Assembly (NCBI GenBank): GCA_030154025.1
Contig: JASKKT010000008.1
Span: 1-59,852 of the forward strand
Direction of reading: 5' to 3'
DNA length: 59,852 bases
DNA from: Methanolobus sp.
GTDB taxonomy: Archaea > Halobacteriota > Methanosarcinia > Methanosarcinales > Methanosarcinaceae
Made by a program: the position numbers and the translations under genes. Positions 1 to 59,852 of the stretch are shown in pieces. Numbering within the stretch: the stretch's first letter is position 1; each line of letters opens with the position of its first letter. Under the pieces are notes generated by a model. It had not been told where the DNA came from, did no database searches, and was given only the letters and a program-made list of their open reading frames with translations.

Positions 1-1
1 T

Positions 2-916
2 GACGTCTGGCTTATTAAAACCGACAGCGTTGGCAATATGGAGTGGAATACCACATTTGGAGGGGAAGATGATGATTTCGGTTCTTCCGTCGAGCAGACA
101 ACTGATGGTGGCTATATTGTTGCAGGGTCTACATCCTCCTATGGGTATGGAGATAATATCTGGCTCATTAAAACTGATTCCAAGGGCAATAAAGAGTGGG
201 ACCGGGTATTTGGCCGGGGAGGATATCAAAACGGCCGGTCCGTCCAACAGACCATCGATGGCGGTTATATTATCGGCGGAGACTGGCTTGTAAAAACCGA
301 TTCTGAAGGCAACGAGGAATGGATTAAGGAGATAGAAGGGGAAGATGTTAGGCAGACTTCCGATGGTGGTTACATCATTGCAGGAAGCGGTTATGATATC
401 AAACTTATCAAAACCGATTTGGAAGGGAATGTGGAATGGAGCAAGAAATTAGCTGTTTCTGGGAGAGGGAATTCCGTCCGACAAACCTCTGACGGGGGTT
501 ATATCATAACCGGGTACGGTGGAGGCAATGGCTGGGTTCCTTGTAGCATGGTCCTTATCAAAACCGATTCAGAGGGCAATAAGGAATGGGATCGTATGTT
601 TGGCGGTGATGGAGAAGATCGGGGTTTTTCCGTCCGGCAAACCAATGACGGCGGCTATATATTGACCGGTGTAACCCATTCTTACGGTAGTGGCGGAGAA
701 GACGCACTGCTTATCAAAACTGACTTTGATGGATACAAAGATGACGATAAAACGAATTTCAAGACACTGGAAATGACACGTTTTAAGAATAGTGTTTCCT
801 TTTTATTCTTTGCAATTATTGTAACTATTCTCGGTCTGCTAAAATTATTTGCGTTACCACTTATATTAATTCTTACTATCTTAATCCTGACCTATATGTG
901 GAGAAAGCGCAGATAA
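2..916 (+). CDS. C-terminal part of a repeat-containing, membrane-anchored surface protein
   Basis: The reading frame is open from the first bases of the window, so the N-terminus is missing; about 304 residues are visible. They consist of imperfect repeats of roughly 35-50 residues. Each has a DGGYI(I/V)xG strand (five copies) followed by an (L/V)(I/V)KTDxxGNxEW strand, a pattern typical of beta-propeller-like extracellular proteins of methanogens. After a charged linker, about 37 hydrophobic residues form one or two membrane segments ending in WRKRR. This suggests a propeller outside the cell anchored by its C-terminus. No PGF sorting motif is present. The ligand or role cannot be inferred. 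Confidence 0.75.
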   Translation, partial: DVWLIKTDSVGNMEWNTTFGGEDDDFGSSVEQTTDGGYIVAGSTSSYGYGDNIWLIKTDSKGNKEWDRVFGRGGYQNGRSVQQTIDGGYIIGGDWLVKTDSEGNEEWIKEIEGEDVRQTSDGGYIIAGSGYDIKLIKTDLEGNVEWSKKLAVSGRGNSVRQTSDGGYIITGYGGGNGWVPCSMVLIKTDSEGNKEWDRMFGGDGEDRGFSVRQTNDGGYILTGVTHSYGSGGEDALLIKTDFDGYKDDDKTNFKTLEMTRFKNSVSFLFFAIIVTILGLLKLFALPLILILTILILTYMWRKRR

Positions 917-990
917 GTGAATAATCCATCTTGCTTGTTTGCTAGTTTTCTCTTCTATGATCTTTTTATACCCGTTGTATTTGTACTTGA

Positions 991-1452
991 ATGCCGATGG
1001 CTATCACTATTGAAGGTACTGCATTTCCACTCGGCGAGATAAACAAGAACGGCTGGAGCATCCCTTTTTCTGAAGCAGATAATGCCATCTCCTCTCTCAA
1101 GAATTCTGTCCTGCGAATATGTCCACGGGATGCTCCACATGAATGTGACTTTTCTGAGGATCCAAACGCTGAGATTGGCAGGGTTATCGATGCCTGGCGT
1201 GAAGGATCTGAGATTAAAGCAAGAGCATCGGTCACTGACACCGTAGCTGAAAGGAAGATCCAGGATGGGACTTGGGAAAATACCTGGAGTGTCTATTCTC
1301 TGGCGAATTCAATTGACAATAACTGGGCCAGCGGAATCCAGGCCAGATCCTTGACCCGTGTCCAGAATCCTGCATGGGAGCAGGCAACATGGAACATAGC
1401 AGAGGAAGGAAACAACGATCAAATGCCTGAAAAAAGTGTTTGCTTCCTATGA
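991..1452 (+). CDS. Prohead-protease-like fragment, probable provirus remnant
   Basis: The 153-residue frame begins like a phage head-maturation protease (ITIEGTAFP). It contains the segment IGRVIDAWREGSEIKARASV, followed by a stretch resembling the xxIxDGtwxxxS region of that family. It stands alone with no capsid, portal or terminase gene nearby. The frame stops just after NNDQMPEKS. A different frame across the stop reads CLKKVFASYEEDKTTS, which would be a plausible continuation, so a single-base shift near 1420-1440 may have truncated the gene. It lies about 90 bp from the 3' end of tRNA-Ser, a classic archaeal integration site. The family call rests on motif resemblance only. Confidence 0.45.
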   Translation: MPMAITIEGTAFPLGEINKNGWSIPFSEADNAISSLKNSVLRICPRDAPHECDFSEDPNAEIGRVIDAWREGSEIKARASVTDTVAERKIQDGTWENTWSVYSLANSIDNNWASGIQARSLTRVQNPAWEQATWNIAEEGNNDQMPEKSVCFL

Positions 1453-1541
1453 GGAGGATAAGACAACCTCTATGCCAATTGAAAAGATACGCGAATTTGT
1501 AACGTACAGTGCTTATATGCAGACTTCTAAAAAGTATAGGA

Positions 1542-1627
1542 CGCTGAGGGGGAGATTCGAACTCCCGCAGCGCGCGAGCACTACCGGTTTTCAAGACCGG
1601 CGCCGTAGTCCACTTGGCTACCTCAGC
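1542..1627 (-). tRNA. tRNA-Ser (anticodon UGA)
   Basis: On the minus strand the acceptor stem GCTGAGG pairs with CCTCAGC. The anticodon stem CCGGT/ACCGG encloses the loop CTTGAAA, giving anticodon TGA. There is a long variable arm as expected for serine tRNA, and the T arm is GGGAG-TTCGAAT-CTCCC. The discriminator base is G, as in archaeal tRNA-Ser. The 3' CCA is not encoded. No intron is seen. The length is 86 nt. Confidence 0.96.
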
Positions 1628-1663
1628 ATGTTGGATTGTGGATGGTTCCTTAATAGCGGATTC

Positions 1664-1673
1664 AGATATAAGG
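1664..1673 (-). promoter_or_regulatory. TATA-like element for tRNA-Ser
   Basis: The minus-strand sequence CCTTATATCT lies about 37-46 bp upstream of the tRNA 5' end. This is the spacing expected for an archaeal TATA box with a short 5' leader. Confidence 0.5.
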
Positions 1674-1733
1674 CTTTTGATACTAAAACGATGTGGGCGA
1701 TATTGAATAAAGAATGAAGGGGAGAGGGAGGGT

Positions 1734-2477
1734 TTATTCCTCGCTCTCTGTGGTCCCGGCTGCTTCCTCAGCGGGTGCCTCCTCTGTTGGCGGGACGTAG
1801 GGGTGCCTCTCTACGTACTCGAGGTGGGGGATGCCGAGCCTTTCGATAAGTTCACTGGCTATGTTCATTTTGGTGACGAGCCATCTCTGGTTGAAGCTTA
1901 GCTCGATGGGGGTGACAATGCGGATAAGGTCGTCGGTGACCTCTGCCTCGATGTCGGTAACGCCGGTGTAGAGAGCGATGAGACCCTTGACCTTCTGGAG
2001 CTTGTCCTCGATCTTCTCTTCAATGGTGTACTCGTACTCAACTTCCTTACCTGCAAGGGCGTGGTTGAAGTCAACACGGACCCTGCGGCCGATGATCTGG
2101 GCGATGACTCCGCGCTTGCCGTTAACTTCCACAGGCATGCCGGGGTAGGGGTTCTTGCCCTTGAGCTGGTCGCCGAGCTTGGTCACGGACATGGTCTCCA
2201 CAAGAGCAGGGTTGTGCTTGCCGAAAGCCTTCTCAGGAGGAACGGTCAGTGTGCCGGAGTATCCCGGTTCCTTGCCCACGAAATCCTCGTCAAGGCCCTT
2301 GATGGTCTGGCCTGAACCGACAACGATAATGTCCCCGCCGTAAACGCCACGAGGGTTGAAAATGCCATTGTCCTTTGCAAGCTGCTCGTCGGTTGTGTCG
2401 AAAACCATGCCGTCACTGAACTTCCCAGTGTATTTTATCTTAATGAAATCGCCTTTCTCGATTGCCAAATTGATCAA
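1734..2477 (-). CDS. FKBP-type peptidyl-prolyl cis-trans isomerase, long archaeal (SlyD-like) type
   Basis: Cytosolic proline isomerase and chaperone of 247 residues. The FKBP fold starts with IKIKYTGKFSDGMVFDTT and includes the GLDEDFVGKEPG loop and VPPEKAFGKHNP. An inserted chaperone (IF) region follows at about residues 95-140 (KNPYPGMPVEVNGKRG, then VRVDFNHALAGK, the SlyD signature). A C-terminal extension of about 100 residues is typical of long archaeal FKBPs and ends in an acidic Glu/Ala-rich tail. It is transcribed alone, towards tRNA-Ser. No metal-binding His-rich tail like that of bacterial SlyD is present. Confidence 0.93.
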   Translation of the reverse strand: MINLAIEKGDFIKIKYTGKFSDGMVFDTTDEQLAKDNGIFNPRGVYGGDIIVVGSGQTIKGLDEDFVGKEPGYSGTLTVPPEKAFGKHNPALVETMSVTKLGDQLKGKNPYPGMPVEVNGKRGVIAQIIGRRVRVDFNHALAGKEVEYEYTIEEKIEDKLQKVKGLIALYTGVTDIEAEVTDDLIRIVTPIELSFNQRWLVTKMNIASELIERLGIPHLEYVERHPYVPPTEEAPAEEAAGTTESEE

Positions 2478-2593
2478 CTCAGTTAATTGGTTACTAGTCT
2501 ATGAATAGAATTACCTGCACGCTATACTCATATTTCTTTAAGAACCTTTTGGCAGTCGGATACTTAAAAAGAAAGACCATTTCTAAAACCTGG

Positions 2594-3454
2594 TTATGTA
2601 GGGTTGTTCCTGTTGTACGTTGGAGAAGCCAGAGCCGAAACACTAGCTGCAGACAGGACTCTGTAAACCGATTGTGTCGGAGCAAGCCATACGATACCAC
2701 TCCCTTCAAAAGTTTGGAGCATACCTTCCCCTGCTGTCAGTTTACCTGTAATGCTTTTACTCGAACTTGCTACACTGAACCTCACGGATTCGGATCTCAG
2801 AAGAGCAAAATTACCGTCAACCTGTAGCTTCTCATTATTAAGATTATACTTGAGTATCTCATTGATAGGAACAGGGCTCTCCAGAATACATACACCTGTG
2901 CCGCTGATCTTTGTCTGGAACCACCCTTCACCACCGAATAATCCTGCACTCAGGTTTTTCTGGCTGGCCACACTTACATCAAGCGTCGATTCGGAACAAT
3001 AGAATATACCCTTATCCGCTATAATAGAATCGTTCTCCAGAGACAATATAAGGAAGTGACTGAAACTTGGTTCAAGGAATATCTCGCCTACTCCTCGGTA
3101 AAGTGGATTGAATGCAGATTCATTCGTAAGCTTTTTCTTTATCATTTTTTTCGCAATATCACCCAAGCCACCGATATTTCCATCACACATGATATTTCCC
3201 TTGTGGAAATGAAGAGCTCCGGGTTCTACAATGACACCTCCATCATTAAGTGTTATTTTTACCTGCTTTAGAGACATTCCTGCCCTATTGACGTAATACA
3301 GATCTTTTGCCAAATCGGGGTCCTTACTTCCGGTCAGTGATTTGTACTGAAGTATCTCGGCTTTGAAATTACCTTTGTCGATCCTATCAAGTACGGTCAT
3401 ATTATCATAGAAGTTTGTTTCTGCTATAGTATCACATCCACAAGAAAACAGCAT
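2594..3454 (-). CDS. AIM24 family protein
   Basis: The 286-residue protein has the double-psi-like repeated beta pattern of the AIM24/DUF124 family. Examples are VNRAGMSLKQVKITLNDGG followed by VEPGALHFHKGNI near residues 55-90, the FGGEGWFQTKISGTG segment near 175-190, and a final GEGMLQTFEGSGIVWLAPT. Family members are often annotated as TIGR00266 proteins; their biochemical role is unknown. The first ATG encodes a Cys-containing leader (MLFSCGC), but the second Met, about residue 19, is also a plausible start. No operon partner is evident: FKBP lies 116 bp downstream on the same strand. Confidence 0.85.
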   Translation of the reverse strand: MLFSCGCDTIAETNFYDNMTVLDRIDKGNFKAEILQYKSLTGSKDPDLAKDLYYVNRAGMSLKQVKITLNDGGVIVEPGALHFHKGNIMCDGNIGGLGDIAKKMIKKKLTNESAFNPLYRGVGEIFLEPSFSHFLILSLENDSIIADKGIFYCSESTLDVSVASQKNLSAGLFGGEGWFQTKISGTGVCILESPVPINEILKYNLNNEKLQVDGNFALLRSESVRFSVASSSKSITGKLTAGEGMLQTFEGSGIVWLAPTQSVYRVLSAASVSALASPTYNRNNPT

Positions 3455-3571
3455 CAGGAATATTCAATCCTGTACCTTGTAAATAGTATGTGATTTACAA
3501 TATATAAATACATATTATAAATTCTGAACAGGCACTCAGCGTTGAAAAGAAACCATGAGATCAATAAGAAC

Positions 3572-4318
3572 TCAGAAAGTGCTTTTTGAAACAATCTCCA
3601 GTATAGACTCCCTGCAGTTGCCCTCGACACGTATAACAGAGTGTTTAGATGCCATCAGCTCGGCAAACTCCGCACAGAAATTCGAAAGCGGTACCTTATC
3701 ATCAGCCCACCACATCCGCCTGTAATGGCTCAGGTATCCGAAGCCGTTCCTGAACTTGTAAAGCTCCCGGACCTTTCCCACGCCGGCAAGCCTTTCAGAT
3801 TCAAGTGGCATCACGACAATATCGTTCCGTCGCATGCCCATAGTGAAATTGAAGATATCCTCTGACCACACATCGAGCACCGACCCATCAAGCTCAGCCA
3901 GCTTTGTAACGATCATTTCCTTTATCTGCTCACGCCTCTCGAAGTTATCGAACTTATGCATTGTCTCGTCAAATTGTCTCAGTTCCTGGTTGAAATTCTT
4001 CAATTTCCTGTTGAGGCTGTGCATTTTCCTGACCACTTCAGGGCGTTCGTTCTCCGAGGAAATATCAACACCCTTGGTAGCCTCCTCGAACTCCTTCCTG
4101 AATCTGTCGTCAAACTCCCTGTACTGTTCCCCGAGATAGAAATGCTTCTTGTGGTTAACAGGCGTGTCCCTCAGCTCCATGAACTCCTGACCAAACTGCT
4201 CCAGCAGGTGCAGGTTCAGATCCAGGGAAAGCACTCCTTTCTCGAAACAGTCCTTCTCCTGCTGCCCGCAGTACCCTGCACGCACTATCCAAACATTAGC
4301 CCTGTATTCGTAAACCAT
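3572..4318 (-). CDS. Unassigned protein with WIVRAG-type (EVE/Mrr-N-like) domain interrupted by a coiled coil
   Basis: The 248-residue protein starts with YRANVWIVRAG. Near residues 150-200 it has FTMGMRRNDIVVMPLESERLAGVGKV and then YLSHYRRMWW. This order (WxVRAG, a GDxVvxP-like strand, an iGxV strand, then HxRxVxW) resembles the small beta-barrel domain at the N-terminus of Mrr-like and other restriction-associated proteins. Between the two halves lies a highly charged helical segment (about residues 60-135), probably a coiled coil. No nuclease motif is visible. It is transcribed alone, with a 211-bp upstream region. A nucleic-acid or modified-base sensing role is inference only. Confidence 0.5.
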   Translation of the reverse strand: MVYEYRANVWIVRAGYCGQQEKDCFEKGVLSLDLNLHLLEQFGQEFMELRDTPVNHKKHFYLGEQYREFDDRFRKEFEEATKGVDISSENERPEVVRKMHSLNRKLKNFNQELRQFDETMHKFDNFERREQIKEMIVTKLAELDGSVLDVWSEDIFNFTMGMRRNDIVVMPLESERLAGVGKVRELYKFRNGFGYLSHYRRMWWADDKVPLSNFCAEFAELMASKHSVIRVEGNCRESILEIVSKSTF

Positions 4319-4384
4319 ATGTCTCTCGCCACAAATATCAGCCGTTAGCTGACAGTCACTTATAGTTGCTTAAATAGATGATAG

Positions 4385-4398
4385 TTAGATATATCTAA
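4385..4398. promoter_or_regulatory. 14-bp perfect palindrome between divergent genes
   Basis: TTAGATATATCTAA is a perfect palindrome in the 211-bp AT-rich spacer between the WIVRAG-domain gene and the geranylgeranyl reductase gene. It could be an operator or simply promoter-type AT-rich sequence. There is no direct support for binding. Confidence 0.3.
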
Positions 4399-4529
4399 TA
4401 GAATGTGGTTTGTGATAAGCATAATGCATGAGAGCCTGCAGGTATTCCGTCCTGCACGAAAACATACATACGGTATATTTCTGTAAACGTTCATAACTTA
4501 TAACTCTCAGTCAAAACAGCGGACATACC

Positions 4530-5720
4530 ATGATGCCTGATGATTCGTACGATATAATAGTTGTTGGTGCCGGTCCCGCGGGTTCCACGGCAGCCATGTA
4601 TGCAGCCCGGAGAGGCCATTCGGTGCTCCTGGTGGACAAGAAGAAGGATATCGGCACACCCCTTCAGTGCGGTGGCTTCCTGCCCCATTACGAGACCCTG
4701 AGAGAACTGGTCCCGAACGCGGAACTGCCCTTCACCCTTGAGGAGATACCTGCATCCTGCATCCACGCCACCACTTCCTACCAGCGCTTCATAGCTCCTG
4801 ATGGCTATTCAAAAGGTTTCCACGTCAACGCCGATGCCATCGACCGCAGGCGCTTTGACAAATACCTCACAAGACAGGCAGCAAAGGCAGGAGCACACCT
4901 GCTTGTGGGAACAAATGTCACGGAGGTGAGAGGCACCGAGCTTATGATGGACGGAGCTTTTGGCGAGGCCATTGTCAGGGGCAAGGTCATCATCGGAGCC
5001 GACGGTCCTAATTCCATCGTCGCAAAGGCCGCCAACCTGCTCAGGAGCGCAGACCCCATGGGCACAGGCACGGCGTTCGAATACGAGATCAGCGGTGTTG
5101 ACGTAGACAGAGAGGCCGTTGAGATGTACTTCGGCAAGGACTACGTGCCCGGAGGCTACGCATGGATCATCTCCCAGGGTGAGGACACGGCCAATATAGG
5201 CGTCGGCATCCGCGAGGCAATGTTCGGGGAAGGGATGTGTGCAAGGGACTACCTCGACAGGTTCATGCACGAGCACCCCATCGCAAGCAAAAGGCTCAAG
5301 GGTGCCTCAGTCCTGTCTATCGTCGCAGGTCTCGTCCCGGTCGGCGGCGCACCGAAGATGACTGCTACCAGCGACACTATAATTGCAGGGGACGCTGCAG
5401 GACATATCATTGCCACCAACGGGGGTGGCATATCCACAGCTATGGTAGGCGGCAAGATAGCCGGCGAAACTGCCGCTGACAGCCTGGAAGGCAGATGCAG
5501 CCTCATCGAGTACGATAAACGCTGGAGAGAGCAGATGGGGCTTGAGATCAGGACCGCAGTATATGCACGCAGGCTCATGGACAAGCTCATGCTCTCCGAT
5601 AAGCTGATGAGCGCAGCCATACGGCTTATCTCACCGGAACACATGAAATCCATCCAGTGCGGCCAGTTGCCCGATCCCGTCAAGAAGAGCCTATTAAAAC
5701 TTAATATAGGTCTTGAGTGA
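4530..5720 (+). CDS. Geranylgeranyl reductase family flavoprotein (digeranylgeranylglycerophospholipid reductase)
   Basis: The 396-residue FAD enzyme is predicted to saturate the isoprenoid chains of archaeal membrane lipids. The N-terminal Rossmann motif DIIVVGAGPAGSTAA (residues about 8-22) binds ADP of FAD. The family loop TPLQCGG follows near residue 50. The second FAD motif is IIAGDAAGHIIATNGGGI (about 285-303). The GGYAWIISQGEDTANIGVG segment near 210 matches the substrate-cavity strand of the family. It overlaps the next gene's possible GTG start and sits at the head of a three-gene run. Length is normal for the family. Related menaquinone-specific or chlorophyll-type reductases are less likely in a methanogen. 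Confidence 0.9.
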   Translation: MMPDDSYDIIVVGAGPAGSTAAMYAARRGHSVLLVDKKKDIGTPLQCGGFLPHYETLRELVPNAELPFTLEEIPASCIHATTSYQRFIAPDGYSKGFHVNADAIDRRRFDKYLTRQAAKAGAHLLVGTNVTEVRGTELMMDGAFGEAIVRGKVIIGADGPNSIVAKAANLLRSADPMGTGTAFEYEISGVDVDREAVEMYFGKDYVPGGYAWIISQGEDTANIGVGIREAMFGEGMCARDYLDRFMHEHPIASKRLKGASVLSIVAGLVPVGGAPKMTATSDTIIAGDAAGHIIATNGGGISTAMVGGKIAGETAADSLEGRCSLIEYDKRWREQMGLEIRTAVYARRLMDKLMLSDKLMSAAIRLISPEHMKSIQCGQLPDPVKKSLLKLNIGLE

Positions 5721-5722
5721 AT

Positions 5723-6094
5723 ATGCATATATTTGTTTACGGTTCATTGAAGAGAGGATTTTCAAAACATCAACTGATGGAAGGCTCAGAACTCATCTGC
5801 AGGACCCGCACCCGGGAATATTTTGCCATGATCGACCTGCATCATTTTCCCGGCGTCCTCAGGGACAGTCAGGTTTCCCCCATATACGGCGAGGTCTATG
5901 ACATCAACAGCGAGTTGTTGGGAAAACTGGATGACTACGAGGGTGATTGGTACTACAGGGAGCATGTGGAACTTGAATCCGGCTTCACTGCATGGATGTA
6001 TTTCCTCAGGAAGGTCCCCTGCAGCATGGAAAAGTATGCTACTGTAACCGAGGGCGTCTGGAGAGAAAAGCCTGTGGAGAACGAAAATGCCTGA
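5723..6094 (+). CDS. Gamma-glutamylcyclotransferase-like (AIG2/GGCT fold) protein
   Basis: The 123-residue protein starts MHIFVYGSLKRGF, the YGSL glycine loop that defines the GGCT/AIG2 fold. LLGKLDDYEGDWYYREHV carries the conserved Glu expected to act as acid/base, and a compact C-terminal strand GFTAWMYFL completes the fold. The reaction in archaea lacking glutathione is uncertain; it may act on gamma-glutamyl amines or repair compounds. ATG at 5723 is preferred; a GTG at 5717 overlapping the previous stop would add two residues. It overlaps the radical SAM gene by 8 bp, so the two are probably translationally coupled. Confidence 0.82.
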   Translation: MHIFVYGSLKRGFSKHQLMEGSELICRTRTREYFAMIDLHHFPGVLRDSQVSPIYGEVYDINSELLGKLDDYEGDWYYREHVELESGFTAWMYFLRKVPCSMEKYATVTEGVWREKPVENENA

Positions 6095-6722
6095 TAGCAG
6101 CAGAGAGGATGGGAACAACTCACAAAACCGGTTTACGGGGGGGACCATCAGTTATGAATCCCACGGGAACCTGTACCTTAACATTACCAACAGATGCACT
6201 GCAAAATGCAGCTTCTGTATCCGTGACCTGTGCGACGGCGTTTACGGTTATAATCTATGGCTCTCGGGAGAGCCCAGCTATGAGGAAATTATAAGCGAAC
6301 TTGAGAACACAGACCTCAGGAGATATAAGGAAATAGTGTTCACCGGTTTTGGGGAACCGACATGCAGGCTTGATACGGTCCTCGGGATAACCCGGTGGCT
6401 AAGCGAAAGAGGCAAGCGGGTGCGCCTTGACACCAACGGCCATGCCAAGCTCATGTATCCGGGGCGGGATGTCGTGGCAGAACTCAAAGCTGCGGGAATG
6501 GAGTCAGTCTCCATAAGTCTCAATGCGGAATCCGGGGAAAAGTATGACCAGCTCTGCCACCCGGCCTTCAATGATGCATATGATTCCCTTCTGGAGTTCA
6601 CGAAAGAATCCGTAAAAGCTGGCCTGAGGACACAGATGACCGTTGTGGGCATGCCCCAGATAGATATCGATAAATGTGAAAGGATAGCATACCGTCTTGG
6701 AGCCAGTTTCCGGGTCCGTTGA
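6087..6722 (+). CDS. Radical SAM protein, TatD-linked type
   Basis: The 211-residue enzyme carries the radical SAM cluster motif CTAKCSFC (residues about 34-41) directly after NLYLNITNR. GFGEPTCR supplies the GGE-like SAM-binding strand, followed by RLDTNGHA. The motif VYGYNLWLSGEPSYEEI matches the short family often encoded beside or fused to TatD nucleases; no TatD gene is in this window. There is no auxiliary-cluster domain, so it is a minimal radical SAM core. The substrate is unknown. The stop is 2 bp from the stop of engB on the opposite strand. Confidence 0.85.
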   Translation: MPDSSREDGNNSQNRFTGGTISYESHGNLYLNITNRCTAKCSFCIRDLCDGVYGYNLWLSGEPSYEEIISELENTDLRRYKEIVFTGFGEPTCRLDTVLGITRWLSERGKRVRLDTNGHAKLMYPGRDVVAELKAAGMESVSISLNAESGEKYDQLCHPAFNDAYDSLLEFTKESVKAGLRTQMTVVGMPQIDIDKCERIAYRLGASFRVR

Positions 6723-6724
6723 GC

Positions 6725-7351
6725 TCAGAAGTACCTGAACAGGTCGTCCCTTTTCTCGGCATGCAGGCGCTGTCTTATAATGGAATTCAGGGTTTTTATC
6801 CTGCCCTGTTTTGCGCTTATGGGTGCGATGGAATCTATCCATTGCCTCCAGGGTGGCAGCATCCCGAGCTTGTCCGCAATGCCGTCAAGGACATCGTTCT
6901 GCTCTTCTTCCTTCAGCTTGTCCATCTTGTTGACAGCCACGACAGTGTCAATACCAAGCTCCCTCAGGAAGTCGTACATCTCCAGGTCTATAGGCACTTC
7001 GTTCCTTGACTCCCAGCGGTCCACGACCTCCACGAACACGGGACCGTCGACAACCATCACAGCAAGCCTGATACGCTCAGTGCCTCTCTCGATGTAGCGC
7101 ACGATCTGGTCCTTCACAATGTCCTGCTTGCGCTCCTTTACACCGCTCATGAACCCGAAGCCGGGCATGTCGGTAATAAGAAGGTCCGAGAGCCGTATCT
7201 GCGTGGGTTTCAGTGTAACGCCCGGGCGTTTGCCCACCCTCACCTTCTGTCCGGTGAGTTCCCTTATAAGGGAAGATTTGCCCACATTGGACCTGCCCAC
7301 GAATACGATCTCAAAATTCACTCCTTCAGTAACATCTTCATTATCAGCCAT
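6725..7351 (-). CDS. engB: EngB-type GTP-binding protein
   Basis: The 208-residue TRAFAC GTPase has G1 GRSNVGKSS (about residues 19-27), G2 region RPGVTLKPTQ, G3 DMPGFGFMSG, G4 NKMD (about 143-146) and G5 SAK. These match the EngB/YsxC family. In bacteria EngB assists late large-subunit ribosome assembly; archaeal homologues are assumed to do something similar. Its start overlaps the end of the upstream DHH gene by 8 bp, suggesting co-transcription. Length is normal. Confidence 0.92.
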   Translation of the reverse strand: MADNEDVTEGVNFEIVFVGRSNVGKSSLIRELTGQKVRVGKRPGVTLKPTQIRLSDLLITDMPGFGFMSGVKERKQDIVKDQIVRYIERGTERIRLAVMVVDGPVFVEVVDRWESRNEVPIDLEMYDFLRELGIDTVVAVNKMDKLKEEEQNDVLDGIADKLGMLPPWRQWIDSIAPISAKQGRIKTLNSIIRQRLHAEKRDDLFRYF

Positions 7352-8387
7352 TATAACTCACACTTAAGACCTTCCTTTTTTCAGCACCTATCGCTGCATC
7401 GAGATCCTGCAGGAACTCCACAAAGGATGTAGCCGGGATCCTTGCTCCGGCAGCCGAAGCATGCCCTCCGCCTGTGCCTCCGTGCCTCAGGGCCACGGCC
7501 CGCAGCAGCCGGTTCAGGTCTATGTCCTCCCGGGACCTGAGGCTCATGTCATACACACCCTTATGCTCGCGGTACTCGGCAGCAATACCCACTCCACGCA
7601 TACCATAGGATGCTGCGTAAATAGCAGATTTGGACATATAGCCTTTCGGGTCGATCACATAGGCCAGATTCTGAAGGGATGTGACATCCTTTTTGATCCT
7701 CAGCCTGAGGGCTTCCTCAGCCCTTGCACCTTCCCTTGCGATCTCAGGAACGGAAGGGATTTCCGTGGGAATAGTATCCCGTGAAAGAGGAATAAGCAGC
7801 TTCCTCTTGAACTCATAATTGCGGCCCATATGAAAAAGAGCCTGGATCAGGGTGCCTGCCTGGAAGAAAAGGCTTCTCTTATCCCAGTCCTGCAGCCACT
7901 CTTTAATGGATGGTGTGTTGTCGTAATAGTCGCCGATAGCCCCATAGATAGCCACCCTGCGCATGTCACTGTTCAGCCGGCCCTCCAGCACCTTATAGGT
8001 CAGTTCGGAGGCGCACATATTGAGGTCGTTATAAAGCCAGTCCACATCCCAGCACTTGTCAGGCAAGGGATGATGGTCAATGTATATGATATTTGCATTC
8101 CGGGAAAGTTCCTCAAGACGTTTGAACAATGCCGTGCATGACCTTGCATCAATGGCAATATCGCAAATGATTACATCCCTGCAACCTTCAGCCATTCTCA
8201 GGTCGTCAAGCACACCTACGGGCGAAGTAAAATAAACTTCAGCATCAGGGTAGGCACTTTTGGCAATAGCGCCTGAACAGACGCCGTCAGAGTCGCCGTG
8301 TGTCAGAATGAGGGACCTGTCCGTTCTATTGTTGGAGGAAGACCTGTATTTTGGCCTGCTCCTTATCTTTGCTTCTGATCTGTTCAT
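7344..8387 (-). CDS. DHH/DHHA1 family phosphoesterase
   Basis: The 347-residue enzyme has the DHH domain metal motifs LTHGDSDGVCSGA (about residues 28-40), CDIAID and IYIDHHPLPD (about 112-121). A C-terminal DHHA1 domain ends with HGGTGGGHASAAGARI (about 305-320), the substrate-binding GGGH. The family includes oligoribonucleases, nanoRNases and archaeal RecJ-like nucleases, so phosphodiester hydrolysis on a nucleotide substrate is expected. The ATG at 8387 is preferred. The longer frame to 8459 would overlap the upstream COG1361 gene and adds a non-conserved leader. It is co-oriented with engB. Confidence 0.88.
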   Translation of the reverse strand: MNRSEAKIRSRPKYRSSSNNRTDRSLILTHGDSDGVCSGAIAKSAYPDAEVYFTSPVGVLDDLRMAEGCRDVIICDIAIDARSCTALFKRLEELSRNANIIYIDHHPLPDKCWDVDWLYNDLNMCASELTYKVLEGRLNSDMRRVAIYGAIGDYYDNTPSIKEWLQDWDKRSLFFQAGTLIQALFHMGRNYEFKRKLLIPLSRDTIPTEIPSVPEIAREGARAEEALRLRIKKDVTSLQNLAYVIDPKGYMSKSAIYAASYGMRGVGIAAEYREHKGVYDMSLRSREDIDLNRLLRAVALRHGGTGGGHASAAGARIPATSFVEFLQDLDAAIGAEKRKVLSVSYNG

Positions 8388-8418
8388 CTGTATTAAAAAG
8401 AAAGCACTATCAACTATT

Positions 8419-9684
8419 TTACTTTTGCCTAAGGCCGGATATGAATTGCCTGGCAGCACCCATCAGGTCATAGAATACCTGGAACATCCCGTGATCTTCC
8501 TTCAGAGGCTCCGGCTGTTCTGCACTCTCATCTGTGCTCATATCCTCCGGGTAGCCCGCATCATAATTGTCTGTCTGCCGATCCTGTTCACCGTATTCCC
8601 CGACGTACAGCATATAGCGTCTTGAGTAAGCAACATCCCCGTAATCCCTGGGATCCGTAAAGCTTGCTTTTGCCGACGGCATTACAATGTTGCCTGCCTT
8701 TCCCAGTCGTATGGAATAGTCCAGGGTGATACTCTCCGAAGGATACACTATCCTGCTGTTGCTGGTAGTGCCTTCCACCAATACGGCACCCTGGGGAAGC
8801 TCATCGGAGACTGATACATACGCAGCCCTGTCACCTTCATTAACAGCCATTACCTGCATCCGGATAATATCGTTGACCTGTATGCTTTCAGCAGAGTGGG
8901 TCTTTGTGAGGTTGATATGCGGACCATGCACGACGAACTGTGTATCGTTCAGGACTTTGCTGTAAACCCGTCCGTCCATCCGGACCAGCACCTGCGTGCC
9001 GGTAAAATTATAAGTGCCGGGCCTTAATGCCTTCATGGAATACTGAAAAGACTTCTGCCCCTCAGGAGCAAGGGTGCAATTCCATTCCATATCTACGTCC
9101 GGATCAAATATCAGGCCGTCTGGTATTACCTGGACAAGTTCTATCGAAGTCGGAACAACCCTGAGATTCCTGACCTTTATCTCAAAATAGCCCCGCTCAC
9201 CCATGTAGACCTCTTTTGCCCGGTTCTCCTCCACTGAGATCGTCGCATCTATCTTCTCTATCACGACCTCCCGGGCAGTGGTCACATTCGCAAGATAGAC
9301 ACTGATATTTGTATAAGGCACGGGTATGTTGCTGCCAGTGACAACGCTCTGAACAGTGACGTTGAGCCTGTCTCCGAATATCTGCTTATCCGGGATATCC
9401 GAATTGTTCCTGGCAAGGATTGTCTGCCATGTCTCTGAACGGTTGCTCTTCACAGTAAGCATCACGTAATCGCTGTCAGTATCAAAGGCTTTAGATGCTG
9501 AAAAGTCAGCGGCCTTTATCAGATAGCCGCTGGTATTCACCTCCTGCCCCCAGTAAAGGGTATAGTTGCCTGCCTCAAGCCACTCAAGGCCATCATCATC
9601 AGTAAATGAATCTGCGCTTGCAAGGCTGGACAGGCACAGCAGGGATACCAGTAGGCAAGCAACTCTGAGATATACCGGGTTCAT
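8419..9684 (-). CDS. Secreted COG1361-type (CARDB/DUF11-like) protein
   Basis: The 421-residue protein begins with a signal-like segment (YLRVACLLVSLLCLSSLASA), starting at the ATG 5 bp after the upstream stop. A domain of about 130 residues opening with DGLEWLEAGNYTLYWGQEV parallels the N-terminal domain of its upstream neighbour. Two Ig-like repeats follow (VYMGERGYFEIKVRNL near 155; GPHINLTKTHSAESIQVND near 255), typical of surface proteins with DUF11/CARDB folds. Many N-x-S/T sequons fit S-layer-type glycosylation. There is no C-terminal membrane segment or PGF motif. Partner or ligand is unknown. Confidence 0.75.
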   Translation of the reverse strand: MNPVYLRVACLLVSLLCLSSLASADSFTDDDGLEWLEAGNYTLYWGQEVNTSGYLIKAADFSASKAFDTDSDYVMLTVKSNRSETWQTILARNNSDIPDKQIFGDRLNVTVQSVVTGSNIPVPYTNISVYLANVTTAREVVIEKIDATISVEENRAKEVYMGERGYFEIKVRNLRVVPTSIELVQVIPDGLIFDPDVDMEWNCTLAPEGQKSFQYSMKALRPGTYNFTGTQVLVRMDGRVYSKVLNDTQFVVHGPHINLTKTHSAESIQVNDIIRMQVMAVNEGDRAAYVSVSDELPQGAVLVEGTTSNSRIVYPSESITLDYSIRLGKAGNIVMPSAKASFTDPRDYGDVAYSRRYMLYVGEYGEQDRQTDNYDAGYPEDMSTDESAEQPEPLKEDHGMFQVFYDLMGAARQFISGLRQK

Positions 9685-9689
9685 AACAA

Positions 9690-11288
9690 TTACTGCTTTT
9701 CCCTGCGCCTGATCACTGCAAAGGCACATCCCAGAATGAATATCATAAGGGACGCCTCAAAGCCTGGCTGCACCCTCTCATCCGAGGGGCCGGTGCTGTC
9801 AGTGGAAGGAGTGCTGCCTGATGTACTGCTGGAAGTGTCTATCTTTTGGTCATCCGAGAGCGAGGCAGAACCCTGTGCCTGCGGGTCAACAACCGAGAGT
9901 ACAGGCATATTTGATATCCTTTCGCCTTTGAACCCTTCCATATCGATGAATGTTGCAGCCGTTGCAGGGAATTTTATCTCTCCTGCTTCCTTTGTCCTGA
10001 TGACATAGGAGTAGGTGGAGGACTTACCTCCTTTAATCACTTCCTTGAACTCCAGGTTGCCGCTTACGAACGATACACTTGAAGGCAGGGTCTCTGATGT
10101 GGTCACACTGGCATCCCTGTTACCCCGATTCTCAACCTTTACAGTAACGGTCGCTTCCTTACCCGGACTTATGGAAGAAGGGCTTATTGTCTTGGTAAGC
10201 ACTATATTGGGCCCGTTCACTGTGACCTCGGAAGTTATTGATTTGAACGTGCGCACTTTGCCGTCAGGTCCTGTGAATGTCGCGGTGGTTGCAGGGGGTG
10301 TTGTCTTACCGGTCTTTACAGGTTTCATCGTATATTTGAGCAGATCCGCTTTTGTCTCACCCGGTGAAAGGGAAACCGTGGCCTCCAGGTTGGCATTGTC
10401 CTGCAGCTCAAAGTATTCATTAAGGGTGTCGGTAATGGTTGCAGAACTTACACTATAGAGACCTTTGTTGTAGACGCTCACCGTTACATAAGCAGACTTA
10501 TCCATGTATATTTCCTTGGGAATGCTCTTGGTTATGATAAGTTCGACAACAGGCTCTATGGTGAGTGTCTTCTTTCCTTCATTGGTGTGTATCTGGTTGT
10601 TGATATCCCTGGAGCTTGTTGTAACTTTGAAGTCGATCTTTGTCTGGTCCCAGTATTCAGATACCTTGAACTTGACAATGATTGGCTCAAGTACCTGATC
10701 CTCCTCCACATCCTTATAGCTGTACTTCAATTTTCCTGAAGTCTGTTCCATTCCGCAAGGGTCAATCTCAACATCCATATTGAAGGCTTTGGCGTCTCCT
10801 TCGTTCTTTATCTTGATAGTTGCTGTAACAATAGAGGAACCTGTCAGCCTCGGATCATACGTGGCCGGGTCTTTATCGGTTGTGATCTCGATCTTCATCT
10901 TGGGATAGGCTCTCTTATACACTTTGATGGCAACCTTCGGGTCTTTCATGTTGCCGGTCCATGAATCGATATTAAGGGTAACCGAGTCAACAACCACTTT
11001 TACGTCGTTGCCGTTTTCCGTATCACGATATGTCAGGCTTTCCCCCACATGCAGGGGAGAAATAGCTTTTACCTGATTGTTGCTGGATATGCTGATACTG
11101 ACAAAACCTTCGGTGTTGAAGTCCTCGGCTTTGATGACATAACTGTCCATGGAAAGGGTAGCGCCCCAGCCAAGGGTGCCGCTCTTGGTTGCACTGTCCA
11201 CCCATTCAATATCATCAGCGGTATAGGCTAATGCAGGCAGGCAGAGAAGCATCAATGAAAATAAAAAGATAAGGGATTTTCGGAACAT
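9690..11288 (-). CDS. Secreted COG1361-type S-layer-related protein with PGF-CTERM-like tail
   Basis: The 532-residue protein has an N-terminal signal (LIFLFSLMLLCLPALA). Its first domain starts DIEWVDSATKSGTLGWGATL and is related to the downstream gene's first domain. At least three CARDB/DUF11-like Ig repeats follow (VVELIITKSIPKEIYMDKSA near 245; GPNIVLTKTISPSSISPGKE near 355). A Ser/Thr-rich linker (about 475-505) leads to QPGFEA, then about 15 hydrophobic residues, then RRREKQ. That is the architecture of PGF-CTERM substrates of archaeosortase, with lipid anchoring after cleavage. It is translated 5 bp before its paralogue, so the two may form a surface pair. No catalytic domain is visible. 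Confidence 0.82.
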   Translation of the reverse strand: MFRKSLIFLFSLMLLCLPALAYTADDIEWVDSATKSGTLGWGATLSMDSYVIKAEDFNTEGFVSISISSNNQVKAISPLHVGESLTYRDTENGNDVKVVVDSVTLNIDSWTGNMKDPKVAIKVYKRAYPKMKIEITTDKDPATYDPRLTGSSIVTATIKIKNEGDAKAFNMDVEIDPCGMEQTSGKLKYSYKDVEEDQVLEPIIVKFKVSEYWDQTKIDFKVTTSSRDINNQIHTNEGKKTLTIEPVVELIITKSIPKEIYMDKSAYVTVSVYNKGLYSVSSATITDTLNEYFELQDNANLEATVSLSPGETKADLLKYTMKPVKTGKTTPPATTATFTGPDGKVRTFKSITSEVTVNGPNIVLTKTISPSSISPGKEATVTVKVENRGNRDASVTTSETLPSSVSFVSGNLEFKEVIKGGKSSTYSYVIRTKEAGEIKFPATAATFIDMEGFKGERISNMPVLSVVDPQAQGSASLSDDQKIDTSSSTSGSTPSTDSTGPSDERVQPGFEASLMIFILGCAFAVIRRREKQ

Positions 11289-11344
11289 TGCTCATCCTCA
11301 CATGTGTTAGTAGTAAAAGTTAAGAAGATATTAGATTTTTGGGA

Positions 11345-11845
11345 CTATTCCTTGGGTATCAGTGACTTGAAGCCCTTGAGCTGGGAAGGCCTGTCAATTA
11401 CAGTTGTCCTGGAAGTCGAGGTAGGGAGATCTGTAAGGGCAGGCTGCTGTATAAGTCCTGCAGTATTATCGTCCGCTTTACGCTGGCTTTTGTAGCCCGC
11501 TTCAATGGTATGCTTTACACTGAGTTCCACAGGATCTGAGAAAAGGTTCGTCCGCTCTGTTTGCTTTTCGGAACTCCTTTTGGACATGTCAACCTTGAGA
11601 TCCCGCTCCCTGGCCCTGGAACCATATTCCTTGCCGTCCCTGTAGTTCTGCATTACAAGTTTCCCAAGACCGGATTCCCTTGCAAGGTCTTCCAGCATCG
11701 AGTATTGTTCGCTGACCCAGCCTAGCTCGGAATGCTTATGGTAGCCTACTTCAAAACCGAGTTTGTAGGCGCTTTTGACAAGTTCATCGACCTCAGACCT
11801 TGTGAGCTGCGCTTGCTCCTCTTTCTTTCTGAAAAACCTGACCAT
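11345..11845 (-). CDS. Uncharacterised soluble protein in the KaiC-COG1361 operon
   Basis: I do not recognise this 166-residue protein. The N-terminal 60 residues form a charged helical region (KKEEQAQLTRSEVDELVKSAYKLGFEVGYHKH). The rest is Lys/Arg/Ser-rich and probably disordered, ending in FKSLIPKE. No signal peptide, membrane segment or Cys/His motif is visible. It lies 12 bp downstream of the KaiC-like ATPase gene and 56 bp before the secreted proteins. It may therefore be an adaptor for the ATPase. Confidence 0.65.
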   Translation of the reverse strand: MVRFFRKKEEQAQLTRSEVDELVKSAYKLGFEVGYHKHSELGWVSEQYSMLEDLARESGLGKLVMQNYRDGKEYGSRARERDLKVDMSKRSSEKQTERTNLFSDPVELSVKHTIEAGYKSQRKADDNTAGLIQQPALTDLPTSTSRTTVIDRPSQLKGFKSLIPKE

Positions 11846-11857
11846 GGCCTCACATCC

Positions 11858-12601
11858 TCACTCGAGCATTCCCTGAACACAGAGGCCCCTTTCAGTAAAA
11901 CCCACGCTGCGCAGGTTACAGTCGTGCTTTGTCCCTCTCATCTTGATGATCTGGATAGCGCGCGTCATTGTCTTATCGTAGAGGAAATTGTGCAGGAATA
12001 TGACCCCATGTGATGCGAACTGTTCTGTGGAATATGCTGTGGGGTCCGTCATCTCGGATATGAGTATCGTGGTGCAGCCCAGCTTCTTCAGGTTGCGTAT
12101 GAACCTGCTCATCTCCTTTTCCTGGAGGGACATGTCCTTTGATGTGAAACGGATTGCTGAGACAGAATCTATTACCAGTCTCTTTATACCATACTCCGCA
12201 ACATAGGATGCAATTTCCTTATACACCGTTGCGGGGGAAGGTGCCCCGTGGTCTGCAGGAGAGTTGATCATATCGTGGTCATTGAGACCGCTTTCATGCA
12301 ACTCGTCAATAAAACCATAGTCCATCCTTGGCCCAAGGTCTGCAAACAGGAGCTTATGCATCTTTATGAGGGTTATAACGTTTATGGAATAATTGGACAT
12401 ATCATCGATGATGTTCTGCGGACTCTCAACGAGGCTTACATAAAGACCTACTTCCCCAAGCGCCGCCCCCTGTGCAAGGTACTGGACGCAAAATGTGGTT
12501 TTACCGCTTCCAGGAGGACCGCTGAGAAGATAAACACGTTCCGATAGTAATCCTCCTTGCAGGATCTCGTCAAGACCATCAATTCCAGTTCTGATTCTCA
12601 T
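11858..12601 (-). CDS. KaiC-like RecA-superfamily ATPase (single domain)
   Basis: The 247-residue ATPase begins RIRTGIDGLDEILQGGL, the usual KaiC/RadA-like entry. It has Walker A GPPGSGKTT (about residues 28-36) and a Walker B region RLVIDSVSAIRF (about 141-152). The C-terminal part has a RAIQIIKMRGTKHD segment typical of KaiC-like proteins (MRG-x-x-H). Such single-domain archaeal KaiC homologues are considered signal-transduction ATPases. It is the first gene of an operon running into a small unknown protein and two secreted surface proteins. Expression probably starts in the AT-rich 166-bp spacer shared with the divergent nif3-like gene. Confidence 0.88.
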   Translation of the reverse strand: MRIRTGIDGLDEILQGGLLSERVYLLSGPPGSGKTTFCVQYLAQGAALGEVGLYVSLVESPQNIIDDMSNYSINVITLIKMHKLLFADLGPRMDYGFIDELHESGLNDHDMINSPADHGAPSPATVYKEIASYVAEYGIKRLVIDSVSAIRFTSKDMSLQEKEMSRFIRNLKKLGCTTILISEMTDPTAYSTEQFASHGVIFLHNFLYDKTMTRAIQIIKMRGTKHDCNLRSVGFTERGLCVQGMLE

Positions 12602-12767
12602 AAGGTGCCCTCGGTAAATATATTATCTTTTATTATATTTATTACGTGCAGATATATTACTGTTATTATGCAGCAGATAATATACATAATAATATTATAC
12701 ATATGAGTGTCCTATTCCCTCAACAGACTGCGACACATTGAAATCAGTTGGAAAATATCCTTTATCT
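12602..12767. promoter_or_regulatory. Divergent promoter region, strongly AT-rich
   Basis: The 166-bp spacer separates the divergent KaiC-like and Nif3-like genes and contains runs such as TATATTATCTTTTATTATA and ATAATATTATACATATGAG. Several overlapping TATA-like elements fit both directions. I cannot assign individual start sites. Confidence 0.5.
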
Positions 12768-13508
12768 ATGAAGCTTTCAGATGTAGTTGCCATGCTGGAG
12801 CAGATAGCCCCACCGGAACTGGCAGAGGATTTCGATATTGGCAGGATTGGACTCACCCTGGATCTTGAGAACGACATTCAGAAAATTGCCGTATCCCTTG
12901 ATCCTACACGATATGTACTGAAAAGAGCCGCAGATATAGGGGCGGATCTGCTCATAACCCATCACACCCTGATCTTCCACCCATTGAACCTCATCAATAA
13001 GCCTCTTGCAGAAACCCTCAGGATAGCCCTGGACAACAATATCTCATTGTACTCGATGCACACCAATTTCGATAAGGCAAAGGGAGGCATCAACGACGCA
13101 CTTGCAAGAAGGATAGGCCTCTCCAACATGATTGATACTGCAATCGGAAAGATCGGGACTATCAGCCCCTGTCCTGCCGAGACCTTTGTGAACCATGTTG
13201 CAAAAAGTCTGGATACGCATGTCCAGTTCACAGGCCGCAAAGAGGAGATAAGCAAGGTCATGGTCTTCGGAGGAAGCGGTTTCAGGAACGAGTACCTCGC
13301 AATTGCAAAGCAGCACGGTGTAGATGCGTATGTTTCGGCAGAGATGAAGCATGACATCATCCGCTCATGGGAGGACATGCTGCTTGTGGACGCCACTCAT
13401 TATGCAACAGAGAATCCGGGTATGCAGGACCTCTGTACCCTGCTGGAGGAGAAGCTGAGGCTTGACGTGGAATTCATCGACCATAATCCTTTCATCGAGG
13501 TACTCTGA
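12768..13508 (+). CDS. Nif3-like dinuclear metal centre protein (DUF34)
   Basis: The 246-residue protein has the Nif3 metal-binding motifs LLITHHTLIFHP (HH near residues 65-66), SMHTNFDKAKGGIND (H near 95, D near 99) and the late pattern HDIIRSWEDMLLVDATHYATEN (H near 215, E near 219). VMFGGSGFRNE-like spacing supplies the central GGSG loop. Family members form hexamers with two metals. GTP cyclohydrolase-like and metal-insertion roles have been proposed, but none is settled. ATG at 12768 is preferred; an upstream TTG (12738) would add ten unconserved residues. A 52-residue gene follows 12 bp later. Confidence 0.9.
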   Translation: MKLSDVVAMLEQIAPPELAEDFDIGRIGLTLDLENDIQKIAVSLDPTRYVLKRAADIGADLLITHHTLIFHPLNLINKPLAETLRIALDNNISLYSMHTNFDKAKGGINDALARRIGLSNMIDTAIGKIGTISPCPAETFVNHVAKSLDTHVQFTGRKEEISKVMVFGGSGFRNEYLAIAKQHGVDAYVSAEMKHDIIRSWEDMLLVDATHYATENPGMQDLCTLLEEKLRLDVEFIDHNPFIEVL

Positions 13509-13520
13509 GGTTGCAGGGAT

Positions 13521-13679
13521 ATGTCAGAGTGTAATCCCCACATAGATGAAGATGAGCTTGAAAGGATGCTGGAGGAACAGTCAAAGCTCAAGGAAAAGCC
13601 CAAGCACAGAGGCTACGGCGACTATGAGAGAAGGGGTATTTACAGGGGTCCCGACGCAAAGAACGGAGTAAAGGATTGA
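13521..13679 (+). CDS. Small conserved-looking hydrophilic protein (52 aa)
   Basis: An ATG 12 bp after the nif3-like stop opens a frame encoding MSECNPHIDEDELERMLEEQ, then a KKPKHRGYGDYERRG-like basic/aromatic stretch, ending KNGVKD. It follows the Nif3-like gene closely and has an amphipathic acidic helix plus a basic tail. I recognise no family. Its stop is 20 bp from the stop of the aTrm56 gene on the opposite strand. It is likely real because it fills the operon tail with coherent codon use. Confidence 0.6.
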   Translation: MSECNPHIDEDELERMLEEQSKLKEKPKHRGYGDYERRGIYRGPDAKNGVKD

Positions 13680-13699
13680 AAGACGGTTTCCATCCGTCC

Positions 13700-14245
13700 T
13701 CAATCCTGCCCTTCCGGCCTGTTATCAATGACCTTCTTCCCGCGCTCTGCAGGGATGATCTTCAGCTCCCCGCCAGCGAACTCTTTTTTGAGAGGATCGG
13801 TCGAAGCTATCCTGTCAAGGGTCACAGCCACGGCAGCGACCTCCGAATGGGGCTGGTTCCCGACTGCAACGTTCCAGTCAGCCATTTCGTATATCTCAAA
13901 GGGTACTTTCTCGGCTCCCACAACGATCATGAGCTTCTCACACTGCCCAATATCGCTGGCTGCATCAGGAAGGTTGACCCCGTACATGGACAGGTGGCAC
14001 ACCTTGCCACCTTCCTCCTTCCATTTCCGTATCTCGGCCTTCCAGCTTACATCGTTCCTGACGTAGAATTCACCCCCCCATCTTTTTGCAACGTCCATGA
14101 TGTTCTCTGCGAGCTTACTGTCATCCGATGCAAGTAGCATGCCCTCGGCCCCGAAGGCCCTTGCAGTGAGCCCGACATGGGTGGTTATCCTCTTATCCCT
14201 CACAGGACGATGGCCAAGCCTTAATACAACTATCCTTTTCATCAT
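13700..14245 (-). CDS. tRNA (cytidine(56)-2'-O)-methyltransferase (aTrm56)
   Basis: The 181-residue SPOUT-class enzyme methylates the ribose of C56 in the T loop of archaeal tRNAs. The diagnostic opening VVLRLGHRPVRDKRITTHVG (residues about 5-24) is followed by LTARAFGA. The SAM-binding knot lies around LMIVVGAEKVPFEIYEMADWNVAVGNQPHSEVAA (about 105-138). Length is normal for the family. It starts 8 bp downstream of the AMP phosphorylase stop, so the two form a transcription unit. Two consecutive Met codons allow a start three bases later. Confidence 0.93.
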   Translation of the reverse strand: MMKRIVVLRLGHRPVRDKRITTHVGLTARAFGAEGMLLASDDSKLAENIMDVAKRWGGEFYVRNDVSWKAEIRKWKEEGGKVCHLSMYGVNLPDAASDIGQCEKLMIVVGAEKVPFEIYEMADWNVAVGNQPHSEVAAVAVTLDRIASTDPLKKEFAGGELKIIPAERGKKVIDNRPEGQD

Positions 14246-14253
14246 GCACCCTT

Positions 14254-15774
14254 TCAGAGTCCCTTGATCTCGTCAACTCTTTCAATGAGCATGCCTTCGA
14301 CAAATATGGGCGGGAACTCCCTTGCATACCTTACTGCGTCTGCAAGCTTCTCCTTTTTGTCGGCATAGACCGTGAGCACGGGCTGGCCTTTCTCCACGGA
14401 TTCTCCGCGCTTCTTGTGGATAAGGACACCTGAACCCTTGTCATTGGGAGCGCCTGCGAAGCGTGCCAGCTGGACAATCCTCTTGTTGTAGAACTCGATG
14501 ATGTACCCGTTGGAGGGTGCCAGGATCTCCGCAGTGTACTGACCCACAGCTATATCCTTGTAACTGACATCAGGGTTACCGCCCTGTACCTTTATTATCT
14601 CTTTCATCTTTGCCAGGGCCTTGCCGTTCCTCAGGGTCTCGAGAGCAAGCTCCCTTCCCTGGCCACGTGGTGCGACTCCGCCCATCTCAAGCAGCATGCC
14701 CGCTATAACAACGCTCTTCTCGATGAGGCTGTTGGGACCCTCCATAGTCTCAAGGACCTTCAGGGCCTCCCTGACCTCAAGTGCCGGACCTACCGTCCTT
14801 CCCACAGGCGAGGCACCGTAGGTCAGGGCGCAGTCCACATCCATGCCCAGGCGCTCTCCAAGGCTTATGAGGTCCCTTGCAAGCTTGCGCCCGGCCTTCA
14901 CGTCGAGTATCTTGGTGCCGGGACCTATTGGTATATCCATGACGACTTTCTGGGCACCGACAGCGCCTTTCTTGGCCATGATGGAGGCAAGGAGCTGGCA
15001 GTGGGGATCTACTGAAAGCGGGTACTCGATCTTGATGAGCTTGTCATCGGCAGGCGCAATGTTGGTCCCGCCGCCCCACACGATAACCCCGCCGATCTTT
15101 TCTGTCATTTCCTTGATCTGCGTGGCCGTGAAGTCCACCGGCGCCAGGATCTCCATCAGATCTGCAGTGCCTCCGGCCCCGGTTATGGCACGGGAGCTGG
15201 TCTTGGGGATCAGCAGGCCGTTGGCCGCGACTATCGGGACAACCAGCAGTGTTATCTTATTACCCGGAACACCGCCTATTGAGTGCTTGTCCATTATAGG
15301 GGAAGTAGAGAACTTGATCTGTTCCCCGGTCTCAATCATAGCCCTTGTAAGCCATTCGGTCTCATCCTCTGAAAGGTCCCTTATATAGGTGGATGTAATG
15401 AAAGCGGCAAGCTCAACATCGCTCAGGTTCTCCTCAACTATGTCCCGCACAAGGAGATTCACTTCGTCCCTTTCCAGTTTCTTCCCATCCATCACCTTGC
15501 GGACTATATGGGCGGACTTGGGCTTCTCCGCGGTTTCAACATCCACGGTCTCGGTCCATTCCTTGCGGAGCTGCTCCTGCACCTCATGGTACACGCCTAT
15601 CATTCCCGGAGCTATCATATCTTCCGTGAAATCCACAATTGCAGTCAAAGTGACATGATTACGCACCCTTACCCTGTCACCCTCATAGACACCAAGCTCC
15701 TTGGCATCCAGTGTGTTCATAACGACTTTGTATTTACCGACCTTGATATCAATAGGCTGTACTTTTAACTGCAT
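14254..15774 (-). CDS. deoA: AMP phosphorylase (archaeal thymidine-phosphorylase family)
   Basis: The 506-residue enzyme converts AMP (also CMP or UMP) and phosphate to ribose 1,5-bisphosphate and base. In archaea this feeds ribulose bisphosphate into the type III RuBisCO salvage route. An N-terminal barrel of about 85 residues (VQPIDIKVGKYKVVMNTLDA) distinguishes it from bacterial DeoA. Catalytic-domain motifs include DKHSIGGVPGNKITLL (about 162-177), SSRAITGAGGTADLMEIL and LTYGASPVGRTVGP. The C-terminal pyrimidine-phosphorylase domain ends near VRYAREFPPIF. RuBisCO and e2b2-type isomerase genes are not in this window. Confidence 0.94.
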   Translation of the reverse strand: MQLKVQPIDIKVGKYKVVMNTLDAKELGVYEGDRVRVRNHVTLTAIVDFTEDMIAPGMIGVYHEVQEQLRKEWTETVDVETAEKPKSAHIVRKVMDGKKLERDEVNLLVRDIVEENLSDVELAAFITSTYIRDLSEDETEWLTRAMIETGEQIKFSTSPIMDKHSIGGVPGNKITLLVVPIVAANGLLIPKTSSRAITGAGGTADLMEILAPVDFTATQIKEMTEKIGGVIVWGGGTNIAPADDKLIKIEYPLSVDPHCQLLASIMAKKGAVGAQKVVMDIPIGPGTKILDVKAGRKLARDLISLGERLGMDVDCALTYGASPVGRTVGPALEVREALKVLETMEGPNSLIEKSVVIAGMLLEMGGVAPRGQGRELALETLRNGKALAKMKEIIKVQGGNPDVSYKDIAVGQYTAEILAPSNGYIIEFYNKRIVQLARFAGAPNDKGSGVLIHKKRGESVEKGQPVLTVYADKKEKLADAVRYAREFPPIFVEGMLIERVDEIKGL

Positions 15775-15894
15775 GATTCCACCTTTTTAGTACTGTCAAA
15801 TGCATTACTAGATAAACAACTAAGGGTAAATATGTTTATGGTAGCTGTACTTAAGTCCCCAGTATTACCCGGGTGCCTGGAAGCAGGCACTGTT

Positions 15895-16191
15895 CTAAGC
15901 CTCTGCGGTCATTTCCACCTGACACTTAGAGGATGCTCTGTCCTTACTGGTGCGGAAGAGATTCCTGGTCGAGCAGACCATCCATCTCCAGTGCAGTACG
16001 ATGTGAATGACTGAGAATGCAACCATGAGGATCCCTATCTGTTCGTGCAGATGGAGCCATTCCCTTCCGTCCAGCCCCAGGTAGCTTATACCCTTGCCTC
16101 CGTACATCAGGATAATTCCTGAAAGGCTCACTATAAACGACTGTGCTAACAGTGGAATGTCCACGATATAATTCAGCTTTGTCCTGTTCAT
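15895..16191 (-). CDS. Small DUF4405-like membrane protein (putative cytochrome b-type)
   Basis: The 98-residue protein has two to three membrane segments (IVDIPLLAQSFIVSLSGIILMY near 8-30; EQIGILMVAFSVIHIVLHW near 50-68). His residues are placed as in DUF4405 proteins (LHLHEQ and IHIVLHWRW), which are thought to bind heme and appear in membrane electron-transfer chains. It is encoded alone, with no redox partner adjacent. The tail is Arg/Lys-rich and soluble. Confidence 0.65.
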   Translation of the reverse strand: MNRTKLNYIVDIPLLAQSFIVSLSGIILMYGGKGISYLGLDGREWLHLHEQIGILMVAFSVIHIVLHWRWMVCSTRNLFRTSKDRASSKCQVEMTAEA

Positions 16192-16533
16192 TTTAAACTC
16201 CGATCTTACTTATTTGTATTTTAGTTCTCATTTCAACCCGATTTTAGTTTATGAGTGGTGGTAAGATCACATACGGTGTAACGATACGGTGGTAGTTTGT
16301 GGTGATAGCCGACAGTGCCTGGTAGTGCTGTATATGTGATCTTAACAATCCCCTGATCCGGAAGTTCAAATATAAGTATACTTACAGAAAATCGAGCCTC
16401 GGATAAACTTAATATGGCTAATAAAGATTTAATAAACCTTTGATCCCCTAAAAAAGCTTTACATAACCGACAATGACAGTAAAGCCACAATGCAACCACT
16501 GCATTTAAAAAGAATCAGTATTGATACGCTTCT
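16192..16533. other. 342-bp intergenic region with a long inverted repeat
   Basis: No open frame longer than background is convincing here. The region holds upstream signals of the divergent small membrane protein and deaminase genes. It also contains a perfect 12-bp inverted repeat, TAAGATCACATA (16262-16273) and TATGTGATCTTA (16333-16344), enclosing a G/T-rich 59-nt segment with repeated GGTGGTA/GGTAGT motifs. A structured RNA or a pair of protein sites is possible. Confidence 0.45.
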
Positions 16534-16995
16534 ATGAATTATTTCATGCAGACAGCAATAGATGAAGCCTGGCACGGCATGGACCATAATCACGGCGGAC
16601 CCTTCGGTGCAGTGATAGTAAAGGACGGTGAGATCATCTCCAGAGCCCATAACGATGTGTTAAGGACAAACGATCCCACGGCACATGCGGAGATACTGGC
16701 CATAAGGCAGGCCTCCGGAATCCTTGACAGGTTCAACCTGTCAGATTGCGAGATATATACCACCTCAGAGCCCTGTCCTATGTGCCTTGCCGCTATTTAC
16801 TGGGCCCGCATCAGGACCGTCTATTTTGGCTCCGGCAAGGGAGATGTTGCACGCATAGGATTTGATGATAGCCGTTTCTATGAACTAATTAAAAGAGGGA
16901 ATAACCCGGAGCTCAGCCGGATAAACATCGAAAAAGAAAAATGCATGGAGCTGCTTAAGCGCTGGGAAAAGAAACCGGACAAGCAGATGTACTGA
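16534..16995 (+). CDS. Nucleoside/guanine deaminase-like zinc enzyme
   Basis: The 153-residue cytidine-deaminase-fold protein has the zinc motifs TAHAEILAI (H and catalytic E, about residues 50-58) and TSEPCPMCLAAIYWAR (two Cys ligands, about 80-95). GGPFGAVIVKDG near the start and the C-terminal FYELIKRG helix are characteristic of GuaD/TadA-like guanine deaminases. It probably deaminates a purine base; cytosine or tRNA adenosine are less likely substrates given the tail. It is transcribed alone. Confidence 0.86.
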   Translation: MNYFMQTAIDEAWHGMDHNHGGPFGAVIVKDGEIISRAHNDVLRTNDPTAHAEILAIRQASGILDRFNLSDCEIYTTSEPCPMCLAAIYWARIRTVYFGSGKGDVARIGFDDSRFYELIKRGNNPELSRINIEKEKCMELLKRWEKKPDKQMY

Positions 16996-17077
16996 AGGGT
17001 AAGAGGAAACATCAAGTATATTAAGGGACAGGATAAAATATATTTATATAAAAGGGCCCGCAGGCGGATTGACAGGA

Positions 17078-18262
17078 ATGGCACTTGAAGATATTACAGC
17101 AAGCATCATATCATTTGTTATCACATTATTGCTTTTGCTAGTGCTAAATTACCTTTTCAGGAAGAAGGCATTCTTCTCAAAGGACAGGATAATGCAGCAA
17201 CTGGTCATTCTAATTGTCCTTGCTATCGGCCTCGGGATAGCAGTACTGACCCTCCCCCTGAGCACCGATGACAAGAACCTGATCCTGACCCTTGCAGGTA
17301 TCGTTATTGGTGCAGCCATCACATTTGCTTCGACCACATTTGTCGCCAACGCCATGGCAGGCATAATGCTCCGGCTAATCAACCCTTTCAGGAGAGGGGA
17401 TTTCATAAAGACCAACGACACCTTCGGAAGGGTGACCGAGATAAATTTCCTGCATACCCAGATACAGTCTGTTGACAGGGACCTCATAATGATACCGAAC
17501 AGGATGCTTGTGTCATATCCTCTCAAGACCATCAGGTCATCCGGCACGATCATTTCCGCAAGTGTTTCCCTTGGATATAATATATCACGCAAGAGCATTG
17601 AAAAGAACCTGTTGCTTGCAGCTGAAAGGACCGGACTTGAAAACCCTTTCGTGCACGTCACCGGGCTGGGAGACTTTTCGGTCACCTATAAGGTAGGAGG
17701 GCTGCTCAAAGATGTGGAAAGCATCATCACAAAAAGGTCCGATTTTAAAAAGAATGTCATGGACTCACTTCACGAGGCTGACATTGAGATCGTTTCGCCT
17801 ACTTTCATGAACCAGCGGGTGTTCAGTCAGGATTACGTATGTATCCCTCCGGAAGAAAAAGAAGAATTGCCGACACAAAAGAGCGAATCGGTACCGAAGA
17901 CCGAGGACATAATATTCGATAAGGCCATAGAGGCCAGGAACCTGGAAGCCATATACACCAACTGGGAGCACTTCCCCGAAAGAAGAAAAGGCATCGAGGA
18001 CAGAATGAAGGAACTGCCGGATGAGAAGGCCCTGGAAAGCATTAAACTTGAACTAGGGTCTTTGGAAGAACAGGAAGAAGAACTGAAGCCTTCCCTTGAC
18101 TTACTGAAGAGCAGTGCTGATATCAGGAAAGATATGGACGAAGAGAAAAGGAAGCATATCCTTGACATGATAGCAGACCTTGATACAAGGGAACATGCAA
18201 TAGAGGATAGATACAGGAAACTGGAACTCAGGCTTGAAAAGTTACTTGAGGGACGTACATAG
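17078..18262 (+). CDS. MscS-family mechanosensitive channel with coiled-coil tail
   Basis: The 394-residue protein has three membrane segments (about residues 7-26, 42-64, 72-100). The third is the Gly/Ala-rich pore helix GIVIGAAITFASTTFVANAMAG. The MscS beta domain follows (INPFRRGDFIKTNDTFGRVTEI, then MIPNRMLVSYPLKTI). After the alpha/beta vestibule ending near FMNQRVF, a long Glu/Lys-rich helix (about 275-394) is likely a coiled coil, absent from E. coli MscS. It releases osmolytes on hypo-osmotic shock. ATG at 17078 is preferred over an in-frame TTG three codons upstream. Confidence 0.9.
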   Translation: MALEDITASIISFVITLLLLLVLNYLFRKKAFFSKDRIMQQLVILIVLAIGLGIAVLTLPLSTDDKNLILTLAGIVIGAAITFASTTFVANAMAGIMLRLINPFRRGDFIKTNDTFGRVTEINFLHTQIQSVDRDLIMIPNRMLVSYPLKTIRSSGTIISASVSLGYNISRKSIEKNLLLAAERTGLENPFVHVTGLGDFSVTYKVGGLLKDVESIITKRSDFKKNVMDSLHEADIEIVSPTFMNQRVFSQDYVCIPPEEKEELPTQKSESVPKTEDIIFDKAIEARNLEAIYTNWEHFPERRKGIEDRMKELPDEKALESIKLELGSLEEQEEELKPSLDLLKSSADIRKDMDEEKRKHILDMIADLDTREHAIEDRYRKLELRLEKLLEGRT

Positions 18263-18353
18263 ATTTTTATATAATCGAAGTAATGATTCGCCGATGGCAG
18301 TGCCATTCAGATAAAGAAAAAATGAATTAAATCAAAGGTTGTTTATTCTTTCA

Positions 18354-19241
18354 ATGATGATCGGTGTGCTTGGACCAAAAGGTTCCTACTCTGAGAAAGC
18401 TGCTGGACAGTGGCTTGCTGAAATATATCCCGGGGAAAGTGCTAGTACCCACTCTGAGAGTTGCCGTGACCATGTCCTGCATTACTGTGACGACATACAG
18501 GATGTTTTTTCGTTCCTCAGAGAAGGTTCCGTGGACATAGGCCTGGTTCCCGTAGAGAACTCCATAGAAGGCTCTGTCGGGGTAACCCTTGACATGCTGC
18601 TGGAGCATGATGTGACCATAATCGGTGAGACCGTTGTTCCCATCGAGCATTGCCTGCTTTCAAAGGGCAGAAAGGAAGATATAAGGATAATACTCTCACA
18701 TCCCCAGGGCCTTGCCCAGTGCAGGCATTTCCTGAAGGAGAATTTCAGGGGAGCGGAGCTGAGGACCACGGGCAGCACATCCCATGCTGCAAAGCTCGCC
18801 ACGGAGTTCGAGGAGATGGCAGCCATCGCATCCCGCGAGTCGGCGCAGATGTACGGCCTCAACATCCTGGTATCTAATATCCAGGACAGGAGGCACAACC
18901 ACACCCGCTTCCTGATAATGGTGCGTTCTGATGATACTTCTGCCGGATACCCCAACCGGAACTATGAGGACCGTACCTACAAGACATCCATAATCGTGTA
19001 TCTGGACCGCGACAGGCCAGGGGCTCTTTACGAGATACTCGGGGAATTTGCCAGCAGGAAGATAAACCTCACCAGGATAGAATCCCGGCCTTCCAAAAAG
19101 ACTCTTGGGGACTATCTGTTCTATATCGATCTTGAAGGCAAGATGAGCGATGATATTATAAAAGAAGCAATATATAATGTAGAGTCAAAAGTCGGCATGC
19201 TAAAGATGCTTGGCTCCTATACGGCATCAGGGCCAGTGTGA
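18354..19241 (+). CDS. pheA: Prephenate dehydratase
   Basis: The 295-residue enzyme converts prephenate to phenylpyruvate in phenylalanine synthesis. The N-terminal catalytic region begins GVLGPKGSYSEKAA, includes LVPVENSIEGSVG (about 63-75) and ends near MAAIASRESAQMYGL with a TRFL(I) motif (about 185), where the Thr is catalytic. A C-terminal ACT domain carries DRPGALYEIL and RIESRPSK (about 218-245), the GALV and ESRP phenylalanine-binding motifs of feedback-inhibited enzymes. No chorismate mutase is fused. The stop overlaps a possible GTG of the next gene. Confidence 0.94.
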   Translation: MMIGVLGPKGSYSEKAAGQWLAEIYPGESASTHSESCRDHVLHYCDDIQDVFSFLREGSVDIGLVPVENSIEGSVGVTLDMLLEHDVTIIGETVVPIEHCLLSKGRKEDIRIILSHPQGLAQCRHFLKENFRGAELRTTGSTSHAAKLATEFEEMAAIASRESAQMYGLNILVSNIQDRRHNHTRFLIMVRSDDTSAGYPNRNYEDRTYKTSIIVYLDRDRPGALYEILGEFASRKINLTRIESRPSKKTLGDYLFYIDLEGKMSDDIIKEAIYNVESKVGMLKMLGSYTASGPV

Positions 19242-19282
19242 TCAAAGTCGGCAGCAGGCCACGACAACAAGCGGTACTTATC

Positions 19283-20155
19283 ATGGACATCAGGAAATTC
19301 GTGCAAAAACAGGAAGCTGCCCTGAAGAGATACCGCAGGACATATAAGCTGCTCGACTTTGTTACCATATTCATCCTGCTTTATACGCTCCTGGTCGTCC
19401 TGAGTGTCGATCAGGCACTGCCGTTCATGAAGAGTTTCGAGGTTCGCTCAGAAACAAGTTATGATCTTGCAGGGTTCAGTGTATCTTTTGTAACTGTTGT
19501 GCTTCTGGCCGCATCTGCGCTTGTGTCTCTGGTGCTTACATTTCTCATCCACCTTAGAGATAAAAAGGTCAATACAATCAAGCTAGTCGAAGATAAGTAT
19601 CCCGGCCTCAGGGAAAAGCTGCGTACTGCTTATGACAATCTGGACCTCGATAATATTATTGCTAACGACCTCCGACAGGCAGTATCATCATCCGTGGAGA
19701 AAGTAAAATCTTCAGATTTCTTCAGGAGAAAGAGGATCAACTTCGGCATAATATTGATGATCGCTTCTGTTCTCTTGCTGGCAGTTGTCACAATGAACAA
19801 CATACATGTAGTGGAACCCGAAGATTGGCAAAAAGTGCTTGATGATCTCTTTCCGGACAGACAAAATGATGACCTATTCGAGATAGATGAAAACGGTCAG
19901 GAAAGCACAGGCACGGAGAACATTACAGGAGAGCCGGCAGTGATAGTGGTGGAAGGGACTGAGGTGGACCTTAGCCTGCCTCCCGGATCGGGAGTCGGCT
20001 TTAATGAGGGCAATGACAGCGAGCAGGACACGGACTTTGTAAGTTCCCCATCCTACGAGATCGATGCCATATCCTCACCGACCTATTATGAGAGCTTCCC
20101 CGAAGGCTACGAGAGCGTTATCAAGTCATACTTTGAACAGATGGCTGAAAAGTAA
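19283..20155 (+). CDS. Uncharacterised membrane protein heading the MoxR-vWA operon
   Basis: The 290-residue protein has three predicted membrane helices (about residues 25-45, 65-93 and 155-176) separated by a charged cytoplasmic region. A long acidic, Ser/Pro-rich extracellular-type tail ends in a YESVIKSYFEQM helix. I recognise no named family. It is the first gene of a run with moxR, a DUF58 gene and two vWA genes, so it is probably a partner of that system. A GTG at 19238 overlapping pheA is an alternative start; the ATG at 19283 gives the more regular N-terminus. Confidence 0.7.
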   Translation: MDIRKFVQKQEAALKRYRRTYKLLDFVTIFILLYTLLVVLSVDQALPFMKSFEVRSETSYDLAGFSVSFVTVVLLAASALVSLVLTFLIHLRDKKVNTIKLVEDKYPGLREKLRTAYDNLDLDNIIANDLRQAVSSSVEKVKSSDFFRRKRINFGIILMIASVLLLAVVTMNNIHVVEPEDWQKVLDDLFPDRQNDDLFEIDENGQESTGTENITGEPAVIVVEGTEVDLSLPPGSGVGFNEGNDSEQDTDFVSSPSYEIDAISSPTYYESFPEGYESVIKSYFEQMAEK

Positions 20156-20225
20156 CATAGATATGTAATTCATTTACTGATCACATTAACCAATATCCAA
20201 AGGACGAGAATAAAGGAGAGAACAA

Positions 20226-21197
20226 ATGGCTAGCGACATGAACTCAAGGGATCTGACACAAACATACAGGGTTGCCGGGGATATGTTTGCCACCCTTTTC
20301 AAAGAGATCGGAAAAGTGGTTGTAGGTCAGGACGAGACCGTAGAGCAGATAATCATTGCGATATTGTGCAACGGGCACGCCCTGGTCGAAAGTAACCCGG
20401 GGCTGGGCAAAACGCTCACAATATCCACAATAGCAAAGGCACTGGATCTTAACTTCAGCAGGATACAGTGTACCCCTGACCTCATGCCTGCAGACATCAC
20501 GGGAACCCATATCATCGAGGATGTGGGCGGCTCAAAGCAGTTCAAGTTCGAGGCCGGACCCATATTTGCCAACATAGTGCTGGCGGATGAGATCAACCGT
20601 GCATCTCCCAAGACCCAGTCGGCGCTGCTTGAGGCAATGCAGGAAAAGCAGATCACCGTGGGCAATGACACTTTCCTGCTTGAGCAGCCTTTCTTCATAC
20701 TGGCTACCCAGAACCCCATAGAGATGGAAGGCACTTTCCCGCTTCCGGAGGCGCAGCTGGACAGGTTCCTCCTCAAGATCCTTGTGGATTATCCGAAATA
20801 CGAGGATGAGATAGAGATCGTTAACCGCTACACGCGCTCAATTATGCCTACTGTCGGCAAGGTCGTTAACAAGAACTCGCTCCTTGACCTGCAGAGGCTC
20901 ACAAGGGACGTGCCGATTGCAGACGACATCAAGAGCAGGGTTATCAAGATAGTGATGAGCACTCGTATCAGGAACGAGTTCATCGAATACGGGGCTTCCC
21001 CCAGGGCTTCAATCGGACTCATCCTTGCGGCAAAGGCAAGGGCACTGATAAAGGGAAGGAACTATGTCAGCAACGAGGATATCGACGCCATGGCCTACCC
21101 GGTGCTAAGGCACAGGATAATCCTTACCTTTGAATCAGAAAGGAAGGGCATCACAACAGACCAGGTCATCAGGAACATCCTTGAAAAGATCAAGTAA
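20226..21197 (+). CDS. MoxR-type AAA+ ATPase
   Basis: The 323-residue AAA+ protein contains Walker A ESNPGLGKT (about residues 55-63), Walker B VLADEINRA (about 118-126) followed by SPKTQSALLEAMQEKQ, sensor 1 ILATQNP (about 157-163), the MoxR signature LPEAQLDRF, and sensor 2 near SPRASIGLI. MoxR ATPases act as chaperones with vWA proteins to insert cofactors or mature membrane complexes. Here the gene precedes a DUF58 protein and two vWA membrane proteins, the usual partners. SD-like AAAGGAGAG lies just before the start. Confidence 0.93.
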   Translation: MASDMNSRDLTQTYRVAGDMFATLFKEIGKVVVGQDETVEQIIIAILCNGHALVESNPGLGKTLTISTIAKALDLNFSRIQCTPDLMPADITGTHIIEDVGGSKQFKFEAGPIFANIVLADEINRASPKTQSALLEAMQEKQITVGNDTFLLEQPFFILATQNPIEMEGTFPLPEAQLDRFLLKILVDYPKYEDEIEIVNRYTRSIMPTVGKVVNKNSLLDLQRLTRDVPIADDIKSRVIKIVMSTRIRNEFIEYGASPRASIGLILAAKARALIKGRNYVSNEDIDAMAYPVLRHRIILTFESERKGITTDQVIRNILEKIK

Positions 21198-21235
21198 CCC
21201 CGATCCCCGACTAAAACCTAACCCAATAACCGGCA

Positions 21236-22117
21236 ATGAGCGACAAGAAACACACCATCGATGTTGACTTCTTCAGGCAGCTCGACCGCTTCACCTTCAT
21301 GGTGAAGAAGAGGATGTCGAGCACATACGCCGGAAGCAGGCGCTCCCTCCACAGCGGCAAGGGACTTGACACCGTGGGCTACCGGGAATACAACCGGGGA
21401 GACGAACTCAAATCCGTTGACTGGAAAGCTTATGCGAGGTCCGAGAAGCTCTATGTGCGCCAGTTCGAGGAGGAGAAGTCACTCACCACACACATCCTGC
21501 TGGACGCCAGCAAGAGCATGGACTACGGGAGCGGCAACACCTCCAAGTTCGAGTACGCAACAATGCTGGCTGCGGGCTTTGCGTATCTTGTCACAAGGGA
21601 TAATGACAAATTTGCCATCTCCACCTTCTCCCAGGAAGCGGACATCACAAAACCGCGCAGGGGAAGAAGGTATCTCCTGCAGACCATAGAACGGCTCGAG
21701 AGCGTAAAGCTCGAAGGCAGGACCGATATAGACCATGTCACCACCCTTTACTCGAAGGCCATCAGTTCCAGGTCACTTATAATAATCATATCTGACTTCC
21801 TTGATGATCCCGCATCCATCGAGTCAGCCATCTATCGTTTTGCCGATCATGACCTCCTGCTTGTGCAGGTACTTGACAGGACAGAGAGCATGCTCACCCT
21901 GCACGGGCACAGCAGGCTGGTGGATGTAGAGACCGGGGTCAGACTGGACACCTACGTTAGCGAGGACTTCAAGAGCGAGTATAACAAAAAACTGGCAGAG
22001 CATATCGCCAGGATAAATGCAGCGTGTGATAAGGTCAGTGCCGAGTTCTACACGGTCAGCACAGACGTGCCCATATTTGATGCTTTCCTCAATACCATAA
22101 GCAGGAGGATGTGGTAA
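21236..22117 (+). CDS. DUF58 / vWA-domain protein
   Basis: The 293-residue soluble protein carries the DUF58 signature YREYNRGDELKSVDWKAYAR (about residues 44-63). A vWA fold follows whose MIDAS starts LLDASKSMDYG (DxSxS near 87-91) and has a later RTDIDHV strand and SLIIIISDFLDD. DUF58 proteins work with MoxR ATPases. The stop TAA shares bases with the ATG of the next gene (TAATG), indicating translational coupling. Confidence 0.92.
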   Translation: MSDKKHTIDVDFFRQLDRFTFMVKKRMSSTYAGSRRSLHSGKGLDTVGYREYNRGDELKSVDWKAYARSEKLYVRQFEEEKSLTTHILLDASKSMDYGSGNTSKFEYATMLAAGFAYLVTRDNDKFAISTFSQEADITKPRRGRRYLLQTIERLESVKLEGRTDIDHVTTLYSKAISSRSLIIIISDFLDDPASIESAIYRFADHDLLLVQVLDRTESMLTLHGHSRLVDVETGVRLDTYVSEDFKSEYNKKLAEHIARINAACDKVSAEFYTVSTDVPIFDAFLNTISRRMW

Positions 22118-23988
22118 TGCCTTTTGAGACTCCCCTCGCACTCATCGCCCTTACAAGCGTGATCCCCCTTATACTGCTATACCTGCTGCGTCCCAAGCCG
22201 CTCCAGGTAATAGTGCCTTCCCTGATGTTCCTTATGAATATCAGGGAGGAGAAAAAGCGCTTCTACACGTCGATAACCAAACTGATAAAAGACCCGCTCT
22301 TCCTTATACAACTCCTTGTGCTGATACTGCTGGCACTGGCTGCAGCAGCGCCTTTCATCGAGACCCAGGAATCTCTCAGCGGGGAGCATACTGTCATAAT
22401 CATCGACGCATCCGCCAGCATGCAGACTGACAACAGGTTCGGCGATGCGCTCTCAAAGGCAGGTGACTATGTAAGCAAGAAGAATACTATCATCCTTGCA
22501 GAGAACGTACCCGTAACAGTACTTGCCAGCGGCGGCTCCTCGGCAGCCGACGAGACCCTGAATACACTTTACCCAAAGGCAGTGATCGCAGATATCTCCG
22601 CGGCCGTCTCAGCAGGCATGAGGACGCTATCCCAGGAAGGAGGAAGGATAGTTGTGATATCCGATTTCTCTTACTGGGACGGGGATGACCCTGTGAACGC
22701 CAAGAACCTTGCAGAGTCCTACGGACTGCAGGTTGAGTATGTCCTCGTGGGCAGCAGCACCGGCAACGTGGGCATCATCCAGGGAGAGGTTTCGGCGGTG
22801 GACGGAAGCTATACCTATACAGGGATAGTGAAGAACTACAATAACGGCAGGCAGTCCGTGAGACTTGATATAGTTAACGAGGACGGAAGCTCACAGCAGG
22901 TGAACCTTAACGTGGCTGCTCGCTCCACACAACAGTTCAAGGTGACAGACCTGAGGAGCGGCATAACCGAAGTAAGGATCGCAGCTGCTGACAGCCTCAT
23001 GGTCGATAACGTGGCATACATCTCCGTACCTCCGGCCTCTTCAAAACAGATCCTTGTGGTTTCGGATACCGGGAAACTCCCGTCACATACCGCACTGTCT
23101 CTCATGCCCAATGTCAGGACCAACCTGCTTGAAGGAGTCCCTTCGGACCTTTCCCGGTACAGCGTGGTCGTGATTGCCACTAAGCAGAGGGCTCTTGCAT
23201 CAAACGAGATATCCACCCTCAACAGCTTTATCAGGAGCGGCGGAGAGGTCGTATTCATAGCAAGCGATGCGCTGGCTTCGGATAAGGCCGGTACGGACAT
23301 GCAGGAACTGCTTCCTGTAAGGACAGGCACTGTTGTGAGTGCCGAGAGAGGCGTAACGCTCAGGTTACTCCAGGAAACGAGGCTCAGTGAGGACATAAAG
23401 TTCAACGAGGTCGCAGTGTACGAGTATCTCAACGCTACTGCAAGAAGGGATACAACGACCCTTGTATCAACCACTGCGGGCACCCCCATGCTGGTATACG
23501 GCACGCTGGGAGATGGCACGGTGGTCTACCTGGGACTTAATGACGCTATGGGAGAAGATGCCTGGAACAATTTCCATAACCTTCCCGAGTATCCGGTATT
23601 CTGGTTCAAGCTGGCCGGCTGGCTCGGAGGCACGGGAAGCATTACGGACTACAACCTGAAGACAGGCTCAGTATCCGCACTTGCCAGGGAGCAGGAGATA
23701 CAGACTCCCTCCGGCCTTGAAACGACATCACGTGTGCTCTACGATGAGGCCGGGGTCTATACGGTGGCCGGAAAGAGGATCGCTGTCAACCTGTACAGCG
23801 ACAGGGAGTCGGACACAACCCTTACCGGACAGGAGCTTATCGACCGGTCGAAAGCAAAGGACTCACCCGGCATCGTGCGTGCCAGCAGCTATACCGCAAA
23901 GAACTATCTGGACACATATATGATAATCATCGTTTCCCTGCTTGTACTAGTTGAACTGCTGATAATTAGAAAGAGGGGTGAGCTCTGA
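22117..23988 (+). CDS. BatA-like vWA membrane protein
   Basis: The 623-residue protein begins with the BatA N-terminal hydrophobic domain (FETPLALIALTSVIPLILLYLLRPKP, then a second helix about residues 60-78). A vWA domain has MIDAS IIDASASMQTDNR (about 92-104). A carboxy-terminal region contains a GATase-like strand pattern (VVIATKQRALASNEISTL) and a last helix TYMIIIVSLLVLVELLIIRKRGEL. The topology places the vWA domain outside or at the membrane face. It is coupled to both neighbours (TAATG upstream, TGATG downstream). Confidence 0.88.
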   Translation: MPFETPLALIALTSVIPLILLYLLRPKPLQVIVPSLMFLMNIREEKKRFYTSITKLIKDPLFLIQLLVLILLALAAAAPFIETQESLSGEHTVIIIDASASMQTDNRFGDALSKAGDYVSKKNTIILAENVPVTVLASGGSSAADETLNTLYPKAVIADISAAVSAGMRTLSQEGGRIVVISDFSYWDGDDPVNAKNLAESYGLQVEYVLVGSSTGNVGIIQGEVSAVDGSYTYTGIVKNYNNGRQSVRLDIVNEDGSSQQVNLNVAARSTQQFKVTDLRSGITEVRIAAADSLMVDNVAYISVPPASSKQILVVSDTGKLPSHTALSLMPNVRTNLLEGVPSDLSRYSVVVIATKQRALASNEISTLNSFIRSGGEVVFIASDALASDKAGTDMQELLPVRTGTVVSAERGVTLRLLQETRLSEDIKFNEVAVYEYLNATARRDTTTLVSTTAGTPMLVYGTLGDGTVVYLGLNDAMGEDAWNNFHNLPEYPVFWFKLAGWLGGTGSITDYNLKTGSVSALAREQEIQTPSGLETTSRVLYDEAGVYTVAGKRIAVNLYSDRESDTTLTGQELIDRSKAKDSPGIVRASSYTAKNYLDTYMIIIVSLLVLVELLIIRKRGEL

Positions 23989-26435
23989 TGGTCAGCTTCG
24001 AGCACCCGGAAATGTTTGGGCTTATCATCCCTGTGCTTATAGGCGGAGCTTACATGCTCAGGAAAGCCCGGCAGAAAGGCCTTATCGTTTCCAGGATGAT
24101 CGTCCTGACGCTGCTTATCATTGCACTGGCATCGCCCTATACGTTGAGCCCAAGGGTGACAGTGGACGACAGCCCCAACCTTGTACTGATAGCGGATGAG
24201 ACGGACAGCATGGGACTGTTCGACAAGCAGGCCTCCACTAAGCTCTATGAGCACCTGGCAGCAAATACACCCACGACACTTGTAACGCTCAGCGGGGACA
24301 AGACAGCCCTGGGAGATGCGATAATGCAGTATGCCACCGGTGATAACCAGATACTGATGGTCACGGATGGGAACAGCAACAGCGGAGCTGACCTTGAGGA
24401 GGCCCTGAAGTTCGCACAGGACATAGGCACGACAGTGTACTATGTGCAGCCAGACCTGATTTCCAATGATATCAGCGCCCAGATCACCGGCGATAAGACA
24501 GTTATCGTGAATAGCGAGAACCAGTTCAATATTGTCATCTCACAGGCAGGCAGCGAAGAGATCAGTTACCGCTATGAACTTTATATAGATGACCAGCTTG
24601 CAAGGAGCGCAAATGTGGTGCAGGTAGAGAAGCAGAAAACCATACCGCTCCATCAGATCAAGTTCTCGAAACTCGGTAAACATACAATGAGACTTGTGGT
24701 CATCCCTTCCGGGGACGATACTGATGAGATCAACAACGTATTCTATAAATCCGTTTATGTCATTCCCAAACCCAAGATTACCGCCATCGGCCTTGAGAGC
24801 GGCTCCCCGCTGGCATACTCACTGCAGAACCTGTATGCGGTCTCGACAGCAACGGATCTATCAGGTATCGACGGCAAGAAAGCAATCGTAGTAGATAATG
24901 TACATGCCAATTCCTTCTCACAGAGCGATGTGGCAAAACTTAAGCAATTCCTCAACGACGGACATGGCATCGTGGTAGTGGGTGGCGATCGCTCCTATAA
25001 TTTCGGCAACTATCTGGATTCCCCTATAGAGGAGATACTGCCGGTCTCTTCCAGGCCCACGGACTGGACAGGAGGACGCAATGTGGTATTGCTGCTTGAC
25101 GTCTCTTTCAGTACGGCAGCCCACGGCACCCAGGGAGATGTGCTTGGAAATGCCATCCATATTCTTGAGAATGAGAACCTGCGCGACGCCTATGTGGGAG
25201 TTATAGCCTTTGGTACGGAGGGTTATGACGTGTCAGACGGACTTGTCTATCTGGGCACAGCCTCGAACCTGGAGCTTCTCAGAACCAGGATATCAGAACT
25301 CAGACCGGCATCAACGAGTCAGACTGAGCTCAATGAGGGCCTGCGCATTGCACAGGACTGGCTTGACAACGAAGCAGGTGAACTGGATATTATTATCATA
25401 TCCGATGGAGGTATTGAGTATTCGTACACAAGCAGCCTTGCAATCGCCAGGGAGATATCAGGGGACGGAGTAAACCTGTACTATATTCATATCAGGTCCA
25501 GTGCTCCTTCCCAGTATGACAACAACCAGGTCGCTTTTGCCCAGCGCCTTATGGATGAAGTGGACGGCACATACTTCAGATTGCAACAGGGTGAAAGGGC
25601 CAACATTGTCTTCAATGAACTGCCGCAGCAGACCGAAGAGAATGAGACTGCATTCGGCACCTTCCCTCTTATAGAGCTCAACACACAGCATTTCATAACC
25701 AGGGATGTGGAAGTGGAGGGCGAGATCACAGGCTACAATGATGTCACGCCGAAGGCGGGGGCCGACAGGATAGTCATCACTGCCACAGGCAAGCCTGTTA
25801 TCACCACCTGGAGATACGGGCTTGGAAGGGTCGCGGCCGTTACGACCGATAACGGCGAAAGAGGAGGGAACAGGTGGGGGACTGCACTGTACTCAGGCAA
25901 CAATTCAAAGCTGATTTCTTCTACCGTGAACTGGGCTATCGGCAACCCCCGTGAGGAAACGGGAGCCGTGGTGGAAGCTGCGGATACATGGTACGGGACG
26001 CCTACGGACGTAGTGCTCACCATGTACGATACAGGCACGCCAATCCTCAAGCTCAACGGCAACAATGTTGATCTCTCCCTGACAGGCAACAATGTGTATG
26101 AAGCCAGTGTCAGCCCGGGCAGTATAGGAGTTCACGACCTCTCAGGCTATCCCATAGCGGTCAACTATGCACTGGAATACCGCGACGTGGGGCTTAACGA
26201 GGAACTGCCTGTGCTTATAAAGGCCTACGGTGGAAGCACATATACCGAGGACGAGGCACGCGCCAGCCTGCTCACGGAGGCAAGGGAGAAGTCCGAGAAG
26301 CTGGTACGCGATATCGTCAGCTATAAGATGTATTTCCTGATCGCAGCCCTGATAATCTTCCTTGGCGAGGTTATCATCAGAAGGCTCAGGGAGATTAGGG
26401 AAATGAAGAAGATGCAGAGCGAGATGCAGGCTTAG
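23988..26435 (+). CDS. Large vWA / glutamine-amidotransferase-like membrane protein
   Basis: The 815-residue protein has N-terminal helices (FGLIIPVLIGGAYML; MIVLTLLIIALASPYTL). A degenerate vWA-like unit follows (LIADETDSMGLFD, about 64-76), then a class-I amidotransferase-like strand set (KAIVVDNVHANSFSQSDVAKLKQFL and GIVVVGGDRSYNFG, about 300-345). A second, complete vWA has VLLLDVSFSTAAHG (about 367-380) and IIIISDGGIEY. The C-terminal helix is YFLIAALIIFLGEVII followed by a basic coil. No catalytic Cys triad is obvious in the amidotransferase-like part. It is the last gene of the moxR operon, before a terminator. Confidence 0.85.
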   Translation: MVSFEHPEMFGLIIPVLIGGAYMLRKARQKGLIVSRMIVLTLLIIALASPYTLSPRVTVDDSPNLVLIADETDSMGLFDKQASTKLYEHLAANTPTTLVTLSGDKTALGDAIMQYATGDNQILMVTDGNSNSGADLEEALKFAQDIGTTVYYVQPDLISNDISAQITGDKTVIVNSENQFNIVISQAGSEEISYRYELYIDDQLARSANVVQVEKQKTIPLHQIKFSKLGKHTMRLVVIPSGDDTDEINNVFYKSVYVIPKPKITAIGLESGSPLAYSLQNLYAVSTATDLSGIDGKKAIVVDNVHANSFSQSDVAKLKQFLNDGHGIVVVGGDRSYNFGNYLDSPIEEILPVSSRPTDWTGGRNVVLLLDVSFSTAAHGTQGDVLGNAIHILENENLRDAYVGVIAFGTEGYDVSDGLVYLGTASNLELLRTRISELRPASTSQTELNEGLRIAQDWLDNEAGELDIIIISDGGIEYSYTSSLAIAREISGDGVNLYYIHIRSSAPSQYDNNQVAFAQRLMDEVDGTYFRLQQGERANIVFNELPQQTEENETAFGTFPLIELNTQHFITRDVEVEGEITGYNDVTPKAGADRIVITATGKPVITTWRYGLGRVAAVTTDNGERGGNRWGTALYSGNNSKLISSTVNWAIGNPREETGAVVEAADTWYGTPTDVVLTMYDTGTPILKLNGNNVDLSLTGNNVYEASVSPGSIGVHDLSGYPIAVNYALEYRDVGLNEELPVLIKAYGGSTYTEDEARASLLTEAREKSEKLVRDIVSYKMYFLIAALIIFLGEVIIRRLREIREMKKMQSEMQA

Positions 26436-26502
26436 ATCGACCTGCAACGCCTGCATCTTTTGCGTATAGGACCTGCTAAGGCCTTCCTGTTTTATAGCAT
26501 CG

Positions 26503-26533
26503 GTTATCAAGTCTGATAACAAGCCTTTTTTTT
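26503..26533 (+). terminator. Hairpin and T-run after the moxR-vWA operon
   Basis: GTTATCA-AGTC-TGATAAC forms a perfect 7-bp stem, followed after AAGCC by eight T residues. It lies 68 bp beyond the stop of the last vWA gene. Confidence 0.65.
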
Positions 26534-26572
26534 ATCGTACTTCCCGAACAGAAGTGAACTGTGCAGCACTTG

Positions 26573-26591
26573 AAATAACCAGCGGTTATTT
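26573..26591. promoter_or_regulatory. Palindrome upstream of metY, candidate operator
   Basis: AAATAACC-AGC-GGTTATTT is a perfect 8-bp inverted repeat with a 3-bp spacer. It sits just upstream of the AT-rich promoter-like stretch (GTTATATG at about 26601) in the 281-bp spacer before metY, the position expected for a regulator of sulfur amino acid genes. The binding protein is unknown. Confidence 0.4.
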
Positions 26592-26668
26592 ATTCACAAT
26601 TGTTATATGCGAAACCAATAAATACTTGTTCCAACTACTATACTCTGAAAGCGATCATGTGATCCTGA

Positions 26669-28015
<1,347 letters not shown>

Positions 28016-28016
28016 T

Positions 28017-29489
28017 ATGAAAAACGAGTCACTCGGGATCACAGAGACGCAGTATTTCCATCTTCCCGGAGAGCTGCAGCTGGAAAGCGGAAAAAGACTG
28101 TCCTCGGTGACGCTGGCCTATGAGACCTACGGCAGCCTGAATCAAGACAGGAGCAATGCCATACTGGTATGCCACGCCCTCAGCGGGGATGCGCATGCGG
28201 CAGGCTGGCATCCCGGAGACCAGAAGCCGGGCTGGTGGGACACCATGATAGGCCCGGGCAAGACGCTGGACACGGACAGGTATTTTGTGATATGCTCCAA
28301 CGTACTTGGAGGATGCAAGGGTTCCACGGGTCCCTCCAGCACCAACCCGGCTACAGGCAAGCCCTATGGCATCGATTTCCCTGTGATAACAATAGGTGAT
28401 ATGGTGAAAGCACAGAAAGTGCTTATCGATCACCTTGGCATCAGGAAGCTCTTTGCTGCCATCGGAGGCTCCATGGGAGGCGTGCAGGTGCTGCAATGGA
28501 CGGTATCATATCCGGACTCCCTCAGCAAGGCCATAGCCATAGCCACAACATCACACTCATCCCCCCAGCAGATAGCCTTCAATGAAGTGGGCAGGATAGC
28601 CATCATCTCGGACCCGAAGTGGAACGAAGGTAATTACTATTCCCAGAGCCCGCCGGTCCACGGCCTTGCACTGGCCAGGATGATAGGGCACATCACCTAT
28701 CTCAGCGACGATTCAATGCAGTATAAGTTCGGAAGGAGGCTTCAGGACAAGAATAAATATGATTTTGACCTGGCCTTCGATTTCGAGGTGGAGAGCTACC
28801 TGCATCACCAGGGGCAGTCCTTTACCAAGCGCTTCGATGCAAATACCTACCTGTATATCACCAAGGCGCTTGACTACTTCGACCTGACAATGAACGGCTC
28901 GCTACGGGATGGACTGAGGGATGTACAGGCCAAGTTCCTTGTGATAGGGGTCAGCTCTGACTGGCTCTACCCACCCTACCAGTCCAGGGAGATCGTGGCG
29001 GCGCTGACAGCCAGCAACAAGGAAGCCATTTACCGGGAAATAGAATCCAACTACGGGCACGATGCCTTCCTGCTGGAGACAGGGCAGCTGAGCTACCTCA
29101 TAACGAATTTCCTCTCCCATGTGACCGTTGCGGATATTATGAAAAAGGATATTGTATCCATTCAGGAAGGAATAAGCATCGAGGAAACCGCACGGGTGAT
29201 GTGCAGGGAAGAGATAACTCACCTGCCGGTGGTTTCAAAAAGCGGCGAGCTTGCCGGGATAATCACCTCCTGGGACATATCCAAGGCTGTTGCTCTGAAA
29301 TATACCTCTCCTGAACACATCATGACCAGGGAGGTCATCACGGCAAGTCCCGATGAGTCTATCGAGAGTGCCGCAAAGAAGATGCAAAGAAAGAATATCT
29401 CCGCCCTGCCGGTAGTGGACGCTGACAGGAAGATACTGGGCATTATCGGAAGCGATGAGATAAACAGGCTTGTTGGCGGCTACATCTGA
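28017..29489 (+). CDS. metX: Homoserine O-acetyltransferase with C-terminal CBS pair
   Basis: The 490-residue alpha/beta hydrolase transfers acetyl from acetyl-CoA to homoserine. The N-terminal part has [25 protein letters not shown]. The nucleophile elbow is IGGSMGG (about residues 148-154), the acid lies in VSSDWLYPP (about 318), and the catalytic His in [10 protein letters not shown] (about 350). Two CBS domains (about 370-425 and 432-488) are fused at the C-terminus; such domains usually bind adenosyl ligands, suggesting feedback by AMP, ATP or SAM. The start ATG follows the metY stop by one base. Confidence 0.94.
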
Positions 29490-29514
29490 ACTACATCCGG
29501 CTGATGATCTGAGA

Positions 29515-29555
29515 ACCGCTCCTGTTGTAAAATGGAAGGAGCGGTACTTCTGTTT
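29515..29555 (+). terminator. Hairpin and T-run after metX
   Basis: ACCGCTCCT and AGGAGCGGT form a perfect 9-bp stem around a 13-nt loop, followed shortly by a run of six T. It lies 26 bp downstream of the metX stop. Confidence 0.7.
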
Positions 29556-29562
29556 TTTGGGA

Positions 29563-29617
29563 TTTAATGCAGTACTTGGAACTGCTTATATAGGCTGCTG
29601 CTTTAATACAGTACTGT
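29563..29617. promoter_or_regulatory. Paired operator-like repeats flanking a TATA box
   Basis: TTTAATGCAGTACT (29563-29576) and TTTAATACAGTACT (29602-29615) are 13/14 identical direct repeats, 39 bp apart. They bracket the TATA-like CTTATATAGG (about 29584-29593). The second includes the perfect palindrome ACAGTACTGT. The arrangement suggests repression, probably autoregulation, of the HTH gene that starts at 29637. Confidence 0.5.
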
Positions 29618-29636
29618 TGATAAACAGAGGTATTAT

Positions 29637-30008
29637 ATGATCGACTTTGCGTGTAAGGAATTTGAGATCGAAGCTGTCATCAAGTGCGGACTGAACCTGA
29701 CAAAAGCCGACCTTGATGTATTAAAGCATTTCCTTAAGTTCGGCCAGGACTGGCTCAACACGGACAACATTGCAGAGGAGCTGGGGCTGAACCTTTCGAC
29801 GGTCCAGAGAAGCGTCAAGAAACTCTACGAGCGCAACATCCTGATCCGCTCCCAGAACAATATGGACGGCGGTGGATACTTCTTCGTGTACAGGATACGC
29901 AGCAAGAAGGAGATCAGGGAGCTCATCATGCAGGTCGTCAACAGCTGGGTGGTCAGGGTCGATACCGAACTGCAGAGCTGGGCTGAGGAAAAGCACGAAA
30001 AGAAGTGA
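29637..30008 (+). CDS. TrmB-like winged-helix transcriptional regulator
   Basis: The 123-residue protein has an N-terminal winged helix (LTKADLDVLKHFL, then NTDNIAEELGLNLSTVQRSVKKLYERNILIR, about residues 20-68), the TrmB/MarR-type DNA-binding pattern. A wing VYRIRSKKEI leads to a helical C-terminus, probably for dimerisation. There is no ligand-binding domain. An SD-like AGAGG precedes the ATG. The neighbouring ferredoxin-type membrane protein starts 76 bp downstream and may be a target. Confidence 0.82.
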   Translation: MIDFACKEFEIEAVIKCGLNLTKADLDVLKHFLKFGQDWLNTDNIAEELGLNLSTVQRSVKKLYERNILIRSQNNMDGGGYFFVYRIRSKKEIRELIMQVVNSWVVRVDTELQSWAEEKHEKK

Positions 30009-30083
30009 TCAGAATAACCGGTTTACAACAATCTCCAACTAAACAAATCTTCATTGAACAAATCCTGGATCAAGAGTGTAATC

Positions 30084-30698
30084 ATGCTTAAAATAACCCC
30101 ATATCTCGGCGTACTTGTGCTTATCGTGTCCATTGCAGGACTCTGGTTCCCCCTGCTTGGCTACCTGCTGCTCGTGGTCTTTGCCACGCTCATGATAACC
30201 AGCATCTTCAGGGGAAGATGGTTCTGCGGAAATCTCTGTCCCAGGGGAAGTTTCAATGACTTCTGGGTCGGTAAGATCTCCAGGGGCCGGAAGATACCAA
30301 GGATCCTGAGAAGCTTCTGGGTAAGGGTCCCTCTCCTTGCATTCATGATGGTGTTCATGGGTTACAGGCTCATGTCAACCCAGGGACTCATCAACCAGAT
30401 AGGGATGGTCTTTGTGATAATGTGCCTGATGACCACAACCATAGCGCTGATAGTGGGTGTCAGTTTCAGCCCCCGTACCTGGTGTACCTTCTGTCCCATG
30501 GGAACCATGCAGAACCTCATAGGGGGTAACAAGTACAGGCTCCATGTGGACGATTCCAGGTGCATCGACTGTAACAAGTGCGAGAAAAAGTGCCCCATGC
30601 AGCTTGAAGTGCACACTAACGACCACAAGCCCGACTGCATAAAGTGCGGCAGATGTGTGACATCATGTCCCACAAAAGCACTGGCGTTCATGAACTGA
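30084..30698 (+). CDS. NapH-like membrane protein with four Cys-rich motifs
   Basis: The 204-residue protein has about four membrane helices. Two cytoplasm-facing motifs, CGNLCPRGS and CTFCPMGT, match the NapH/NosR/CcoG group. A C-terminal pair of ferredoxin motifs, CIDCNKCEKKCP and CIKCGRCVTSCP (about residues 160-200), binds two [4Fe-4S] clusters. Such proteins pass electrons between a membrane quinol or ferredoxin pool and an extracytoplasmic or cytoplasmic acceptor. It follows an HTH regulator. ATG at 30084 is chosen; TTG 10 codons upstream is possible, and neither has a strong SD. Confidence 0.82.
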   Translation: MLKITPYLGVLVLIVSIAGLWFPLLGYLLLVVFATLMITSIFRGRWFCGNLCPRGSFNDFWVGKISRGRKIPRILRSFWVRVPLLAFMMVFMGYRLMSTQGLINQIGMVFVIMCLMTTTIALIVGVSFSPRTWCTFCPMGTMQNLIGGNKYRLHVDDSRCIDCNKCEKKCPMQLEVHTNDHKPDCIKCGRCVTSCPTKALAFMN

Positions 30699-30746
30699 AC
30701 TCCTCCCCCGGTTCAAAACACTCAACGCCCTGAGGCGTGGATCACT

Positions 30747-30792
30747 AAAAAAAACTTAATCATGCCCCTTCTGCCGGGAAGGGGCCATGATC
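30747..30792 (-). terminator. Hairpin between convergent genes
   Basis: An interrupted inverted repeat (about ATCATG-CCCCTTC with GAAGGGG-CCATGAT) is followed on the minus strand by TTTTTTTT (30747-30754). It terminates the lipoprotein gene at 30828 and may also act on the opposite strand. Confidence 0.6.
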
Positions 30793-30827
30793 TGTTTGTT
30801 CAGCCATCAGTGACTGCCACTTATTCT

Positions 30828-31328
30828 TTACTCGGTATCTGCCTCGATACGGAAAACCTTTTCCAGTTCCATGCTTTCACCTGTGTCATCAACTGATACG
30901 GTCTTCCTGATCCTGTACTGTCCTTCCTTCACTTCATCCACAAAGACCTCTTCAGGATTGAAGCTCTGGGTGAAGACATCTCCGGGGGATAGGATGATCA
31001 TATCCATTGTCACGATCAGGTCCATCCCCACAGCTTCCCATTCCGAACTGCTCTTATTGAAGAGATCGACACTGAAGCTGCGCCCGAACATGAGGTTGGT
31101 GTTGCCTGTGTTCCTGACCTCAAGCTCGATATCATCGGATATGCCATAGGATTCCCGGGTCAGGTTAAGAAGTGCTCCAGGTTTCATTTCCACATTATCA
31201 TCCTCATCCCCTGCCTCATTGTCCAGGCATCCTGCAAAGAACAGGAAGAGTGCAACCACTCCGATGGATACGAGAGGGATCCATCTCAATTTTTGGTTCT
31301 TGTCCGTAGTCAATTTGTTTTTGCCCAT
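30828..31328 (-). CDS. Lipoprotein with Ig-like domain
   Basis: The 166-residue protein begins GKNKLTTDKNQKLRW, then a hydrophobic segment ending FLFFAGC, a lipobox that predicts a lipid-modified Cys at about residue 34. The acidic stalk DNEAGDEDD is followed by one Ig-like domain (SYGISDDIELEVRNTGNTNL, then WEAVGMDLIV and YRIRKTVSVDD). This type is found in small secreted proteins of unknown partner. ATG at 31328 is preferred to the upstream alternative. Confidence 0.72.
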   Translation of the reverse strand: MGKNKLTTDKNQKLRWIPLVSIGVVALFLFFAGCLDNEAGDEDDNVEMKPGALLNLTRESYGISDDIELEVRNTGNTNLMFGRSFSVDLFNKSSSEWEAVGMDLIVTMDMIILSPGDVFTQSFNPEEVFVDEVKEGQYRIRKTVSVDDTGESMELEKVFRIEADTE

Positions 31329-31493
31329 ACTTACCATATCCACTAAAGACACAACAACTGATAAATCATTCTATAGCTACGGATTTATTCGCAGTTACCG
31401 TCTCCTGTGAGCATACCCGGCCTTTTTGCAGGATACCTTAACAAGGATTTTAACCTTCAACATCATACTATTTTCAGGGTAGCAGGGGTTTAT

Positions 31494-32594
31494 ATGAAAG
31501 GTATATTTGCAGTGTTCACGGCAGCATTGCTGTTTGTTCTCATGTTCAGCGGTACGGCGTCAGCCCTGACGGCACAGAGCGGTGGAACTGTTGTGATAGA
31601 TGACGTGATCGAAGATGATGTATACATAGCCGGAGGCAATGTCCTGTTAAGCGGGACAGTCATCGGCGACGTCGTGATAGCGGGAGGAAGGGTCGAGATC
31701 AGCGGCAATGTGACTGAAGACCTCACCATTGCGGCCGGCGAAGTTATCATAACCGGGAGTGTAGGCGATGATATCAGGGTTGCGGCTGGCAACCTGACAT
31801 TCAACGGGGATGTCGGGAGCGACCTTGCCCTTTTCACTGGCGATACTGTCATTGGCAGGGAGGCGCTTGTTGGAGGAGTGCTAGCGTTCTCGGCCGGCCA
31901 GATGGATATGCTTGGTAACGTCACATGGGATCTTACAGGCTCTGCAGGCACCCTGATACTGGGAGGACATGTCGGCGGAAATGCAGAGCTTCAGTCGGGG
32001 AGCCTTGAAGTGCTGCCTGATGCAAGGATAGAGGGTGATCTCAGGTACACTGCCCCTGAGAGGATAGAAGTTCCCGCGGGAGTGGTCGGCGGAGAGATAT
32101 ATTACAACATGGTGTCCGACAGGAGCAGTGAAATAGGAGCCTTTGTGGTCCTCTGGTGGATAGCCAGTTTCCTTGCCCTTGTGCTTATAGGTCTTGTGCT
32201 TCTGGCTATATGGCCGGACAGGATGCAGCGCCTGGCAAGAAAGACATCAGATAATCCGGGCAGGGCCTTCCTGACGGGATTACTGGTAGTGATAGCTGCA
32301 TTTGTCGTTTCGGTATCACTCATGCTTACGATCATAGGGATACCCTTCGGGCTGATAATACTGGTACTGACCATCATCCTGCTGTACCTGGCAAGGATAA
32401 TCACAGGGCTCTGGCTTGGTAAATGGATGTTCGCAAAGGTGGGAAGGGTGCAGAGACCATGGATGGAGCTTGTCTTCGGACTTTTTGTACTCCTGCTGGT
32501 AAGCGCCATTCCCGTTATAGGCTGGCTCGTGAGCCTGGCAGCTACCTTGATACCGGTAGGGAACCTGGCAGAAGAAACGAGGAGGCGGTTCTGA
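31494..32594 (+). CDS. Bactofilin-like beta-helix protein with membrane C-terminus
   Basis: The 366-residue protein has a signal peptide (FAVFTAALLFVLMFSGTASA). About 180 residues of short hexapeptide-like repeats follow (DVYIAGGNVLLSGTVIGDVVIAGG...; GDDIRVAAGN), the polymer-forming (bactofilin-type) beta-helix. Four hydrophobic helices come after residue 225 (FVVLWWIASFLALVLIGLVLLAI; RAFLTGLLVVIAAFVVSVS; IPFGLIILVLTIILLYLA; FGLFVLLLVSAIPVIGW). The helix would face the outside. An AGCAGGGG SD precedes the ATG. Partner and function are unknown. Confidence 0.8.
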   Translation: MKGIFAVFTAALLFVLMFSGTASALTAQSGGTVVIDDVIEDDVYIAGGNVLLSGTVIGDVVIAGGRVEISGNVTEDLTIAAGEVIITGSVGDDIRVAAGNLTFNGDVGSDLALFTGDTVIGREALVGGVLAFSAGQMDMLGNVTWDLTGSAGTLILGGHVGGNAELQSGSLEVLPDARIEGDLRYTAPERIEVPAGVVGGEIYYNMVSDRSSEIGAFVVLWWIASFLALVLIGLVLLAIWPDRMQRLARKTSDNPGRAFLTGLLVVIAAFVVSVSLMLTIIGIPFGLIILVLTIILLYLARIITGLWLGKWMFAKVGRVQRPWMELVFGLFVLLLVSAIPVIGWLVSLAATLIPVGNLAEETRRRF

Positions 32595-32732
32595 GTTTTA
32601 TCCGGATATTGAGTAGAATGGATGCATCAGGATAACTGGCATAAAAGTCAAAGTATAAATATTAAAGAGTATATCAGTGTTTTGACAAGCAACGCTTTTA
32701 GATTCCCTTTTTTAAGGGAGGTTAATTCCGAG

Positions 32733-33167
32733 ATGCAAAAGATATGCACAGACATTATTATTGATGCACCGGCCGAGAAGGTATGGGGCATCCTGACTGA
32801 TTTTGAGAATTTTGATGATTGGAACCCCTTCATACAGGTCAGGAAGGGGAAACTTGAGACCGGCGCACAACTTGAGATCCTGCTTCAGCCACCCGGACAG
32901 AAAGCCATGACCATGAGGCCGACCGTGGTAAAGGTCGAGCCTGTCAAGGAATTTCGCTGGCTTGGGAGCCTCTGGGTCAGGGGCATCTTCGATGGCGAAC
33001 ATGCTTTCAGGATAGAGGAACTCGATGAGAACAGGTCACGCCTTATCCAGTGTGAGCGCTTCAGGGGAGTGCTTGTGCCGCTCATCCTTCACCTGATGGG
33101 AAAGAATATCGAGCAGGGTTTTGAGAGCATGAACCTCTCCCTTAAGAAGGAAAGTGAAAAGGCCTGA
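32733..33167 (+). CDS. SRPBCC (START/Bet v1-like) domain protein
   Basis: The 144-residue protein reads IIIDAPAEKVWGILTDFENFDDWNPFI at its start (about residues 7-33), the classic SRPBCC opening. HAFRIEELDENRSRLIQCERFRG follows near 89-111, and a final amphipathic helix LILHLMGKNIEQGFESMNLSLK closes the hydrophobic cavity. It probably binds a small hydrophobic ligand. The ATG at 32733 with SD GGGAGGT is preferred over a longer frame. Its stop is 4 bp from the citrate synthase stop on the opposite strand. Confidence 0.88.
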   Translation: MQKICTDIIIDAPAEKVWGILTDFENFDDWNPFIQVRKGKLETGAQLEILLQPPGQKAMTMRPTVVKVEPVKEFRWLGSLWVRGIFDGEHAFRIEELDENRSRLIQCERFRGVLVPLILHLMGKNIEQGFESMNLSLKKESEKA

Positions 33168-33170
33168 GCT

Positions 33171-34268
33171 TCAGATGTAGTTCGCCCTTGGCCTTATTAC
33201 CCTGTTATGGGAATACTGCTCAAAGTAGTGGGACACCCAGCCTGATACCCTCCCTGCCGCAAACACAGATGTTGCAAGCTCAGGCGGGATCTCAAGATAC
33301 TTGTACACCACAGCAGAGTAGAAGTCGACGTTCGGATAGATGGGTCTTCCCTTATTCTGCATGAACTCGCGGTACATGACCTGCTCCAGCCTCTCGGCCA
33401 GGTCGTACCACTGGGTATCCCCGTGATCATCAGCAAGCTTTTTTGCTATGTCCCTGAACAGCTTTGCCCTGGGATCACAGGTCTTGTAGACCCTGTGACC
33501 AAAGCCCATTACCTTTTCCTTCCTGGAGAACTTGTCAAGCACATACTGCTCGGCATTCTCAGGTGAAGCAACCTCATCAAGCATATCCATGACACCTTTG
33601 CGGGCGCCGCCATGAAGAGGCCCTTTCAGGGTGCACAGGCCGGTTATCACAGCCGAGTAGATATCAGCCATGGTGGAAGCCGCTATCCTCAGGGAGAAAG
33701 TGGACGGGTTAAGCTCGTGCTCGGCACTCAGGATAAAGTCCTTCTCAATAGCCTCAGCTTCGATAGCACTCGGGACCGTACCCCTCAGCATGTAGAGGAA
33801 GTTTGCTCCGTGGGACAGCTTCTCGTCAGGGGCAATGAGGAACTTCCCGGTCTTATACCTGTAGACTGCAGCAACAAGGGTAGGGAACTTAGCTACCAGG
33901 CGAATGGATTTGTTCATGTTCGCCTCCATGCTGCTCTCATCTTTTTCCTCGTCCATGTGGGCAGAGCAGCAGACAGCAGTCCTCAGGGAATCAAGGGCCT
34001 CTGTGCCATAGTTGCAGACCTTTAGCACGTTCAGGATCTCTCTGTTGATATAGCGTTCTTCCCTGAGCTTTCTTGAATATGCCTCGAGCTCCTGAGGATT
34101 CGGCATCTCCCCGAATATCAGAAGATAGGACACCGCATCGTAAGGCATCTGTTCCAGTTGTTCAACTTCGATCCCTCTGTACCTCAGTATTCCCTCCATT
34201 CCGTCGATGGAACATATGCTGGTATCCAGAGCTATAACATCTTCAAGTCCTTTTTTCGTGTCTTGCAT
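33171..34268 (-). CDS. gltA: Citrate synthase
   Basis: The 365-residue enzyme condenses acetyl-CoA and oxaloacetate. Residues typical of (Si)-citrate synthase are visible: HELNPSTFSLRIAAS (about 184-198), GHRVYKTCDPRAKLF (about 257-271), and the Asp region PNVDFYSAVVYKYL (about 312-325). RVSGWVSHYFEQ near the end carries the Arg for substrate binding. It lacks the long N-terminal extension of hexameric bacterial enzymes. SD AGGGGG precedes the ATG. The aconitase gene lies 179 bp upstream on the same strand, so citrate probably goes on to isocitrate and 2-oxoglutarate for biosynthesis. Confidence 0.93.
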   Translation of the reverse strand: MQDTKKGLEDVIALDTSICSIDGMEGILRYRGIEVEQLEQMPYDAVSYLLIFGEMPNPQELEAYSRKLREERYINREILNVLKVCNYGTEALDSLRTAVCCSAHMDEEKDESSMEANMNKSIRLVAKFPTLVAAVYRYKTGKFLIAPDEKLSHGANFLYMLRGTVPSAIEAEAIEKDFILSAEHELNPSTFSLRIAASTMADIYSAVITGLCTLKGPLHGGARKGVMDMLDEVASPENAEQYVLDKFSRKEKVMGFGHRVYKTCDPRAKLFRDIAKKLADDHGDTQWYDLAERLEQVMYREFMQNKGRPIYPNVDFYSAVVYKYLEIPPELATSVFAAGRVSGWVSHYFEQYSHNRVIRPRANYI

Positions 34269-34447
34269 ATAAGTGCCCCCTACGCAGGAAATCTACGTTA
34301 TGGTAAAAAGATGCCTTAACGGATCCAGAGAACGGGTCCAGGCATACCTTGTTATAGAGTTCACTAAAGGTCCGTATCTTAATGATACAGGACATGATCG
34401 GATAAATGAGTAATGCACATCAAAGATGTGGCTAGTAAATAAAGGGA

Positions 34448-37219
34448 TTATTTCCCTTTAACCCTATCCCTCAGGAACTTGTGCAGGATGCCACCGTTCC
34501 TGTAGTATTCCACCTCTATGGCAGAGTTCAGCATTACGACCACATTGAATTGCTTCTGCTTCCCGTTGTCATCCCTGGCTATTACAGTAAGCTCACCGTA
34601 GGGTTCCAGCCTGTCGATCCCCTGGATGTCGAAGGTCTCCGCGCCTGTCAGTCCAAGGCTCTCGGCATTCTCGCCGTCCCTGAAACGCAGCGGCAGCACT
34701 CCCATCCCTACAAGGTTGCTGCGGTGTATCCTCTCAAAGGATTCTGCGATGACCGCTTTCACACCAAGGAGCTGAGTGCCCTTTGCGGCCCAGTCGCGGG
34801 AGCTGCCCGTACCGTATTCCTTTCCTGCCAGGATTACGAGCGGAATACCGGATTCCACATACTTCATGGCTGCAGAATAGATGTACATCTCTTCTCCGGT
34901 CGGGTGATAGAGTGTCCAGGCACCTTCCTTTGCAGGAGTGAGCCTGTTCTTCAGGCGTACGTTGCCGAAGGTACCTCTCATCATGACCTCGTGGTTCCCA
35001 CGCCTTGAGCCGTAGGAGTTGAAGTTCTTCTCATCGACTCCCTTTGAGAGCAGGTACTGGCCTGCAGGATAGCTTGTACGGATGGAACCTGCAGGAGAGA
35101 TATGATCAGTTGTTATGCTGTCGCCCACCATTACAAGGACGCGTGCATCCCTGATTTCAGCCAAAGGGGCCGCTTCCAGAGGGAAGTCCTTGAAGAATGG
35201 CGGCTCCTGGATGTAGGTGGAATCCTTGTCCCAGTCGTACAGCAGTCCGGAAGGTGCGTTGAGCTCCCTCCAGAGAGTTGTCCCCTTGAAGACATTGGAG
35301 TATTCTTCCTCGAACATCTCAGGAGTGACAAAGTCCTTTGTGTAACGGTCGACGGTTTCTTTTCCCGGCCAGATGTCCTTGAGATATACCGGCTGCCCGT
35401 TAGGGTCACATGCTATGGGTTCAGTGCTGAGATCGATGTCCACGGTCCCTGCGAGAGCATAGGCCACGACCAGCATGGGTGATGCAAGATAATTAGCCTT
35501 GACCTGGGAATTGATCCTGCCTTCGAAGTTCCTGTTACCGCTGAGCACTGCTGCAACTGTAAGGTCTTTCTTCTCTATCTCCTTTGAGACTGCCTCGTTG
35601 AGAGGGCCGCTGTTGCCTATGCAGGTAAGGCATCCGTAGCCTACAACGTGGAAGCCGAGAGCTTCCATGTATGGCATCAGGCCGGCCTCTGTTAGATAAT
35701 CGGTAATGACGCGTGAACCGGGTGCCAGGCTGGTCTTGACAAAAGGCTTGACCTTAAGGCCGCGCTCTACGGCGTTCTTTGCGAGGAGTCCGGCTCCCAT
35801 CATAAGTGAAGGATTGGAAGTGTTGGTACATGAGGTAATGGAAGCAATGACCACCGACCCATGGGTAACACTTACATCATCGGCACACTTGACCTTCACA
35901 ATGCCGGTATGGTGTGGAGAGCTGGCAATGCTGTAGCCTCCGTCCCCGAGCCAGCGGCCATAGTCAATGTCGCCGTTGGGTGACTTGCGGCTCTTTGCCT
36001 CGAAGGCCTCCTTCATAGCCTGATGGAAAACCTTTGACATATCCTGAATTGCAATGCGGTCCTGGGGTCGTTTTGGACCTGCAAGACATGGTGAGACCGT
36101 GCTCATGTCAAGTTCCAGTGTCGAGCTGAAAGCCGGCTCCACAGAGTCCTGTTCCATGAAGAGGCCCTGCTCCTTGCAGTACTTCCTGACCATGTCCACA
36201 TGTTCCCTGCTCCTGCCGGTCTGGAGCATGTAGTCGAGGGTCCTCTCATCAACAGGACAGAAGCCCATTGTTGCACCATATTCAGGAGCCATGTTCGCAA
36301 GGATCGCCCTGTCGGCCAGGTCAAGGGTCCTGTAGCCCGGACCGAAGAATTCCACGAACTTGCCCACGACGCCATGTTTCCTGAGCATCTGCACCATTGT
36401 CAGTACAAGGTCTGTGGAGCTGACACCCTCCCTGAGCTCTCCGGTAAGCCGGAAGCCCACGACTTCGGGGATCGGCATGTAATAAGGCTGTCCGAGCATG
36501 ACTGCTTCGGCCTCGATGCCACCTACTCCCCAGCCCAGCACACCAAGGCCATTGATCATGGTGGTGTGGGAATCAGTGCCCACAAGGGTGTCGGGATATG
36601 CTACATCTTCAGACCCCTTCCGGACTACATGTACAAGGGGAGCCAGGTATTCAAGGTTGACCTGGTGGATGATACCGCTTGCTGGAGGCACTACCCTCAT
36701 GTTGTCAAAGGCCTTCTGGGCCCAGTGAAGCACTTCGTAGCGCTCCTTGTTCCTGTGGAACTCGTACTTCTCGTTGCAGTGGAGCGCATAGGATGTGCCG
36801 TAGTAGTCCACCTGGATGGAATGATCGATAACAAGGTCGGCAGGTATTACAGGATTGATCTTCTTCGGATCGCCGCCCAGCCTCTGCATGGCAGACCTGA
36901 TGGCAGCGAGATCAACAACAGCCGGAACACCGGTGAAGTCCTGCATTATAACCCTTGAAGGGACAAAAGGAATATCGGATGCAGGAATTAACTCCGGGCT
37001 CCATTTTGCAAGTTTCTTCACATCATCTTCAGTGATGACCTCACCGTCGATGTTACGCAAAACATCTTCAAGCAGAACCCTGATCGAGTATGGCAAGCCT
37101 GAAAGGTTGACAATACCAAGTTCTTCCAGTTTTTTCAGGCGATAGACAGTTACCTCTTTACCGCCAAGGTCAAGAATCTGTTTAGCCCCGAAGGGGTCAT
37201 TAGCAAGAATACCTTCCAT
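34448..37219 (-). CDS. acnA: Aconitate hydratase (AcnA type)
   Basis: The 923-residue [4Fe-4S] enzyme isomerises citrate to isocitrate. Cluster and active-site motifs include SITSCTNTSNPS (about residue 470), VVGYGCLTCIGNSGP (about 538-552), and GTGSSRDWAAKGT (about 807) with the catalytic Ser/Arg. The N-terminal segment KLEELGIVNLSGLPYSIRVL and DFTGVPAVVDLAAIR match the bacterial AcnA/IRP form. Length is normal. The ATG at 37219 has a good SD (AGGTGA); a GTG three codons earlier is possible. Downstream is citrate synthase. Confidence 0.95.
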   Translation of the reverse strand: MEGILANDPFGAKQILDLGGKEVTVYRLKKLEELGIVNLSGLPYSIRVLLEDVLRNIDGEVITEDDVKKLAKWSPELIPASDIPFVPSRVIMQDFTGVPAVVDLAAIRSAMQRLGGDPKKINPVIPADLVIDHSIQVDYYGTSYALHCNEKYEFHRNKERYEVLHWAQKAFDNMRVVPPASGIIHQVNLEYLAPLVHVVRKGSEDVAYPDTLVGTDSHTTMINGLGVLGWGVGGIEAEAVMLGQPYYMPIPEVVGFRLTGELREGVSSTDLVLTMVQMLRKHGVVGKFVEFFGPGYRTLDLADRAILANMAPEYGATMGFCPVDERTLDYMLQTGRSREHVDMVRKYCKEQGLFMEQDSVEPAFSSTLELDMSTVSPCLAGPKRPQDRIAIQDMSKVFHQAMKEAFEAKSRKSPNGDIDYGRWLGDGGYSIASSPHHTGIVKVKCADDVSVTHGSVVIASITSCTNTSNPSLMMGAGLLAKNAVERGLKVKPFVKTSLAPGSRVITDYLTEAGLMPYMEALGFHVVGYGCLTCIGNSGPLNEAVSKEIEKKDLTVAAVLSGNRNFEGRINSQVKANYLASPMLVVAYALAGTVDIDLSTEPIACDPNGQPVYLKDIWPGKETVDRYTKDFVTPEMFEEEYSNVFKGTTLWRELNAPSGLLYDWDKDSTYIQEPPFFKDFPLEAAPLAEIRDARVLVMVGDSITTDHISPAGSIRTSYPAGQYLLSKGVDEKNFNSYGSRRGNHEVMMRGTFGNVRLKNRLTPAKEGAWTLYHPTGEEMYIYSAAMKYVESGIPLVILAGKEYGTGSSRDWAAKGTQLLGVKAVIAESFERIHRSNLVGMGVLPLRFRDGENAESLGLTGAETFDIQGIDRLEPYGELTVIARDDNGKQKQFNVVVMLNSAIEVEYYRNGGILHKFLRDRVKGK

Positions 37220-37772
37220 GAATGTCACCTATGATAATTAACACGATTAATATAAATGATTACTTAAACGGATTTTGCTCCTGCTCTCTGCATCACCGGA
37301 GCAGTGATTCTCAAAGCCGGGCTCATATTTACCGGCTGCACCTTTTGCTGGTCGTATGTTACCGCCCATAAAAAATCTACATGGATATATAACTTTGCCT
37401 GTATACACCATTTATGAATAACTATGAATAACCTGTCAGCAAGATTAGGTCCTTGAAGCTCTTTTAAGCAACAACAAGATAGTCACGACAAGTGCCCGCG
37501 ACCCCGTCTGGTCCTGTAGGGATACCAGTGTCGAGTAATACAAAAGAGTGGCATCTCCAAATTAATAATGGCAATACTGGACGAGAAAAAGCAGCTAAAG
37601 AGCCAGGAAAAGGTAAACAGGAAAATTTCTCGTTTCAGGGATCGTTGAGGGTGAGAAGGAAATCGATCGGAGTGATCTTGGGTGTAGGGAAACTTGTAGG
37701 AATGCTTGAAAACAACCCGGAGGGCTCCGGCGAAGCCGGCACATTTCTGCGAGAAAAAAATCGGCAAATAGG

Positions 37773-37919
37773 AGCTCTGTAGAAAACCTACCTCCTCATT
37801 TGAACCACAAGAGTTCACAGAGGACACAGAGAATGAAAACATATTGAAGCGATTCTCTGTGAGCTCCGTGTTCTCTTTGGTTGGTATTATGCATGCTGCA
37901 TGAGCATTTCTACAGAGCT
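37773..37919. repeat. Nested palindromic repeat element (147 bp)
   Basis: Perfect 13-bp arms AGCTCTGTAGAAA (37773-37785) and TTTCTACAGAGCT (37907-37919) enclose a second imperfect palindrome. In it ACCACAAGAGTTCACAGAGG-type sequence (from 37804) is mirrored by GATTCTCTGTGAGCTCCGTG (about 37851-37870) and CTCTTTGGTTGG. Such ACCACAGAG-type palindromes are dispersed in many genomes. No protein is encoded, so it may be a MITE-like or REP-like element. Confidence 0.6.
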
Positions 37920-38146
37920 ATTATTTTCTACGTTTAGTTTATCCATTTTCACTTATCAAATTATTAGTTTGATAGATTTTAACAGGTTCAAATAGTTTAT
38001 TTTTATCTTTGTCATCCAATCCCTTCCACATTTGTCCATAAACCCTTAATCTTTGCCTTATCCTAAACGAAAACCCGCTTGCATATCTGCCTCAACCTGT
38101 AACCATATAGCAGGCCAGTAAAAGAAGACATTGGTGGGAAGGAGGG

Positions 38147-38170
38147 AGGTTTCGCATTTAAGCGAAACCT
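38147..38170. repeat. Hairpin with 9-bp perfect stem
   Basis: AGGTTTCGC-ATTTAA-GCGAAACCT forms a perfect stem with a 6-nt loop. It lies about 110 bp beyond the minus-strand stop at 38281, so it could end that transcript, although no clean T-run follows. Confidence 0.4.
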
Positions 38171-38280
38171 TTGGATGGAGAGTTTATCTATATATCAGAC
38201 TTCAACTACAATGTCACCAAAGCAGCACGCCTCGTTCTTTGAGTCCACAGGCACTGGCCTTAGGATCAATCGACTTGATA

Positions 38281-38706
38281 CTATGCAATTATACCAGGGT
38301 CCAGTGTCAGGGACAGGAGGATAGCCACAAGGGAGAACACTATGATCACAAGATAGTTTGTACGCTCCTTTGATAGCGAAATACTCCTTACGATGTACTC
38401 AAGTCCTTCATAGTCCATCTCATTCAGGGGCTTTCTTTCTTCAAGCTTGTGCAGCAGTTCCAGATCGTTCAGCACACCTACACGGCGCGTTGTGATATGG
38501 CACCTGTGGGCAAAGAAGACAAAGTAGCCAATAACGCCCAGGTAGAAGAACACTTTTGATAGCAGCCCGTTGTAATGATCCGCGATGATTACCATCCTGA
38601 TCAGGATGGCAGATATTATGCCCAGCCATAAATAGAGCTGGACTGTCCTGTTACTATAGGCTCGTGGAATAGAGATGTTCATAACATTTGATACCGGGTC
38701 TGTCAT
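38281..38706 (-). CDS. Small uncharacterised membrane protein
   Basis: The 141-residue protein has three predicted membrane helices (TVQLYLWLGIISAILIRMVII about 20-40; KVFFYLGVIGYFVFFAH about 50-66; NYLVIIVFSLVAILLSLTL about 117-135) and a charged central loop (NDLELLHKLEERKPLNEMDYEG). No family motif is recognised. It stands alone in the gene-poor region. Confidence 0.65.
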   Translation of the reverse strand: MTDPVSNVMNISIPRAYSNRTVQLYLWLGIISAILIRMVIIADHYNGLLSKVFFYLGVIGYFVFFAHRCHITTRRVGVLNDLELLHKLEERKPLNEMDYEGLEYIVRSISLSKERTNYLVIIVFSLVAILLSLTLDPGIIA

Positions 38707-38973
38707 GCTATCATTCTGCCTGGACCTCTGATGAAATTCATGCTGCTTTGTCTTTGTAGCAATGCTGGCTGACTGTGTGCCATTTAAATAGGCTATTGCC
38801 AGAATTCAATTACCTTGTTTATGACACATATTTCTATCGTAAATGAGTGAATCCATTTCATTTGTAGCCAGATCCAATCTTACAACTCAGGCCACACTGC
38901 TCTCCACTACACCGGATAGGACCTGCGGTATTCTGTATCCTTAAGCTTCATATGGCTCACCTGAGTCCCCACA

Positions 38974-39339
38974 TCATTGAACTGTGACGGAACCTATCAT
39001 TCCGGGATGTATTGTACATGAATAACTGAAGACACCCGCCTCCTCAAAAGTATAGCTGAATGTCTCACCCGGCTGCACCTCACCCGAATCGAACTCGCCG
39101 GCATCCGCAACTACCGTATGGGCCACCCTGTCGTCATTAGTCCAGGTGACAGTATACCCTTCAGAGACCCTTATATCCTGAGGCAGAAATCGGTAATTCA
39201 GCATGATCACCTCTGTCGTTTCAATTTCCCCCGGAGGCTGGATCTCACCTGGTGACTGGTAATCCGTACATCCTGATACAAAAGCCATTACTGCAAGTAA
39301 TACAAATACAAAGAATACTCCTCTCATAATCCTCCCCAT
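38974..39339 (-). CDS. Cupredoxin (plastocyanin-like) lipoprotein
   Basis: The 121-residue protein starts with a signal sequence ending FVSGC, a lipobox. After a Pro/Glu linker, a single type-1 copper domain has VTWTNDDRVAHTVVAD (first His) and FSYSCTIHPGM (Cys, His and Met ligands), the complete ligand set. It is a membrane-tethered copper protein outside the cell. It is downstream of the broken P460-cupredoxin gene on the same strand, and the copper domains resemble each other. Confidence 0.88.
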   Translation of the reverse strand: MGRIMRGVFFVFVLLAVMAFVSGCTDYQSPGEIQPPGEIETTEVIMLNYRFLPQDIRVSEGYTVTWTNDDRVAHTVVADAGEFDSGEVQPGETFSYTFEEAGVFSYSCTIHPGMIGSVTVQ

Positions 39340-39433
39340 ATGGAATAATTGTCAGCATAATTAATATCATTAGCGGAATAATGCGTCAGGGCATTTCATG
39401 AATACATATGCACGCAAAAAACAGTATAAAGGC

Positions 39434-40242
39434 TCAGCCTGTTACAATGACCTGCCCAGTAACACGATATGGATGCACTGTACACATGTAGTAGTAAGTG
39501 CCTGCCTGATTGAATGTGTAGCTGTAGGAATCTCCCTGTCGCATGGCTTCAGACCTGAACCTGCCGCCGTCTATAGTATGAACTGCTGAATCCATGTTCG
39601 TCCACCTTACAGTGTCGCCACCGCAATGGTGACAGAAGCCGGATCAAAGTCAAAGTTCCTGATATTGACCTCAGTTACCGGATAAGGAGTGCCTGTTATG
39701 TAAGCAGTATAGATATAGTCGTTAGCTGCCTCTACCGAGTGGCAGTTCTGGCATGACTCACCCCTTCCCTCGACTATTACTTCCCCTTCCGGAGTGTAGG
39801 CAGCCCAGAACCAGTCGTTGTGATCAGGGTCATAATCTTCTACCTTGTAACGCACACCTATTTTCCCTGAGCTCGCCTTCCGAATCATAGCTTTCCCTTA
39901 CCACCATGCTCCCGTAAGGCAGGGCACCTGCCCTATTCTCTATGGCAGGCAGGGCATTGTCCGAGACATAGGTGGTGAGCAGCGGCCGTGAATACTGACA
40001 CTTGCATACTTCTCCTCCCGCAAAGGCCACAGGTTCCAGTTCCGGTAGCTGTTCTCTTCAGTAATGTAACTGTACACTTCACTTCCGTTTGGTTCAGGAG
40101 GTCCTGTTTGCACAGGTCCGGGCTCGGCAGGAGGCACTTCCGGAATCTCTGTGCCCGCATCGTCCACGTCTTGGGCACCCGTACACCCGGTTGCCAGAAA
40201 TACACCTACAAGAACAAGAAAGATAATCATTTCAATCTTCAT
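39434..40242 (-). pseudogene. Frameshifted cytochrome P460-cupredoxin fusion lipoprotein
   Basis: Translated in stitched frames, the gene gives a lipoprotein signal (FLVLVGVFLATGC) and a Pro-rich linker. A cytochrome P460 domain follows: ENSYRNWNLWPLREEK, IHG, then LLTTYVSDNALPAIE, GSMVVRESY, VRYKVEDYDPDHNDWFWA, and the heme motif CQNCH. A cupredoxin domain completes it: FDFDPASVTIA, then DTVRWTNMDSAVHTI and YYMCTVHPY. The frame changes near 39978-39990 (one base missing), 39862-39880 (one extra) and 39612-39628 (one missing). Either the gene is recently inactivated or the sequence carries errors. P460 enzymes oxidise hydroxylamine or NO. Confidence 0.75.
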
Positions 40243-40411
40243 CAACAAACCCCGATTATATGATTGGCTGCTCAATTAAAATACTTTTATGTCTGAGAAG
40301 GGGTACATTTATGCTACACGCAGATAGAGCAGTATTTGAGCACTGCCACAGCAAAACAGAGTAATGCCTGAAGATCAGGTAAAAGATATAAAAGGGATTT
40401 AGGAAAACGGA

Positions 40412-40591
40412 TCAGGTTTCAAGTATATCTAGCGGCCTCTTCAGAAAGGCTTTGATCATTCCCTGCTCATCCACATCACCTGAAAGCTTGACCAGTTCCC
40501 AGCCGTCGATGCCAAGTTCGTTCAGGTCCTCTTTCATAAGGTCCCACTCTCCAAAACGAACTGATTTTATTTCATATTCCCATGATGTCAT
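40412..40591 (-). CDS. Small DUF4177-like protein (59 aa)
   Basis: A minus-strand frame reads MTSWEYEIKSVRFGEW, then LNELGIDGWELVKLSG and MIKAFLKRPLDILET. This is the pattern of small DUF4177-type domains (WEYK...LNExGxxGWELV...xxKRP). No signal peptide or membrane helix. It stands alone between the P460 pseudogene and the repeat region. Function unknown. Confidence 0.72.
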   Translation of the reverse strand: MTSWEYEIKSVRFGEWDLMKEDLNELGIDGWELVKLSGDVDEQGMIKAFLKRPLDILET

Positions 40592-40905
40592 CTTTAATTA
40601 CCTCTGCTTGTCTACGAAAAGGTTATTTTCGCTATATAATAGCCTATACCCACGACGTATAAATAACTTTTCAAAAAACTAATTTGAGGGATAAACAACT
40701 TAACTTGATTACACAGGAGTATAATTCATTCCCTGGCCCAACTCCTGCTAAGACGGGAAGATCATTTCCTTTAAAAATAAAAGGTCAAGGGAAAGCGGTA
40801 CAAAAAGCAGACTTGGAGAATTGATTTGAAACATGGATAAAATCATTCATGTAGACGACTACTTTCTTTTCCATTCAGACTGATGCTTTTTCACAATCAC
40901 TCTAG

Positions 40906-41002
40906 AGACACGGATCTGCACGGATATACAGGATTTCGGGAACATTGGGTTCAGAAACCCCTGCCACGTCAAATCCGTGCAAATCAGTGTTAATCCGTGT
41001 CT
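40906..41002. repeat. 97-bp palindromic repeat, copy 1
   Basis: AGACACGGATCTGCACGGAT at the left end is mirrored by AATCAGTGTTAATCCGTGTCT at the right, with an AACCCC/TGGGTT core. The sequence is built from short CACGGAT-type units in opposite orientations, a common dispersed palindromic pattern. It probably forms a long hairpin. Confidence 0.65.
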
Positions 41003-41042
41003 GAAATAGAACTCAGGAGACTAATAGGCCGTTATTCTAAAA

Positions 41043-41139
41043 AGACACAGATTTACACGGATGAACACGGATTTAGGACATAGTGGGTTTAGAAATCCCT
41101 GCACGTGAAATCCGTGCAAAGCTACGTTGATCCGTGCCT
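41043..41139. repeat. 97-bp palindromic repeat, copy 2
   Basis: AGACACAGATTTACACGGAT...GTTGATCCGTGCCT has the same length, order and core (GTGGGTTTAGAAATCCCTGC) as copy 1, with substitutions and small indels. The copies are in the same orientation, 137 bp apart start to start, separated by 40 bp of unrelated sequence. Confidence 0.65.
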
Positions 41140-41271
41140 AAGAGTGTGATGGAGTACGGAGGAAAACTGGCTGTGTATGGAATGGTAATGCACCCTGCAA
41201 TATAGAGAATATGAGTACAGGTGATGCTTACGAGAATATCTGAAAGACCTGCAAAAAGGGGATAAAAAGTA

Positions 41272-41676
41272 TCAGATGATCTCCCTTATCCCTGTCACTT
41301 TAGCTCCCTTTGCACTGGATGCAAGCACCTCGAAATCCTTGAACTCAGGCACTCCCGTGCCACCTGCGTCTTCAGGCACCAGGACATTGGACCATGGGCT
41401 GTTCACCATATAGGCTGTTCCTGTGTGTGGCTTCTCATAGCCGGAATTCTGGGCTTTCACCACCACCTTGCCAAAGCCGTTCTTCAGCATGAGTGTATCA
41501 CCCTCCTTTATAGCAAGTTTCGAGAGGTCCTTCGGATCAAGCTTAATAATCGCGGAAAGCTTTTCGTAATCCTCTCCAAAAAGCGATGTCACCTTTGCCG
41601 AATCCTGGAAGATATCCCTGTAAGTGACTATCCTCAGTTTTACCTCAGGAGCTGAAAGGAACTGTCCGAATCCCAT
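41272..41676 (-). CDS. fwdD: Formylmethanofuran dehydrogenase subunit D
   Basis: The 134-residue protein is the molybdopterin dinucleotide-binding subunit of the tungsten or molybdenum formylmethanofuran dehydrogenase. It has KLRIVTYRDIFQDSA (about 13-27), AIIKLDPKDLSKLAIKEGDTLMLKN with the typical beta-barrel, and AYMVNSPWSNVLVPED (about 89-104). It begins exactly at the subunit B stop (TAATG overlap), so the two are coupled. Fwd/Fmd reduces CO2 to formylmethanofuran, or runs in reverse in methylotrophs. Tungsten (fwd) and molybdenum (fmd) forms cannot be told apart here. Confidence 0.88.
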   Translation of the reverse strand: MGFGQFLSAPEVKLRIVTYRDIFQDSAKVTSLFGEDYEKLSAIIKLDPKDLSKLAIKEGDTLMLKNGFGKVVVKAQNSGYEKPHTGTAYMVNSPWSNVLVPEDAGGTGVPEFKDFEVLASSAKGAKVTGIREII

Positions 41677-42923
41677 TAGAGTGCCTCCGATATACGTATC
41701 ATTACCTCTTCGTCCGAAAGCCGGTCAGTTTCAACGATCTGCTTCAGTCCGATCTCCACCCCATCCATGCGAACGGCAGTACCGCCCGATTCTACGCCGA
41801 CGAGAGCGCAGGGAATCGTGACCTTCGCCTTCACTGACGTCAGGGTCTGGCAGGGATCAATGGTTATCAGGGGTATCTCTTCAAGATGCCTGACCACTGA
41901 ACGGGGCAGGCTTGTAAGCGGGTCAGCGCCTATAACAAGCGCTGCATCCACGGCCTTCTTTCTCAGTGCTTCCACAACCGAATACTCAGGTCCGTGCAGT
42001 ATCTCGGCCCCGTTGAACTTCACCCGGTTGATGTACCCTGTTTCCTCGAAAAGGATCTGATTGAAGCCTCTCATGTTGTAGTGACCAGCCATGGGGATAA
42101 GATGGAAGTTCGAGACCGAGTTGAGCTTGTCCATAAGCCTGTAGAGAGGCTCGCGGTCATCAAGTGCGTAGACCATTCCAAGGCCTGCAAAGATCACTCC
42201 GAACTTTGCCTTCTTCAGTATGCTTGCAAGCTCCAGTAGCCTTTTCTTATCAAAGTCATAGGACGTCTTAGGTATCTTCCCGGAAAGAGCGCTCACCAGG
42301 GCATCCATGAACTCCACATCACCCTTCACGGGTATCTGGTAGAGCCCGCTCTCACCGCAAATCTCGGCAGTGTCGGATTTCCTCACATCGATGCATATTG
42401 CAGTGCGGTCCTCTTCCCATCCTCTCTGGCGCTCTTTGCCCCTGGGGAAGTAGGAGTAACGCGACATGTGCCTGGGATGCGAGTTAGCAGGGTCTGCACC
42501 CCAGTAAACTATCACATCGGCCTTATGCCTCACATCATCAAGGGTGCAGGTCTTAAGTTTGCCTTCCAGGATGGCCTCCACCATGGGACCCTGGCAGAAA
42601 GATGAAGTGTCATCAATATATCCATTTATCTTCCTGGCGATCCCGATGGCTCTTTTCTGGGCACCCGAGCTTGAATTGGCGTGCCCGAAAATGAGCGGCC
42701 TTTCAGCATTTCTCAGGATCTCTGCCGCTTCCCTGATAGCTGAATCAACATCCGTCTTCTTGCCATCCACCGTGCATTCCAGAGGATTGCTGCATCCCTT
42801 CATGAATGCGAATCCTTTCCTGCATGCAGTATGGACTTTAGCTACCTTTCCATTCTCAAGTCCCACATCGATATCATCGCACAGGAGCGCGCAGCCCGTA
42901 CAGACGTAATTATCATTGTCCAA
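41676..42923 (-). CDS. fwdB: Formylmethanofuran dehydrogenase subunit B
   Basis: The 415-residue catalytic subunit has the [4Fe-4S] motif CTGCALLCDD (about residues 8-17) with a later Cys in HTACRKG. The metal-ligand region is DDTSSFCQGPM (Cys near 109, not Sec). Molybdopterin-binding motifs are VYWGADPANSHPRHMSRYSYFPRG and VIGADPLTSLPRS. Length matches the family (about 430). The gene follows the ferredoxin-like gene by 49 bp and overlaps fwdD. Subunits A and C do not occur in this window. Confidence 0.93.
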   Translation of the reverse strand: MDNDNYVCTGCALLCDDIDVGLENGKVAKVHTACRKGFAFMKGCSNPLECTVDGKKTDVDSAIREAAEILRNAERPLIFGHANSSSGAQKRAIGIARKINGYIDDTSSFCQGPMVEAILEGKLKTCTLDDVRHKADVIVYWGADPANSHPRHMSRYSYFPRGKERQRGWEEDRTAICIDVRKSDTAEICGESGLYQIPVKGDVEFMDALVSALSGKIPKTSYDFDKKRLLELASILKKAKFGVIFAGLGMVYALDDREPLYRLMDKLNSVSNFHLIPMAGHYNMRGFNQILFEETGYINRVKFNGAEILHGPEYSVVEALRKKAVDAALVIGADPLTSLPRSVVRHLEEIPLITIDPCQTLTSVKAKVTIPCALVGVESGGTAVRMDGVEIGLKQIVETDRLSDEEVMIRISEAL

Positions 42924-42972
42924 ATTGATCCCCCTTTATAAAAGTCCCTTCAGAGAATTATTATCCATTCCA

Positions 42973-43434
42973 TCATACAAATTCTATTGCCTTTGTCGGG
43001 CAGGTATCGATACATGCAACGCAGAGGATCTTATTCTCCCCGAAGCGGCGGCATTCCTGGACATTGGCGGCCTTGACAACGCCATCCTCAACCTTCAGGA
43101 TCACCCTGTCACACGTGGGGGCCTTGCCACTGCCTGCACCCATGGGATCAGCCGCAACATTGACAGGACATGCGACCACACAGTTACCGCATCCTATGCA
43201 TTTGTCAGCGTGTACGATAAGCCCGGTTTCGGTGACATCTTCCACAGGGGTCACCATGCCGGAAAGCTTCTCATAGCTGGCCTTGTACTTCCCTTCCCTG
43301 ACAAGAGGAAGGCAGTCCTCCACTTTGAGCTTACGGGAAAGCAGGTCAACTGCAAAAGCCATGCAAGTGCTTTTTCCGCACTCCTTACAATTGGTTTTTG
43401 GTAGTAACTGATATATTTCCATTACACTTGCCAT
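42973..43434 (-). CDS. Fwd-associated iron-sulfur protein (FwdG-like)
   Basis: The 153-residue protein starts with a CODH/ACS-type Fe-S domain (NCKECGKSTCMAFAVDLL, about residues 15-32). CIGCGNCVVACPV (about 80-92) follows, then a third cluster region with C in CDRVIL, ECRRFG, and CVACIDTCPTKAI (about 138-150), giving two or three [4Fe-4S] clusters in total. The gene is upstream of fwdB and likely supplies electrons to it. SD AGGAGAG lies before the ATG. The exact subunit letter (G) is by analogy. Confidence 0.8.
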   Translation of the reverse strand: MASVMEIYQLLPKTNCKECGKSTCMAFAVDLLSRKLKVEDCLPLVREGKYKASYEKLSGMVTPVEDVTETGLIVHADKCIGCGNCVVACPVNVAADPMGAGSGKAPTCDRVILKVEDGVVKAANVQECRRFGENKILCVACIDTCPTKAIEFV

Positions 43435-43486
43435 GTTTCTCTCCTGAGCGGTTATTCCGGACCAGTGATGGACGCTCAGTTATATC

Positions 43487-43765
43487 TCAGTGACTGAAGA
43501 ACAGTGAACAGTGGCAACTACCATTCTCTTTTATCTCATCATGGTGGTAGATACAGGGGCATATGATCTTGCGGTCCTGCTCCACATCACCGCTGACTAT
43601 TCGGCAGGGGCAGTATTGTTTTCCGAGTTCTGCCTTGTTCTTTGCAAGACCTTCTACCACAAGCTGAACCATTTCATCATCAGGATTTAATCTGTAACCT
43701 TTCCTTTTAGCATATGCAGTTGCCCATGCATGTGTTTTCTCCATAATAGGTTTAAGGTGTGTCAT
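43487..43765 (-). CDS. Ferredoxin-thioredoxin reductase-like catalytic subunit
   Basis: The 92-residue protein has the three paired Cys motifs of FTR: YCPCRI (about 51-56), ICPCIYH (about 68-74) and SCHCSLF (about 83-89), which bind a [4Fe-4S] cluster next to an active-site disulfide. It reduces thioredoxin-like disulfides with electrons from ferredoxin. ATG at 43765 has SD GGAG. It sits between fwdG and the cupin/Hcp genes on the same strand, so an oxidative or nitrosative defence role is plausible. Confidence 0.92.
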   Translation of the reverse strand: MTHLKPIMEKTHAWATAYAKRKGYRLNPDDEMVQLVVEGLAKNKAELGKQYCPCRIVSGDVEQDRKIICPCIYHHDEIKENGSCHCSLFFSH

Positions 43766-43891
43766 AAAAATCTCCGTTATCAGCTTCAATGATGGGAATT
43801 ATTGTCGCTTATACCATTAATCTATTTTCCTCCCAAACCGTAAAGAGAATAAATGAAAAGAAGCAGGCATGTCTGGCCATGCCATTGCCCC

Positions 43892-44230
43892 TTAAAGCAG
43901 CTTTGTCTGGTCGGTCTGTCTTGGAACCTTTACAACCAGAAAACGGAACGTTCCGGTACCTTCGTTCATCACCCTGTGAGGTATCTTGGCAGGGCTCTCT
44001 ATGATCATGTCCTTTGATACCTTCCCTTGCTCCTCGCCGATCTCTACTATTCCCTCACCCTCAAGCACGTAGAAGAATACGTCCACCGGAGTCACATGTT
44101 TCTTGAGTTTCTCCCCTGGCTTTAGTTCGATATGCATTACCTGTGCATGCTCTGTATCATACAGTTTCTTTACAGAGACCCCGTGAGGATTTTCCCTGTC
44201 AGGCTCATTCCCGAAACTTGTTATTATCAT
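43892..44230 (-). CDS. Cupin-domain protein
   Basis: The 112-residue protein has cupin motif 1, HIELKPGEKLKKHVTPVDVFFYVLEGEG (about residues 31-58; His near 45, Glu near 56), and motif 2, IIESPAKIPHRVMNEG (about 76-91; His near 85). A two-His metal site is possible. The role is unknown. It is placed 35 bp downstream of hcp, possibly co-transcribed. ATG at 44230 is preferred over longer frames that overlap hcp. Confidence 0.85.
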   Translation of the reverse strand: MIITSFGNEPDRENPHGVSVKKLYDTEHAQVMHIELKPGEKLKKHVTPVDVFFYVLEGEGIVEIGEEQGKVSKDMIIESPAKIPHRVMNEGTGTFRFLVVKVPRQTDQTKLL

Positions 44231-44265
44231 TTTTGCCTCCGTTATATCAAAAAAGGATATAAAAT

Positions 44266-45882
44266 TCAGAGAAGGACCTTGAGGTCCTCCTGAACTGTTG
44301 TATGCGGTCTGATATTGAATTTCTCGACAAGCACATTGAGTATGTTGGGTGAGATAAATGCCGGCAGGGTGGGACCAAGGGTTATGTTCCGCACGCCAAG
44401 GCTCAGCAGCGCCAGCAGCACAAGCACAGCCTTCTGCTCGTACCATGCGATGTTGTATGCTATCGGAAGGTCGTTGATGTCCTCAAGTCCGAATGCTTCC
44501 GCAAGTTTCTGTGCGATGACCACCAGTGAATAGGAATCGTTGCACTGGCCTGCATCCAGGACCCGGGGAATGCCTCCGATGTCTCCCAGGTCAAGCTTGT
44601 TGTAGCGGTACTTGGCACAGCCCGCTGTGAGAATAACAGTATCGTGCGGCAGGGCCTTTGCGAAATCCGTGTAATAGCTCCTTTCCTTATGCCTGCCGTC
44701 ACATCCTGCCATGACCACGAACTTGCTGATCTTTCCGCTCTTGACGGCATCCACTATCTTATCGGCAACAGACAAAGCTGATGCGTGTGCGAACCCTCCT
44801 ACTATGGAGCCTTCCTCGAGCTGCTCGGGCGGCTTTGACTTTTTTGCCTGCTCGATTATGGCCGAGAAATCCTTTGTGCCGTCCTCCTTTTCCCCGATGT
44901 GGGTTACACCCTCGCATCCGACAATGCCTGTGGAGTATATCCTGTCAGTGTATGTTGCTTTCGGAGGTACCAGGCAGTTCGTGGTCATCAGTATGGGACC
45001 GTTGAACTTCTCGAACTCCTCTTTTTGCTTCCACCACGCACCTCCGTAATTGCCTACGAAGTTATCATAGTTCTTGAATGCGGGATAACAGTTTGCAGGA
45101 AGCATTTCCCCGTGGGTGTACACATCAACGCCTGTACCCTTGGTCTGCTCGAGGAGCTGCTCGAGATCGCGCAGGTCATGCCCGCTTATGAGTATGCCCG
45201 GCCTGTCGCGAACTCCTATGTTCACTTTTGTGGGTTCGGGGTTGCCGTAGGTAGAAGTGTTTGCCTTGTCAAGGAGGGCAAGCGTTGTGACTCCCACCGA
45301 GCCGCATTCCATTACCAGGCCCACAAGTTCGTCAGCTCCTACATTGTCGTCTGTTGTTGCTACAAGGGCTCTCTCAACGAACCTGAATATCTCATCGTCC
45401 TTGAACCCAAGCACGTATGCATGGTGGGCGTATGCAGCTATGCCCTTGAGACCGAAGATCAGCAGCGATCTGAGGGAACGGATATCCTCATCACCTGGGG
45501 CGTTGAAGCCTGTATCGATACCCTTGATGCTTTCCGGGGTTACCCTTGCCACCTCGGGAAGCTCTTCAAATTTCACATTCTGCTTTTCCAGCTTCTGCCT
45601 GATATTGTCCCTGATCTCAAAGCCTTCGCTGAGAAGTTCTTCTGCATTCTCCTTGCTGAAGTTGGTGTTCGTAAGAGTGGCGAAGAGCCCGTCAAGCATG
45701 AACCTGTCCGTCCTTTCCGCATTGATCCCATGTTCCCTTGCTTTCATATTATAGAAAGCGATGCTCTTCAGCAGATATATCAGGTCGTCCTGTAGTTCGG
45801 CGACCTCGCTTTTCTTTCCGCAGACACCCACTTTCAGACAGGCCTGCCCACTTGCTGTTTCTTCACACTGGTAACAGTACAT
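44266..45882 (-). CDS. hcp: Hybrid cluster protein (hydroxylamine / NO reductase)
   Basis: The 538-residue enzyme has the N-terminal cluster motif [20 protein letters not shown] (Cx2Cx8Cx5C, as in anaerobe-type Hcp). Hybrid-cluster ligand regions include [36 protein letters not shown] and [13 protein letters not shown]. It reduces hydroxylamine to ammonia or NO to N2O and protects against nitrosative stress. Length is close to the class I form. ATG at 45882 has SD GTGGTG; a GTG four codons earlier is possible. It is divergent from the HdrA-MvhD gene. Confidence 0.95.
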
Positions 45883-46113
45883 TTGTTTCACCACTTATAC
45901 CCAGATATCTTTTTGATACTAAGGGATTGGGGGTATTGACATATAAGTGGGGCAGTTTCCGGTTGGATACCTCAAAGAACTCTTGGGTGTGGAGGGGTAA
46001 AAAAGGAAATGGTAAACTGCTCACCGGTCTTCTCGACCGCAAATACTACTTACTTAAGAAGCAAAACTATATCTTTCCGAAGGTCATCATTTCTGCAAAA
46101 GGAAGCCACTAAA

Positions 46114-48468
46114 ATGCGAATCGGAGTCTACATCTGTCACTGCGGACTGAATATAGCCCATGTCATCAACGTCAGATCCCTTCAGGAGAAGGCAGGCAGC
46201 TTAGAGGATGTTGCAGTTGTCAGGGACATCCAGTTCATGTGTTCGGACTCAGGGCAGGATGCTATCATCGAGGATATAAAGGAGAACAAGCTTGACCGCA
46301 TACTGGTGGCTGCGTGCTCGCCTCACCTGCACGAGCCGACCTTTAAGAGAGTGCTTGCAAAGACAGGGCTCAACCCTTTCATGCTCGAGATGGCAAACAT
46401 CAGGGAGCAGTGTTCATGGGTGCACCAGAAAGAGCCTCAGATGGCCACTCAGAAGGCCTTCGACCTTATCAGGATGGGCGTTGCCAGGCTGAAGCTGCTT
46501 GATCCGCTCCAGGTTCAGAAAGTACCGGTCACCAAAGACGTGCTTGTCATCGGGGGAGGTGTTGCAGGTATCGAGGCCGCTCTGACGCTTGCGGATTCAG
46601 GCTACCACGTTATAATGGTCGAGAAGGAACCTACCATTGGCGGTAAGATGGCCCTGCTCAACGAGGTCTTCCCCACCAATGACTGTTCCATATGCGTGCT
46701 GGCACCCAAGATGACCGACGTGCAGAACCATCCTAACATCGAGCTCATCACCATGGCGCAGGTCAGCGAGGTAACGGGATCCGTGGGCAATTTCCATGTT
46801 ACCGTGAAGCGCAGGCCAAGATATGTGGATGAGGACAAATGCAAGGGCTGCGTAGACGAGTGCGGGCGCGTATGCCCGGTGGAGATGGCCAACCCCTTCG
46901 ACTCCGGCCTCGGGAAGACAAAGGCCATCAATATGCCTATCCCACAGGCAGTCCCGCAGGTAGTTTATATAGATAATAAGTACTGTGTGGGATGCGGCCT
47001 CTGTAAACAGGCATGCCCTGCGGATGCCATTGATTATACTCAACAGGAGGAAATTCTTGAGTTCACAGTCGGGGCCATCATCCTTGCGACAGGCTACAGC
47101 CTCTTCGATGCGGCGCGTAAGCCTGAGTACGGGCATGGCTTGTATCCTGATGTGATAACAAACATGGAGCTCGAACGCCTGCTCAATGCAGCCGGTCCCA
47201 CAAGAGGAAAAGTGGTGGTCCCGTCCACAGGCCAGATCCCGGGGAAGGTGGCCTTTATCCAGTGCGTGGGTTCAAGGGATGAGAAGGTCGGCAATCCTTA
47301 CTGCTCCAGGGTCTGCTGTATGGCCAGTATGAAGAACGCCCAGCTGCTCAAGGAGCGCTATCCTGATATTGAGATCAGTATCCACTATATTGATGTCCGT
47401 GCATCCGGGGAGATGTATGAGGAATATTACGCAAGGACCCAGTCCATGGGTATAGATTTCATCCGGGGCAGGGTGGCGGAAGTGATGGCCGATGCATCCG
47501 GCAGGCTTTACTTGCGCTATGAGGATACCCTGGCAGGCGAGATCCATGAGGAGCCCTATGACCTTGTTGTACTGGCTACCGGCCTGGAGAATGTCCCTGA
47601 TGCAGACCGGATATCCCGCGTGTTCAACCTTTCCCGTCGTCCCGACCGGTTCTTCTCAATAGCCCATCCCAAGATGAAGCCGGTGGATTCCCATGTAAAG
47701 GGGATTTACATAGCAGGCTGCGCCTCGGGACCTAAGGAGATACAGGTCTCCATAGCTCAGGGCAGTGCTGCAGCCTCCAAGGCAATGCAGTTACTTTCAA
47801 AGGGTGAGCTGGAGTCCGATCCTCTCAGCGCCCACGTGGAAGCTGATGCATGTATAGGATGTGGCATCTGTGAGGATGTGTGCAAGTTCAATAAAATAAG
47901 CATGGTTGACCGTAAGGCGGTTGTGGATGAGCTGTCCTGCATGGGCTGTGGTGCATGCAGCGCTTCCTGCCCCCCGGATGCAATAACCATGCGCAACAGC
48001 ACCGACGAGCAGATAGTGGCACAGATACAGGCGGCTACCTCTGTGAGGTCCGAATTCCCACTCATCATCGCATTCCTGTGCAACTGGTGCAGCTACACCT
48101 GCGCAGACCTTGCAGGCACATCAAGGATACAGTATCCCACCAATATCAGGCCCATCAGGGTTTCCTGCGCCGGACGCGTGGACCCTGCATTCGTGCTTGA
48201 GGCCTTCGAGCGCGGTGCCGACGGCGTGCTGGTTGCGGGTTGCAGGCTGGGAGAGTGCCACTACATCTTTGCGAACTACCATGCCAAGCAGAGGATGGAA
48301 TCCTTGCAGGAAGTGCTCGGTGATATAGGTATAGCTCCGCAGCGCCTCAGGGTCGAGTGGATATCCGCAGCAGAAGGCGAAAGATTTGCAAACTCCATCC
48401 GGACATTCGTGGATGAGCTGGAAAAGGTAGGTCCGATAGGCTCAGAACTGCAGGAGGGGGCGCAGTGA
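46114..48468 (+). CDS. hdrA: HdrA fused to an MvhD-like domain
   Basis: The 784-residue FAD-iron-sulfur protein has N-terminal YICHCGLNIAHV, FAD motif VIGGGVAGIEAALTLADSG (about 146-164) and VEKEPTIGGKMALL with the flavin-near Cys pair NDCSICVLAPKM. Two internal ferredoxin motifs follow (CKGCVDECGRVCP; CVGCGLCKQACP), plus C-terminal CIGCGICEDVCK and CMGCGACSASCP. Residues about 645-784 (LCNWCSYTCADLAGTSRIQ, GCRLGECHY, EWISAAEGERFA) are an MvhD-like delta subunit. HdrA is the electron-bifurcating flavin subunit of heterodisulfide reductase. ATG at 46114 follows GGAAGCC. hdrB and hdrC are absent from this strand. Confidence 0.93.
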   Translation: MRIGVYICHCGLNIAHVINVRSLQEKAGSLEDVAVVRDIQFMCSDSGQDAIIEDIKENKLDRILVAACSPHLHEPTFKRVLAKTGLNPFMLEMANIREQCSWVHQKEPQMATQKAFDLIRMGVARLKLLDPLQVQKVPVTKDVLVIGGGVAGIEAALTLADSGYHVIMVEKEPTIGGKMALLNEVFPTNDCSICVLAPKMTDVQNHPNIELITMAQVSEVTGSVGNFHVTVKRRPRYVDEDKCKGCVDECGRVCPVEMANPFDSGLGKTKAINMPIPQAVPQVVYIDNKYCVGCGLCKQACPADAIDYTQQEEILEFTVGAIILATGYSLFDAARKPEYGHGLYPDVITNMELERLLNAAGPTRGKVVVPSTGQIPGKVAFIQCVGSRDEKVGNPYCSRVCCMASMKNAQLLKERYPDIEISIHYIDVRASGEMYEEYYARTQSMGIDFIRGRVAEVMADASGRLYLRYEDTLAGEIHEEPYDLVVLATGLENVPDADRISRVFNLSRRPDRFFSIAHPKMKPVDSHVKGIYIAGCASGPKEIQVSIAQGSAAASKAMQLLSKGELESDPLSAHVEADACIGCGICEDVCKFNKISMVDRKAVVDELSCMGCGACSASCPPDAITMRNSTDEQIVAQIQAATSVRSEFPLIIAFLCNWCSYTCADLAGTSRIQYPTNIRPIRVSCAGRVDPAFVLEAFERGADGVLVAGCRLGECHYIFANYHAKQRMESLQEVLGDIGIAPQRLRVEWISAAEGERFANSIRTFVDELEKVGPIGSELQEGAQ

Positions 48469-49775
48469 CGGAACCGGAAAGCTCAAAGGAAGAAGAGTCG
48501 CTATCTGTAAGCAGGGAGATGGATGTTGATGGCTCCTGTTTCATTTACCGTCTGGTCACTGACAAGTCCGTAAAGTCCCTTGATTATGATTACAAGCGCT
48601 GCATGGGATGCGGTATCTGTGTGGGGCTCTGTCCCACGAAGGCCCTGGAGCTTGGGCCAATAAAGGAGATAGCTACCGGCCTTGATGCACCCCCTGTGAT
48701 GATGGACCTTGACAAGTGCACCTTCTGTTCCATGTGCGCAAACTTCTGCCCGGTGGATGCGTTCAGTATGAGCACGGAAGGGGATTTTTCAGAACAGGGA
48801 AATTTTCCGGAGCTGGATACATACGTACGCATGAACGAGAAATGCCTCCCATGTGCGATCTGTAGAGCAGCCTGCCCGGAAGATGCGATCGATGTGGAAT
48901 TCACCTTCCGGAAAAAGGAAGAGATAGCCCCGTTCAGGGATAAGTCAGGAGGGGATGTTGAAGGCGAGATCGAGATCGATACGGACAAATGTAACTTCTG
49001 CGGCCTTTGCGCAGAGTTCTGCGATGCCTTCCTCCTTGTGGAAAAAGAAGCAACACCCACAGACCCGAACCCGTTCGAGCTCCTGCTGGTGGATGAGGAC
49101 AAGTGCGATTACTGCGTGCTCTGCCAGGATCTCTGTCCCGAGGATGCCATCCGTGTAAAGGGAGAAAAACGTGGTGAGGCTCCGAAGATCGAAGGGAGAC
49201 TGGTATTGAATGATGACAAATGCACCAGATGCACATGGTGTCAGGCAGTATGCCCCTACGAGGCAGTTGATATCAAAAAGCCTTTTGAGGGCGAGCTCAC
49301 TCTAATTGACGACAACATCAGCAAATGCGATCCCCAAGGCTGCCACGGATGCTTCAATGTCTGCCCCTCGCACCTCTGGTACGTGCCCGAGGATGGCAAG
49401 AACAACATAGCAATAAAAGAGGACTACTGTATTTACTGTGGTGCCTGCGTCAATGCCTGCCCCAAGGATGTGATGAAGGTCTCACGTACCGGGGTTTCAC
49501 ATACAGGTATCCCTGATTCACCATGGGCAGGCCAGTGGCGGGACGCCGTGGACTCCATAAAGACCGGAAAGCGCAACTATCCTGACATCTCAAGGACGCT
49601 CTCAGCTGAAAAAGAGCCTCCCAGGGAGCATATTGAAGTGGAGCTGCCTGAGATAGATCCTTCTCATCTGGAAGCTGCAAGGAAGCGCCTGGAAAAGGCA
49701 AGCTCACTGCTCAGCAGTCCTAAATTCAGGAAAGATGTAGAAGCGAAAGTAAGGAAATCAGGCGCAGAGAAATAA
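48465..49775 (+). CDS. Polyferredoxin with eight [4Fe-4S] clusters
   Basis: The 436-residue protein starts with GTG overlapping the hdrA stop (SD GGAGGGGG). Eight Cys motifs are visible in order: CMGCGICVGLCP, CTFCSMCANFCP, CLPCAICRAACP, CNFCGLCAEFCD, CDYCVLCQDLCP, CTRCTWCQAVCP, CDPQGCHGCFNVCP and CIYCGACVNACP. The seventh is atypical in spacing. It resembles polyferredoxins encoded with HdrA or Fwd in methanogens and probably wires HdrA-MvhD to ferredoxin donors or acceptors. A Lys/Glu-rich tail follows about residue 340. Confidence 0.9.
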   Translation: MTEPESSKEEESLSVSREMDVDGSCFIYRLVTDKSVKSLDYDYKRCMGCGICVGLCPTKALELGPIKEIATGLDAPPVMMDLDKCTFCSMCANFCPVDAFSMSTEGDFSEQGNFPELDTYVRMNEKCLPCAICRAACPEDAIDVEFTFRKKEEIAPFRDKSGGDVEGEIEIDTDKCNFCGLCAEFCDAFLLVEKEATPTDPNPFELLLVDEDKCDYCVLCQDLCPEDAIRVKGEKRGEAPKIEGRLVLNDDKCTRCTWCQAVCPYEAVDIKKPFEGELTLIDDNISKCDPQGCHGCFNVCPSHLWYVPEDGKNNIAIKEDYCIYCGACVNACPKDVMKVSRTGVSHTGIPDSPWAGQWRDAVDSIKTGKRNYPDISRTLSAEKEPPREHIEVELPEIDPSHLEAARKRLEKASSLLSSPKFRKDVEAKVRKSGAEK

Positions 49776-49871
49776 TAAAGCGTGATCAGGTTACAATTAC
49801 AAAAGAACTGCAAAAAGCAAGACTGGACGGTCCTTGATGTGTATCAGGGTCCCGCCCGACTTACTTTGATA

Positions 49872-50060
49872 TCAGTGGCTTTCAGCATATCTCTGGGCCA
49901 GCGTGGCCCTTCTAAGCCTGTGCTGCACCTTCTGTTTGTCCCAGTTGTAGCGTTGGGCCAGGAACATGATGAGCCTTTTCCTGGATGCCCCTTTTAGCCT
50001 GTTGGCTTCCATAATCTCATCCACAAAGGCTTTCTGCTGTTCCTTGTCAAGTTCAGTCAT
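49872..50060 (-). CDS. Small basic protein at the end of the hdr operon (62 aa)
   Basis: The frame (TELDKEQQKAFVDEIMEANR, then KGASRKRLIMFLAQRYNWDK and HRLRRATLAQRYAESH) begins at the stop of the fdhA-like gene (TGATG overlap). It is helical and Arg/Lys-rich, with no Cys, so it is not an iron-sulfur protein. I recognise no family. Its translational coupling argues that it is expressed with the redox complex. Confidence 0.65.
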   Translation of the reverse strand: MTELDKEQQKAFVDEIMEANRLKGASRKRLIMFLAQRYNWDKQKVQHRLRRATLAQRYAESH

Positions 50061-51526
50061 CAGCATCCCTCCGTTCTGATCTTCGTGACTGTTCCTGTTG
50101 CAATGGGCAGTTTCCTGCCAGTGAGTATAGTGCCCTCAGGTACCTTTTCCACCCTGTATCGCATATTCATGCTGCCTTTCTCCGAATCCAGCCTTACAGT
50201 GCCGCCTTTCTTCAGTCCGAGGCTTTTGACCATGCTTCTGTCAAGAAGCACAAAGTCGTTGTCATCAGGCTGGCTGAACCACATGAAGGGATTGTACACA
50301 TACTCCAGCGTGCAGGCTCCATTCTGCTGTGCAGGAACAGTCCCGCACTCCATCCTGCAGTATTCCGGCTTCCGGTTCTCACTTGCCAGGGTATCTATCA
50401 TCCTCTCGTGGAGGTAGCCGTGCATTTGCCTGTGATCGAAACCGTCCGCCCCCAGCTGTCTGCTCAGCATGGACATCGCATCTATGCCGTCAACGCCCTG
50501 CCCGCTGTTCTCCTGGAGCTTCCCTTCTGCATTGATTAACGTGCCTCTCTTGCGGTACAGGTGCTCGGTGGCTATGACCACATCAGCTATCGCATTAACC
50601 AGGCTGTCCCGAGAGCTTATCACGATCAGGTTATCAAGCTTCTTGAGCACCTCGACTGCCCTGTCGGTATCGGGCATCAGTTCGACGGGATCACTGTCAA
50701 GCAGTACAAGTGTCCTGATATCTCCCTTCTCGATCCCGTCCATGATCTGTGAGATACCCATCGTCCCGGCTCTGCCCTTTGCAAGCCTGTCCACGCCTTC
50801 GCTGTTTACGAAAGGCTTCACGACATGCAACCTTGCTCCGGTATCAAGCACAACGTTGAGCAGCTGTCGTATGTGGCAGGGGTCGGTATGAGGATGTATA
50901 TCCGTGATTATAACGGAGTTACCATCAAGGTCCAGTTCTGCATACTGCTCCGGGCTCAGCTTCCGGTTCTCATGTGCAAGGTGCAGTTCAGTTGTGCCTG
51001 CGGATGTGATATGTGCACCGTTGCGCTTTGCGGCCAGCAGTCTCCTGACCAGCAGCGGATACTGCACATAGGGGTCTATGAAGAGGACTATCTTCTCTGC
51101 GTTCTCTATGTCGGTGAATGGCATGCCCTCAAGATGGGGATGGCATTCAGGAGGCAGTTCAGCATAAACCGGGATGCCTGTATGTACTACAGTACCCAGG
51201 GATTCTGCAAGCTTCATGAATGCTATGTGCTCTTCGCAGGTGGTATTACCCACTGAGAGCATGGCTACCTTCTCGGCTCCCCTAAGCCTTGAGGCGGCTG
51301 CCCTGACCGCATCCTCAGTGCCGGACCCCAGGCCCTCAACTTTGCCTGTGGCAGGCGTGGAATAGTAGTGAGGCAGTCTCATCCCGAACCTGCAGAGTTT
51401 ACCCCTGTTAACAGGACTGCTTTTCAAAAAGTCGATACTGACAGCACCCCTGTCATCCTCCCGGATGTAAAGGCCGCAGCCGATGCTGCATCCTGGACAT
51501 ACGCTCGTGTATATGCTCTCTTTCAT
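50060..51526 (-). CDS. Shortened FdhA-like molybdopterin oxidoreductase in the hdr operon
   Basis: The 488-residue protein has a Fe-S motif SVCPGCSIGCGLYI with a fourth Cys in RGKLCRFG (Cys10, 13, 17, 45). It has an NTTCEEHIAFMKLAESLG segment, a candidate active-site Cys-His near ELPPECHPH (about 128), SSRDSLVNAIADVVIATE, and a C-terminal dinucleotide-binding domain (about 405-488). Full FdhA is near 680 residues, so this is a shorter paralogue. The Cys-His spacing differs by about four from FdhA, so catalytic competence is undecided. It overlaps frhB-like by 4 bp and probably delivers electrons to it. Confidence 0.75.
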   Translation of the reverse strand: MKESIYTSVCPGCSIGCGLYIREDDRGAVSIDFLKSSPVNRGKLCRFGMRLPHYYSTPATGKVEGLGSGTEDAVRAAASRLRGAEKVAMLSVGNTTCEEHIAFMKLAESLGTVVHTGIPVYAELPPECHPHLEGMPFTDIENAEKIVLFIDPYVQYPLLVRRLLAAKRNGAHITSAGTTELHLAHENRKLSPEQYAELDLDGNSVIITDIHPHTDPCHIRQLLNVVLDTGARLHVVKPFVNSEGVDRLAKGRAGTMGISQIMDGIEKGDIRTLVLLDSDPVELMPDTDRAVEVLKKLDNLIVISSRDSLVNAIADVVIATEHLYRKRGTLINAEGKLQENSGQGVDGIDAMSMLSRQLGADGFDHRQMHGYLHERMIDTLASENRKPEYCRMECGTVPAQQNGACTLEYVYNPFMWFSQPDDNDFVLLDRSMVKSLGLKKGGTVRLDSEKGSMNMRYRVEKVPEGTILTGRKLPIATGTVTKIRTEGC

Positions 51527-52674
51527 TTCAGCATCACCTCCAGGAAAGGCGGTCTGGTGAGATCCATGCCCGGTTCATAGTTACGCTTCTTCTGTGCAGG
51601 GTCTGCAAAGCGCCTGAAGATGCTCGTGACCGGTATGTCCACTGGGCATACATCCGAACATTGCCCACAGCCGATGCAGCTGTCGGAAAGATGGAGCAGG
51701 CGGACCATGTGGTACATGCTCATCCGGTAATTGTCTGCAAGGCTGTGGAACATAGTGCATTTGGAATCTTCGCCGCATGTGCATACAGGGCAGACCTCCT
51801 TGCAGGCTCCGCAATGGATACAGTCAGCGAACTGCTCCATGTAATAGCTGAGGCGCTCCTGGTCAGGCATCTCAGTAAAGACCTTTTCTTTCCATTCGCT
51901 CCCCAGACTGAGCATAGCGCTATTGACCTTTTCCCTTATGGCTATAGCTTTCTCGTCAGCAGGCCGGACATCCACAAAGCCGGCCTCAATGGCATTATCA
52001 AGCAGGCGTTTACCTTTCTCGTTCATGACCTCGCAGAAGGTTGCATTCCCTGCCAGCTCACCGATCACTCCCCAGTTACCGCATGCAAGGTCGGCACTGG
52101 TGGGTATCTTCACGGTGCAGTATCGGCAGTTCTCACGCCTTCCATAGCCTGCCTCCTCGAGATCGTCGATGGGTATGGCCTTCTCTTCCCCGTCCTTTGT
52201 CCTGAAAATGAGCTTGCCCTTCTCGATCTCCTCGCCAGAGACATCCTCCGGGTCTATCTCATACATCCTGACGAGCATTTCCCTGGTGACCACGGGATGC
52301 ATTGTCCCGCCGCAGTTGAGTCCAACGATATAGGTACTCTCGAGGTCGACACCATTGCGCTTGGCCTGCTCGATAACTCCCCTGACATCACAGGGTTTGC
52401 CCGGCATGGCTATCTTCCTGCCTACCGCATGCTTTGCCAGGTTCACAGGCACTGCATGCATGCTCCCGCCGGATGCCAGCACTTCCTGTACATCGTCGGT
52501 GATCACAGGTATGGCTTCGTACTCATCCATACGCTTGAGCACGACAACGCCTTCCACAAGTCCCTTCTCAAGGGCAGCGGCAAGTACAGCGGTGACAAGT
52601 CCTCCGGACGCTCCCCTGCTACGGACATCCGGATCGGTCGCATATCCAAGCAATCTGTCTCCTACCTTGACCAT
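51523..52674 (-). CDS. FrhB/FdhB-like F420-binding subunit with ferredoxin tail
   Basis: The 383-residue protein has the F420-reducing hydrogenase/FdhB beta family pattern: [20 protein letters not shown] (about residues 18-37), [25 protein letters not shown] and [24 protein letters not shown] (about 183-206). The tail carries [14 protein letters not shown] and [13 protein letters not shown] ([4Fe-4S] pair, about 285-350). It should use F420 and pass electrons by its clusters to MvhD. It shares its start region with the mvhD stop (1-bp overlap) and overlaps the fdhA-like gene by 4 bp. Confidence 0.9.
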
Positions 52675-53102
52675 CAGTTCACCCCCTCAGGTTTCAGGGG
52701 GCTTGGACCCAGTTGCCTTATCTGGGCTGTGACATCCCTTACGAAATTAGCGAACTTCTCCCCCTCACTGGCGCTTATCCAGTTGAGCTGGAGTCTCTCC
52801 GGTTCCAGTCCGAGCTCCCTGACCATTTCCTCAAGGAAGCGGTACCTGACCTCGGCTTTGTAGTTGCCGTTAACATAATGGCAGTCGCCTATATGACACC
52901 CTGTCACAAGTACGGCATCTGCGCCTTCAAGGAACGCGTTGAGGACATGCATCGGGTCGATACGTCCTGAACACATGACCCTGATGATCCTCAGGGACGA
53001 GGGTTGCTGGAACCTGCCCATGCCTGCCGTATCCGCACCGCCGTAGCTGCACCAGTTGCAGCAGAAGGCCACTATCTTTGGTTCCCATTCTTTATCTGTC
53101 AT
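52674..53102 (-). CDS. mvhD: MvhD-like delta subunit
   Basis: The 142-residue [2Fe-2S] protein has [20 protein letters not shown] (about residues 12-31), [38 protein letters not shown] (about 65-82) and [12 protein letters not shown] (about 113-124). It docks on HdrA and relays electrons from the F420 or formate module. It starts 3 bases from the hdrA stop. Its sequence is close to the MvhD domain at the end of the plus-strand HdrA, so the two may be interchangeable partners. The longer frame upstream is not conserved. Confidence 0.93.
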
Positions 53103-53104
53103 TT

Positions 53105-55108
53105 TTATTCTCCCTCGAATGTGAAAGCACTCCTTACCTGGGCAAAGATCTGGTTGTTTTTGAAATGATCCTGCTGCAGGGCTCCTGTAGGACATGCCAC
53201 AGCGCAGGTGCCGCAGCCCTTACAGAGTGCCTTGATGATCCCCAGCTTTCCGTCCACCAGGGATAATGCCTGGAAGGGGCACATGGGCACACAGATACCG
53301 CATCCTACGCATATATCCACATCAACATCCACTGTGATGCCCTCAGTGCTTGCCTTGCCCTGGGCCAGGTAGCGTGTTGCCCTGGCGGCGCAGGCGCTTC
53401 CCTGGGATACCGAGTAGGGGATATCCTTTGGTCCCTGGGTCACGCCGCCGATGAAAATACCGTCAAGTGTAGTGTCCACTGGCTTGAGCTTGGGATGTGC
53501 TTCCATCATGAACCCATCCGCTGCCCTGCTGACCTTGAGCAATTGCCTGATACGCTCCGAGCTCTCGCTTGACACTGCACCTACGCTGAGCACCAGCAGG
53601 TCAAGCTCAAGGTTATAGATATTGTTTGTCAGCGTGTCCTCCACGCGGACTGTGATGTTGTTATCCTTGCCTTCGGTCACCCTGCCGGGCTTTCCGCGTA
53701 TGAACTTGACGCCCATGTCCCTTGCCCTGTCATAGAATTCCTCATAGTTCCTGAAGGGCGCCCTGATGTCCATGTACATGATATATACTTCGGAGTCGGG
53801 ATATTTTTCCCTGATGAGCTGGGCATCTTTAAGTGCATACATGCAGCAGAACCCTGAGCAGTACCTGTTGCGTTTCTTGTCCCTGCTGCCCACGCACTGG
53901 ATAAAACCTATCCTCTTCGGAGGCCGGACATCGCTGGGCCTGACAAGCTTGCCCATGGTGGGGCCGCTGGCATTGAGCAGGCGTTCAAGCTCCATTCCGG
54001 TAATGACATTGTCGTAGAGGCCGTAGCCAAAGTCATGTGTCGGTTCCGGGTTGTATACATCGTACCCGGTGGTGACAACGATCACCCCTACTTCAATGTC
54101 GGAGAAAGTCTCTTCCTGTTCCATGTTAATGGAATGGCTCTCACAGGCCTTGCTGCAGGCACCGCAATCTATGCACACTGCCCTGTCCACAACGGCCCTA
54201 AGCGGCACTGCCTGGGGGAAGGGCACATATATCGCTCGCCTGGTCCCAATGCCCTCATTGAATTCGAAGTCTGGAACCTCAATAGGGCATTTCTGGACAC
54301 ATAATCCGCAGCCTGTGCAGGTGGTAACATCTACGAAGCGGGGCTTGTGCCTGACCTTCACCTTGAAGTTGCCTACGTAGCCATCCACCTCCTCCACTTC
54401 GGAATATGTCAGTAGTTCGATATTCCTGTTCCTTGACACTTCCACCATCTTGGGGCCAAGGATGCAGATGCTGCAGTCATTGGTCGGGAAGGTCTTGTCA
54501 AGCTGCGCCATCTTGCCGCCGATTGAAGGGTTCTTTTCCACGAGGTAGACCTTGTATCCCATATCGGCTATATCCAGGGCCGCCTGCATGCCCGCAACGC
54601 CGGCTCCGATGACAAGCGCCTTATTTGTGACAGGGACCTCTGTGGACTGGAGAGGCTCAAGGAGCCTTGCCCTGGAAACGCCCATGCGTACCAGATCACT
54701 GGCTTTCTTTGTGGCGCTCTCCTTGTCCTGCATGTGTATCCAGCTGCAGTGCTCCCTTATATTGACAAACTCGAAAAGGTAGGGGTTCAGGCCGCCTTCC
54801 TCAACGCATGCCCTGAAGATGGGTTCATGTGTCTTGGGTGTGCATGAGGCCACAAGTACGCGGTTGAGATCATGCTCCATTATAGCCTGTTTGATCTCTG
54901 ACTGTCCTGCGTCACTGCAGGCGTACTTATTAACCGTGGAATGCACGACCCCAGGCAGCGTGGCAGCATAGTCCGCCACAGCCCTGCAGTTCACAACGCC
55001 GCCTATGTTCACGCCACACTCGCATACAAAGACCCCTATCCGGGGGTCGCTTGCTTCTTCATATTCTGTAAATTCTTCAGTCTTAGTGATTGATTCTTTT
55101 TGAGCCAT
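53105..55108 (-). CDS. hdrA: HdrA, electron-bifurcating subunit of heterodisulfide reductase
   Basis: The 667-residue flavoprotein has [13 protein letters not shown] (about 28-40), FAD motif [19 protein letters not shown] (about 166-184), [14 protein letters not shown] and [12 protein letters not shown]. Four ferredoxin motifs follow ([48 protein letters not shown]). Length matches stand-alone HdrA (about 655-670). It is the bifurcation site between CoM-S-S-CoB and ferredoxin. A promoter-like TATA element lies in the 145-bp gap after hdrB, and mvhD follows directly. Confidence 0.95.
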
Positions 55109-55220
55109 ATTTGATCTTCCAGGCTAGTATGATAAGATAGCACAGCTCCTGCAATCACGTTTGAGGGCGTGTTTACCAGCAGAGGCTATATTTGTGTTTA
55201 GATAGGTCTATAGGTTAAAG

Positions 55221-55236
55221 TGTATAAATTTAAAAA
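55221..55236 (-). promoter_or_regulatory. TATA-like element upstream of hdrA (minus strand)
   Basis: The minus-strand TTTTAAATTTATACA stretch lies 17 bp after the hdrB stop and about 115-130 nt before the hdrA start. It may give hdrA-mvhD-frhB-fdhA-like a second promoter separate from hdrC-hdrB. Confidence 0.4.
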
Positions 55237-55253
55237 GCACAGTGAATGAGAAT

Positions 55254-56171
55254 TCATACACTGGTGCAGACTTCGTTCTCTAAGGTTTCCGTCTTTACCT
55301 TTTCGATAAACCTGGAGGTATCAACAGCGTTCATGGCTATGCCCAGCTCTTCCGGCGAGAAGCCCATGGCAAGTGCAAGAAGCTGTGTGTAATGCAGGAC
55401 CGGCATATCGTAGTTCTTCCCGAACTTCTGGTTGATCTCTGACTGTCCCATATCAAACTGCAGGTGACAGAAAGGACAAGCATCGACAATGCAATCTGCT
55501 CCTGCCTCTTTCATGTGTTCGAGCTTCTTGTTAGCTATCTTCAGGGTTGCGTCAAGAACCGCGGTCCTGGCTCCGCCACCGGCACCGCAGCAGCTCATCT
55601 TATCCGTGTAGTCCACACTGATAGCCCCGGTTGCCTCAACAAGCTCATCAAAGAAAGTTGGTTTGTCAGCGATCTCCAGGTTTGAATCCTTGAGAGGCTG
55701 AATGAGGTGGCAACCGTAGTGCACGGCAACCCTGAGGTTCAACGGCCTTGTAACCGCCTCCCTTACTCTGTCAACTCCTACTTCCCGATAGAGATATTCA
55801 ATTACGTGCCTGACATCTTGGGTGCCTCTGTACTCGTGTCCTATCTCTGCGAGCTTGGAATTGACCTCTTTCTTCAGGGTGGTATCCTCCTTGAGGATGT
55901 CGTTTGCATCCTTAAGGGTACTGAAGCATCCGTTACAGATAGTGAGAATGTCATCACTTTTCTTTTCGGAGAGGGTGATGTTCCTTGATGCAAGGGTCAG
56001 CCACGTGACCTTATCGAGGGACTTGAAGACCCCTGGTGCAGGGCAGCAGGAGGCTCCTTCAAGGTCGGCAAGTTCAACACCCAGTCTTGAGAATACTTTC
56101 TTGGCAGCAACTTCTATTCCCGGGTACCGGTTAGGTGCGACACAACCCAGGAACAGCGAGAGCTCTGTCAT
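55254..56171 (-). CDS. hdrB: HdrB, catalytic heterodisulfide reductase subunit
   Basis: The 305-residue protein has two CCG domains: LFLGCVAPNRY with SCCPAPG (about 41-47) and TICNGC (about 78-83), then HYGCHLIQP, SCCGAGGGAR (about 192-201) and DACPFCHLQFD (about 230-240). These bind the two non-cubane [4Fe-4S] clusters that cleave CoM-S-S-CoB. Length is normal. It overlaps hdrC by 4 bp. It probably acts in the cytoplasm with HdrC and HdrA. Confidence 0.95.
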   Translation of the reverse strand: MTELSLFLGCVAPNRYPGIEVAAKKVFSRLGVELADLEGASCCPAPGVFKSLDKVTWLTLASRNITLSEKKSDDILTICNGCFSTLKDANDILKEDTTLKKEVNSKLAEIGHEYRGTQDVRHVIEYLYREVGVDRVREAVTRPLNLRVAVHYGCHLIQPLKDSNLEIADKPTFFDELVEATGAISVDYTDKMSCCGAGGGARTAVLDATLKIANKKLEHMKEAGADCIVDACPFCHLQFDMGQSEINQKFGKNYDMPVLHYTQLLALAMGFSPEELGIAMNAVDTSRFIEKVKTETLENEVCTSV

Positions 56172-56635
56172 GCCTTCTCCTCGGCAACTATCTGGTCAAA
56201 ACCAGACAGGTTCAAGAGTATCTTGATATCGTTAAGCTGCTTCTCTGAGCTTGCAACGGTGGGTGGCATCTCCGTGAGTCCCAGTTGCAGACGCCTCTTC
56301 TTTGCATCCTCGTTGCCCGGGACTGCGTGACCGCTGTCCATGAGCATCTGCCCGATCTTCCTGTGGGCAGGCAGTATGTTACCATTGCGCACAGCAGCTT
56401 CTCTTATGCTAAGAAGGCCATCGACTATCTTTACACCCTGAGGGCAGTTGTCCTGGCATTTATAGCAGGTCGTGCAATAGAATATGAACGGGATAGCCAT
56501 TGGCTCTTCACTTTTAAGGCCAAGCTTTTCCATCTGCAGGAACCTTCTGATCTTGTAGGCCTGTTCCTGCTCAGCCATCGGGCAGGCGGCTGTGCATTGC
56601 CCACACTGGTAGCAGCGTTCGATATTTGACGACAT
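56168..56635 (-). CDS. hdrC: HdrC, iron-sulfur subunit of heterodisulfide reductase
   Basis: The 155-residue protein has two [4Fe-4S] motifs, CYQCGQCTAACPM (about residues 8-20) and CTTCYKCQDNCPQ (about 54-66). A helical C-terminal half follows (HRKIGQMLMDSGHAV), typical of soluble HdrC. It connects HdrA to HdrB. It is the first gene of the hdrCBA operon and overlaps hdrB by 4 bp. Confidence 0.94.
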   Translation of the reverse strand: MSSNIERCYQCGQCTAACPMAEQEQAYKIRRFLQMEKLGLKSEEPMAIPFIFYCTTCYKCQDNCPQGVKIVDGLLSIREAAVRNGNILPAHRKIGQMLMDSGHAVPGNEDAKKRRLQLGLTEMPPTVASSEKQLNDIKILLNLSGFDQIVAEEKA

Positions 56636-57203
56636 CTTGCAAACTCCTATCCTTAACGATTAACAGTTAGTTTTCAACAAGGTATTGTACATGATTATCA
56701 CTTATAAATGCTTCGCATCTATCATGAATTATCCTTATAAATTTTAAGCCTCCCAAATATTCGCGATGGTCCCCAAAGCTCCGCAGAGCAAAAGCAGTTA
56801 TGGACATCCTGAGGTCGGAGACTGACCAGAGCAGCCTGCAATTATAAGCCTCTGTTAAGCCCTTGTTTTTCCAGGTCAGCAGGTCATGGAAGCCTAAATG
56901 CAGCGGTTTCCTGCAGGTGCCTTCCATACCCTTATATAGGGCCTGGTTAGAGTGCTTATTCCATTGTAAATGATTGTAGATTATAAATCTTTCGAGTCAA
57001 AACCATTCATTTGTTCCTTTCCTTGCCTCCAGTCATTACAGACCCTTCTTTCCGGACCAGGCGGATAAACAATACCTTTATACATCCTGAGGCTGTTTCA
57101 TGAGTGAACCGACGTATGTTCGACATGTATGCGAGATGCGCATGTTCTGCGTTTATCTTCGTATATCTTATAAGTACCCTGATAATTACCTGGTGAGATA
57201 TTC
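56636..57203. other. 568-bp divergent spacer between hdrC and gatE
   Basis: The spacer should hold the promoters of hdrC (minus) and gatE (plus). A TATA-like TCTTATAAGT at about 57166-57175 lies about 30 nt before the gatE ATG, with SD GGTGAG (57192-57197). No convincing gene is seen; an 86-codon minus frame here has no recognisable features. AT-rich tracts and an imperfect inverted repeat (GCGAGATGCGC) occur around 57130. Confidence 0.5.
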
Positions 57204-59102
57204 ATGAGCGACAAATTCGATTATGCCGGACTGGGTCTGAAATGTGGTCTTGAGATCCAGCAGCAGCTTGACTCCAGAAAGAAGCTCTTTTGCAGATGCC
57301 CCACCCGGATACGGGACATCACTGAATCCACTTATGAATTCTTCCGTTACCTGCGCCCCACGGAAAGCGAGATGGGCGAGACCGACAGGGCAGCTCTTGA
57401 GCAGTCCAAGCTCAGGCGTAAATATATATATAAGGGCTATGACAGCACCTGCCTCGTGGAGAACGATGACGAGCCGCCAACAGGGGTTAACCGGGAGGCT
57501 CTTGATATCGCGCTTGGGATCACTAAACTGCTTCACATGGAACCTGTTGACCAGGTGCACGTCATGCGGAAAATAGTAGTGGACGGTTCCAATACATCAG
57601 GTTTTCAGCGGACGGCTTTTCTTGCAAAGGACGGACGTATTGACACCTCTGCAGGGCCGGTAGGTGTTGGCGTGCTCTGTCTGGAGGAGGAGGCATGCCA
57701 GAAGATAGAGGACAAGGGCGACTCTATAATATACTCACTTGACCGCCTTGGGATACCTCTTGTCGAGATAGGCACGGAACCCGACATCATATCTCCTGCC
57801 CATGCAAAGGAGACCGCTCAGCAGATAGGGATGCTGCTACGCTCTACAGGTAGGGTCAAGCGTGGCCTGGGTACCATCCGTCAGGATGTGAATATATCCA
57901 TAGCCAAAGGCGCCCGCGTTGAGCTTAAGGGCGTACAGGCACTGGATATGATCGAGACCATTGTGGAACGCGAAGTAGAAAGACAGGTGAACCTGCTTGC
58001 CATCCGGGATGAGCTTCTGTCAAAGGGTGCTTCTGTATGTGATACTATATTTGATGTCACTGATGTTTTCAAGGGCACAAAGTCAAAGGTTATTGTTAAC
58101 GCCCTTAAGAAAGGAAAGGTGCTTGCAGTCTTGCTGCCCGGCTTTGCTGGATCCACAGGCAGGGAAGTGCAACCAGGAAGGCGTATAGGCACTGAGTTCT
58201 CCGACCGGGCCAAAACATCCGGTGTCGGAGGCATCTTCCATACAGATGAGCTTCCCAATTACGGCATCACGGTTGAGGAGGTCACTATGTTGCGCGAGGC
58301 CGTAGGCGCGACTGAGGGTGACGCCGTGGTGATGGTGGCAGACCTTGAGCTGCGCGCAAAAGGGGCCATGGAAAGCGTTATCATCCGCGCAAAAGAAGTC
58401 CTTGAGGGAGTGCCCGAGGAAACCCGCCGTGCATTGCCGGACGGTAACAGTTCCTACCTCAGGCCTCTGCCCGGAGCCGCCAGGATGTACCCTGAGACTG
58501 ATGTGCACCAGGTGGAGATCTCTGCAGATTACTTTGACTCAATAGAAACTCCGGAGCTTCTCACAGAACGTGCGAAACGTTTTGAGTCAGAGTACAGCCT
58601 TCACAGGGAACTTTCCGAGAAGATCGTTTACTCCCCATACCTTCCCCTGTTCGAAGAAATGATGCGAAGGTTTGCAGGAAATCCTACTGTCACTGCCACC
58701 ATTGTGGTCAGAACACTGACAGGGATGCTTCCGGAGCTCAAGCGTGACGGCGTGGAGGTTGACAGGCTGGAAGACCGCCATTTTATAGATGTGTTCGGAC
58801 TGCTGGCTGAAGGCGGGATAACAAAAGAGGCTATAGACAGCATACTGAGGGCAATAGCTTCAGAACCCTGCCTGTGTGCAAAGGATGCGGCAGCAAAGTT
58901 GGGAATGGGCGGCATCGACATGGACCTCGTCGAAAGGTTCATTGACCAGGTCATCAGGGATCGCATCGACTTTGTAAAGGAGAAAGGCCCTGCCGCAGTT
59001 GGTCCTTTAATGGGGATCGTCATGGCCGAATTCAGAGGCAAGGTTGATGGGAAGGTGCTGAGCGAAACCTTAAAACAAAAGATTAATATGTATAATAGTT
59101 AA
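57204..59102 (+). CDS. gatE: Glu-tRNA(Gln) amidotransferase subunit E
   Basis: The 632-residue archaeal GatE activates misacylated Glu-tRNA(Gln) for amidation with GatD. It has the GatB/E start [14 protein letters not shown] (about 10-23) with FCRCPT. Further motifs are [38 protein letters not shown] (about 188-200), [20 protein letters not shown] (about 233-252), then an AspRS-like insertion ([11 protein letters not shown]) and a helical YqeY-like tail. Together with GatD it replaces glutaminyl-tRNA synthetase. Both an SD and a nearby TATA element precede the start. Confidence 0.96.
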
Positions 59103-59115
59103 TATTATATTTTTA

Positions 59116-59852
59116 ATGTGCGCGAATTCTTGTTCAAGGCATACAAAATATGCAGTATATATCAGTTTCCTGGTTTTGACAGTAGTATCACTGGTACATC
59201 CGGCATACGGAGCAGGCGACATTATTGTTGACGAGGAACTTCAACTGACAACGGGAAGTAACTGTAACCATCCTTCGTGGAGTCCTGATGGAAGGAAGCT
59301 GGTCTATGCCTACGACCATGGTATATGGGTGATGAACTCGGACGGGTCGGCCGCAACTAAGCTCCACAGCACGCTCTCATGGGTAGGAGAGCCGGTATTT
59401 GATCCATCAGGCACTAAGATATATTACGCCACCGAAAGCAAGACCGCTTACTCCGCACGTTATATTAGTCTTCATGTAATGAATGAAGATGGAAGCAACA
59501 ACCTAAAACTTACGGGCACTTCTGACTGCAGGGAACCGTCGGTAAGCCCCGACGGACGCAGCATAGCTTATCTTTCTAAGCTTGCAGGCAATTATGATAT
59601 CTGGGTGATGGATGTGAACAGCAGGCAGAGCATGCAGATCACAGACACAAAGGGTGATGAATCCTCTCCCTCCTGGAGCCCTGACGGGACCCGGCTGATC
59701 TACTCTTTTGAAGGTGATATATATACCCAGGAGACGGATGCTGCCAGGGGAGTGCGCCTGACAGAGGATGAATTCAACAACATTGAACCTTCATACAGCC
59801 CTGATGGCGAGATGATCGTCTTTTCGTCGGACAGGGATGGCAGTTATGATCT
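59116..59852 (+). CDS. TolB-like beta-propeller protein, secreted (3' end beyond the window)
   Basis: An ATG 13 bp after the gatE stop opens a frame that runs to the window end (about 245 residues). After a signal-like segment (YISFLVLTVVSLVHPAYGA), the protein has TolB-type repeats: NHPSWSPDGRKLVYAYDHGI, EPVFDPSGTKIYYA, REPSVSPDGRSIAYLSK, SSPSWSPDGTRLIYS and EPSYSPDGEMIVFSSDRDG. Each gives one propeller blade of the PD40 type. An extracytoplasmic protein-interaction or sensing role is likely. Confidence 0.85.
   Translation, partial: MCANSCSRHTKYAVYISFLVLTVVSLVHPAYGAGDIIVDEELQLTTGSNCNHPSWSPDGRKLVYAYDHGIWVMNSDGSAATKLHSTLSWVGEPVFDPSGTKIYYATESKTAYSARYISLHVMNEDGSNNLKLTGTSDCREPSVSPDGRSIAYLSKLAGNYDIWVMDVNSRQSMQITDTKGDESSPSWSPDGTRLIYSFEGDIYTQETDAARGVRLTEDEFNNIEPSYSPDGEMIVFSSDRDGSYD

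Follow-up and report, generated by a model that had tools for sequence, protein, structure and literature searches.

A disrupted P460/c'-beta-family heme-cupredoxin fusion gene in Methanolobus, intact in nine other genomes of the genus

Introduction

Cytochromes P460, such as those of Nitrosomonas europaea (NeP460), Nitrosomonas sp. (NsP460), and Methylococcus (McP460), are defined by a cross-link between the heme and a lysine, and hydroxylamine oxidation has been tied to this cross-link together with a distal carboxylate and a Phe or Arg cap; P460s that lack the cross-link have all proved inactive when characterized, and activity also depends on the distal carboxylate (PMC11928373). Peroxide is required for cross-linking in vitro (PMC11928373), and the bond is thus less likely to form in an anaerobe, even in proteins that have the lysine. 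Cytochromes c'-beta (McCP-beta, NeCP-beta, and TtCP-beta) have neither the Lys cross-link nor the distal carboxylate; they carry Phe or Met at the lysine site and a Phe/Arg cap in a mostly hydrophobic pocket. Hemes of this superfamily have potentials of approximately -200 to -430 mV, and wherever the structure is known, their distal site is free to accept ligands (PMC11928373).

Monoheme cytochromes modeled on P460 have been listed in archaea (PMC4429474), and expression of P460 in Methanoperedens, with upregulation accompanying N2O release, is cited in PMC12909507; as cited there for Methanoperedens, P460 genes of methane-cycling archaea have been interpreted in terms of hydroxylamine oxidation and N2O production. 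The open-access literature, to which our search was confined, yielded no description of a P460-cupredoxin fusion. Here, we analyze a window (the whole stretch of DNA under study, 59,852 nucleotides) from Methanolobus sp. that contains a disrupted copy of such a gene. Nine other Methanolobus genomes have the gene in intact form; its predicted product is a lipoprotein that combines a heme c domain of the P460/c'-beta family with a type 1 copper domain resembling amicyanin. Taken as a whole, the explanation that we favor, and consider somewhat better than even, is that of a fusion gene disrupted by recent loss whose intact form would be a ligand-binding or redox module at the cell surface.

Results and Discussion

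The fusion gene occupies positions 39434 to 40242 on the minus strand, as delimited by three-frame translation, alignment to its intact counterpart in the nearest relative (locus L029 of genome G040), and matches to a profile of intact fusions; no single open frame spans it. The first piece, in frame 0 of the minus strand, runs from MKIEMIIFLVLVGVFLATGC to NWNLWPLREEKYASVSIH and is followed by PLLTTYVSDNALPAIENRAGALPYGSMVVRESYDSEGELR in the second frame, by IGVRYKVEDYDPDHNDWFWAAYTPEGEVIVEGRGESCQNCHSVEAANDYIYT in frame 0 again, and by a last piece in the second frame that extends from GDTVRWTNMDSAVHTIDGG to CTVHPYRVTGQVIVTG. Translated in this order, the pieces encode a signal peptide with a lipobox (ATGC, in the context ...LATGC; positions 40183 to 40242, minus strand) whose Cys20 is shared by all 10 intact fusions compared, a P460-family domain with the heme c attachment motif CQNCH (39739 to 39753, minus strand) at its end, and a plastocyanin-like domain ending in CTVHPYRVTGQVIVTG, most of which lies at 39437 to 39619 (minus strand). 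In Pfam searches, the third frame piece matches PF16694 (Cytochrome_P460; E value of 2e-6; score of 28.6 bits, cut-off 27) and the last one matches PF00127 (Copper-bind; E value of 2e-5, above the cut-off). The profile of intact fusions recovers the window copy with E values of 6e-81 and 7e-32, so that the resemblance is more than chance. The lipobox, the two Pfam matches, and the three-frame translation thus bear out the original prediction of a P460-cupredoxin fusion lipoprotein read in displaced frames, and its methanogen host is a Methanolobus.

Alignment to the G040 gene places three single-base frame changes on the minus strand: one base fewer at 39986, one base more at 39864, and one base fewer at 39620, at most 6 bases from where they had first been called (39984, 39870, and 39620). 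These shifts had been described as compensating, which is true of the first two; however, a stop codon lies between them, and the third shift is uncancelled, so that the final 60 residues are read in a different frame. The part readable from the start codon (39940 to 40242, minus strand) amounts to 100 amino acids and stops before the heme and copper sites, and its product therefore contains neither the CXXCH motif nor the copper ligands. Programmed frameshifting was rejected on account of the plain open frame of the relative and of the stop that separates the first two shifts. Compared with its intact orthologues, the open frame of the window copy is destroyed, and this gene is the sole P460-family gene of its genome.

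Uninterrupted homologues, for which a search of related genomes had been suggested, are present in nine other Methanolobus genomes. They align over their full length with 64 to 94% identity, and the nearest copy is 91% identical at the DNA level. In G040, which is collinear with the window over 34 kb at 91.6% identity and over further blocks, the gene is a single open frame. We then weighed the alternatives raised by the original prediction, namely, recent pseudogenization or a sequence error in an intact gene. Generic sequencing noise fails as a uniform explanation: since the genes shared across approximately 42 kb of synteny and a further set of 201 ORFs hold few disruptions, uniform error is unlikely, although this argument does not touch a local one. 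Other single-base differences from G040 within the collinear blocks are intergenic or compensated within a few codons. Elsewhere in the genome, 9 of the 201 ORFs (189 kb) scored as disrupted, several of them antisense shadow ORFs, and the rate derived from this set is an upper bound because such shadow ORFs are included in it. At 6 shifts per 189 kb, the probability of finding three in one 870-base gene is near 3e-6.

A local sequence or assembly error would mean that the organism itself has an uninterrupted gene and that all three shifts are consensus mistakes. It would fit the state of the codons that can still be read: dN/dS between the window copy and G040 is 0.17, close to the 0.11 to 0.15 of intact pairs, and the branch leading to the window copy carries 13 nonsynonymous and 21 synonymous changes where that leading to G040 carries 12 and 15, so that neither dN/dS nor branch counts against G040 detect relaxed selection, and the window copy has no nonsense substitutions beyond the stops caused by the shifts. 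Three shifts without an excess of substitutions would also be a little unusual for a decaying gene. On the other hand, the rest of this genome shows few shifts, and these are scattered, none of the three falls in a homopolymer longer than 4, and the genome (2.26 Mb) is 99.8% complete with low contamination. The absence of relaxation fits an error as well as a recent loss. We regard such a mistake, for instance through low coverage at this gene, as possible but rather unlikely. The intact homologues and the lack of detectable relaxation favor the pseudogenization part of the original prediction: the loss is probably real, and, given that relaxed selection went undetected, it would have to be very recent.

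That a P460-family gene is unexpected in a strict anaerobe, as had been considered, is not supported: 34 of 112 genomes of the family contain one according to Pfam, and P460 in archaea is on record (PMC4429474 and PMC12909507), so that such genes are already known in archaea and are not exceptional in this family. Within Methanolobus, 20 of 27 genomes carry a P460-family gene, as a fusion in 10 (including the broken one of the window), as a stand-alone gene in 13, and in both forms in 3; the remaining 7 have none. The Methanolobus fusions form one clade (support 100/99), with a stand-alone protein of Methanohalophilus as their sister (96/91). A separate P460-cupredoxin fusion in a Methanohalobium metagenome-assembled genome is placed elsewhere in the tree with weak support, and P460 and cupredoxin are also coupled as adjacent genes. 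A third fusion, present in three genomes of a different family within the order (L081, L087, and L091), forms its own clade, and its cupredoxin-like tail lacks the copper Cys and is perhaps a non-copper descendant. An apparent Chloroflexota fusion (L060), whose match seemed to extend into the copper domain, proved to be an ORF for a stand-alone P460. A further P460-family gene, in a Methanosarcinaceae metagenome-assembled genome (L037; G002:C12:5192-5485), is interrupted by several stops and likewise seems to be decaying.

To the P460 family by sequence the fusion belongs: PF16694 scores above its cut-off in the window and intact copies, CXXCH lies near the C terminus of the domain, and the fusion shares with cytochromes P460 the strand order and a CXXCH followed by a conserved Asp and an aromatic tail. 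The pocket residues tell a different story from the family name. Alignments by hhalign and MAFFT agree on a site map that is fixed by the NsP460 numbering (Lys106, Phe76, and position 131) and rests on sequence at 18 to 20% identity. In this map, the cross-linking lysine (Lys70/78/106) is replaced by arginine (Arg116 in the motif VVRES; codon at 39896 to 39898, minus strand) in all nine intact Methanolobus fusions of the fusion alignment and in the window copy; in a 28-row archaeal alignment, all 7 Methanolobus fusion rows have Arg, and the other 21 have Lys. The site of the distal carboxylate (Glu96/Asp102) holds Asp or Glu in none of the 28 rows and corresponds in the fusions to Gly129 (or to Ile128 in an ungapped register). 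The capping position, Phe or Arg in cytochromes P460, is His in 28 of 28 aligned homologues (His85; codon at 39988 to 39990, minus strand) and Asn in L081, which lies outside that set. The Arg44 site is aliphatic in all 28 sequences. The fusion further differs from cytochromes P460 in having no Arg or His at the heme-propionate position and in its additional copper domain and lipid anchor. With Arg in place of the cross-linking Lys and no carboxylate, the Methanolobus fusion, as judged from these residues, is not a cytochrome P460 by the defining feature, and activity cannot be assumed from the family name; measured against the published requirements (PMC11928373), the original statement that P460 proteins oxidize hydroxylamine does not carry over to a protein with Arg at the cross-linking site and Gly at that of the catalytic carboxylate.

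Its heme domain instead resembles cytochrome c'-beta with a polar pocket, joined to an amicyanin-like cupredoxin. Like cytochromes c'-beta, it has no lysine at the cross-linking site and no distal carboxylate, and the best PDB match of an AlphaFold2 (AF2) model of the domain (pLDDT of 82.7) is the cytochrome c'-beta structure 7zqz (probability of 1.00), with a TM score of only 0.47. It departs from that class in its His cap, in the Arg at the lysine site, and in its fusion to copper. The AF2 model contains no heme and is weak around CXXCH (pLDDT below 70), a region in which the full-length model is poor and the domain-only model is better. When the profile of the whole family was searched against the PDB, designed kelch-like proteins also matched through a YDPEHNDW stretch and were disregarded. 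The stand-alone P460-family lipoproteins of Methanosarcinaceae, ANME-2, and Methanoperedens (33 to 57% identical) share the His cap, the aliphatic Arg44 site, and the missing carboxylate but keep the lysine and have no copper domain.

In the copper domain, the type 1 ligands His222 (39580 to 39578), Cys254 (39484 to 39482), and His257 (39475 to 39473, all minus strand) are invariant in 10 intact fusions, and PF00127 scores above its cut-off in the window and intact copies. Amicyanin and plastocyanin are among its best PDB matches, alongside a purple cupredoxin of Nitrosopumilus, and the His-Cys-His ligands and the CxxHP motif are shared with amicyanin, plastocyanin, and halocyanin. In contrast to these proteins, the Methanolobus fusions lack the axial Met, whose expected position holds Gln (seven), Lys (one), or His (one); Met occurs only in the Methanohalobium fusion (L017). 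They also carry an attached heme domain and remain below the NCBIfam cut-offs, with 39.7 to 53.7 bits for the amicyanin family TIGR02657 against a cut-off of 110.2.

The locus sits in a recurrent gene order. Directly downstream lies an intact gene for a small cupredoxin lipoprotein (38974 to 39339, minus strand; PF00127, E value of 1e-11), a counterpart of which occupies this position at most fusion loci and, in two genomes (G048 and G064), behind a stand-alone P460 gene. Directly upstream is a small protein of the sP36 family (40412 to 40591, minus strand; NF053529, 80 bits against a cut-off of 50), a conserved neighbor in part of the genus; sP36 is an ammonium-transporter inhibitor in M. mazei (PMC10714827). 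Strong sP36 matches occur in 27 of 27 Methanolobus genomes, and in eight of them sP36 precedes the P460 or fusion gene, giving a block of sP36, P460 or fusion, and cupredoxin in which two different P460 lineages fill the same slot. Since this order is limited to a clade, it may simply be inherited. A hydroxylamine reductase/hybrid cluster protein (Hcp), one of several in the genome, is encoded at 44266 to 45894; in G040, the opposite flank of the P460 locus carries a second Hcp gene of diverged sequence. A conserved link to Hcp was rejected: the gene is 4 kb away in the window but away from most fusion loci.

What would the intact protein do? The lipobox suggests a lipid anchor outside the membrane, and the heme would be attached by the Ccm system (CcmE is found in the window genome) without being cross-linked, while copper would be bound at the cupredoxin ligands. 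A small ligand, NO or another nitrogen oxide, might meet the heme under the invariant distal His85 and Arg116, and electrons could be exchanged by the heme and copper centers of the fusion and reach the neighboring cupredoxin lipoprotein. The likeliest role would be small-ligand (NO) chemistry or an electron relay at the cell surface. Cupredoxins have potentials far above those of the superfamily hemes. With the heme so far below, transfer from heme to copper would run downhill, and such transfer within the fusion is plausible.

The same downhill step would serve a genuine hydroxylamine or NO oxidase that works like cytochrome P460, with copper as the electron acceptor and His85 replacing the carboxylate. 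The upregulation of Methanoperedens P460 with N2O release (cited in PMC12909507) and the nearby Hcp and sP36 genes are in keeping with an oxidase, but the fusion has neither the Lys nor the carboxylate whose loss goes with inactivity in the characterized proteins (PMC11928373), and Hcp is not a conserved neighbor; we consider this improbable. Alternatively, His85 could be the sixth heme ligand of a bis-His, low-spin heme, making the protein a pure electron-transfer cytochrome, a heme-copper wire for surface electron transfer. The invariance of the cap-position His among the 28 aligned homologues, the fusion to a redox copper domain, and the cupredoxin lipoprotein downstream would all suit such a wire; nevertheless, hemes of known structure in the superfamily leave the distal site open (PMC11928373), L081 has Asn at the cap, and models without a placed heme give no His85-heme distance, so that we rate it as unlikely, albeit less so than the oxidase. 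Our tentative choice of function, held at rather less than even, is a ligand-binding or redox module at the surface that works in the manner of cytochrome c'-beta and not as a hydroxylamine oxidase; even there, the invariant His could stand in for the missing carboxylate as proton acceptor and allow some oxidase activity.

A bolder and more doubtful proposal is that the archaeal "P460" proteins constitute a third class of the P460/c'-beta fold, one that is capped by His and lacks the catalytic carboxylate. Its Methanolobus branch would have swapped Lys for Arg upon fusion to copper and thereby given rise to a new heme-copper NO/redox enzyme, anchored in the membrane, whose distal His and Arg form a pair like that of peroxidases. 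Whatever the class, the pocket residues argue against inferring hydroxylamine activity from the family name, and the case is clearest in the Methanolobus fusions. Because Lys has naturally changed to Arg in the copper-fusion clade alone, the purpose of the heme cross-link can be tested cleanly there. The recently broken copy and the 7 of 27 Methanolobus genomes without a P460-family gene suggest that the P460 system is accessory.

The surroundings of the broken gene hold two further observations. The downstream cupredoxin gene (38974 to 39339) has a dS of 1.02 relative to G040, compared with 0.12 to 0.37 for its neighbors and 0.27 for the fusion gene, which suggests that recombination with a more distant relative probably replaced this gene; a recombination border would then probably lie near the 3' end of the broken gene. 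Finally, a protein encoded at 43487 to 43789 matches the FtrB double-selenoprotein model (NF041072), although below the cut-off (91.9 of 160 bits).
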